Below, piece after piece: positions 1 through 33,006 of a stretch of 33,006 nt of DNA. This DNA is from a virus, in IMG/VR virus record IMGVR_UViG_3300045935_000083, positions 1 to 33,006 of that record, one strand, 5' to 3'. Below the pieces are notes generated by a model that saw only the letters and a program-made list of their open reading frames with translations, did not search any database and was not told where the DNA came from. The position numbers were made by a program, and so were the translations under genes. Within the stretch, counting starts at the first letter, position 1. Each line of letters begins with the position of its first letter.

Positions 1-93
1 CTCCGAGGTCGATGGGGGGTGCTCTAGGCCGAGTAGGACAAAGCGCCTGACGTCATCGGGACCTTCAATGGTTATGAGAACCCCCTCAGCCAT
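1..93 (-). CDS. Partial hypothetical protein at left edge
   Basis: An ORF starts with ATG at 93 and stays open to the window edge, giving 31 visible residues that begin MAEGVLITIEGPDD. It overlaps the end of the upstream zinc-ribbon gene by 8 bases, which fits the packing of this operon. The visible part alternates hydrophobic and charged residues like a beta strand followed by a short helix (VRRFVLLGLEH). The fragment is too short to assign a family, and the gene continues outside the window. Confidence 0.5.
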   Translation of the reverse strand, partial: MAEGVLITIEGPDDVRRFVLLGLEHPPSTSE

Positions 94-316
94 TCCGTCC
101 TACCTCCCCAGCATCCGTTGCTATCGGCTCTCCGAGCAGTGAGATCTGGCGGCGCTGGGCCGGCTTGCCGAGCAGGTACCGCACATAGGACTCGCGAGTC
201 ACTTTGTACCCCTCAGTGCCCGAACACGAAGGACAGGGCCGGCCCAGCAGGAGGGGTGCCGCTTCTCCGCAACCGACGCAACGGAACCTGTCGCAGCCGT
301 GAACAAGGCGGCTCAT
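86..316 (-). CDS. Small zinc-ribbon-like protein
   Basis: A 76-residue protein. Two cysteine pairs, CVGC at about residues 13-16 and CPSC at 28-31, form a likely zinc ribbon near the N-terminus. A basic segment with Tyr and Arg follows (VTRESYVRYLLGKPAQRR). Its ATG overlaps the stop of the upstream gene in an ATGA junction. Zinc ribbons of this size often bind nucleic acid or a protein partner in phage early operons, but the target cannot be read here. No close family is recognised. Confidence 0.65.
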   Translation of the reverse strand: MSRLVHGCDRFRCVGCGEAAPLLLGRPCPSCSGTEGYKVTRESYVRYLLGKPAQRRQISLLGEPIATDAGEVGRNG

Positions 317-624
317 CGCCTCTCCTCGCTTCCACCACTCTGCTCGGCTTTCTCCTCGGTGTGTGGCGGAGCAGGGAAAGCGTCGGCGGCTTCGTCCGCG
401 GATTGGCGCAGCGAGTCTGCTAGTAGCTCGTGGCCGTGGCCGTCAGGAACGGCGGTCCCGATCACGTAGGGATTGCCGCTGGGCGCTCTCCAGGCGACCG
501 TGACGACAACGATCGGGTCGGGGTCGGTGAGGATGCCGTCGATCGCCTCCTTCACGCCGTCGACTGCACAGATCGCGAGTGCCTCCAAGCCGTCCGTCTC
601 CGCCGTCCGCGGCGTATCGGCCAT
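313..624 (-). CDS. Hypothetical early protein
   Basis: A 103-residue acidic protein starting with MADTPRTAETDG. The middle (PIVVVTVAWRAPSGNPYVIGTAV) looks like two beta strands, and the C-terminal third is Glu/Ser-rich and probably disordered. Its ATG shares one base with the preceding stop (TGATG), and its own stop overlaps the next ATG. This fits the translationally coupled operon. No family or function is recognised. Confidence 0.65.
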   Translation of the reverse strand: MADTPRTAETDGLEALAICAVDGVKEAIDGILTDPDPIVVVTVAWRAPSGNPYVIGTAVPDGHGHELLADSLRQSADEAADAFPAPPHTEEKAEQSGGSEERR

Positions 625-947
625 CAGCCCTGGCCCTCACTACCGGTGGAGGGGAAGGCGGCGTCCGCAATGGCTTGCAGGTCTTCCTCGGCGTCGCCCT
701 CCCAGCACTGCCAGTCTTCGCTGCCGCGCTCGGGCGGATCGACATGGCGACTCTCGCGTAAACGCAGCAGAGCCTCTTTCGCCCCCTCACCCAGCAGCGC
801 CTCCTTTACCTCGCTGAGGGGGACGACCCGGACTGCTTGTTGGGTAGCAGGGCCACGGCCGCCGGGGAAGCACTGCCAGCAGACGGCCCGGAGCGTAGTC
901 CCGCAGACGTGCCCGCGCTCGCAGACGTAGAGCGTCCAGCGCCTCAC
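624..947 (-). CDS. Cys/His zinc-binding-like hypothetical protein
   Basis: A protein of 107 residues if it starts at the GTG at 947, whose last bases overlap the stop of the 604-residue gene (GTGA). A longer reading frame to 1052 exists but would run about 100 bases into that gene. The N-terminus, VCERGHVCGTT followed by VCWQCF, has four cysteines and a histidine spaced like a zinc knuckle. A helical segment (VKEALLGEGAKEALLRLRES) and an acidic tail follow. The function is unknown. Confidence 0.6.
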   Translation of the reverse strand: MRRWTLYVCERGHVCGTTLRAVCWQCFPGGRGPATQQAVRVVPLSEVKEALLGEGAKEALLRLRESRHVDPPERGSEDWQCWEGDAEEDLQAIADAAFPSTGSEGQG

Positions 948-2758
948 GTCTTCTCCTCCCGGGGTTCCGAGGGGGCGGGGGTGTCGAGTGCGGCTGCTCG
1001 GATGACGAAGTCGAGCATGTTGCTGGCGGCCTCGTGCGTCACGCAGAGCCAACTCTCGTCCTTCAAGAGTTTCATCAGGCGATCTCGCGTCTCCGCACTC
1101 TCCAGCCGCTCTTTTACTTCTAGGGCGAGGAGCGGGGTGAGTTTGGTGACCACGGCGCGGGCGAGAATTCGGCAGTCCTCGCGCGTCCGGGCGCGCAGCA
1201 GTTCACCTTGTTTCCACGAGCGGTTTCCGATCCCGTCGGGCATCTGCTCCCAGGCAAAGAGCGAATCCCCCGCCTCAGCGATCGCCCGTGCCGCAACCTC
1301 CACCTGTGGCTCGGCCGGGGGCTGCTTGCCGGGGACCGTTTCTCCCGTGCCTCGAAAGGCGGGGGCGCACGGGCAGCCGTCAACCAGGCACTCGCCGTTG
1401 ACCGTCGCGGTCCCCTCGACGTGGTCGCGCCGGGCATGACCGCACCGGCACTTTTCGTCAAGCGGCACCTCCTGTAACTCGGCCTGTGGTGAGGGAGGCT
1501 GGGTAGAGGCGGCGTGTTCGCGCTCTACTTGGATCGACGCAAGCAGGAAGCAGGCGTCCTGGAATGCCTCCGAAAACGTCTCGCGGTCCTCTTCGGAGGC
1601 TTCACCAGACTCGACGGGGACAGCAGCGCGGACCAACGCGGCGAGTTGCTCATGGAGCTTCCCTTCTTCCTCCTCCACCCCGCCTCTGTTCCCTGGGACT
1701 GGCTGGGTGGAAAGGCGGTCGGCGAAGTGGGCGGGAAGAAGATCGTCTAGTCGATGCCACGGCCCATCTGGAAGTCGCCGCGCCCACAGGATTTGGTCGG
1801 AGTCCCGGCGAGCAACCTGGATCGTGTTGCCACCAGTGGATCGGGGTGGACTGACAGTCGCTCGGCCGAAGACGTAGCCCTCCAGGTCCGTGTCAGCGAC
1901 GGCGAGGATCGCGTCCCGGTAGATCCGCTTTTCGGTGTAGAAGACCAGCGCGGAAGGCGAGTCGTGGCGGCCGGGATGATCCGCCTTCCACTCCTCCAGC
2001 TTCTTGGCCGCCTCGGCCTCTCTCGCTTCCAGTCGCTCGATGACCTCGTCGGCAAGACCGCACCGCTCGTAGTTTTCGAGGTCTTCCCCGCTGTTCCCCG
2101 GTGACTCCGAAACAGGCTGGGTGGAGGCGAGGCCAAGGACGACAGTTCCTTTCTCGATGCCCCAATCGCCATCGCCGAGGATGTAGGTGATCCGGCGGAG
2201 GCAAGAGCGGCCGGTGTAGCGGTCGTCCGTCTCTGGGTCCCGCTGCTTCAAAGACCGGTCGTACTCGCGCAGCAGGATCGTTTGGCCGACTTTGAACCAG
2301 CGATCCTCGATCTTGCGCACCTCGAACGGCTTACGGCCCGTCAACACTTCCTCGAAGTACGGCGGCCAGCATTTCAGCTCATGTGCGACCTCCTCCCCCA
2401 GTAGCTCGGGGGTGGACTGGCAGTCGGGGCAACCGGGGCACGGATCGTCAGTGCCGTCACGCTCGATCTCTTCGCGTCCCCCGCACCGTGGACCCGCGAC
2501 TAACGCGTTGGCGATGTCCTCGATCTCGGCCTCAGGGTCCGCCGGGGGCTGGGTAAGAGCGGCGAGTAGTTGGCCGGCGGCATCCTCTATGCATGAGCGC
2601 GCCGGAACCTTCGCCTCGGACACCGGACAGAAGCGCCATGAGTCGAGGAAATCGATGATCACACGTTGCGGGTCATCGACCAGTCGCCCTACCCTGCTGT
2701 TTTTCTCCCCCCGTACCCTGTCGAGCTTGTTGTCTGCTTCGTCGCGATCCAGGCTCAA
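944..2758 (-). CDS. Modular protein with DUF3850/ASCH-like domain
   Basis: A 604-residue multidomain early protein. Residues 126-210 (HELKCWPPYFEEVLTGRKPF... to VVLGL) match my memory of DUF3850, an ASCH/PUA-like fold thought to bind RNA or modified nucleic acid. A small Cys cluster precedes it (CPGCPDC, about 107-113). A second Cys/His cluster (CRCGH...GECLVDGCPC, about 437-464) is a likely zinc site. The segments are separated by a recurring Ala/Ser/Leu-Thr-Gln-Pro motif near residues 69, 213, 351 and 419, as if short domains were strung on a shared linker. The start is a TTG overlapping the upstream stop (TTGA). The overall role is unknown. The C-terminal 120 residues look helical. Confidence 0.75.
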   Translation of the reverse strand: MSLDRDEADNKLDRVRGEKNSRVGRLVDDPQRVIIDFLDSWRFCPVSEAKVPARSCIEDAAGQLLAALTQPPADPEAEIEDIANALVAGPRCGGREEIERDGTDDPCPGCPDCQSTPELLGEEVAHELKCWPPYFEEVLTGRKPFEVRKIEDRWFKVGQTILLREYDRSLKQRDPETDDRYTGRSCLRRITYILGDGDWGIEKGTVVLGLASTQPVSESPGNSGEDLENYERCGLADEVIERLEAREAEAAKKLEEWKADHPGRHDSPSALVFYTEKRIYRDAILAVADTDLEGYVFGRATVSPPRSTGGNTIQVARRDSDQILWARRLPDGPWHRLDDLLPAHFADRLSTQPVPGNRGGVEEEEGKLHEQLAALVRAAVPVESGEASEEDRETFSEAFQDACFLLASIQVEREHAASTQPPSPQAELQEVPLDEKCRCGHARRDHVEGTATVNGECLVDGCPCAPAFRGTGETVPGKQPPAEPQVEVAARAIAEAGDSLFAWEQMPDGIGNRSWKQGELLRARTREDCRILARAVVTKLTPLLALEVKERLESAETRDRLMKLLKDESWLCVTHEAASNMLDFVIRAAALDTPAPSEPREEKT

Positions 2759-2970
2759 CGCGCCCCCTCCTTCACAGGAGACTCCCTGAAGTCGAAGGAG
2801 GGCTGGCGGACCAGAAGCTCCAGGCGGTCGATCAGCTTGGAGGCGTCATGCGCCCAGAAGACGCCGACCGGGACCTCGATACCTACTTCCTTCGCCAGTT
2901 CGGCTATCCGGTAGCGCTGCCGTTTGGAAGCGGGGCGCCGGACAGGGCGGGTGTAGCGGGAGGGGCTCAC
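2755..2970 (-). CDS. Small basic helical protein
   Basis: A protein of 71 residues from a GTG at 2970 that overlaps the stop of the repeat protein (GTGA). A longer frame running into the repeat tract is an artefact of the repeats. The N-terminus is very basic (SRYTRPVRRPASKRQR). The core (RIAELAKEVGIEVPVGVFWAHDAS, then KLIDRLELL) resembles the short helical 'xLAxxxGxxxP...AS.LIxxL' pattern seen at the ends of some actinobacterial and phage proteins. That resemblance is only suggestive. Nucleic-acid binding is possible from the charge. Confidence 0.6.
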   Translation of the reverse strand: MSPSRYTRPVRRPASKRQRYRIAELAKEVGIEVPVGVFWAHDASKLIDRLELLVRQPSFDFRESPVKEGAR

Positions 2971-3800
2971 GCCGCTTCGATCCCCGTGACGGGGAGCGCT
3001 TCCAGCTCGGAGATGAGGCGATCGGCCTCCCGTTCGAAAGCCGCCGCCGACTCCGCCGCCGACGCCGACCGCGCCGCCGACTCCGCCGACTCCGCCGCCG
3101 ACCACGCCGACCACTCCGCCGACCACGCCGACCACTCCGCCGACCGCGCCGCCGACCGCGCCGACCGCGCCGACCACTCCGCCGACTCCGCCGACTCCGC
3201 CGACCGCGCCGACCGCGCCGACCACTCCGCCGACTCCGCCGACTCCGCCGACCGCGCCGACCGCGCCGACCACGCCGACCGCGCCGACCACGCCGACCAC
3301 TCCGCCGACCGCGCCGCCGACTCCGCCGACTCGCGGTCACCTTTGCCTTCGAGCGCAGCGATGATCTGCTCGATGGCGGTGACTACCTCCGCCCGGATCG
3401 ACTCGGGCCAGTTACCGCTCAGCGGCAGGCACTCCTCCTTCAGGCGGCGGATGGCAAGCCGGTCGGCGAGTCCCTCGAAGTCGGCTCCAACCGGGATTGC
3501 ATCCAGGAAGCGCTCCGGCCAAGCCGCCATCTTCTCGTCGGGCAGGCCGGTGAAGATCCGCTCCTCGAGGTAGGCCAGCCACTCGGGGATGCCCCACTTG
3601 GTCGGGTAGAGGTGGTGGCCTCCGTTCGGGTCTTCGGTGATGCAGCCGACGGCGCAGACTTTGGTCTCGCCGTTCTTCGAGAAGTACTCGTCGCGAACGA
3701 ACTCGCTGGCCTCCTTATGCATCCGGGCTTTGGCGACGGTTTCCTGCTTCAGCTTCTCGTCGCCGTGGTAGGCGCGCAGCTCTTCGGTTGCCGAAGTCAT
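2967..3800 (-). CDS. SA-x tripeptide-repeat protein with conserved N-terminal domain
   Basis: A 277-residue protein in two parts. Residues 1-155 are a globular domain with CAVGC at about 49-53, a Gly-Gly-His-His run, and the stretch WGIPEWLAYLEERIF before WPERFLDAIPVGAD. I recall this combination from other phage and bacterial hypothetical proteins, where it also sits before Ser-Ala repeats. Residues 158-252 are almost entirely Ser-Ala-(Glu/Arg/Trp/Ala) units, with a 16-residue higher-order repeat. A short helical tail follows. The repeat is low-complexity and probably helical, with Trp and Arg/Glu on regular faces. The function is unknown. The ATG overlaps the upstream stop (ATGA). Confidence 0.8.
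   Translation of the reverse strand: MTSATEELRAYHGDEKLKQETVAKARMHKEASEFVRDEYFSKNGETKVCAVGCITEDPNGGHHLYPTKWGIPEWLAYLEERIFTGLPDEKMAAWPERFLDAIPVGADFEGLADRLAIRRLKEECLPLSGNWPESIRAEVVTAIEQIIAALEGKGDRESAESAARSAEWSAWSARSAWSARSARSAESAESAEWSARSARSAESAESAEWSARSARSAARSAEWSAWSAEWSAWSAAESAESAARSASAAESAAAFEREADRLISELEALPVTGIEAA
3045..3335. repeat. Short tandem repeat tract (9-bp based, 48-bp higher-order unit)
   Basis: On the plus strand the tract consists of GCCGAC joined to TCC, CAC or CGC, with occasional GCCGCC units. A 48-bp higher-order unit is repeated exactly at 3153-3200 and 3201-3248, and the start of a third copy runs on to about 3271. The unit encodes 16 residues of the SA-x protein. Because the unit is a multiple of three and lacks stops, all six frames are open, which creates long spurious ORFs on both strands. 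Copy-number change by slippage would stay in frame. Confidence 0.9.
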
Positions 3801-4219
3801 TTCACTCCTTCTTCCGGGGCAGCCGATGCCGCCTCCTTGGTGTGGGGGTCGGGTGAGGCCGGGGCGGGATGGCGCTCCAAGAAGGCGTTGGCGCGCTGTT
3901 CCAGGTCGGCCTCCCCGTCCTGCTCGTCGTAGGTTCGGGTGCGGAGGAACCCGACCAGTGCCGCGACGAGGGTGGATGCCTCGGTTAGCGGAGCCCTGTC
4001 GCTATCGAAGGCGCGGACGTGTTCGGCGAGCCGATTGCCGTAGGCGCTGACCCCGCAGGCGCGGCCGATGGTGGTCCCCCGCTCCCAGTCAATGCGAACC
4101 GTCACGTCCTCGGAATCGACATCCCGAAGGAATCTCTCGGCCTGCTCAGGCTCGAAGCCGAAGAAGACCGCCAGCATCTCGCTCGCTTTCTCCACATGCT
4201 TCTCAGGGCTAGTGGTCAT
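3797..4219 (-). CDS. Hypothetical early protein
   Basis: A 140-residue acidic protein. The first 45 residues look helical (EKHVEKASEMLAVFFGFEPEQAERFL), followed by a possible strand (DVTVRIDWERG). The last 30 residues are Ala/Pro/Glu-rich and probably unstructured. Its start overlaps the upstream gene by 11 bases and its stop overlaps the next ATG (ATGA). No known family is recognised. Confidence 0.65.
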   Translation of the reverse strand: MTTSPEKHVEKASEMLAVFFGFEPEQAERFLRDVDSEDVTVRIDWERGTTIGRACGVSAYGNRLAEHVRAFDSDRAPLTEASTLVAALVGFLRTRTYDEQDGEADLEQRANAFLERHPAPASPDPHTKEAASAAPEEGVK

Positions 4220-4649
4220 GGTTGGTTCCCTTCGCGAGTGCAGTCAGTTGAGCCGCGCGCTCGGCGACTTCCTGCGCGTGCATTTCAGCGGCGGCGCGGA
4301 CGTGACGCGGTGCGCCCCGGAACCAGATCGTCGCCCCGTCCGGCGTGCCATCGTGGGAGAAGTAGAGGGAGCGATCCCGCTTCGTCCAGACGAGTGAGCC
4401 CCGGCGGTTCCGGGCAGACCAACCCCAGCCGTAGATGCTGATGCGGTGGCCGAGCAGGCTCACCGGCGTGAGCATCTTGAAGCGCTCACGGAACGTCCAA
4501 TGCTTTCCGCCAACTCCGGTCCACGGGCGCTTAGGGGAATGCGCTTCCCAGCCGCCGAACCAGGCGACCCACTTCACTGCTCGCCGCAGCTGTCCCTCGT
4601 CTCGGTACCAGTACTCGCCGTTCCAGCGGTACGCCGTAAGTCGGGCCAT
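4209..4649 (-). CDS. Trp-rich hypothetical early protein
   Basis: A 146-residue basic protein with an unusually high tryptophan and tyrosine content (YRWNGEYWYRDEGQLRRAVKW, then YGWGWSARNRRGSLVWTKRD). The pattern suggests a compact beta-rich fold followed by a C-terminal helix (HVRAAAEMHAQEVAERAAQL). The start shares a base with the preceding stop (TGATG). No catalytic motif is visible and the family is not recognised. Confidence 0.65.
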   Translation of the reverse strand: MARLTAYRWNGEYWYRDEGQLRRAVKWVAWFGGWEAHSPKRPWTGVGGKHWTFRERFKMLTPVSLLGHRISIYGWGWSARNRRGSLVWTKRDRSLYFSHDGTPDGATIWFRGAPRHVRAAAEMHAQEVAERAAQLTALAKGTNHDH

Positions 4650-4918
4650 CAGTCTTCCTTTCCTTTAGTAGGGATTTGCACGGCGATGGCGGCGTCCTCC
4701 GGGTCGATGACCAGCTCGGCCAGCACCTCACTCGCCCGCTCAAACATCACGTCGGGAATGTCGAGGTCAACTGCGAACGCTGCAGTCGGCAAGAAGCGGG
4801 CGTCGGTGTTGAGCGGCTCGTGGCTCGCCTTGACCTTGAGAGTCGCCGCAACCTTGTAGCCCGGGCTGTTGCTCCGCTTCTTCGTCTTCGCCACCCGCAG
4901 GTACACGCGGCATTTCAT
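4649..4918 (-). CDS. Hypothetical early protein
   Basis: An 89-residue protein. The basic N-terminus (MKCRVYLRVAKTKKRSNSPGYKVAATLKVK) reads as beta strands. The second half, with FAVDLDIPDVMFERASEVLAEL followed by AAIAVQIP, looks like a strand-helix-strand unit. Small two-part proteins of this type are common in actinophage early operons, but I do not recognise a named family. The ATG overlaps the upstream stop (ATGA) and the stop overlaps the next start. Confidence 0.65.
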   Translation of the reverse strand: MKCRVYLRVAKTKKRSNSPGYKVAATLKVKASHEPLNTDARFLPTAAFAVDLDIPDVMFERASEVLAELVIDPEDAAIAVQIPTKGKED

Positions 4919-5307
4919 GAATCGTCAGTCCTTCCTTCAGTAGGGGAGTCGATGAGGAGGTGCTTCGGCCGGAGCTCAAAGCCAGGCGGAGGTGAAGGCA
5001 TCCAGTCCATGACGCGTCGAAGGCCCTTCGTTTTGTTGTGGATTTCGGTACGCCCCCATCTGGTGAGCGAGTAGGAGTGGTAGCCGCCCTCATCTCTCGA
5101 TTTGATCGCCGGACACTCCTTGCGCGCAAGCCTCTGGAGCCAGCTACCTACCTGCTGAGCGGTGAAGCGGAGGCCGAGGTCGCGCCGAAGGACCCCTGCA
5201 ACCTCATCGGCCGTCAGGCGCGGAGGACGGGCGTGGGTCTCAAACCCGTGGCCGCCATGTAGGGCGATGGCGAGGACCAATGCGAAATCCGGGGGTCGCT
5301 TGGGCAT
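4915..5307 (-). CDS. Winged-helix-like DNA-binding protein (putative)
   Basis: 130 residues from the ATG at 5307, two bases after the upstream stop. A longer frame to 5502 overlaps the previous gene and is unlikely. Residues 28-85 (LTADEVAGVLRRDLGLRFT, then QQVGSWLQRLARKECPAIKSR and YHSYSLTRWGRTEI) look like a winged helix, with a helix-turn-helix followed by a beta hairpin. The rest is Pro-rich. It may be a transcriptional or replication accessory protein; this is fold inference only. Confidence 0.6.
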   Translation of the reverse strand: MPKRPPDFALVLAIALHGGHGFETHARPPRLTADEVAGVLRRDLGLRFTAQQVGSWLQRLARKECPAIKSRDEGGYHSYSLTRWGRTEIHNKTKGLRRVMDWMPSPPPGFELRPKHLLIDSPTEGRTDDS

Positions 5308-5309
5308 CT

Positions 5310-5630
5310 CTAGTTGGGCTCCTGCTGGGTGGGGGCGACCTCGATTTGCCACATGGGGCGCGGATGCTTTGCGCGGGTCGTGCAGCGAACGAACGTGCCC
5401 TCTTCGTAACCGTGGATCTTGCACTCGACCTCGCTCGCGTCGCGGACGAGGACCGGGCGCATCAGCACCGGGCGACCGGCATAGGCTTCGAAAGCCGCGC
5501 ACAACGCATCGACATCGTCATTGGCCGAGCGGTCCTGCCAGCCGAGCACTTCGTTGCCGTCGTCCTCGAACGGCTCTCCCTCGGGTTGCGGCCAGTAATC
5601 CCATTCGTGTTCCCGCACTTGCCCAGCCAC
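5310..5630 (-). CDS. Hypothetical early protein
   Basis: A 106-residue protein starting with a GTG directly after the upstream TAG. It is acidic, with a central helix (DDVDALCAAFEAYAGRP) and a C-terminal half (VECKIHGYEEGTFVRCTT, then PMWQIEVAP) that looks beta-rich and has two cysteines. No family is recognised. Position and spacing make it a real member of the early operon. Confidence 0.6.
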   Translation of the reverse strand: MAGQVREHEWDYWPQPEGEPFEDDGNEVLGWQDRSANDDVDALCAAFEAYAGRPVLMRPVLVRDASEVECKIHGYEEGTFVRCTTRAKHPRPMWQIEVAPTQQEPN

Positions 5631-6041
5631 CTACTCGGCCCCCTGCTTGGTGACGAGGATCTCGACCTCGATATCACCCTGCTTGAGCCTTATCGGGGTG
5701 CGTTTGAACGGGAGCTCGCCGTAGTGGGCCTTTATGAACCGGGCCGGGATCAGGTGGTGGGGGTCCTTCGGCCCCCAGCAGTTGTGGTCGGGGCGCCGGG
5801 GTCTGCCTTCGACGGCGTCCGCGAAGAAGCAGGGCCACTCGGTGACCAGTGCGCTGAAGCGGGAGTGGGCCTCGGCGAGGACTTTGGGCTCTGCCGCGCC
5901 GCCGCCCAAGGCGGTCGACCGGGCTTTCAGGGTCGGCTCGGCGGGTAGACCGCAGCCGGGTTCCGGGCAGCGAAGTTCGGACGAGGCCGGTTGGAAGCGG
6001 GTCTTCCACCGATGGCCGTTCGAGCAGACCTGGTTGCCCAT
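5631..6041 (-). CDS. HNH-like / zinc-ribbon protein (putative nuclease)
   Basis: 136 residues from the ATG at 6041, which shares a base with the mIHF-like stop (TGATG). The N-terminus has CSNGHRW and CPEPGCG, which could be a zinc ribbon. The segment DHNCWGPKDPHHLIPARFIKAHY contains the HHLIP signature that opens many HNH nuclease domains. The usual later Asn and His of an HNH motif are not clear, so it may be a divergent or inactive HNH domain, or a different zinc protein. A degradation or recombination role is only a guess. Confidence 0.55.
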   Translation of the reverse strand: MGNQVCSNGHRWKTRFQPASSELRCPEPGCGLPAEPTLKARSTALGGGAAEPKVLAEAHSRFSALVTEWPCFFADAVEGRPRRPDHNCWGPKDPHHLIPARFIKAHYGELPFKRTPIRLKQGDIEVEILVTKQGAE

Positions 6042-6385
6042 CAGGCAGTCGCCTCCTGCCGTACCGGGTGAGCGGTCTCCCATTCCTCCAGATGACGAGC
6101 GACCACCGAGACCTGGCGGTCGGTCATCTCGGCAAGCGTCTTCGAATAGCCGGCGCCCGCCTCATCCATGATCCGGCGGTAGCGCTTCTCGGGGAAGCTC
6201 CGGTACGAACGGATCAGCTTGTGCATCGAGCAGTTCCGGAGGTAGTCCGGGATCTCGCCGCGAAGCACCTCGACGAGCGAGATCCGGCCTGCCTTCACCT
6301 CACGCAGGAAAGCTCTACGGGCTTCCTTGACGTACTGCGCCCGCTCCAACGCAGGCATGTACTGACTGGGGGGCGGGACGTACAT
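6041..6385 (-). CDS. mIHF-like integration host factor protein
   Basis: A 114-residue protein. The arrangement ALERAQYVKEARRAFLREVK (11-30), SLVEVL (36-41), a short helix near CSMHKLIRSY, then YRRIMDEAGAGYSKTLAEMTDRQ (69-91) and a final helix resembles the actinobacterial mIHF family. Members have a helix-two-turn-helix core that bends DNA. In hosts, mIHF acts in nucleoid packing and phage integration. A phage copy next to the putative origin could organise replication or recombination complexes. The glycine-rich turn of cellular mIHF is replaced by FPEKRY, so DNA contact may differ. The ATG directly follows the upstream TAG. Confidence 0.7.
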   Translation of the reverse strand: MYVPPPSQYMPALERAQYVKEARRAFLREVKAGRISLVEVLRGEIPDYLRNCSMHKLIRSYRSFPEKRYRRIMDEAGAGYSKTLAEMTDRQVSVVARHLEEWETAHPVRQEATA

Positions 6386-6808
6386 CTAGCGCTCGCCTCC
6401 TGCGATGATCAGCGCGTCACGCACCGTTTGCCGCACCTCGGCAAGGTCCCGCAGCTTCTTCTCGAAGAGGCCGGTGATGTTCGGGGCGCGGTCCTGAGAC
6501 TGGACGATCTCGCGGGCTTCGCGGGCGGCAGCAAGACACAGGTCGGGCTCGTACTGAGTGAGCGCGCTAGCGATCGCGTCGCCGCGGGGAGCCGGCCAAG
6601 GGTTACCGAAATCGTTCAGCCCAAGCGAGTCGATGCCACCCTGTAGTACCGACCACACTTCAAGGTGAACGCCGTTTAGGGAAGGGCTATTTACACTCTG
6701 GGAAGTCAACGGCCCTACCCTTCCTCTAAAGCTCTGTGCTCTATAGCTAGCATCGAAATTGCATCGGTTTTCGCCTGCGACCGGTGTACGGTTTGTATGC
6801 GTTCGCAT
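6386..6808 (-). CDS. Hypothetical early protein near candidate origin
   Basis: The frame gives 140 residues from an ATG at 6808 that lies inside an iteron-like repeat and has no ribosome binding site. A TTG at 6709, after the purine-rich GAGGAAGGGTAGGG, would give 107 residues and would follow the small 6715-6843 ORF. I think the shorter form is at least as likely. The conserved-looking part is C-terminal: AIASALTQYEPDLCLAAAREAREIV and ITGLFEKKLRDLAEVRQTVRDAL, both helical. The function is unknown. Confidence 0.55.
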   Translation of the reverse strand: MRTHTNRTPVAGENRCNFDASYRAQSFRGRVGPLTSQSVNSPSLNGVHLEVWSVLQGGIDSLGLNDFGNPWPAPRGDAIASALTQYEPDLCLAAAREAREIVQSQDRAPNITGLFEKKLRDLAEVRQTVRDALIIAGGER

Positions 6809-6843
6809 AATGCATTCGCAATGCGTCGGTAATGCGTTCGCAT
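6715..6843 (-). CDS. Short ORF coupled to DUF1376 gene
   Basis: A 42-residue ORF whose ATG shares a base with the DUF1376 stop (TGATG), like most junctions here. The product is basic and helical (MRTHYRRIANALCERIQTVHR...). Its first codons lie in the iteron-like cluster, so the open frame could be a by-product of the repeats. No homologue is known to me. Confidence 0.35.
   Translation of the reverse strand: MRTHYRRIANALCERIQTVHRSQAKTDAISMLAIEHRALEEG
6797..6843. repeat. Iteron-like repeat cluster, candidate replication origin
   Basis: Four direct copies of a 12-bp unit read on the plus strand: ATGCGTTCGCAT (6797-6808), ATGCATTCGCAA (6810-6821), ATGCGTCGGTAA (6821-6832) and ATGCGTTCGCAT (6832-6843). 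The first and last are identical and nearly palindromic (ATGCG-TT-CGCAT). Spacing is 13, 11 and 11 bp, about one helical turn. A 13-bp inverted repeat (ACCG-gtgta-CGGT, 6780-6792) and a relatively AT-rich stretch (about 6724-6770) lie beside it. The layout resembles phage and plasmid iterons with a DNA-unwinding element, next to a DUF1376 gene. It could also be an operator. Confidence 0.55.
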
Positions 6844-7214
6844 CAGGCCGCGTCCTTCTCGTCGGCGCGTTCCTGGCGCACTTTCTCCCAGCGGGCCTTC
6901 GCTGATTCGCTGGCCGTCTTCGACTTGCTGCGAGCGTCTTCCCTCACTAGCTCCTGCTTGGGGTTGACGAGTTCCTCGCCCCCATCGGACACGAACTTGT
7001 GACCAAAGGCTTTCTCCAGCTTGCGAAGGCGCTGCGGGTTGGCGGATACGAAACGTGCGCGCTCCTTCAGATCCGCCGGAATCCCCTGCCTCTTCCACGC
7101 GAACAGCAGAAGCTTCCAGTAGGCACCGAACTCCTCGTCGTCCAGCCCCATCTCCTGCATGTCGTTCAGGGCATCGTCCACCCAGAGCTTCATGAATGGG
7201 AAGTCGCTCGCCAT
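6843..7214 (-). CDS. DUF1376 (YdaU-like) replication-associated protein
   Basis: A 123-residue protein. The N-terminal half (DFPFMKLWVDDALNDMQEMG, then DDEEFGAYWKLLLFAWKRQGIP) fits the DUF1376/YdaU family, which occurs beside phage replication initiator or helicase-loader genes. The C-terminal 50 residues are charged and helical (KSKTASESAKARWEKVRQE), a composition common in the tail of these proteins. Its position directly before the iteron-like cluster supports a role in replication. ATG follows the upstream TGA without a gap. Confidence 0.8.
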   Translation of the reverse strand: MASDFPFMKLWVDDALNDMQEMGLDDEEFGAYWKLLLFAWKRQGIPADLKERARFVSANPQRLRKLEKAFGHKFVSDGGEELVNPKQELVREDARSKSKTASESAKARWEKVRQERADEKDAA

Positions 7215-7454
7215 TCACCGCGCCCACTCGTTCGGGTGGCCGTTCTTACGCTCCTGTTCCATCCGCGCGTAGGCGTCGTCACAGGGCTCGTAGCGGTCTT
7301 TGGTGGTAAGGGCTTCCGCACTGCCCTGGCTCATCCCGAAGGACTCCAGTGCGGCCTGTTGGCGATCCTCCCGACGAAGCGCTGCGATAGCTGCCTCCTC
7401 CATGCGGAGGTTGTCGGGATGGTCCTTGTCGAGACCTCTGCCGGCGGGGCGCAT
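7215..7454 (-). CDS. Hypothetical early protein
   Basis: A 79-residue, strongly charged, mostly helical protein (NLRMEEAAIAALRREDRQQAA, later DDAYARMEQERKNG). The ATG lies immediately after the stop of the gene before it and the stop touches the DUF1376 start. No motif or family is recognised. Confidence 0.6.
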   Translation of the reverse strand: MRPAGRGLDKDHPDNLRMEEAAIAALRREDRQQAALESFGMSQGSAEALTTKDRYEPCDDAYARMEQERKNGHPNEWAR

Positions 7455-7709
7455 CTAGAGCTCGCCCTCGAGGTTGGTCTCGCGGACGACGACGATCGGC
7501 TTGAACTCGTGCGGAGCCTGAGCCGCACGATCGCGCTCGGCCTCTTCGAGAGCTGCGCGCTGTTCGTCGTCAAGCTCAGCAGGTTCCAGGCCGACGAGAA
7601 GAGGTTCTGAGACCGGCCACGCGTAGGAACGGATCAGGTCGAAGCTCGCCTCGGCTCTGTCGAGCGCAGTTCGCTCGTCAACCGTCACCAACGGGTGCTT
7701 GAACCCCAT
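7455..7709 (-). CDS. Hypothetical early protein
   Basis: 84 residues from the ATG at 7709 (TGATG with the upstream membrane ORF). The same frame runs to 7982, but that extension would cover two other genes. The start MGFKHPLVTVDERTALD is followed by an acidic helix (DDEQRAALEEAERDRAAQ) and a strand (FKPIVVVRE). No function is recognised. Confidence 0.6.
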   Translation of the reverse strand: MGFKHPLVTVDERTALDRAEASFDLIRSYAWPVSEPLLVGLEPAELDDEQRAALEEAERDRAAQAPHEFKPIVVVRETNLEGEL

Positions 7710-7888
7710 CAGAGCGCCCTCCGCGCAGCCATGATCTGCGTCCAGAGGCGACGGCGCTCCAGCAAGCGGTAGCCGGCGACGGCCCGGTCGAGAAGCGCCC
7801 AGAGAATGAGTGCGACAGTGGCTCCTTTGGCGATCACGTAGCAGAGCCACGCGGGGAAGAAGACGATTTCGAGGAGGACGCCCAGCAT
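7709..7888 (-). CDS. Small membrane protein, 59 residues
   Basis: An ORF of 59 residues with ATG at 7888 and TGA at 7709-7711; both ends are joined to neighbours by TGATG. Residues 2-35 form one long or two short hydrophobic segments (LGVLLEIVFFPAWLCYVIA and ATVALILWALL), and the C-terminus is basic (RLLERRRLW). It is likely an inner-membrane protein with a cytoplasmic positive tail. An early membrane protein could act in superinfection exclusion or host takeover, but nothing shows this directly. Confidence 0.6.
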   Translation of the reverse strand: MLGVLLEIVFFPAWLCYVIAKGATVALILWALLDRAVAGYRLLERRRLWTQIMAARRAL

Positions 7889-8124
7889 CAGACGTGCGCT
7901 CCCTGGATCTGCCTAGCGGTGACCGTCCTACCGTCCCGGTCTTCGTGGCGGATCTCCTTGCCTTTGCTGAGGCGTTCAACAACGACGCTGAGGTCGAGAT
8001 GAGTCGAGATTTCGTGCTGAAAGAGGACCGCTGCCTGCTCAGGCTCCTGGCACTCGAAGCGCTCCGGCTGGTAGGCCACCGAGAACTGCTTGGCGATCGG
8101 GTCGGTGATCTCGACCACGTACAT
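7888..8124 (-). CDS. Small protein with IRHED-GRTVTA motif (paralogue 2)
   Basis: A 78-residue protein. It shares with the 8399-8626 product a beta-like N-terminus (MYVVEITDP against MTFVIETSNP) and a C-terminal motif, GKEIRHEDRDGRTVTA here and GAQIRHEDQRTGRTITA there. The middle parts differ in sequence. The two are probably diverged copies of a small family of unknown role. The motif, with conserved Arg, His, Glu, Asp and Arg, could be a binding site. Coupled start and stop on both sides. Confidence 0.65.
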   Translation of the reverse strand: MYVVEITDPIAKQFSVAYQPERFECQEPEQAAVLFQHEISTHLDLSVVVERLSKGKEIRHEDRDGRTVTARQIQGAHV

Positions 8125-8127
8125 CGC

Positions 8128-8223
8128 TCAGATCACCCCTGATAGAAGAAGTTGACTAAGCAGGTAAAAGAACGGGGCTAGTGTCCAGACGATGAAGATC
8201 CGAGGGAGAAGCAGCGGCGTCAT
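8128..8223 (-). CDS. Tiny transmembrane protein, 31 residues
   Basis: A 31-residue ORF filling the gap between two early genes. Its ATG overlaps the upstream stop (ATGA at 8220-8223), and its stop is three bases from the next ATG. Almost the whole product is one hydrophobic helix (LLLPRIFIVWTLAPFFYLLS...). The exact fit into the coupled operon is the main evidence that it is translated. Confidence 0.5.
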   Translation of the reverse strand: MTPLLLPRIFIVWTLAPFFYLLSQLLLSGVI

Positions 8224-8402
8224 CGGAACGCCCGCTTCCCGTCGTTGCGACGGCGCAGAAGGTCGTCAACCCCGCGCTGGCTAATCGCCGTGTCCTCCCA
8301 GTAGGGGCGGCACATGCCTTTGCGGCAGGCTTCAACGAGCTGCTTGCCTGCCGCTGCGTTCCCTTCGCGCGCTCGCTTCTCGAGGACTGCCGGCGGGATC
8401 AC
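8220..8402 (-). CDS. Small basic early protein
   Basis: A 60-residue, Arg/Lys-rich helical protein (VLEKRAREGNAAAGKQLVEACRKGM ending in RRRNDGKRAFR, segments 6-30 and 50-60). It starts with a GTG that overlaps the upstream stop (GTGA). The charge suggests nucleic-acid contact. No family is recognised. Confidence 0.6.
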   Translation of the reverse strand: MIPPAVLEKRAREGNAAAGKQLVEACRKGMCRPYWEDTAISQRGVDDLLRRRNDGKRAFR

Positions 8403-8626
8403 GCGAGGACCTTGCTCTTCCGATAGGCAGTGATCGTCCGCCCCGTGCGCTGGTCTTCGTGCCTGATCTGGGCACCCCGCTTCAAGAACAGCTGCTCGGG
8501 CTTGGTCAGCGGCCTACCCAGCTCTTTGCAAAGACGAAGGACGAAGTCCCCCGGCTCTACCTCAGTTCGCTCGTAAGGCTTTCCATTCGAGCAACGGGGG
8601 TTGGAGGTCTCGATGACGAAGGTCAT
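8399..8626 (-). CDS. Small protein with IRHED-GRTITA motif (paralogue 1)
   Basis: A 75-residue protein with the start MTFVIETSNPRCSNGKPYER and the C-terminal motif GAQIRHEDQRTGRTITA. It is the apparent paralogue of the 7888-8124 product two genes away. The ATG overlaps the stop of the RHH gene (ATGA), so it is translated with the first gene of the early operon. Function unknown. Confidence 0.65.
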   Translation of the reverse strand: MTFVIETSNPRCSNGKPYERTEVEPGDFVLRLCKELGRPLTKPEQLFLKRGAQIRHEDQRTGRTITAYRKSKVLA

Positions 8627-8805
8627 GAGGCTTTCGCAAGCCCTGCCTCGAACTCGTGGCAGCGATCTTCGAGCGCGAGAAGAAGTTCGGAGTTCTTCGA
8701 GCGACGGCGGGTCGACGCCATCGCCTCGACCCGCTCGTTCAGGTCCTCTGGAACGCGAACCTGAAACCTGATAACCGCGTGCTGCTCTTCCTGTTTGACT
8801 GCCAC
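8623..8805 (-). CDS. Arc-like ribbon-helix-helix regulator
   Basis: A 60-residue protein. AVIRFQVRVPEDLNERVEAM forms the expected beta strand and first helix, and RRRSKNSELLLALEDRC the turn and second helix of an Arc/MetJ-type RHH domain. Such proteins bind operators as dimers and often autoregulate. It is the first gene of the leftward early operon and starts at a GTG that coincides with the expected transcription start, so its mRNA is probably leaderless. It faces the XRE-like gene, giving a compact genetic switch. Confidence 0.8.
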   Translation of the reverse strand: MAVKQEEQHAVIRFQVRVPEDLNERVEAMASTRRRSKNSELLLALEDRCHEFEAGLAKAS

Positions 8806-8811
8806 GGTGCC

Positions 8812-8839
8812 ACTATAGTGCTTGCACAGGGCATGTCAA
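8812..8839 (-). promoter_or_regulatory. Sigma70-type early promoter (leftward)
   Basis: On the minus strand a perfect -35 TTGACA (8839-8834) and a -10 TATAGT (8817-8812) are separated by 16 bp. The start point, 6 to 7 bases downstream, falls on or next to the GTG of the RHH gene at 8805, leaving no room for a ribosome binding site. This should drive the whole leftward early operon. Confidence 0.8.
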
Positions 8840-8846
8840 GGGCGCT

Positions 8847-8876
8847 TTCACAAAAACCCGTTGTTCCGGTTAGTTT
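8847..8876 (+). promoter_or_regulatory. Putative promoter of XRE-like gene (rightward)
   Basis: TTCACA at 8847-8852 and TAGTTT at 8871-8876 are separated by 18 bp. The -10 ends 10 bases before the ATG at 8887, and no Shine-Dalgarno is seen, so this transcript may also be leaderless or nearly so. The match is weaker than that of the divergent promoter. Confidence 0.4.
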
Positions 8877-8886
8877 CCGTTCCGCA

Positions 8887-9192
8887 ATGGCTGAGCGGGG
8901 CGCTGTCGACACGGCGCGCGGAGAGAGAATCGAGCGCCTGATGACCCGCCAGGGTTGGCAGACGAACTCGCTGGCCCGGGTGATGCGGGTCCACCGCAAC
9001 CGGATCAGCGATTGGAAAGCCGGGCGACCAATAAGTTCGGATGCACTGGAACGTTTAGCCGTCGCCCTCGAAACCACCCGCTTCTATATCGAGACGGGCC
9101 AAGGTGACGCCCATTACCCTCGCGGCCTACCGCCCGCTCTTCTGCTCAAACAGTTGGCAGATGCTTTGGGTCTAGACGACGCAGACGCATAG
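8887..9192 (+). CDS. XRE/CI-like repressor
   Basis: 101 residues from the ATG at 8887. The frame is open further upstream but there it would cross the divergent promoter and the RHH gene. Residues 12-65 (ERIERLMTRQGWQTNSLARV, then RVHRNRISDWKAGRPISSDA and LERLAVAL) form a five-helix XRE DNA-binding domain. The C-terminal 35 residues lack a peptidase domain, so it is not a LexA-type cleavable repressor. It lies back to back with the RHH gene and probably controls the shared region. This is a candidate lysogeny or early-gene switch. Confidence 0.8.
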   Translation: MAERGAVDTARGERIERLMTRQGWQTNSLARVMRVHRNRISDWKAGRPISSDALERLAVALETTRFYIETGQGDAHYPRGLPPALLLKQLADALGLDDADA

Positions 9193-9373
9193 CCTGCTGC
9201 CGCAACTCACCTTCCGGCAGACGCCGCCACCAGCGTTCCGCCCACTCGCCTAGCTCTTCTTGGGCTAGGCGTTCAACCGTTTCCCCGTCAAGCTCCTCGG
9301 CCGTCTCCGGTTGTCCTCCCCCATCTGCCACTCGGGCGCTCCCCTCAGTCTTGAGTGCTGCCAATCGCCCCAA
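9146..9373 (-). CDS. Doubtful small hypothetical protein
   Basis: A 75-residue frame starting at TTG, overlapping the end of the XRE-like gene on the other strand by 47 bases. The product is acidic and helical with a Trp pair (EELGEWAERWWRRLPEGELRQQ is residues 39-60 in part). There is no ribosome binding site. The composition is protein-like and the region has no better explanation, so it is kept with low confidence. Confidence 0.35.
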   Translation of the reverse strand: MGRLAALKTEGSARVADGGGQPETAEELDGETVERLAQEELGEWAERWWRRLPEGELRQQAMRLRRLDPKHLPTV

Positions 9374-9424
9374 TGCGGCGAAGTATTCACGCAGTCAAAC
9401 GAAGACGAGGATGTTCGTCAAGTC

Positions 9425-9455
9425 CCGAAAATCTTCGGCACCCGAGATTTCTCGG
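9425..9455 (-). terminator. Tandem hairpins after the ArsR-like gene (possible terminator)
   Basis: Two adjacent perfect hairpins follow the stop of the ArsR-like gene: CCGAA-aatc-TTCGG (9425-9438) and CCGAGA-tt-TCTCGG (9442-9455). On the minus strand no run of T follows, so termination would be weak or factor-dependent. They could also be a protein-binding site or an RNA stability element. Confidence 0.35.
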
Positions 9456-9457
9456 AC

Positions 9458-10075
9458 TTAGCTGTCCGAAACGTCATCGGCGGCTGAGGGAAATGAGGTC
9501 AAGCCGGTAATCAGATGGATCGGGCTCTCACCGGTCGCCCCGCGACGCTTTGCGCTTCGTAGCCCAACCTGGACCACCTCCTCATAGGCGCCGTCAAAGA
9601 TCGCGTTTATTTCCTGCATCCCCTCGCGATCAACCCAAATCGGCAGGCGAATCAACACATGATCAGGATCTTCGTATGCCTGAGCTTGGACTGCACGGGC
9701 GGTTTCATCGTGAAGTTGCCGGACGGTGCCCGTAGTCTGAATTGCTCGCTCATGGGGAGGCATTTGTTCCCAGTCGGTTGCGCCGAACAACGTGCGGCCC
9801 GAGCGGTAAAGCCACACGTAGCCACCGGTCGGGAGCGGGCGCTTTTCAACGGCTTCGACTAGTCCTGCCTTCTTCAGCACTTCGACCTGATCCGTTAGGC
9901 GCTTCCGTTTCACGCTCAGCTTGGTCGCCAATTCGGTAAGCCCCCAAGGGCGTTCCCCCATATGCATGTAGATCGCGTGCCGGAGCGGGTGAGCGAGCAT
10001 TTTGTGGATCGTTGGATCAAGCCCCGCCGGAGCCTGGGCATTAGTGCTCACGATGTTGTCCGACCTTCGCCCCAT
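9458..10075 (-). CDS. ArsR-like winged-helix regulator
   Basis: A 205-residue protein. Residues 19-80 (LDPTIHKMLAHPLRHAIYMH, then GLTELATKLSVKRKRLTDQ and VEVLKKAGLVEAVEKR) form an ArsR-type winged helix. The C-terminal part (YEDPDHVLIRLPIWVDREGM and INAIFDGAYEEVVQV) resembles the sensor half of a regulator group expanded in Thermoleophilia genomes. No metal-binding Cys pair is seen, so it is not a classic metal sensor. It is monocistronic, transcribed away from the collagen-like gene, and may have been taken from the host. A GTG at about residue 9 is an alternative start. Confidence 0.75.
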   Translation of the reverse strand: MGRRSDNIVSTNAQAPAGLDPTIHKMLAHPLRHAIYMHMGERPWGLTELATKLSVKRKRLTDQVEVLKKAGLVEAVEKRPLPTGGYVWLYRSGRTLFGATDWEQMPPHERAIQTTGTVRQLHDETARAVQAQAYEDPDHVLIRLPIWVDREGMQEINAIFDGAYEEVVQVGLRSAKRRGATGESPIHLITGLTSFPSAADDVSDS

Positions 10076-10430
10076 CCTGAAGTCCGCAAGACCCCGGACC
10101 CCAAAGGGAGGTGAGCGATTTGATACTCGACGTGGCTGCTTTGCCCCTGCCGGCTCTTTCGACCTCGAAGAGCACCTGATCCCCAGCCCGGCCCCACGGC
10201 CAGGCGGGGCCGACTCAAATTTCCTTTCCCCATAGCGGGAATCCTAAGCGCTCTGCGGGGAACCCGCAGGTTCCCTAAACGAAGCGCTGAGGCAAAACGT
10301 GAACGGCGTCTATAGCCTGAACGGCGGGTCAAGGGGCAACCTCCTTGGCTCCATGCCCCCGGCGTTGTGAGCGCGCGGGGGCGCTTTTGCGAATGGCGCG
10401 ATACTAGCGGCTTTGGGTATTGTCGCGGTC
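10076..10430. promoter_or_regulatory. Intergenic control region between ArsR-like and collagen-like genes
   Basis: 355 bp without a credible gene, between two divergent genes. It holds two mutually exclusive perfect hairpins: CTGCGGG-gaa-CCCGCAG (10253-10269) and GGGAACC-cgca-GGTTCCC (10258-10275). They are flanked by AGCGCT on both sides (near 10248 and 10284). A direct repeat TGAACGGCG follows (10300-10308 and 10318-10326, 18 bp apart). An inverted repeat CGGCCCC/GGGGCCG lies near 10190-10212. No clear consensus promoter was found for either flanking gene. Confidence 0.5.
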
Positions 10431-10790
10431 GTGGAGGGGAAGAAGCTCGCAGCGCTTCTGGTCGGCGTCTGCGTTATCAGCGCCTTGATCGGCAGCGGAC
10501 TCATGTATCTCGCAAAGCAGGGGCCGGAAGGTCCAGCGGGTCCAGCGGGCGCGCGTGGCCCTCAGGGGGTCAGAGGCTTTTCTGCCGACGAAGAAGAAGC
10601 TGAACGCGCCCTCAACGATGTGCAGGACGTGGAAAGCCACCTCGAAGACCTCGAACGCGAAGTCAACGAACTCTGGGGATACCAAGGCGAAGCGGAAGCG
10701 CAAATCGCAGAACTCGGTGGGCAGGTAACGAACAACACCCAGGCAATCTCCGGGATGTGCGTGACCCTGGAACTAACGGGCTGCCCCTAG
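10431..10790 (+). CDS. Membrane-anchored collagen-like/coiled-coil protein
   Basis: 119 residues from the GTG at 10431; a TTG at 10413 would add six. Residues 5-28 are a single transmembrane anchor (KLAALLVGVCVISALIGSGL). A short collagen-like run of Gly-x-y triplets follows (GPEGPAGPAGARGPQG, about 31-49), then a Glu-rich coiled coil (about 52-98) and an ending with two cysteines. It should sit in the membrane with an outward, trimeric stalk. It is on the opposite strand from the phage operons and stands alone, as expected for a moron expressed on its own. A surface or receptor-altering role in lysogens is inference. Confidence 0.65.
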   Translation: MEGKKLAALLVGVCVISALIGSGLMYLAKQGPEGPAGPAGARGPQGVRGFSADEEEAERALNDVQDVESHLEDLEREVNELWGYQGEAEAQIAELGGQVTNNTQAISGMCVTLELTGCP

Positions 10791-10795
10791 AACGC

Positions 10796-10826
10796 AATAA
10801 AGCCCCCCGCCTTTCGACGGAGGGCT
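10796..10826 (-). terminator. Intrinsic terminator downstream of tRNA-like element
   Basis: On the minus strand an 11-bp stem with G-T pairs closes on a GAAA tetraloop (AGCCCTCCGTC / GGCGGGGGGCT, 10826-10801) and is followed by TTATT. On the plus strand no T run follows, so it serves leftward transcription, that is, the tRNA-like element at 10952-11019. It begins 10 bases after the stop of the collagen-like gene. Confidence 0.7.
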
Positions 10827-10831
10827 GGAAG

Positions 10832-10951
10832 TCCAAAATCTGGAGCAACTTGGAGTTGACTTGGATTTAGTCGAGGGGCTAAACCGTTCTAAAGCCGGTT
10901 GTGCCCCACAAGGTCCGGCATGTGGGCTAGCATCCTGGATGCACGTGTGAG
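10832..10951. other. Repeat-bearing stretch, possible att arm region
   Basis: Non-coding. It holds an inverted repeat TCCA-aaatc-TGGA (10832-10844), a palindrome CAACT-tgg-AGTTG (10846-10858) and a direct repeat ACTTGGA (10848-10854 and 10859-10865) with 11-bp spacing. Short direct repeats one helical turn apart beside a tRNA- or tmRNA-like sequence resemble the arm sites of a phage attachment region. No integrase gene lies in the window, so this is only a candidate. Confidence 0.3.
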
Positions 10952-11019
10952 TGGAGCTGGGGGGATTCGAACCCTCGACCGAGCCGTTTGACAGTCGGCG
11001 GTCCCACCAAGGCAGCCCC
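10952..11019 (-). tRNA. tRNA/tmRNA-like element, candidate tRNA-Asp(GTC) with a reduced D arm
   Basis: 68 nt without CCA. A 7-bp acceptor stem (GGGGCTG with CAGCTCC, one G-T pair) and a T arm (GAGGG-TTCGAAT-CCCCC, one mismatch) are clear. The loop CTGTCAA gives anticodon GTC (Asp), on a GCCGA/ACGGC stem whose closing pair is A-A. The D arm is nearly absent: only 13 nt precede the anticodon stem, with at most GGT-ggg-ACC. An alternative fold pairs GACCG with CGGTC around the same loop as one long arm. The acceptor stem equals that of bacterial tmRNA, so this may be a tmRNA-end att sequence or a decayed tRNA. The 3' side reads CCACT, so CCA is not encoded. Confidence 0.5.
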
Positions 11020-11033
11020 AGGGTTTTGCGGTC

Positions 11034-11071
11034 GAGCCGGTCTCTAAAAGGGCCGGCTCACCGGTTTCCGG
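11034..11071. other. Two adjacent inverted repeats
   Basis: GAGCCGG and CCGGCTC (11034-11040 and 11053-11059) pair around a 12-nt loop. CCGG-ttt-CCGG follows at 11061-11071. They lie between the late-operon terminator and the tRNA-like element, and may be part of its leader or processing structure. Confidence 0.35.
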
Positions 11072-11074
11072 CAC

Positions 11075-11104
11075 TAAAAAAGCCCCCTCCCGGAGAAGGG
11101 GGCT
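11075..11104 (-). terminator. Late-operon intrinsic terminator
   Basis: On the minus strand AGCCCCCT-tctccgg-GAGGGGGCT forms a strong GC stem directly followed by TTTTTT. It lies 16 bases after the stop of the resolvase-like gene and closes the long leftward late operon. Confidence 0.85.
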
Positions 11105-11120
11105 GAGGGTCAAGCAGTGC

Positions 11121-11417
11121 TCAGGGCCACTCGGCCTCGGCCAGCCAGCGGAGCTTTCCTCGAGCGGGCCACCAGGCCAGGAGGGCATCGGCCCCACAGA
11201 GCCTCGCCGCCTCCGAGAGCCGCTTGCGATCGGCAGGCAGGAAGTGGCTGTAGGGGCTGATCGTGGACTTGACCTCGATGAGGCGGGGCCTGCTGCCCTC
11301 TCGTAGGGCTACGACGTCGGCGACGCCGAGAGAGCCGGGAGCGCGGAAGGCGAACCAGTCTTCGTCCCGCAGGACATCGACTACGCGTCTCTCCCGATCG
11401 TGCCCGCGTCGGCTCAC
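11121..11417 (-). CDS. Holliday-junction-resolvase-like (Hjc-type) nuclease
   Basis: 98 residues from the GTG at 11417, which overlaps the upstream stop (GTGA) and follows AGGAGG. RRGHDRERRVVDVLRDEDW is the N-terminal helix with a catalytic-type Glu. APGSLGVADVVAL supplies the Asp and LIEVKS the Glu-x-Lys of a PD-(D/E)xK nuclease, in the order and spacing of archaeal Hjc-like resolvases. It likely resolves branched DNA before or during packaging. It is the last gene of the late operon. A related restriction-type nuclease is the main alternative. Confidence 0.7.
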   Translation of the reverse strand: MSRRGHDRERRVVDVLRDEDWFAFRAPGSLGVADVVALREGSRPRLIEVKSTISPYSHFLPADRKRLSEAARLCGADALLAWWPARGKLRWLAEAEWP

Positions 11418-11662
11418 CCCACCTCCTCTACAGGACGAGGGCGCCAATGCTCAGCGGTCGGCTCGTCGCAAGGGGCGCGCTCGACGTGTTTAACCGGCCC
11501 CGGTCCACCCCGATAGTCGGTGAACAGCGTCAGGTTGACCGTCCCGTCCTCGTTGATCCTGTGGACGATCGCGGGGAACTCTCGGATCGAGCCGCCTCCG
11601 TCTCCCGACATCAGCTCTGCATAGAGAACGATTTCGCAGAACGGATAGTCGCTTGAACTCAT
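11414..11662 (-). CDS. Small beta-barrel-like phage protein
   Basis: An 82-residue protein. REFPAIVHRINEDGTVNLTL followed by FTDYRGGPGPVKHVERAP matches a small SH3-like protein found in many phages, often near lysis genes, whose role is not established. The ATG overlaps the stop of the 53-residue membrane protein (ATGA). Confidence 0.65.
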   Translation of the reverse strand: MSSSDYPFCEIVLYAELMSGDGGGSIREFPAIVHRINEDGTVNLTLFTDYRGGPGPVKHVERAPCDEPTAEHWRPRPVEEVG

Positions 11663-11820
11663 CGGGGGAACACCAACCCGAAGGTGAAGGCGCCGAGGGT
11701 TGCGAGGCCGCCGGAGATCGGGGCCGTATCGACTCCGGTCAGCGCCGAGATGGTCCAGCCGATGATGCCCCCGAGGGCGGCTCCGGCGGTTGCGGCAGCG
11801 GTGGTGGTTTCGTTAGGCAT
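11659..11820 (-). CDS. Two-TM holin-like protein, 53 residues
   Basis: A short ORF between the endolysin and the next gene. The ATG at 11820 lies three bases after the endolysin stop and its stop overlaps the next ATG. After MPNETTTAAA come two hydrophobic, Gly/Ala-rich segments, AGAALGGIIGWTISAL and ISGGLATLGAFTFGLVF, joined by a short GVDTAP turn. The size, topology and position beside the endolysin fit a small class II holin. Confidence 0.65.
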   Translation of the reverse strand: MPNETTTAAATAGAALGGIIGWTISALTGVDTAPISGGLATLGAFTFGLVFPR

Positions 11821-11823
11821 TGG

Positions 11824-12684
11824 TCATCCCTTCTTGGGCGAGTAGATGTAGTAGCGCTCGGTTTCTCCGGAGCCGAAGAGGTGCAACGTTCCGAAGTCCA
11901 CGGGGCTTGAGCCGTGGCCCGAGGTGCGGTCAGGAGAGTCCTTGGAGGGCGTGAACGCCTCCGTGTGGTGCCCGACGCCTGAGCCGTAGACGATGTAGCC
12001 CCAGCCCTTCTTGCGCAGCCCTGCGAGGCTCGTCTCCTTCCACCCGTTCGACTCAGAGATCAGCGTGCCGGTGTAGCCGCCGGTCCAGTTCGACCCGTTG
12101 GGGTCTCCCAGCTGCGCAGCCTTCGCCCAGCCAGTGACGGTCGAAGAACAATCGGATCGGTGCCCGTACTCGGGGCCACCGACGAGTTCGTGATCGATGT
12201 CCCAGGATCCCGACATGCTGTAGAAGTTCCGGCGCTTACCGTTCGAGCAGTTGGCGACGGAGGTCAGGCATGCGAGGAACCAACGTTGTTTCGGAGTGCC
12301 ACCTTCAATCTTGTTTCCGTTGACCTTCGGCCGGAGCTTCTTGATCTCGGCCTGGAGCTGGTCCTGGTCGGCTTCCAGTCCTTTGATCCGCTGCGTCAGC
12401 TTCCTGATCACTCCGAGCCAGTACTGCGCTCTGAGGTGGTTCTTGTAGGCGACATGGGCGTAGCGGTTCGCCTGCTTGATCGCTTCTTCGGCCTTGACCT
12501 GGTTCACCCCGGAGCCGAGCTTGAGGAAGCTGTCAGCTCGTTCCTGGGCTTTGACCTGCTGGCTGTGGGCCTTAAAGGCGCGCTTGCGGTTTGCCTTGTA
12601 CCTACGCTGAGCTCGCGCCAGGAGTTTCTGGTTCAAGCCGAGCTTTTCTGCCACCTGACTGAGCAGGTGCTTTAGACGGGCCAC
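11824..12684 (-). CDS. Endolysin, NlpC/P60-like
   Basis: A 286-residue protein starting with GTG after a full AAAGGAGG site. Residues 1-120 are basic and form a long coiled coil (Lys/Arg/Ala-rich, QVKAQERADSFLK). The C-terminal domain has the catalytic pattern of NlpC/P60-type endopeptidases: Cys in HRSDCSSTVTGW (Cys179) and His in GSGVGHHTEAF (His239 or 240), with YTGTL between. It should cut peptidoglycan stem peptides. There is no signal peptide, so it depends on a holin, and candidates lie on both sides. Confidence 0.85.
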   Translation of the reverse strand: MARLKHLLSQVAEKLGLNQKLLARAQRRYKANRKRAFKAHSQQVKAQERADSFLKLGSGVNQVKAEEAIKQANRYAHVAYKNHLRAQYWLGVIRKLTQRIKGLEADQDQLQAEIKKLRPKVNGNKIEGGTPKQRWFLACLTSVANCSNGKRRNFYSMSGSWDIDHELVGGPEYGHRSDCSSTVTGWAKAAQLGDPNGSNWTGGYTGTLISESNGWKETSLAGLRKKGWGYIVYGSGVGHHTEAFTPSKDSPDRTSGHGSSPVDFGTLHLFGSGETERYYIYSPKKG

Positions 12685-12720
12685 TTGGCCCTCCTTTCGG
12701 TTATGGAAGCCGCGGAGCGG

Positions 12721-13032
12721 CTAGCAGGCGACGACGCTCAGAGCGTCGATCGTGCGTTCTTGGTTCTGCAGGCTTTCCCGCAGGGTGCTCACCGGGATTC
12801 CGGGGATTCCCTTCGGGTGCTCGCGGAGGAAAAGCCGGGTGCCCTGGGTGCGGCTTTCCAGGTCGGAGGTGAGGGCGCAGATGGCCTCGTGGGTTTCGGA
12901 ACCTTCGTTGCTCTTGTGGGTCAACAGGTAGGCGCCGCCTGCGACCACGACAACGAAAAGAGCCACGCTGATGACGAACGCTGCGATGGCGATCTTCAGC
13001 CCTTTGACGGGTCCGACCCGCACCCGGTCCAT
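12721..13032 (-). CDS. Lysis-cassette membrane protein
   Basis: 103 residues from the ATG at 13032 (TGATG with the previous stop). A longer frame to 13107 lies inside that gene. Residues 12-37 are one transmembrane helix (LKIAIAAFVISVALFVVVVA). The outer part is helical with a cysteine at about 52 and a C-terminal cysteine, so a disulfide is possible. Its place between a coiled-coil/TM protein and the endolysin suggests a lysis role such as a holin partner or spanin-like protein. No named family is recognised. Confidence 0.65.
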   Translation of the reverse strand: MDRVRVGPVKGLKIAIAAFVISVALFVVVVAGGAYLLTHKSNEGSETHEAICALTSDLESRTQGTRLFLREHPKGIPGIPVSTLRESLQNQERTIDALSVVAC

Positions 13033-13337
13033 CAACCGGCCCCGGCCTGGAGGATCACGGCTGCCAGCATCAAGACGAACGTCGTAAACGACGCAGCCGC
13101 AGCCCAAAGCCCTCTTCGAATCCAGACCATTTCACTCCTCTGCTCTTCCCGGGCCTTGGACAGTTCGCGTTTCATCTCCCCGATGTCCTCACGGATTTCC
13201 CGGACCTCGGTACCCGTGACCTTGATTTCGGTCTCGTGGCGGGCCGAGTGGTTGCGGAGTTCGCTGACCGAGCGATGGCTTGCGTCCAACCGTTGCTCAT
13301 GGGTGCGCAGTCGGACCTCTATCGCGCTGGCCTCCAT
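13032..13337 (-). CDS. XhlA-like coiled-coil/TM protein, putative holin
   Basis: A 101-residue protein. A charged coiled coil fills residues 1-72 (RLRTHEQRLDASHRSVSEL, GEMKRELSKAREEQRSEM). One transmembrane helix follows at 77-97 (GLWAAAASFTTFVLMLAAVIL). This layout matches haemolysin XhlA-like phage proteins found in lysis cassettes. It starts the cassette, coupled to the stop of the 1430-residue virion gene (TGATG). Confidence 0.65.
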   Translation of the reverse strand: MEASAIEVRLRTHEQRLDASHRSVSELRNHSARHETEIKVTGTEVREIREDIGEMKRELSKAREEQRSEMVWIRRGLWAAAASFTTFVLMLAAVILQAGAG

Positions 13338-16300
13338 CAGCCGCCCCCATATTGCCCGACGCCTGCCGAGTACTGACCCGGCCCAGAGCTGTATTGGCCC
13401 TTGCCACTGCTGTATTGCCCGCCCCCTGAGCCATACTGGCCCTTCTTCGTCGGTTCACCGTTGGGTCCGGTTTTCCAGGCGTCTTCGACCGCCCGCAGGA
13501 GTTCCTTCTGCTGTTCGGTAAAGGGGCGCTCAGCAGGCAAGAAGGGCGCCTCTTTGCGCTTCACGTAGCCGCTGGCACTTTCGGCTTTGTGGATCTCGTG
13601 CAAGACCTTCGGCAGAAGCTCGGGGCGCGGCCTGCCGCTCTTGCCATAGAGAAGTTCCTGCACGAGCTTGGAGTCGAAGGGACCGGGAATATCCCCTTCG
13701 CCGTACTTCGTGTCGAATTCCTTTTCGAGCTTCTTCGTATTCGCGTACTGCTCTGCGGTCTGCCCGATCAGGGGGTTGCCTACCGAGCGCTCCGTTCGCA
13801 ACGGGTCCTGGGCAGCGAACGCTTGGGCAGCGGGGCTGGCGCTTTCCCCCAGTTTGGGCAGGCCGAGGAATCGTGCCAACGGCGAGAGGTTGGCGAATTG
13901 CCGCGCCGCGTAGGCGAGGCCGTTTTCACCGATGTCCTGGCCGGTGTAGCCGGACTTGCCGAGGGCGGCTTCCGCTGCGATGGCAAGGGGCGGCTGGACC
14001 TCGCCGATCAACTGCGAGGGTTTGCCAGTGACGAGCGACTGCTGCACCGTGGAGAGGCCCGGGAAGGTCCGGACGCCCGCCGGGAGAATGGTCGGTTCCT
14101 TGCCCTCGCCGCTCTGCACCACCGGCATCGTGTAGTCGAGGACGCCCGGGACTGCGCCTTTGGTCGCGGCTATCTTCTGAAGCTCCTGCGCATTCACCTG
14201 ACCCAGAGTCGCCAGCGCCGTGGCAACCACCGGATGGTCCATCGGGAAGTGGTAGAGCATCCACAGCACGGAGTAGCGCTGGAAGGGGTAGAAGATCGTC
14301 AGCGGCGCGAAGTGTTTCTCGAAGACGGTGAAGCTGTTCCAGTTGCCCGCCATCGCGTTCATGTCTTTCATGAACTGGTCCCCCAACTTCGGGTGGGCGG
14401 CGACGTAGGCCATCCGCTCTGCCGGGGTCATTCCCTTCATCTCCTCGATGGCGCGGTCCATGTTGGCGAACATGTTGCTCGCGGCGTGGCGCCAGAAGTT
14501 GAAGCCTTTGGAGGCTCGGCGGAAGTCGCCCTCCACCTTTGCCATCCCGGCGACCTCCCGGAAGAGCCCGGCTCGGGAGCGGTCCAATTGCCCGAGCTTC
14601 GAGCCGTTCACTACCTCCCAGGCATGGCGCCACACCGATTTGCCGCCGGCAGCCCGGATGGGGTTCATGTAGCCCTCTGAGCGCAGTGCCTTGATCGACG
14701 GCGCCCCCAGCACTCCTACGGAGGAACCGACCACGGCCTTGATCTGGGCCTGATCCTCGGCGTCAAGTTTCGCAATCTCGCGCAGGTTGGCAATCGCGCG
14801 TGGGATATGAACGACATTCCGGCCCAGGGCAGCAGCCAGCGGTAGCCCCTCCTGCGGAACCTGGATCAGCGCGAAGGCCGGAGAGTTGAGGATCGTCCTC
14901 GTGGCGAAGTTGGTCGAGTGGGCGAAGAACTTGGTCACGCGCCCGAGCGGTTCCATGTGGCCCATCAGCTCATGAATCGCTGCGCCGTCCATCGGCGCGA
15001 ACTTCTCGCCCTTGGCGCCCTGCATCGCTTCGACCTCTCCCGCGAGCTCTTCGCCTGCCGAGAGTTTCTGCCCGTGTTCGACCTCTGCCATGAGCTGACG
15101 CTGGAACTCCTCGGGGCTCATGTGGTTCTCCCCTTTGAGAAGGGCTTTCAGCATTTGCGGGCGGACGAAGATCGTTCCGTCCGGAACCTTGTGGGCGTTG
15201 ATCGCCTGCTCCACCTGGCCCTGGGTGAGGAAGCGTTTGCCTTCCACCTTGCGGGTGGAGCGATCAAAGATCCGCTCGAGCCCCCGCACCGTCGCATCGC
15301 GCGCTCTTGGGGCTTCTACCGAGTGGTGCAGCAGCGACTCGAAGCCCGACTCGGCGTTGCCGCTCTGAGCCGCCAGCCCCCGGGAAGGCCAGACCTTGCG
15401 GAGTGGCAGCGAAGCGCCGTAGTTAGGGGCTTTGTCCTCGCCCTTGAGGCCGGAAGGGACTTTGTTCGCCACGTAGGCTGCGGGTTTGCGGAGTCCGAGC
15501 CGTTCAATCTCCGGAAGAACCTCCTGGACGAAGGCTTTCTCCTGCTCTGGATTCCATGCAACCGCCCGGGTAGTCGAGACCCCTCCCTCTGCCCCGCCGT
15601 GCTCAGGCGGGCGCATCAGCCCGTCCATCGACTTCAGGAGTGCCTCGCGCATCTTCAGCGCCCGCGTCTTGCCCGCGCCCTCTACCTGCTTCAGGCTTTC
15701 GGCGTAGTCGAGGGCTTCTTTGCGACTCCACCGGTCGGTGCGTTTCGGGACTGCCTTCTTCAGCAAGGCTGCCGTGTCCGAGCCGACCCGCTCCTCGGGG
15801 AAGAGTACTGGAAGTTTGCCTTCCTCCTTGCGGATGGGATTGATGAGGTTGTGGACTTGGGCTAGGTAGCGGTGGCGGGCCGAGGTGCCTACTGCCTCGG
15901 ATTGGCGCTCGAAGGCCGCGGCCGATCCGCTCAGGGCCTCCCCCCGCTTGCCCTGGAACATCTCCGGGTGATCCACGATCCACTGTGCCGAATGGCGGTC
16001 GAGATGCACGCCCGCCGGGATGCTCTCGGGCTTCGCGTCTCCATAGCCCCTGAGTAGGCGGTGGGCGTAGTCCACGGAGCGCTGGTCAAGCGGCAGGCCG
16101 TGTTTGAGGATCACCGCCAGAGCGTCGGAGTCGTTCTGCTGGGAGCGGTCGACGCCCTTGGAGCGGCGCAGCGGCTTGGCGATCGCCTTCGCCTCTCGTT
16201 TGCCCGCGTATTCGGCCTCTTCCTGCATCCGGGCCACGGTGCGGGCCGTGTGGTGTCGAGAGCGCTGCTTCTCGGTCAGCTTGCCGACGCCACGGAAAAC

Positions 16301-17629
16301 GTAGTTCTCCCCCGGCCGCGAAGAGTCGGCGACGGGCTGGCGGATCTTGCCTTTGAGCCGGCGCTTAGGGACGAACCGCCCGGCCTCCTTCGCGGCTGCC
16401 TCCTTGGCGATTCGCTTCTCGCGGGTGCCGGCGCGCCTGGTCTCGACGGTGGCCCGGATCTTGCCACGCACAGAATCCTCGTAGAGGCTCGTGCCCTTGG
16501 CCTTTCGCACAAGGTGAGGGACTGGGATGAAGGGGACCAGGCCGGTTTCATGGAGCGTCGTCTGCTCGACCTTCTTGGGGTCTCCAGAGGCGAGGTTCGT
16601 TGCCATCTGCTTCGTGCCCTCGTAGAGAGTCGAAGCCTCCTTGGTGAGCGGGTCCGTTGAGCCGGTCCGGGCCGACTTGACAGCCGCCCCCCCGACCGCG
16701 AGCGGAGCCGTGAGGAAGCCGAGGACGCCGTGCCCCGTAGTCACAGCTACCTGCCCCGGGTGGTTCACGGTTGCAGCTGCGGTTCCCTCGAGGAACGCCC
16801 GCGCACGCTGCCCTGGATCGAACCCGTTCACTTCGACCGCGCCCGGGGGCAGTGCTGCGGCAGCCGGGACGCCCGCTTTGACCGGGTGCTTGACGACGGT
16901 CCTCCCTGCTCCTCGAGCGGTGGCCCTGCGTCCCTCGGAGGTCGCTACCGCTTTCTTCGCAGTCCGGGGAGCAGCCTTGACCTGACGCGCTTTCTTCCCG
17001 GGGTACCTCTTCGCCCGCTCGGCAGCCTGCTTAGGCGCTGCCTTGACCTTCGCGACGATCTTCGCCCCGGCCTTCTTCTCGACGGTGCTGACGCCTTTTT
17101 CAAGCGCCCTCTCGCCTGCCTCCTTTGCCGCTGCGCTCCCTAGGGCTTTGGCTCCTGCCTCCACCCCGGCCTTCGCGAGCCCTGCGGCTCCCGTGACGAT
17201 CGTCGCGGCTTCGATCGCATGGGTTATGTCTTCCGGTTCGCCGAGGTTTTCGTGCCGCTTGAGATAGTCGAGCTGCTGTTTCTCGTAGGCCCTGGGCGCG
17301 TATTTCTTCAGGATCTCCGGCGGCGGTGCAGCTCCGGTCCTGGCAGCAGCAGCGGTGACATGCGGGTTGTTCTTCGGCTTGTAGGCAGGCGGCAGGACAA
17401 TGAGCGCTCCCGGCCGCTTCGACTTCGCGGCCTTGGCCTTGCTCTTCTTCGGCTTCGACGGGGGAGATGAGTTCGGCACGTAGACCGTCACCGGGGTCTT
17501 GGTCTTGTGTTCCTTGACCGTGAGATCACCAGAGGTGCCCCCGCTCTTGCGGGAGACCTTGGGGCGGGTTTCGGATTTCTGCCGTCCCTTCCCCGGGACG
17601 AAGACGGTGTGGCCGGTTCTAGCGGGCAT
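13337..17629 (-). CDS. Large internal virion / DNA-ejection protein
   Basis: A 1430-residue protein, the largest in the window. The N-terminus is basic and low-complexity (SKPKKSKAKAAKSKRPG), followed by Ala/Lys-rich helices with hydrophobic stretches near residues 140-160. A central helical region includes FATRTILNSPAFALIQVPQEG, and a later segment has FAPLTIFYPFQRYSVLWMLY. The C-terminus ends in five repeats of the form GQYxSGx. Size, helix content, hydrophobic patches and position after the tail genes fit the ejected internal proteins of podoviruses. The segment IHELMGH lacks the spacing of a zinc-protease site. No lysozyme motif was noticed. Confidence 0.7.
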   Translation of the reverse strand: MPARTGHTVFVPGKGRQKSETRPKVSRKSGGTSGDLTVKEHKTKTPVTVYVPNSSPPSKPKKSKAKAAKSKRPGALIVLPPAYKPKNNPHVTAAAARTGAAPPPEILKKYAPRAYEKQQLDYLKRHENLGEPEDITHAIEAATIVTGAAGLAKAGVEAGAKALGSAAAKEAGERALEKGVSTVEKKAGAKIVAKVKAAPKQAAERAKRYPGKKARQVKAAPRTAKKAVATSEGRRATARGAGRTVVKHPVKAGVPAAAALPPGAVEVNGFDPGQRARAFLEGTAAATVNHPGQVAVTTGHGVLGFLTAPLAVGGAAVKSARTGSTDPLTKEASTLYEGTKQMATNLASGDPKKVEQTTLHETGLVPFIPVPHLVRKAKGTSLYEDSVRGKIRATVETRRAGTREKRIAKEAAAKEAGRFVPKRRLKGKIRQPVADSSRPGENYVFRGVGKLTEKQRSRHHTARTVARMQEEAEYAGKREAKAIAKPLRRSKGVDRSQQNDSDALAVILKHGLPLDQRSVDYAHRLLRGYGDAKPESIPAGVHLDRHSAQWIVDHPEMFQGKRGEALSGSAAAFERQSEAVGTSARHRYLAQVHNLINPIRKEEGKLPVLFPEERVGSDTAALLKKAVPKRTDRWSRKEALDYAESLKQVEGAGKTRALKMREALLKSMDGLMRPPEHGGAEGGVSTTRAVAWNPEQEKAFVQEVLPEIERLGLRKPAAYVANKVPSGLKGEDKAPNYGASLPLRKVWPSRGLAAQSGNAESGFESLLHHSVEAPRARDATVRGLERIFDRSTRKVEGKRFLTQGQVEQAINAHKVPDGTIFVRPQMLKALLKGENHMSPEEFQRQLMAEVEHGQKLSAGEELAGEVEAMQGAKGEKFAPMDGAAIHELMGHMEPLGRVTKFFAHSTNFATRTILNSPAFALIQVPQEGLPLAAALGRNVVHIPRAIANLREIAKLDAEDQAQIKAVVGSSVGVLGAPSIKALRSEGYMNPIRAAGGKSVWRHAWEVVNGSKLGQLDRSRAGLFREVAGMAKVEGDFRRASKGFNFWRHAASNMFANMDRAIEEMKGMTPAERMAYVAAHPKLGDQFMKDMNAMAGNWNSFTVFEKHFAPLTIFYPFQRYSVLWMLYHFPMDHPVVATALATLGQVNAQELQKIAATKGAVPGVLDYTMPVVQSGEGKEPTILPAGVRTFPGLSTVQQSLVTGKPSQLIGEVQPPLAIAAEAALGKSGYTGQDIGENGLAYAARQFANLSPLARFLGLPKLGESASPAAQAFAAQDPLRTERSVGNPLIGQTAEQYANTKKLEKEFDTKYGEGDIPGPFDSKLVQELLYGKSGRPRPELLPKVLHEIHKAESASGYVKRKEAPFLPAERPFTEQQKELLRAVEDAWKTGPNGEPTKKGQYGSGGGQYSSGKGQYSSGPGQYSAGVGQYGGG
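13340..13445 (-). repeat. GQYxSGx heptad repeats
   Basis: Five tandem copies of about 21 bp encode GQYGSGG, GQYSSGK, GQYSSGP, GQYSAGV and GQYGGG at the very end of the 1430-residue protein. The units differ in their codons, so they are not recent identical copies. Gly/Tyr/Ser repeats of this type are flexible and may self-associate or mediate contact in the virion. Confidence 0.7.
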
Positions 17630-18736
17630 CTACGGGAAGGGCTGGGGAACGTTGAGGTCGGGTTTCGGCGGGTGGCGCTTCAGGTAGCGAGCGACCGCCC
17701 AGCGGGCCTCTGCCGGGCTGACTTCGCTTTCCTTGGCCACTTCGCGTTCGAGTTCGGCTCGGGCGGCAGGGTTCTTCGGGTAGCCGTGGGCCTGGATGAA
17801 GGAGTGGACCGTGGAGAGGGCGTTTTCCCGGCCTTCGCGGACATCGTTCCTTTCGCTACGGGTCTTCCCGCCGTGCTTGCCTTCGTTCTTCGCCTTGCGG
17901 TTCTGGTTGTGCTGTTCGGCGTTTTCGTTGTGCTGTGCTTCGTTGGCGCGTCGGTTGTCTTCAGCTTCCAGGTGAGCCTTACGCTGGTTTTCGCGCCGGT
18001 CTTCCCCACGTTCGATCGCGCTTTCGCGCGCTTCCTGCCCGGCCTTTTGCTGTTCGATCCCGAAGGCACGTTTCTTCAACAGTTCTTCGCGGTAGCGGGC
18101 GCGGGTGGAGTTGAAGTTCTTGACGGCCTGGGCACCCTGCTCTTTCTTCGCCGAGAGGAGATCCTTTTCGTAGCCGTGTCGACGGGCTCCCTCGTCCTGC
18201 ATCGATTTCACCCGCTGGCCGGCCCCGATCCGTCCCTGTTCGGTCAGATAGGCGAATTGGTTGGCGCCCCGGGCGGCAGTGGCGGCGCCCTGGACATCAC
18301 CGGCGAAGTTGCGCTGAGCCTGAGCTGCGTTGGCCCGAGCGGTGATGGCCTGCGTAGGAGCTTCCACCCCACGAGCCGCGGCGGAGGCGGCGGCTTCCTG
18401 GTTCAACCGGGCGGTGTTCTGGGAGTCCAGAGCAGACGCCTGGCCGATCATCCCCTGAGTCTGCTGGGCGGCATCGGCATAAGCCTTCTGCGTAGCGTCG
18501 GTGGCTCCCTGGACTTTCTGCAGGTATTCGTTCCACCATCCCCCGACTTCGTTCTGACGCTTGGTGGAGGCTGCGATCTGCTGGTGGATCTGGCGCTTGA
18601 CCGGAAGGTATTCGGGGCGCGTTTCAAGGTAGGACTGCTTGACTGCTTCCCGGCGGGTTTTCGGCGGTGCCCACCACGGCGGCGCGGGCTGTTTGTGCTG
18701 TCTCGGCGGGTGACCTGGATGTTTCATCCTGCTCAT
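17630..18736 (-). CDS. Helical internal virion protein (putative)
   Basis: A 368-residue protein, almost wholly helical and rich in Gln, Ala, Arg and Glu. The N-terminus is basic and Pro/His-rich (MSRMKHPGHPPRQHKQ). Long coiled-coil-like stretches fill 50-300 (TDATQKAYADAAQQTQGMI; EQQKAGQEARESAIERGEDR). Its ATG overlaps the upstream stop (ATGA) and its stop touches the 1430-residue gene, so the two are probably made together. This fits a member of the ejection apparatus. Confidence 0.6.
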   Translation of the reverse strand: MSRMKHPGHPPRQHKQPAPPWWAPPKTRREAVKQSYLETRPEYLPVKRQIHQQIAASTKRQNEVGGWWNEYLQKVQGATDATQKAYADAAQQTQGMIGQASALDSQNTARLNQEAAASAAARGVEAPTQAITARANAAQAQRNFAGDVQGAATAARGANQFAYLTEQGRIGAGQRVKSMQDEGARRHGYEKDLLSAKKEQGAQAVKNFNSTRARYREELLKKRAFGIEQQKAGQEARESAIERGEDRRENQRKAHLEAEDNRRANEAQHNENAEQHNQNRKAKNEGKHGGKTRSERNDVREGRENALSTVHSFIQAHGYPKNPAARAELEREVAKESEVSPAEARWAVARYLKRHPPKPDLNVPQPFP

Positions 18737-19491
18737 GCCTTCTTGCCCTTTCCGATGCCGTATTTCTTGCCCTTCTTGGTCTTCGCGTAGCTGCCGCCGC
18801 CCGATCCGCCACCGCCAGAGGGAGCCGAGGCGGTTTCGGGTTCGAGCGGTTCCTTTTCGGCCGCTTCGACCTTCTTCCAGGCTGCCTCTGCTTCAGCGCC
18901 CTTCAGTTCGTCCCCTGCGGCGAGTTCTTTCGCCATGAGTTCCTGTAGAGCGGCTTGGTAGGCCATCTTCAGGCTGTTTTCTTCCCGATCGTGGCCGGTG
19001 CGGTTGTAGCCGAGCTGGTTCTGCAGCGAGCCCGAGTAGAGGTGGCCTGCGCCTCCCAGAGAGGTCTGAGAAGCGCGGTTGTTTCGCTGGAAGCTCTGCT
19101 CCAGCTCGGCCGCGCGCGAATAGGGATTCGATGCGAAGCCGTTGAAGCCGGGGTCGAGGCCGTATTCCTGCTCAGTTCTTAGGCGGGCTGCGCCGATCCC
19201 GGTGAGTGCGTTGCCGTATTTGGCTTTCGCCGCGGCAAGCGAGGCTTCGTAGGCCGAGTCCCAAGGCGCCCCGGCCGGAGCTGCAGGAGTCGAGGCCGCG
19301 GGAGCCGCTTTCTGCTTCAGGCTTTTCGCGTACTCGGTGTTCTGGAGTTCCCCTTTGGGAGACCACTGGGGGGAACGTGCGCCCAGCGGGCGGCTTGCGC
19401 CAACGCCTACGCTCCCTCTTGGGGCTGCGGTCCCACCGTTGCCGCGGGCGGCTCTCGGCTGTGGTTTGACTGCTCTGGCTATTGCTGGCAT
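18733..19491 (-). CDS. Virion-associated protein (putative)
   Basis: A 252-residue basic protein with low-complexity ends: Ala/Pro/Gly/Arg at the N-terminus and GGGGSGGG plus Lys-rich KTKKGKKYGIGKGKKA at the C-terminus. The middle (AYEASLAAAKAKYGNALTGI, then RAAELEQSFQRNNRASQTSL and GHLYSGSLQNQLGYN) resembles a conserved region I recall from actinophage virion proteins placed before the ejection proteins. Function not established. Confidence 0.6.
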   Translation of the reverse strand: MPAIARAVKPQPRAARGNGGTAAPRGSVGVGASRPLGARSPQWSPKGELQNTEYAKSLKQKAAPAASTPAAPAGAPWDSAYEASLAAAKAKYGNALTGIGAARLRTEQEYGLDPGFNGFASNPYSRAAELEQSFQRNNRASQTSLGGAGHLYSGSLQNQLGYNRTGHDREENSLKMAYQAALQELMAKELAAGDELKGAEAEAAWKKVEAAEKEPLEPETASAPSGGGGSGGGSYAKTKKGKKYGIGKGKKA

Positions 19492-19495
19492 CTGG

Positions 19496-19885
19496 TTAGG
19501 TCTCGGCTATCCATGAGAAGAGGATTTTCGTTCCGCCTGCGGGGGATATCCCCTGGACGTGTTCGCCCCTGAAGGTGATCGTGGTACTCGTGCTTGCCAC
19601 CGCTGCGACGTGGACCGCCGGGTTTGACGAGGCGATTGCGGGGAAGACTTCGGCGGTTCCGAGCCCGTGGCTCACCGCTAGTTCTTTCGTCAGCGGCGAT
19701 CCCCCGGGGAATTCGACTTCGGCCTTGCCGCGGTTGATCGTCCTGCTCGCAGGCGTGGGGTTCTGGGGACTCAGTTCCTTCGCGGATTTCCCAAGATCCT
19801 CGGCCTGGAGCGGGAACCTCTGGCCTACCTGGCGGAAGTTCTGATCCGTTGCCTGGTCGTCTACTGCTTGCAGGGGGAGGCTCAA
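19496..19885 (-). CDS. Small appendage/tail protein
   Basis: A 129-residue protein starting with TTG after AAAGGAG. The stretch LTKELAVSHGLGTAEVFPAI, then AVHVAAVASTSTTITFRGEH, is typical of a small beta-sandwich domain found on phage tail fibres and appendages. The promoter of the opposite metalloprotease gene would have to lie within it. Confidence 0.6.
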   Translation of the reverse strand: MSLPLQAVDDQATDQNFRQVGQRFPLQAEDLGKSAKELSPQNPTPASRTINRGKAEVEFPGGSPLTKELAVSHGLGTAEVFPAIASSNPAVHVAAVASTSTTITFRGEHVQGISPAGGTKILFSWIAET

Positions 19886-19905
19886 CTGGTCTAGGCTCCT
19901 TTGCC

Positions 19906-20502
19906 GTGAAGTGGCTTGGTTTCTTTCTGGCGCTCGGGCTGCTGCTTCCGGCGGGGGCTCAAGCGCAGACGACGATCATTGCGCCGCCGGGGTCAGGGTT
20001 CCCGTACCAGCGCTGGGTAGACGAAGCGGCGATGCCGACCCCCGACCTATCCATCAGCATCATCGAAGGTGACAGCGAAGGGGAAGGATGGCCCTGCCAT
20101 GTGCCCTATGCCCCCAAACCGCTGGCAGCGTGCGCTTTCGTGGAACAAGGCACTGCCTATTTCGACCCGCTTGGTGGTGAACCTCGCTTCACGCTCTACC
20201 ACGAGCTTGGACACTTCGTTGACGTTGCGACGCTGACCGACGCTGATCGTCGCTGGTTTGCCGATTTCATCCGAATGCCGGTTGATCCGTGGCTCTCAGA
20301 AGTAACCCACAACACTGCGGGAGAGGACTTCGCAAGCGTCTATGCGACCTGTCTACGGTTCGGGCTGCGCGTCCGATTTACTCAAATGGAATTGGAAGAC
20401 GGGCGCTACATCTACCCCAAGCGCCACTTTCGTCTCTGCCGTTGGATTGAGCGGGTGACCACGGCCACTACGCAGCAAGCAGTAAGTAGCTCAGCCGGGT
20501 AG
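19906..20502 (+). CDS. Secreted zinc-metalloprotease-like protein, antisense moron
   Basis: 198 residues from the GTG at 19906, chosen because it starts a clean signal peptide (MKWLGFFLALGLLLPAGAQA, cut near residue 20). The zinc motif is HELGH at 99-103, and GEDFASVYA at 139-147 supplies Glu140 as the likely third ligand, the pattern of many gluzincin-like host proteins. Two or more Cys pairs suggest an exported fold. It is the only plus-strand gene inside the late region. Its start overlaps the end of nothing sense-related but lies opposite the 19496-19885 start region, and its 3' end overlaps the convergent fibre-like gene by 35 bp. No terminator or good ribosome binding site is visible. 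The role is unknown. Confidence 0.7.
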   Translation: MKWLGFFLALGLLLPAGAQAQTTIIAPPGSGFPYQRWVDEAAMPTPDLSISIIEGDSEGEGWPCHVPYAPKPLAACAFVEQGTAYFDPLGGEPRFTLYHELGHFVDVATLTDADRRWFADFIRMPVDPWLSEVTHNTAGEDFASVYATCLRFGLRVRFTQMELEDGRYIYPKRHFRLCRWIERVTTATTQQAVSSSAG

Positions 20503-21034
20503 CAAACGTTCGCGCTTTCGCAGTTCCTTCCCCGTTCTTCTTCGCACGCATTTTGACCGTGTGCGTGGCAGCCGTGAGACTGAGGGCATACGTTTGACTC
20601 GCCGAATTTCTCAGAGCATCAACCGTCCCGAGCGACTTCTTCGAAAAGATGGCGCCAATTGATTGCTCGCTTTCGGAATCGACCTTGAGACTTCCGACTG
20701 CTTCAACAACCGCCCCCGGCGTGGCCACCGTTTCGACTTCAAAGTCGAAGACAGCCGTCACCAGCAGGAGGCTCGCTACTGACGGCGTAATTTCCAGTTT
20801 CGCTCCCGAAACGTCTGCATAGCTGGCGGTCAGCGTAGATTCGCCGCTCGCCGTTATCACGCCTGCCGTTGGTTTGAGCTTCTTGGACGAAATGGCACCA
20901 TCGGCGATGCCCCCTTCGCCGAGTACGTTTTCGCCGTTCAGGAGTTCATTCAGTCGTTTAACCGCAGCGACGACCTTCGGGTCGGCGGTTTTGTTGAATT
21001 CGCCGATCGCGGGGACTTCAAGCGTGCCTGCCAA
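20468..21034 (-). CDS. Tail appendage / fibre-like protein
   Basis: A 188-residue protein starting with TTG after GAGGAC. The N-terminus (VVAAVKRLNELLNGENVLGE, then GGIADGAISSKKLKPT) is a helix followed by the 'G.I..GAI.S.KL' pattern common at the start of phage fibres. The rest alternates beta strands (ESTLTASYADVSGAKLEITP; ASLLLVTAVFDFEVE) as in a jelly-roll knob. It is likely a receptor-binding or fibre-tip protein. Confidence 0.65.
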   Translation of the reverse strand: MAGTLEVPAIGEFNKTADPKVVAAVKRLNELLNGENVLGEGGIADGAISSKKLKPTAGVITASGESTLTASYADVSGAKLEITPSVASLLLVTAVFDFEVETVATPGAVVEAVGSLKVDSESEQSIGAIFSKKSLGTVDALRNSASQTYALSLTAATHTVKMRAKKNGEGTAKARTFATRLSYLLLAA

Positions 21035-21046
21035 AGTGGTCCTCTC

Positions 21047-22651
21047 TTAGGCGTTAAGGGTGGCTGGTTTGCGGGTCTCTCGCTGCATGTGGTCAACTCG
21101 ATGGATCGACCAGGGCTGATCCAGGATGGAGTTCGCGAAGTAGACCGAGAAGGCCGTGCCTCTAACCGCGACACGCCGATGAGCCACAACGAGGTCTGAG
21201 GCCACGTCTCCAAGGAACCCTTCGCCCCCGAGCATCCCGCCCCCTCCCTCGGTGCTCCCCGTGGAGCCCGACATGTCGAGCGCGGTAACGCCCGCCGGCT
21301 GGATCGTGAAATCGTGGTCGAGCCCCATGCCGACTTCCCCCGTCCCCCAGACCTTCGAAGCCCGGATCGTCTTAACGTCCGGACTACCGAGGTCGAACCA
21401 TCCCGAGCGCCAGTAGGAGGAGATCGCGGAGCCCGCGTCGTTCGTGAAGCTAGAGGAGTGGCGGGCGACCTTGTTTTCTCCAGAGGCGTAGCCGAAGATC
21501 AGCTCGGGAGCCGAGCCGATCCGGAAGGAGGCGAGGGCTGCGGCCGGGAACGAGTAGAGGGACCACCACTGCCGTTCGGGGTCGTAGACCAGCGTCCGGC
21601 TGTTGGCTTCAGCGGTCGGGTAGCTCAGGTAGAGCCTGCCGCCGTGGATCGTCGCCGCGCAGTTGGCGATTGACCCGTGGGCCAGGACGCCTCCCGTAAA
21701 GAACGGGGAGGCGTCCCCCGACCAGATCGGTTCCACCCTGCCGCTGATCGGTTCCGGGGCCTGCCCGGTGGTTCTGTAGATCCCGTTGCGCCCCATGAAG
21801 TAGACGCCGCTGGAGTCCGCGCAGATCGTTCTGGGCGCGGCGCAGCCGATCCCCGTGTCGACGGTGCGGTAGTTGAAGACCGGATTACCAGCGGAGTCCG
21901 TTGACTCCCCGTAATAAACGAAGAACCGGCTTTCCTTGAATACGAAGACGAATTCGCCCCAGGCGATGGCGCCCTGGATCGCCTCGCCGTCTCCTGGGGT
22001 CAGCTGGTCGGAATTGTTCGGGTTGGCTTCGGTGCCGGCGGTCTTCCAGGCTTCCGGGTTGCCTTCCTCCGCGAACCAGACATGGCTCGGGGAGGAGGTG
22101 GCGCCGGAAGGCCCACCCGTCGTCGTGGAAAAGCCCGTGGCAAGAAGACGGTTCCCTGCCGAGGCGAGAACCGCTAGATAGCGAGCCTTGGGCATCGCTT
22201 TCGCCGCTTCCCCGTTCACCGTGGCCGTAGGGGCGCTCCATGCCGCCCCGCTCCACTTGCGGATCGTGTCCGTCCCGTTCCCCGCGTAGGCAGTCTCTGA
22301 GTTCGGGGTGCCGAACCGGCAGAAGTCCCACGGACCCCCGGAGAGACCGGTAGCGGAGGCGACGACGGCTCCTGCGGTGCTCAGAGCCTCCAGGCGCGTA
22401 CCGCAGCCTGCGAGGAGTTGCTTGGTCCCTGAGGAGGTGTAGAAAGGTTCGAGCGAGTCGGCGCGGTTCGTGAGGGCTGAGCCGGTCAGTGCTGCAGATC
22501 CCGGGCGCTGTTCGATCGCGCCCCGATCAGTGAAGGTGACATTCAAAGCGTCGATGCACTCGGAAGCCGAAACCGCGTCGGCCTTGTCCGCCAGGTTCAA
22601 GCCGCCGCCGAAGGCATCAAACGGCCAGCTCGTGTACCCACGGCCGGGCAT
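21047..22651 (-). CDS. Nozzle / packaged-DNA-stabilisation-like tail protein
   Basis: 534 residues from the ATG at 22651 (TGATG with the adaptor stop); the TTG two codons earlier is less likely. The protein is Gly/Ser/Thr-rich and beta-dominated with repeated blade-like stretches (GGLNLADKADAVSASECIDA; GEFVFVFKESRFFVYYGES; GRLYLSYPTAEANSRTLVYD). This resembles the propeller-type nozzle or gp10-like stabilisation proteins of podoviruses. It follows the adaptor gene, as expected for a short-tail assembly. Confidence 0.75.
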   Translation of the reverse strand: MPGRGYTSWPFDAFGGGLNLADKADAVSASECIDALNVTFTDRGAIEQRPGSAALTGSALTNRADSLEPFYTSSGTKQLLAGCGTRLEALSTAGAVVASATGLSGGPWDFCRFGTPNSETAYAGNGTDTIRKWSGAAWSAPTATVNGEAAKAMPKARYLAVLASAGNRLLATGFSTTTGGPSGATSSPSHVWFAEEGNPEAWKTAGTEANPNNSDQLTPGDGEAIQGAIAWGEFVFVFKESRFFVYYGESTDSAGNPVFNYRTVDTGIGCAAPRTICADSSGVYFMGRNGIYRTTGQAPEPISGRVEPIWSGDASPFFTGGVLAHGSIANCAATIHGGRLYLSYPTAEANSRTLVYDPERQWWSLYSFPAAALASFRIGSAPELIFGYASGENKVARHSSSFTNDAGSAISSYWRSGWFDLGSPDVKTIRASKVWGTGEVGMGLDHDFTIQPAGVTALDMSGSTGSTEGGGGMLGGEGFLGDVASDLVVAHRRVAVRGTAFSVYFANSILDQPWSIHRVDHMQRETRKPATLNA

Positions 22652-23253
22652 CAACAAAAGGGGTCGGGGTTGGTGACCGCGATGAATTCGCTCGGCCCGT
22701 CCCTGTACACGTCGAGCAGCGCTTCACGCATCCGCTGGAGCCGTCGCTGGAACGCTTCTTCTGCGTTGCGTTCGAGTTCGAAATCGTCTGAGTCCGCGTA
22801 GGCCCGGGCCACTGCTCCGTCCACTATCAGCGAGTGGAAACGTTCGGGAAGGAGGGGCACGGCTGAGCCGGAGAGCCTCGGCGGCACTTTGTAGTAGCGC
22901 CCGGAGAGGACGGCCGTCGAAGAGGTCGGGAAGGTCTTGATCTCCCCTTCGGAGACGTAGTAGTAGCTCGGCGTGCCTTCTTCTTCCAGGTCTACGCTGG
23001 AGTCCGTGAGGAGGCGGGGGTCGAGCGGTTTGAGCTTGGTCTGCTCCGTGGAGTTGAGGAGGTAGGCGATGCTGCGGAGGTCAGAGACTGCCAATGGCGC
23101 AGTGCCCGAGAGCGGGGCTTCGAGGAACGGCCAGTCCTCTGCGTCGCAGATGTCCACCAGGTAGGCATCGTTGAGGTAGCCGAGAGCCTTGGAGGACGAG
23201 TGGTAATCGAAGCCCCGACCCTGATATTCGGCTATGAGTTCTTCAGCGGTCAA
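22651..23253 (-). CDS. Head-tail adaptor protein
   Basis: A 200-residue protein from a TTG that overlaps the upstream stop (TTGA). The helical N-terminus (MTAEELIAEYQGRG, YLNDAYLVDICDAEDWPF), a beta section (YYYVSEGEIKTFPT, SGRYYKVPPRL) and a C-terminal helix bundle (RNAEEAFQRRLQRMREALL) follow the plan of podovirus adaptors that bind under the portal (gp4/gatekeeper type). Its order between capsid and nozzle genes supports this. Confidence 0.7.
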   Translation of the reverse strand: MTAEELIAEYQGRGFDYHSSSKALGYLNDAYLVDICDAEDWPFLEAPLSGTAPLAVSDLRSIAYLLNSTEQTKLKPLDPRLLTDSSVDLEEEGTPSYYYVSEGEIKTFPTSSTAVLSGRYYKVPPRLSGSAVPLLPERFHSLIVDGAVARAYADSDDFELERNAEEAFQRRLQRMREALLDVYRDGPSEFIAVTNPDPFC

Positions 23254-23747
23254 GCCCTTTTCCTCTTCACCATCTGACCGTCGTCGCGATAGATCCGCCC
23301 GGGGACGCGCCAGCCTGCCTTGAGGTCTTCCTTAAGCACGTCGCGCTCCTGCTCCTTGCGCAGTGCACGGTCCTTCCGGCGCTTTGCTGCTTCGCGCTCT
23401 CCGCGCGTGAAGACCCGCTGCGCTACCTCCGGTCGGCGCATGTCCCGCTCGGCCATTTCCATCACCACCCGAGCATCGGGCTCGCGGTAGCCGCCGTCGG
23501 GGGTCGTGATCGGGGCGAAGAAGGGGATTGGCCCCTTTTTGCGGACGTGCCAGCGGCCCGGCACCGCCCCGGGCGGGAGAGCATCCGGGACGGCGTCGTG
23601 CCGTACGAAGACGAGGGACAGGTCGGGATGGAGCGCAGTCAGCGCTTCGCTGATAGCTCGCCCAGCCTTGGCCTGGCGGTCTCGCCACTCTTCTGCCTCC
23701 ACCATCGCCCGAATCTCGGGGGGCACGAGCTGGAAGGTGTCGCGCAT
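23250..23747 (-). CDS. Conserved phage hypothetical head protein
   Basis: A 165-residue protein. The part SLVFVRHDAVPDALPPGAVP with GRWHVRKKGPIPFFAPITTP recalls a conserved actinophage protein of unknown role placed between the capsid and adaptor genes. The C-terminus is strongly basic and helical (RGEREAAKRRKDRALRKEQE). ATG directly follows the upstream TAG. It may act in head completion. Confidence 0.6.
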   Translation of the reverse strand: MRDTFQLVPPEIRAMVEAEEWRDRQAKAGRAISEALTALHPDLSLVFVRHDAVPDALPPGAVPGRWHVRKKGPIPFFAPITTPDGGYREPDARVVMEMAERDMRRPEVAQRVFTRGEREAAKRRKDRALRKEQERDVLKEDLKAGWRVPGRIYRDDGQMVKRKRA

Positions 23748-24080
23748 CTACCAGCCCCGTGCCGTGACCCGGACTTTGACTTTGGACATGTCTTTGGTCG
23801 CTTCGACCTCTTTGCCCGTCGCCGAGTCGATCAGGTGGAGCTTTTCTTCGGAGGGGACGTAGGAGGCGTTGGTCGGCCGCAGCGTGGAGGATTCGGACCC
23901 GGCGATGATCTCGGCGCGGGCGCTGTGCACTTCGGTCAGCCCGAGCTGGGGCTTGGTCAGAGGCTCCCCGCCTTCGGCGTAGGAGTTGTCCATCGTGACG
24001 ACGGTCGAGGTCTCGCGCTGGTTGCCGACGATTCGGAAGTACAGCCCCCCGGGGGTCTCTCTTTCGACTGAAACAGCCAT
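23748..24080 (-). CDS. Small head protein (putative)
   Basis: A 110-residue protein with ATG after AAAGGAAC. It is mostly beta (GLYFRIVGNQRETSTVVTMD; ARAEIIAGSESSTLRP; KVKVRVTARGW). It is the first gene after the major capsid gene, a usual place for decoration or head-completion proteins. It is separated from that gene by a strong hairpin. No family is named with confidence. Confidence 0.6.
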   Translation of the reverse strand: MAVSVERETPGGLYFRIVGNQRETSTVVTMDNSYAEGGEPLTKPQLGLTEVHSARAEIIAGSESSTLRPTNASYVPSEEKLHLIDSATGKEVEATKDMSKVKVRVTARGW

Positions 24081-24104
24081 CGAAGTTCCTTTCTGGAACG
24101 TGAA

Positions 24105-24133
24105 GCGGGCCGCCCCGGCTTGAGGCGGCCCGC
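24105..24133 (-). promoter_or_regulatory. Strong hairpin after the major capsid gene
   Basis: GCGGGCCGCC and GGCGGCCCGC form a perfect 10-bp GC stem with a 9-nt loop, 8 bases after the capsid stop. Only TT follows on the minus strand, so it is not a full intrinsic terminator. It could reduce read-through or protect the capsid mRNA end, lowering downstream expression. Confidence 0.55.
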
Positions 24134-24141
24134 CTGCTTTC

Positions 24142-25344
24142 CTATTTCAGGTTGGTGAACCTGTAGAGGTCGTTGCGACGGTTGGTGGCCAGATCGCCTC
24201 GGTAGGTGTATTTGCCTACGAAAGCGTCCGTGCCCTGGCTCCAGACGAGGATGTTCCCGCCCGTGATCTTGTTCTGCCAGTAGCCGTCGTTCAGGGCGAC
24301 CATGAACAGGTGGTCCCAATGGCCCATGTACAGGTCTTCGTCCGGGCAATCGGGGTCGGCGAATATTTCCATCCCCTTCCACGTCGCCGTCTCGGAGTTG
24401 CCGGCGGTGAGACCGGAGTCCGAGTTGAACGTGACCTGCTGCTGGAGCTGTTCGTAGAACCTCTGTTCCTGCTTGAGGCCCGTCACCATGAACGTCGACT
24501 TTTTGCCCCGCTTCTGTTTGATCGTCCGTTCCGCCGACAGCAGCGCGGGGATCGTGAGCGGGATATTTTCGGTGTTGACATTGCTCTTCCAGACCGGGGA
24601 GGTGGAAGAGGACAGCCCGCCGAGTTCTTCGATGGAGACGATCTTCCGCATTCCCTGCAGCTCGCGGCTGACTTCGCCCGAGCGGCCCTTGGCCTGGGAG
24701 ATGTAGATGGTCGCGTCCTCGGACGTGACGTTCCCGGAGGCAAGGGTGACGGCCCAGTTTTCGTCGTCAACGGCCGTGATTTTGGTCGGACCGGCGACGG
24801 ACGCCTGACTGGCTTTCGTGCCGACTTCGACCGGCTGGTCCTTGAACAGCCAGCCCCGTTCGATCGCGATCCGACCCGACGTGGTGTCGAGGTCGAGGTT
24901 GTTGGTCGCCGAGGTCCGGCATTTCGCGATCAGGGCGCTGCCGTCCTGGTAGAGCTGGCGGGTGAGCTGACGGCTGGCATCTTCAATGGCCCCGTCGATC
25001 TCAGACGTGGTGGCGTCCACGATCGCGTTTGCATCTCCAGCCGTCCCGTCGATCGCCTCGCCCTGGATGGCAACCTGGATGTGGTGGTGCTTGTAGCCGA
25101 ATTTGGCCTTGTGGTAGCCCTGCTGCCCGGCTTCGTTCAGCGTGCCGCCGCCTTCGGGGAGGTTGGTGAAGCCGCCGTTTCGCCCGTCATGCAGGACGAC
25201 GCGGGCTTCCTCGCCCACCGTGTACTTGTTCGTCTTTTTGATTTTGTCCAGGAACGGGGTGTCCTGGTACAGCTGCTCGACCACCTGTTTAGGTGCATAG
25301 ACCCGCTCGAGCGTCGGGTTGAGAGATTCAAGCGTTGCGGCCAT
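24142..25344 (-). CDS. Major capsid protein
   Basis: A 400-residue protein with a strong AGGAGG site. The N-terminus (LERVYAPKQVVEQLYQDTPF, then KTNKYTVGEEARVVLHDGRN) and the section KAKFGYKHHHIQVAIQGEA fit HK97-fold capsid proteins of podo- and siphoviruses. Later parts, LSAERTIKQKRGKKSTFMVT and PDCPDEDLYMGHWDHLFMVA, match the usual P-domain and A-domain pattern. No N-terminal delta domain is seen, in agreement with the separate scaffold gene 20 bases upstream. Confidence 0.85.
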   Translation of the reverse strand: MAATLESLNPTLERVYAPKQVVEQLYQDTPFLDKIKKTNKYTVGEEARVVLHDGRNGGFTNLPEGGGTLNEAGQQGYHKAKFGYKHHHIQVAIQGEAIDGTAGDANAIVDATTSEIDGAIEDASRQLTRQLYQDGSALIAKCRTSATNNLDLDTTSGRIAIERGWLFKDQPVEVGTKASQASVAGPTKITAVDDENWAVTLASGNVTSEDATIYISQAKGRSGEVSRELQGMRKIVSIEELGGLSSSTSPVWKSNVNTENIPLTIPALLSAERTIKQKRGKKSTFMVTGLKQEQRFYEQLQQQVTFNSDSGLTAGNSETATWKGMEIFADPDCPDEDLYMGHWDHLFMVALNDGYWQNKITGGNILVWSQGTDAFVGKYTYRGDLATNRRNDLYRFTNLK

Positions 25345-25364
25345 TCAAGGCCCTCCTGATTAGG

Positions 25365-26054
25365 TCAGGACCCCTCCTCAAGCGCAGAGCCGACCTGCTC
25401 GGCCATCCACTTGTTGCGTTTCTCTTTGTCGGAGAGGTCGATTTCTTCCTCTCCCACCGCTCCGGCCGGCGCTTTCGGTGCTTTCTTGGAAGCCAGGTAC
25501 TCGTCACGAGCGCCGCTCTTGATCCCCTTCAGGTCATCGAATGCACCCTTGAGGTTCGGTTCGCCGCTGTCGAGACGGTTGGCCTTGGCCTGGGTCTCGA
25601 TCCACGTGCGCTCCTTATCGGAGAGCTTGACGTTCTCATCGCCTTCGAGTCCGTCGAGCGTTTCCTTGACGAATCCCTTCTCCAACTGCTCGAACTCGGC
25701 CCATTCATCGGCCTCTTCGCGCTGTTTGAGCTGTTCTCGGATCTCCGCGATTTCGCGCTGGTTGCGCTCTTCCGGGTCTTCGAACGGGTCTTCCTCTTCT
25801 TGGGGCTGCTGTTGGACATCCCAGCCCAACTGTCGTGCAGCCTCAATCTGCGCCTCAGGGCCGTGATCGCCCCTTGCCGCAGCAAGCAACTGATTGCTCC
25901 GGTCGTATTCCGGGCGCAGGCTGTTGTAGCGCTGCTCCCAGTCGACGGTGGGTTCCTGCTCCTGCTCTGCGGGTTTCTCCGGCGGGGAGGCCGCGTCTGC
26001 AGGGGTAGGCGTGTCCTGAACCTCGTCAGGGGCCTGCGTTGCCTCTTCGGGCAT
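25365..26054 (-). CDS. Scaffolding protein
   Basis: 229 residues from the ATG at 26054. An earlier GTG at 26075 has no ribosome binding site, whereas AAGGAG lies six bases before this ATG. The protein is very acidic and helical, with a Pro/Glu-rich start, a long coiled coil (NQREIAEIREQLKQREEADE) and a C-terminal helix with mixed charge (LSDKEKRNKWMAEQVG). This is the typical scaffold layout, and it lies between portal and capsid. Confidence 0.8.
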   Translation of the reverse strand: MPEEATQAPDEVQDTPTPADAASPPEKPAEQEQEPTVDWEQRYNSLRPEYDRSNQLLAAARGDHGPEAQIEAARQLGWDVQQQPQEEEDPFEDPEERNQREIAEIREQLKQREEADEWAEFEQLEKGFVKETLDGLEGDENVKLSDKERTWIETQAKANRLDSGEPNLKGAFDDLKGIKSGARDEYLASKKAPKAPAGAVGEEEIDLSDKEKRNKWMAEQVGSALEEGS

Positions 26055-26076
26055 TTCGTACTCCTTGGTATTCACC

Positions 26077-26134
26077 GGGGCCGCAACGGCGTGTCCGGTA
26101 TGTGGCGGGGGCCGCTACGCGGCGTGTCCCGTTA
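26077..26134. repeat. Imperfect direct repeat between portal and scaffold genes
   Basis: GGGGCCGCAACGGCGTGTCC at 26077-26096 recurs as GGGGCCGCTACGCGGCGTGTCC at 26108-26129, with similar flanks. It lies in the only gap of this size within the head gene block, just upstream of the scaffold start on the minus strand. It may be a binding site or the trace of a small duplication. Confidence 0.5.
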
Positions 26135-26149
26135 GGCCGGTCGGCCTAA
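26132..26149 (-). other. Palindromic hairpin over the portal stop codon
   Basis: TTAGGCC-gacc-GGCCTAA on the minus strand forms a 7-bp stem that includes the portal TAG. No T run follows. It may set the ratio of portal to scaffold and capsid expression through mRNA processing or attenuation. Confidence 0.45.
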
Positions 26150-28173
26150 GCTTGTTCGAAAGGTTTGGTCTGGTCAGGCAGCGGCGGGGGGCCTTGCGGC
26201 TTCCCCGCGTTGGACATGCCGAGCGCCTGCGCGTTTTCCTCCTGCGCGGCTGCTGCCTCGGCTGCCTGATCGGCTTCGATTTTCAGAAGGGCCGAGTAGT
26301 ACATGTTCGCGGCCTCCTGGGAAGGTTCGTCCAGGTCGTCGTACTCCGTGGACTTCATCCAGTCGGCGAAGACGTCCTTCTGGACTTTGACGTTGTCGAA
26401 CTGGCGCGGCATCCAGCCGGGGATGTATTCCCGCTGGGCTTCTTCGACTTCGCCGGTTTCGGGGTTTTCCTTGGGTTCGGTGCCCGGGTTCTCGCCGGGG
26501 AACGGCCGGCGCTGCGGCGAGTTGAACAGCACTTCCGGGCCTTCGGTGATTTTCTGGATGATCAGGTTGGCCCGGGCTACGTCACGTTCGTAAGAGTCGA
26601 TCAGGTTTTCGGCGGTGCCATTGTTGATTGCCGCCATTGCCGCGTGCGGAGAAATCCAGCCTCGTTCCGCGAAGGCGAAGATCTTCTTTTCGACACCTTC
26701 GCGCGTCTGCGGTTCGAGGGAGTCCGGGCTGACCCGCACGTCCGTCTCGTCCATGAGCTGGGAGCCGAGGAAGTCCTTGATCGGCTCGATTCCCCGCTCA
26801 CCCTTGACCTTCAACAGTCGCGGCTCGGTGTAATGGCGCTGGACGAGGTAGAGGCAATGGCGACCCAGGGAAGCGTCGAACTTGGCGAGGTTCTTCAGGA
26901 AGTTCGCCCGGCGCTCCTTGTCCTTTTCCAGGAGAGCCTGAATCCCTCGGCCCGATTCGACCTGCGCCGGAATGTCGTTCTGCGCCGCGATCCGCGCCAT
27001 GTCGGAGATCGCTTCCTCCTTGAGCCGGAACAGCTCGGCCGGAATGGCTGGAACGGGCCGCCATTCCGCCTCTCCGGAACCGCGAGCGTTGAAGACCGCC
27101 CCCGGCTCGTCGTTCAGCTTGTCCAGCAGCTTCACGTTCTTGAGGAGGAGCTGCGGGTTGAGGGCAAGGTTCACCCACTCTGAGGTCTTCGAGACCGAGT
27201 GGTTGAGCTGTCGCTGCGAATCGAGGAGATGGCGGATCAGTCCGGAGTCGCGGTCCTTATCCGGGTCCATCGCGTAGCAGAGCTTGTGCAGGACCGGCTC
27301 ATCCAAGACGTTGCCGTCTTTGTCTTGGCAGGGCCAGCCGCGCTGCGGAATGATCACGCGATCGTTGGCGATGGTCACCCAGCGCCCCTGCTGGCTCTGC
27401 TTGGAGGGGCGCTCCAGATAGTGCTTGACCATGACCAGCTGCGCCTTCGGGTTGACTTCGGCCTCGGAGTCGGCGTTGCGGGCGTCGGTGTCGAGCTTGC
27501 CCCCGACGTAGCCTTCCATCGCGGTGACGGCCTGGGGCTCCATAGCCTGTTCGATCCCGAGCCATGGCGATTCCTCGAACTTCAGGCCCGGTTCCCAGAT
27601 CACCTGATTGGGGCCGTAGACGCCGAAGCGGATCTCGCCCTGCCCAACGAGGCTGCCTTCTTGGTCTTGGACGAAAGGGCCTATCGAGTTGTCGAAGTAG
27701 GGCCAGACGAAGGCTTCGTCGGCGACGACCGCATATCGCACCGCGCGCTCGAGTGCAGCGTCCAGCCCCCACTTTTCGTAGCCGTAGAGAAGAACCTTCC
27801 GCGACAGCCGCGCTGCGGCGATCCTCCGCGGCTCCGTTCCGGACGGGGCGACTTCATAGCCCGGAATCCGCTGCATCGCCGCGGAGACCTCCGTCTCCAC
27901 GATGTCGAAGAGGAAGTTCCGCGTAGCCCGAACCCGGTGCTTCTTTTTGCCTGCTTCCCCGTAGGCCGCGGTAGTGGTCGGCTGCCCGGTGAGGACGTTT
28001 TCGCTGTTGATGTACTTGTACTGCTCGCCCCGAACGAAGGCAAGGCACTCGTTGCGCTTGGGGGCGTCTTCCTGCATCGCCTCCCGGCCGCGCTTCATGC
28101 GGCTCTCTACGTCCTTGGGGACGGAGATCTTCTCGGGGTTGAGGATGTCCCGCGCTACGTCCAGGACCCCCAT
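26146..28173 (-). CDS. Portal protein
   Basis: A 675-residue protein, the right size for P22/podovirus-type portals. The N-terminal block (MKRGREAMQEDAPKRNECLA with VRATRNFLFDIVETEVSAAM) and a wing region (EAFVWPYFDNSIGPF; GEIRFGVYGPNQVIWEPGLK) are typical. The crown or stem helices (KEEAISDMARIAAQNDIPAQ; LEKDKERRANFLKNLAKFDA) and the acidic Gln/Ala C-terminus also fit. It forms the dodecameric ring for packaging and ejection. The ATG is coupled by TGATG to the small membrane protein. Confidence 0.85.
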   Translation of the reverse strand: MGVLDVARDILNPEKISVPKDVESRMKRGREAMQEDAPKRNECLAFVRGEQYKYINSENVLTGQPTTTAAYGEAGKKKHRVRATRNFLFDIVETEVSAAMQRIPGYEVAPSGTEPRRIAAARLSRKVLLYGYEKWGLDAALERAVRYAVVADEAFVWPYFDNSIGPFVQDQEGSLVGQGEIRFGVYGPNQVIWEPGLKFEESPWLGIEQAMEPQAVTAMEGYVGGKLDTDARNADSEAEVNPKAQLVMVKHYLERPSKQSQQGRWVTIANDRVIIPQRGWPCQDKDGNVLDEPVLHKLCYAMDPDKDRDSGLIRHLLDSQRQLNHSVSKTSEWVNLALNPQLLLKNVKLLDKLNDEPGAVFNARGSGEAEWRPVPAIPAELFRLKEEAISDMARIAAQNDIPAQVESGRGIQALLEKDKERRANFLKNLAKFDASLGRHCLYLVQRHYTEPRLLKVKGERGIEPIKDFLGSQLMDETDVRVSPDSLEPQTREGVEKKIFAFAERGWISPHAAMAAINNGTAENLIDSYERDVARANLIIQKITEGPEVLFNSPQRRPFPGENPGTEPKENPETGEVEEAQREYIPGWMPRQFDNVKVQKDVFADWMKSTEYDDLDEPSQEAANMYYSALLKIEADQAAEAAAAQEENAQALGMSNAGKPQGPPPLPDQTKPFEQA

Positions 28174-28385
28174 CAGTCCTCAGCCTCGTCAGCGTCGAAG
28201 TGGACGTAGGCGAGGTCTTGATCAACGGCGTCAAGATGATCGGCGACCGCGACCTCCGGCGCCTGGATTCGCTGCAGGAGGGTCGCACGCTCCAACGCCC
28301 ATTCCTTCTCCCTGAGCGTGTTCTGACGCTTCTCAAGGACAAGGGCCACGATGAGGCCGACGCAAACGATGGTGAGGGAAATCAC
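28173..28385 (-). CDS. Small single-TM coiled-coil protein
   Basis: A 70-residue protein. Residues 1-17 are a transmembrane helix (MISLTIVCVGLIVALVLEKR), followed by a charged helix (TLREKEWALERATLLQRIQ) and an acidic tail. Similar small proteins sit just before the portal gene in many actinophages; their role is not known. Both ends are coupled (ATGA, TGATG). Confidence 0.6.
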   Translation of the reverse strand: MISLTIVCVGLIVALVLEKRQNTLREKEWALERATLLQRIQAPEVAVADHLDAVDQDLAYVHFDADEAED

Positions 28386-28648
28386 GCCCCGTCCTCCGGC
28401 TCCAACTCGCGCCTCAAGGCCGCGTTGTGCTCCTCAACTACCGCTATGTGCCGCTCAAGATCGGCCTCTTTGGACTGCGCCTCTCTCAACCTCGCGCCGA
28501 GCGCGGCATTGGCTTCGACGTAGTCTCTGATAACGGTCTGGCTAGTCTGCCGCCACTGGACCAGCTCGGGATGCTCGGCATAGGCTGCCTGCATTTCGCG
28601 GAGATCGATGCCCCCGAAACTCATGGTCCCTTCGGCTTCGACGCTCAT
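28382..28648 (-). CDS. Small coiled-coil protein
   Basis: An 88-residue protein dominated by a coiled coil (ANAALGARLREAQSKEADLE; RHIAVVEEHNAALRREL). Its ATG shares a base with the stop of the fibre-like gene. No family is recognised. It might pair with the next gene's coiled coil. Confidence 0.55.
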   Translation of the reverse strand: MSVEAEGTMSFGGIDLREMQAAYAEHPELVQWRQTSQTVIRDYVEANAALGARLREAQSKEADLERHIAVVEEHNAALRRELEPEDGA

Positions 28649-29799
28649 CAGGTGGTGGAGTTCGTGATCAGGCCGAGTTCGGCGAGTTTCGAAACGAGCG
28701 ATTCGAGAGCGGCGTTGCCCGCCTTGGCTCCTGAGACAATCGGCTTGGCAACCGGAGCGGTTCCGTAGAAGCCCACGCCCCCACCGAGCTTGAGGTCCGC
28801 AGTCGCAGCGGAGCGGCCGAGGTGGAGGATCTTGGTGGAGGCGGCTGAGATCACACCGTCGCCGATGGCTGAGCCGGTCATCAAGCCCCCTGCCGCCCCG
28901 GCCAGCCCCACCGTGAAGTTCGCCGTGGAGTTGTTGAAGATTTGCGTGATGTTCGCGTTGGCGCCGGCCGTGAGCTTGAGCAGTGGCGTCCGCGCGATTC
29001 CCCCCGCATGGATCTCCATCAACTGTGGCGGTGATTCGCCCGTCAGGGCTTCGGTGCCCACCAAGACCGTCCCGGCTTCTTTCAGAACTCGGATCGCAGT
29101 CCCACGTTTTCCCCTGATGTCATAAGAGATCGGGGCTTCTGAGTAGTCCGCGATCAGGGCTCCTGAGATCTTCGCTCCGGTCATCGCCCCGATGAGCGTG
29201 TGGGTGTTCTGACCCACGTTCGAAGCAAGGAGCCCTACAGCGCCGCCGGAGTTGCCGATCGTGTGAAGGTGTATCCCCTTGGTTTTGGGGAAGGCTCCCG
29301 TGAATTCCTCGGTGGCGCTTTCGGCGTTGTTGTCGATGACGCACTCGATGCCAGTGGCGCGGCCTTCGGCAGTCTCACGGCGCCCCTCGACGTACAAGCC
29401 ACCCCCGGTCCGGGTGCCTTTGCGGGAAATCCCCGCTGCCGTGAGGGCAAAGGCGTCAGCAAGCTCATTAGCCCCGTTTTCATGGGACCCTTCGGTGATC
29501 GCGCTGAAGGCTCCCGCGACTGCCTGCCCTTCGGAACTTTCAACGTTGAGTATTCCTACGCGGAAGGCAGCGAGTTGCCCCTGGCCGTCGCCCGACCAGG
29601 TTCCGGCTTTTGCGTTGATTACCCGGGAGATTGCGAAGCCGGGCTGAATGCCGGTATCGGGTTCTACTTTGGTGCCGAGGTTGAGTTCGACCTTCAGCGG
29701 AGCACTGTTTTGCGAGGTGAAGCCGAATATGCGTTCGCCTTCTTGCCAATTCGAACCGCGGTCGAACTCGGCGAGGTTGGGAGAAACAAGGATGCTCAT
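28648..29799 (-). CDS. Fibre- or spike-like protein
   Basis: A 383-residue Gly/Ala/Thr-rich protein with repeated short strands, as in a beta-helix or beta-prism fibre (ANANITQIFNNSTANFTVGL; GGLMTGSAIGDGVISAAS). The C-terminus GFYGTAPVAKPIVSG followed by NAALESLVSKLAELGLI is a well-known phage fibre ending, a motif plus a short trimerising helix. It lies between the terminase and the portal, an unusual place for a fibre, and may be a capsid fibre. Confidence 0.7.
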   Translation of the reverse strand: MSILVSPNLAEFDRGSNWQEGERIFGFTSQNSAPLKVELNLGTKVEPDTGIQPGFAISRVINAKAGTWSGDGQGQLAAFRVGILNVESSEGQAVAGAFSAITEGSHENGANELADAFALTAAGISRKGTRTGGGLYVEGRRETAEGRATGIECVIDNNAESATEEFTGAFPKTKGIHLHTIGNSGGAVGLLASNVGQNTHTLIGAMTGAKISGALIADYSEAPISYDIRGKRGTAIRVLKEAGTVLVGTEALTGESPPQLMEIHAGGIARTPLLKLTAGANANITQIFNNSTANFTVGLAGAAGGLMTGSAIGDGVISAASTKILHLGRSAATADLKLGGGVGFYGTAPVAKPIVSGAKAGNAALESLVSKLAELGLITNSTT

Positions 29800-30104
29800 G
29801 CGACCCCCGCCAGGAAGGACACGCCCTCGCCATTGACCGTGGAGTCGATCCAGACCGAGGAGAGGTCTCGAATATCGAGAGAGACCGTCTGCCCCGCCGA
29901 GAGCGGCTGGCCCCTTCGTTCTTCGGCTTTCGCCTTGACGGTCGAAGAACCCACGACGATCAGGCCCGTATTGGTCGAGAGCGCGGTGATGGCGACCTCA
30001 TTGACCGCGGTCACGCTGGAGGCGAGCTGAACAGCGGTGCCCGCGGTCGTGACGGTCTTTCGCCCGTCGAGAAGAGAACTGGCGGGATTGTCGAGAAGCG
30101 CCAC
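29796..30104 (-). CDS. Small virion protein
   Basis: A 102-residue protein starting with a GTG. The pattern AITALSTNTGLIVVGSSTVK, then GQPLSAGQTVSLDIRDLSSV, matches a small beta-barrel domain present in many phage structural genes near fibres. It is coupled to the fibre-like gene (ATGA), so a role as its base or anchor is likely. Confidence 0.6.
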   Translation of the reverse strand: MALLDNPASSLLDGRKTVTTAGTAVQLASSVTAVNEVAITALSTNTGLIVVGSSTVKAKAEERRGQPLSAGQTVSLDIRDLSSVWIDSTVNGEGVSFLAGVA

Positions 30105-30107
30105 GGT

Positions 30108-30578
30108 CTAGCCCCGCAGCGCCGTGATGAAATCGGCCTTGACGGGCTTCTTGCCCTTCTTGCCCTTGACCTCGATGCCACGCTCCTTGGCAAGCTTGGA
30201 AAGCTCGGAAACGGTGCGCGACTCGAACGAGCCGGTGGAACCGCCTGAGTCACCACGCGGCTCCTTGATCGCCGCGTCCCCTGCCAGCTCGTCCGGGACG
30301 GCAGTGCGGTTCTGGAAGTTCGGGAGAACCGCGTTGTCGGCGAAAGTGATCGACCCAATCGCGAAACTCCCTGCGGGCACCGAGACGGTGACGGCCGGGG
30401 TGTTGTCGAACGTGACCGTCGAGCCGTTCTTGAGGATGTAGTCCTCGTCGGCGGAGGCGAGCAGTTTGCCGTCCGTGACGGTGATGCTCTGGATCTCACG
30501 GTCGTAGGTGTTCTGGTAGCCACCTTCGAAGGCGAAGACCTCCGTCTGGGTGACAGGGGCAAGTGCATCCGTGCTCAT
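30108..30578 (-). CDS. Virion protein with C-terminal SAP/HeH-like motif
   Basis: A 156-residue protein. The first 95 residues are beta-rich (KNGSTVTFDNTPAVTVSVPA). A Gly/Ser linker leads to SRTVSELSKLAKERGIEVKG followed by KKPVKADFITALRG, a helix-extended-loop-helix like that of SAP, LEM or Rho-N domains. Such tails occur on small phage head proteins and may touch DNA. Confidence 0.65.
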   Translation of the reverse strand: MSTDALAPVTQTEVFAFEGGYQNTYDREIQSITVTDGKLLASADEDYILKNGSTVTFDNTPAVTVSVPAGSFAIGSITFADNAVLPNFQNRTAVPDELAGDAAIKEPRGDSGGSTGSFESRTVSELSKLAKERGIEVKGKKGKKPVKADFITALRG

Positions 30579-30898
30579 AGCGCAACCCTTTCTTTGACTT
30601 CCTCGTACTCGATGGTCGCGTCGATGAATTCCTGTGCCTCATCGGCGCGCTTCTCCAGCTCTTTCAGGCGCTCGCGCATCGCCTCGAGCTCAGCCTCGAC
30701 CTCTTTTCGCGGGATCATTCCCAGCAGATCGCGAGCCAGTTCTTCTACGTAGGCGACGCCGATGTAGCCGTGCGGACGAATCCAAGGAGCAACGAGGCCC
30801 GTGTCGATCCACGGCCCCTCGTGATCCTGGGAGAACAGGCATTGCGAGGGGGCCTTCGGTGCCTGGTCGGTTATGCAGGGGAACATCGCGTCGTGCAT
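30575..30898 (-). CDS. Hypothetical protein downstream of terminase
   Basis: A 107-residue protein; ATG after GAGGAG. The N-terminus (DHEGPWIDTGLVAPWIRPHG with YIGVAYVEELARDL) looks globular. The C-terminal half is a coiled coil (VEAELEAMRERLKELEKRAD). Similar small proteins follow terL in some actinophages. No function is known. Confidence 0.6.
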   Translation of the reverse strand: MHDAMFPCITDQAPKAPSQCLFSQDHEGPWIDTGLVAPWIRPHGYIGVAYVEELARDLLGMIPRKEVEAELEAMRERLKELEKRADEAQEFIDATIEYEEVKERVAL

Positions 30899-30906
30899 GT
30901 GGCTCC

Positions 30907-32406
30907 TCAGCTAAATGCCCCCATAGGAGGGGCGGATTCTGGAAACAGTTCCTCCCGGTAGGGAGGCTGGAAGTTCGGCTGGTAGGCGGTGCGCGCAGGG
31001 GCAGGGTTCTCGTCTGGGTCCCACTCGGTCCGACTCATGACTCCGTAACGAACGCCGTCGATCAAGTCGTGGCGAACTCGTTTGGTCTGCGGCACGGCTT
31101 TCCATTCGTCAAGCGCTTTCGGATCGCGCGCGTAGCGCTCTGCCTGTTCGATTGCGTCGGGGCAGTTCTCCGCGAAGAGAAGCCGCGGAGGGCGCGCTTG
31201 CAGACGGCGCTTGATCTCCAGAATCCCGGCGGCGCGGTTGTTCTGGCCCCATTCGGGGTAGATGCCCTCGCGCTGAAAAGCTGCCTCGACTTTGTCGGCG
31301 TTGATGACGTTTTCGTTCCGCGCCGAGGGATCGATCACGTAGTCCGGCTCCTGCTTCAGTCCCCAAGCCTTGTTCCTATCCTTGATCTCGGCCGCGATGG
31401 TCGGAACCGTGACCTTGTGAGGGAAGTACTGGTCAAAGACGAGGCCCCGGTTCTCCTTGTCGAAGGCCATCCACGCGACGCCGCTGCGCTCGCTGCCGGG
31501 ATCGATGATGACCACGATTTCCTGCCCCTTCAGGTGATCGGGCGTGATCGCTTTCGTCACATGCCGGTTGCGGTCGAACTCTTCGAAAAACAGCCCTCCG
31601 AGGTGGACGAATTCGCCTTTGAGGCGCATCCGTTTCTCCTCGTCGGTAAGGCCCTCGGCATACTTCGCGATTGCCTCCGCCGAGTTGAACGGGTTGTCCT
31701 CCATTTCCATCTGAACAACGGAGACCAGCGGGTCGGTGTCCCTGACAAGCCAAACGTCGTCGTGGACCCAAGAGAAGCCGAGCAACGGGGTCATGCCGAT
31801 GACCTCTTCGCCGTCCGTGGAGACCAGGCGCGCCCGGGCCTCAGAGCGCAGCGCGCGCCCATTCTCCCCATTGGGCTCCTCGTCCCAGTGGATGCGATGA
31901 ACCTCGGCCGAGGCCCAGGCATCCAGGTCCATCTCGTAGGTCTTGAACGTGACCGTCGAGCCGTTGGCAAGGGTGATTATCGGCGTCGGCTGCCGGCGAA
32001 AGCTCTTGGCAAACGACCCCTCAAGCAGCGCTGCTTTCGGGATCAGCTTGCGAAAGAGGGGGATTAGCGTCGATTCGTGGTTGGAGAGCTTCGGAGCCCC
32101 CACCCAGATTTGAATCGGCTGGTGCCATTTCTTGTACTCAGCGAGGTGAAGAGGAACCAACTCGTCGGGGATGAGCTGGATCACATCGTCGGCGGCCACG
32201 CAGTAGGTCTTGCCCGATCGGTTGGCTGCGATCAGAGCCTTGATGCCCAGGGGCGGGGTCTCTATCGCGTGGAACTGGAGCTGTTTCTTGTGGACCGGGG
32301 GGAGTAGCGGAGATTCGAAGTTGTAGAGCGCAAGCGGGTTGGACTTGCGGATCTCGTTTAGCTCTTTGAGCAGCGCCGCCTGGCGCTCAGACTGCAGCGT
32401 GGCCAT
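30907..32406 (-). CDS. terL: Terminase large subunit
   Basis: 499 residues from the ATG at 32406 (MATLQSERQ), which overlaps the upstream gene by 20 bases; a GTG/TTG-type start up to 32487 would overlap by 100. Walker A is AANRSGKT (about 61-67) and Walker B IHWDEE (about 172-177) in the ATPase half. The nuclease half has VVIIDPGS (298-305), DYVIDPSARN near 355-364 and HDLIDGVRY with Asp447 and Asp450, the expected RNase H-like acidic set. It drives DNA into the head through the portal. No small subunit gene is in view. Confidence 0.9.
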   Translation of the reverse strand: MATLQSERQAALLKELNEIRKSNPLALYNFESPLLPPVHKKQLQFHAIETPPLGIKALIAANRSGKTYCVAADDVIQLIPDELVPLHLAEYKKWHQPIQIWVGAPKLSNHESTLIPLFRKLIPKAALLEGSFAKSFRRQPTPIITLANGSTVTFKTYEMDLDAWASAEVHRIHWDEEPNGENGRALRSEARARLVSTDGEEVIGMTPLLGFSWVHDDVWLVRDTDPLVSVVQMEMEDNPFNSAEAIAKYAEGLTDEEKRMRLKGEFVHLGGLFFEEFDRNRHVTKAITPDHLKGQEIVVIIDPGSERSGVAWMAFDKENRGLVFDQYFPHKVTVPTIAAEIKDRNKAWGLKQEPDYVIDPSARNENVINADKVEAAFQREGIYPEWGQNNRAAGILEIKRRLQARPPRLLFAENCPDAIEQAERYARDPKALDEWKAVPQTKRVRHDLIDGVRYGVMSRTEWDPDENPAPARTAYQPNFQPPYREELFPESAPPMGAFS

Positions 32407-33006
32407 ATTTGCGTTCAAGCTCTGCGATCGAGACCGCCCCGGGGGAACCATTGCTGCTGCTTGAATCCTTCGGCGAGACGCTGACATTAAGCGACTTCAG
32501 CTTCCGTTCGGTTCGGTTTGCGATTTGTCGAGGAGTGAGGCGAATCGGCTTCTTGGAAAAGCCCGGTTCGCCCGAAATCGTGGTAGCCGGGCCAGAGATC
32601 GTCGCCGTGGTCCCACTCGAAGAGAACGACATGCCCGCGAACGAGCCTCCGCCTTCGATCGCCGCCAACGGCGCACCGAGCTGGAGTGCCTGCTTCTTGC
32701 CCATCCCCGGGACGTGCCCGACGCTGTACTGGGCCAAATAGGAGGCCGAAGGCGCGGGGTGGCGGGTCAAGCCGCCACCACCGGAGTCGCCTACAGAGGT
32801 CCCCCAGTATTCGGCCTCCCCCTTCTTGTTGATCAGGCGCAGGAAGGTGTGCGTGTCGTTGTAGAAGACAGTGAGCGCGCCAGGACCGGGTTCGAGTACC
32901 TGGCCCATCAGCCCGGAGCTGAGCGGCGTCGTCATCTTGTTCGGCTCGACTTTATTCAGCACGTAGCCAACGGCGCCCGAGCAGTCCTTGCCCCAATCCG
33001 TGAACG
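32387..33006 (-). CDS. NlpC/P60-type cell-wall hydrolase (partial, N-terminus outside window)
   Basis: The frame is open to the right edge; about 205 residues are visible. Upstream of the first GTG at 32962 the frame still encodes FTDWGKDCSGAVGYVLNKV, which carries the catalytic Cys, so the gene clearly starts outside. GPGALTVFYNDTHTFLRL supplies the His. EYWGTS, then GGGLTRHPAPSASYL and GHVPGMGKK, follow the order of a hydrolase group I recall from Thermoleophilia. The last 90 residues are a Ser/Gly-rich and basic tail. Standing before terL, it may be a virion-borne or second lytic enzyme. Confidence 0.7.
   Translation of the reverse strand, partial: FTDWGKDCSGAVGYVLNKVEPNKMTTPLSSGLMGQVLEPGPGALTVFYNDTHTFLRLINKKGEAEYWGTSVGDSGGGGLTRHPAPSASYLAQYSVGHVPGMGKKQALQLGAPLAAIEGGGSFAGMSFSSSGTTATISGPATTISGEPGFSKKPIRLTPRQIANRTERKLKSLNVSVSPKDSSSSNGSPGAVSIAELERKYGHAAV

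Follow-up and report, generated by a model that had tools for sequence, protein, structure and literature searches.

Introduction

Genes that run against the surrounding operon have been described in several phages. In phi80, TaiEcA lies antisense in the late operon and falls when Q drives late transcription (PMC11364771). The tha/ith system of S. aureus prophages shows mutual antisense interference (PMC11087260). The 'ant moron' site of P22 includes a superinfection exclusion gene (PMC2629481). The locus studied here lies in a virus record of 33,006 bases (IMG/VR record IMGVR_UViG_3300045935_000083), and this whole stretch is called the window. It carries a plus-strand gene for a secreted gluzincin-like zinc metalloprotease, and minus-strand virion genes stand on both sides of it, as in a noncontiguous operon. 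As a putative moron within a noncontiguous operon, the locus is of a known kind and comparable to the P22 'ant moron' site (PMC2629481). We propose, with a probability of about 0.6, that the protease gene is an autonomously expressed lysogenic-conversion moron that occupies a fixed slot between two fibre genes and runs against the late operon around it.

Results

The open reading frame starts with GTG and encodes 198 aa, with E140 inside GEDFASVYA. The main features of the region are as follows.

19496..19885, minus strand: fibre-like gene 2 (129 aa, TTG start), one slot border; N-terminus conserved in L002, L003, L006 and L016
19906..20502, plus strand: gene for the secreted gluzincin-like zinc metalloprotease (translation, 10 homologues, model pLDDT 86.3)
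19906..19965, plus strand: predicted signal peptide, residues 1-20, cleavage between AQA and Q (direct reading and heuristic)
20200..20214, plus strand: HELGH zinc motif, residues 99-103 (translation, alignment)
20323..20325, plus strand: Glu140 codon, presumed third zinc ligand
20468..20502, both strands: 35-bp convergent overlap of the 3' ends of the protease and fibre genes (coordinates of both genes)
20468..21034, minus strand: fibre-like gene 1 (188 aa), left slot border in gene order; C-terminus 42-45% identical to the L011 fibre C-terminus
21047..22657, minus strand: virion protein resembling P22 gp10, a conserved anchor that precedes the slot in operon order (phrog_3287, E 2.5e-21; 40-68% identity in relatives)

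The 198-aa frame, signal peptide, HELGH motif and Glu140 given in a preliminary description were all read directly in the sequence, and the coordinates agree with its 35-bp overlap. That description also placed the protease gene opposite the start of the next appendage gene, which is incorrect: the latter has its start at 19885, which leaves 20 bp before the protease GTG, and it is the putative protease promoter, not the coding region, that overlaps the start of fibre-like gene 2. Apart from the 35-bp overlap, the minus-strand genes need none of the protease-gene DNA.

The minus strand of the right half of the window encodes a P22-like head and neck module (terminase, portal, coat and the gp10-like protein). 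The host of the window phage is likely actinobacterial, because the portal and coat proteins have distant relatives in phages of Arthrobacter, Microbacterium and Cellulosimicrobium. Two large minus-strand genes lie elsewhere in the window. In the product of the first (944-2758; 604 aa), a DUF3850 domain was recognised (Pfam E 5.7e-21; phrog_986, RNA-binding). The second (13337-17629) encodes a protein of 1430 aa that matches nothing in Pfam and has a relative of 1431 aa in L006; it is probably an internal virion or ejection protein. An Rfam search of the window gave no match.

Single-sequence searches of viral contigs and phage records with the protease found no relative. Homologues were reached through the neighbour genes, which led to relatives and to an antisense homologue at the same place in L004. 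Profile searches then added L007, L008, L009, L011, the L043 group, L045, L084, L093 and L096. The ten homologues are 21-38% identical to the window protein, and nearly all of them keep a signal peptide. In the 11-sequence alignment H99, E100, G102, H103, E140, A143, C76, C149 and C178 are invariant. A match to phrog_1914, a family without known function, was seen at E 0.0014. Scans of genome contigs with the protease and portal profiles returned no bacterial or prophage relatives; these scans required exact short motifs, and such absence is weak evidence. In L007 the protease frame (5395-6459) is longer at its upstream end, where it encodes a small secreted cysteine protein; L004 and L009 have separate genes for the two proteins, which are apparently fused in L007.

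An AlphaFold model built from the 11 sequences reached pLDDT 86.3 and pTM 0.82. In this model HExxH lies within helix 93-109 and E140 close to the beginning of helix 138-152, and the protein thus has two marks of gluzincin clan MA(E), an HExxH motif and a Glu on a downstream helix, both invariant. In Foldseek, zincins were the top 13 PDB matches with the catalytic domain of lethal factor leading (best E 0.037, probability 0.91, TM 0.34), and an earlier model from 5 sequences gave identical leading matches. All these nearest fold matches are weak and none is significant. When PDB sequences were searched with the profile, the M78-like peptidase CapP matched at E 0.0087 across HExxH and the downstream Glu; the match to PPEP-1 over the HExxH region was weak (E 1.2). 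No Pfam or PHROG model matched the window protease at threshold. As to the suggested gluzincin fold, the model is confident and zincins lead the fold matches, but no match is significant and no sequence family reaches its threshold.

Three family assignments were considered and rejected: Peptidase M78 (PF06114, 12.5 bits against a gathering score of 22, E 0.13), M34 (lethal-factor catalytic domain and PPEP; neither the profile nor the fold match is significant), and the metzincins, since HELGHFVDVAT has no third His and both HExxHxxGxxH and the Met-turn are absent. CapP, the best profile match among solved structures, belongs to the M78 (IrrE-like) type of intracellular proteins, unlike the window protein, which is predicted to be exported. 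M34-type gluzincins such as PPEP-1/Zmp1 and the lethal-factor catalytic domain are secreted and take a Glu as third ligand after a further helix, as is predicted for the window protein; the other domains of the lethal-factor toxin are all absent from the window protein. From the zincin-type fold matches and the CapP profile match, we consider the modelled protein to be a divergent gluzincin-like peptidase whose likeness to M34 is one of class and not of membership.

Long antisense frames are favoured by high GC and the frame falls short of every Pfam family threshold, as would be expected of a spurious frame with a chance HELGH. This explanation can be practically discounted, as the alignment of ten divergent homologues already refutes it, the model is confident, and nearly the whole length of the frame has no opposing gene. 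Conservation of H99, E100, H103, E140 and C76/C149/C178 at such divergence goes far beyond a chance frame and, as judged by sequence, the frame is a real gene.

The position of the gene recurs. Ten of the 11 lineages have the protease gene on the strand opposite a fibre-like gene, with the two genes converging. These carriers include P22-like, podovirus-like phages (window, L004, L009, L043, L045), myovirus-like phages (L007 and L096 by their baseplate proteins, L084 by neighbours that resemble those of L007) and siphovirus-like phages (L011 and L093, by portal type). Fibre C-terminal domains are common to different virion types: that of fibre-like gene 1 is found in siphovirus-like L011 (45% in alignment), and that of L007 in L002/L006/L032. 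An exact 4-bp stop-stop overlap occurs at 14 of 24 slot junctions. The exception is L008, where the only protease copy found outside the fibre slot (5962-6525) follows the endolysin gene closely, away from fibres and co-directional with the endolysin and helicase genes. In L005, L027, L029 and L049 the slot is empty and the two fibre genes abut, and other cargo fills it elsewhere. The presence-absence comparison proposed earlier thus supports a moron, an extra gene missing from relatives with intact flanks. The single antisense gene first reported was a correct observation, and its interpretation was largely right but too narrow, for the window gene is one case of a recurring slot.

Other exported proteins occupy this slot in related and unrelated phages, and it looks like a general slot for host-secreted proteins. 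Secreted antisense metzincins, with the HExxHxxGxxH and Met-turn of a clan (matrixins, PF00413) separate from that of the window protein, were found in L018, L070, L077, L085 and L089, the last above the Pfam Matrixin cut-off. L017 carries an alpha/beta-hydrolase-like protein, with a family match below cut-off and an ESMG nucleophile elbow read directly. Small secreted proteins were found in L002, L003, L006, L016, L032, L073, L075 and L081. The signal-peptide heuristic was positive for 25/25 slot frames vs 22/650 antisense frames opposite conserved genes, a contrast inflated by the listing of slot frames partly by hydrophobicity. Strict pairing of cargo and fibre type was examined and dropped: the gluzincins accompany fibres of three C-terminal types, the metzincins fibres of two.

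The signal-peptide DNA of unrelated enzymes is alike. The L017 hydrolase and the L077 metzincin have 75% identity in their first 60 nt and 33% in the 60 that follow, and the L004 gluzincin and L017 72% and 37%, against all-pair medians of 45% and 37%. Because the first 60 nt are alike and the next 60 unlike, the sequences suggest that mature domains have been exchanged behind a common export signal, with constraint on signal peptides as a partial alternative. In several genomes, genes for small single-helix membrane proteins immediately precede the secreted gene, several of them with an overlap of 4 bp; they have no weighty family match. Their products could be exclusion or immunity partners. 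The genes are as follows.

L006 12690-12875, minus strand: small membrane-protein gene
L017 18533-18691, minus strand: small membrane-protein gene
L018 18478-18696, minus strand: small membrane-protein gene
L070 4989-5162, minus strand: small membrane-protein gene
L077 4947-5093, minus strand: small membrane-protein gene

Two tRNA calls were also made in the relatives, a predicted tRNA-Gln(CTG) in L003 (4489-4560, plus strand) and a predicted tRNA-Ser(GGA) in L004 (21452-21547, minus strand); the L004 prediction, which runs opposite a conserved virion gene, may be spurious.

Upstream of the protease gene the arrangement TTGCAG-18 nt-TAGGCT-8 nt-GTG was found.

19868..19873, plus strand: putative -35 element TTGCAG, within the coding sequence of fibre-like gene 2, which runs leftward
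19892..19897, plus strand: putative -10 element TAGGCT of a leaderless promoter, 8 nt before the GTG (TANNNT at such an offset across cassettes)

A standard sigma70 scan of the region gave no promoter, and TTGCAG is a weak match to a -35 element (for the window taken by itself, p about 0.04); the TANNNT pattern, significant over the set of cassettes, emerged only when the cassettes were compared. In 13/23 cassettes, against 0/159 sense late genes, a TANNNT ends 6-10 nt ahead of the first start codon, whereas 0.91 cassettes are expected by shuffling and 0.22 for random ATG/GTG codons (1% of which have it), although p-values here overstate independence because some cassette lineages are related. 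Cassette start codons were picked by signal peptide or homology, not by promoter. A Shine-Dalgarno-like site is missing from nearly all TANNNT cassettes and present in nearly all the others. The published signature of leaderless genes is the same, a -10 element close to the start and no Shine-Dalgarno-like site (PMC3160421, PMC3898074). From the frequency of TANNNT in cassettes and its absence from sense late genes, the window gene is probably read as a leaderless transcript from its own host-type promoter.

The non-leaderless cassettes have a common 5' hairpin (GCCCCGG, loop, CCGGGGC) just before the Shine-Dalgarno site. A stretch of 39 nt is nearly identical in L002 and L003, and double changes occur in 3 of 10 pairs. 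An Rfam search of the L003 hairpin stretch and leader gave chance-level matches only, none relevant.

L002 14569-14625, minus strand: 5' hairpin
L003 18139-18197, minus strand: 5' hairpin
L006 12607-12672, minus strand: 5' hairpin
L085 5062-5125, minus strand: 5' hairpin
L081 5073-5140, minus strand: 5' hairpin

Discussion

The conserved catalytic residues, the confident model, the signal peptide, the promoter-like element and the presence or absence at a slot with intact flanks support the earlier proposal of a secreted zinc metalloprotease carried as a moron. From the observed gene, homology, motif, slot, orientation and promoter pattern we infer its catalysis, transcription, lysogenic expression and silencing. 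In the prophage, with late genes silent, host RNA polymerase would start at the TTGCAG-18-TAGGCT promoter and make a leaderless mRNA. The product would be exported by Sec and cleaved after Ala20, and outside the cell it would act as a zinc peptidase with His99, His103 and Glu140 as ligands and Glu100 as the base. When the late operon fires, converging transcription would silence the gene. Integrases in the records of L003, L006 (Tyr) and L007 (Ser) indicate that lysogeny exists in the group, and the window phage itself may share it; the window fragment and most of the protease carriers examined showed no integrase, though these records may be incomplete. Against this model stand the co-directional L008 copy away from fibres, the fold matches below significance, the weak -35 and the empty sigma70 scan.

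The preliminary description also offered antisense RNA to the fibre genes as a purpose. If tuning those genes were the main function and the protein secondary, the promoter and gene would be well placed inside the late operon, where they overlap fibre-like gene 2 in its start region and fibre-like gene 1 at its 3' end. We find this very improbable, as the protein and its catalytic residues are conserved over great divergence, unrelated secreted proteins refill the slot, and most overlaps with fibre genes are only 4 bp. More probably, by analogy, the antisense layout would allow the protease to be silenced when the late genes are transcribed, an effect reported for other prophage morons. The same layout bears on a lytic-phase helper, made in infection and acting when the cell lyses or on its debris, for instance by releasing progeny bound to cell-surface receptors. 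The late-region position and the L008 copy directly after the endolysin gene agree with it, but an antisense orientation in 10 of 11 lineages with a host-type leaderless promoter fits late co-expression poorly, as late genes would oppose it, and we judge it improbable.

The role of a moron protease is harder to assign. The favoured role would be proteolysis of the host surface for superinfection exclusion, since the slot cargo is united by its compartment, outside the cell, and by its neighbour, a fibre gene. The specific form of it, in which a host surface protein is trimmed and related phages adsorb poorly, is tentative, at well below even odds. The mixing of cargo and fibre types across slots weakens a receptor-specific role. 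It is also what would be expected if lysogens used the protease to degrade environmental proteins or to harm competitors, the fibre slot being a tolerated insertion site unlinked to adsorption. Two protease clans and a hydrolase in one slot would suit general exoenzymes, and many relatives sit in metagenomic contigs. Enzymes of about 180 aa and motif-less small secreted proteins in the same slot would be odd for nutrition, however, and a fibre gene always adjoins except in L008; we regard this explanation as rather unlikely. A broader possibility, itself rather doubtful, is an exchange locus in phages with actinophage-like virion genes, in which a receptor-binding fibre is paired with a converging gene for a secreted enzyme, made in the prophage, by which the receptor is destroyed or masked; the two protease clans, the hydrolase and the small secreted proteins would have been swapped behind shared signal peptides and promoters. 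If true, it would be a phage receptor-destroying-enzyme system for superinfection exclusion.

One odd gene has thus led to a rule: antisense at the 3' end of such fibre genes, a secreted enzyme is often present, and prophage-encoded exported enzymes can be found by position. A protease family is defined for which no Pfam or PHROG model reaches threshold, and remodelling of the host surface by prophage proteolysis that excludes competitors becomes testable. The cassette comparison suggests that phages of high-GC hosts keep slot genes on during lysogeny through leaderless promoters. Our literature searches of open-access papers found no description of such a secreted-enzyme slot with leaderless promoters across virion types, or of this protease family.

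Among known systems, phi80 Tai/Ati (PMC11364771) and tha/ith (PMC11087260) resemble the window in having an antisense gene with its own promoter in a phage operon, and tai runs against late genes and is on in lysogeny (PMC11364771). Those systems encode defence proteins that stay inside the cell and are paired with an inhibitor, whereas the window product is predicted to be exported and no inhibitor gene was recognised. The P22-like 'ant moron' beside the tailspike gene (PMC2629481) likewise offers variable, independently expressed cargo at one late-operon site next to a receptor-binding gene. Its cargo, in enteric phages, consists of regulatory and membrane proteins (PMC2629481), while the slot described here carries secreted enzymes with putative leaderless promoters in phages of several virion types.
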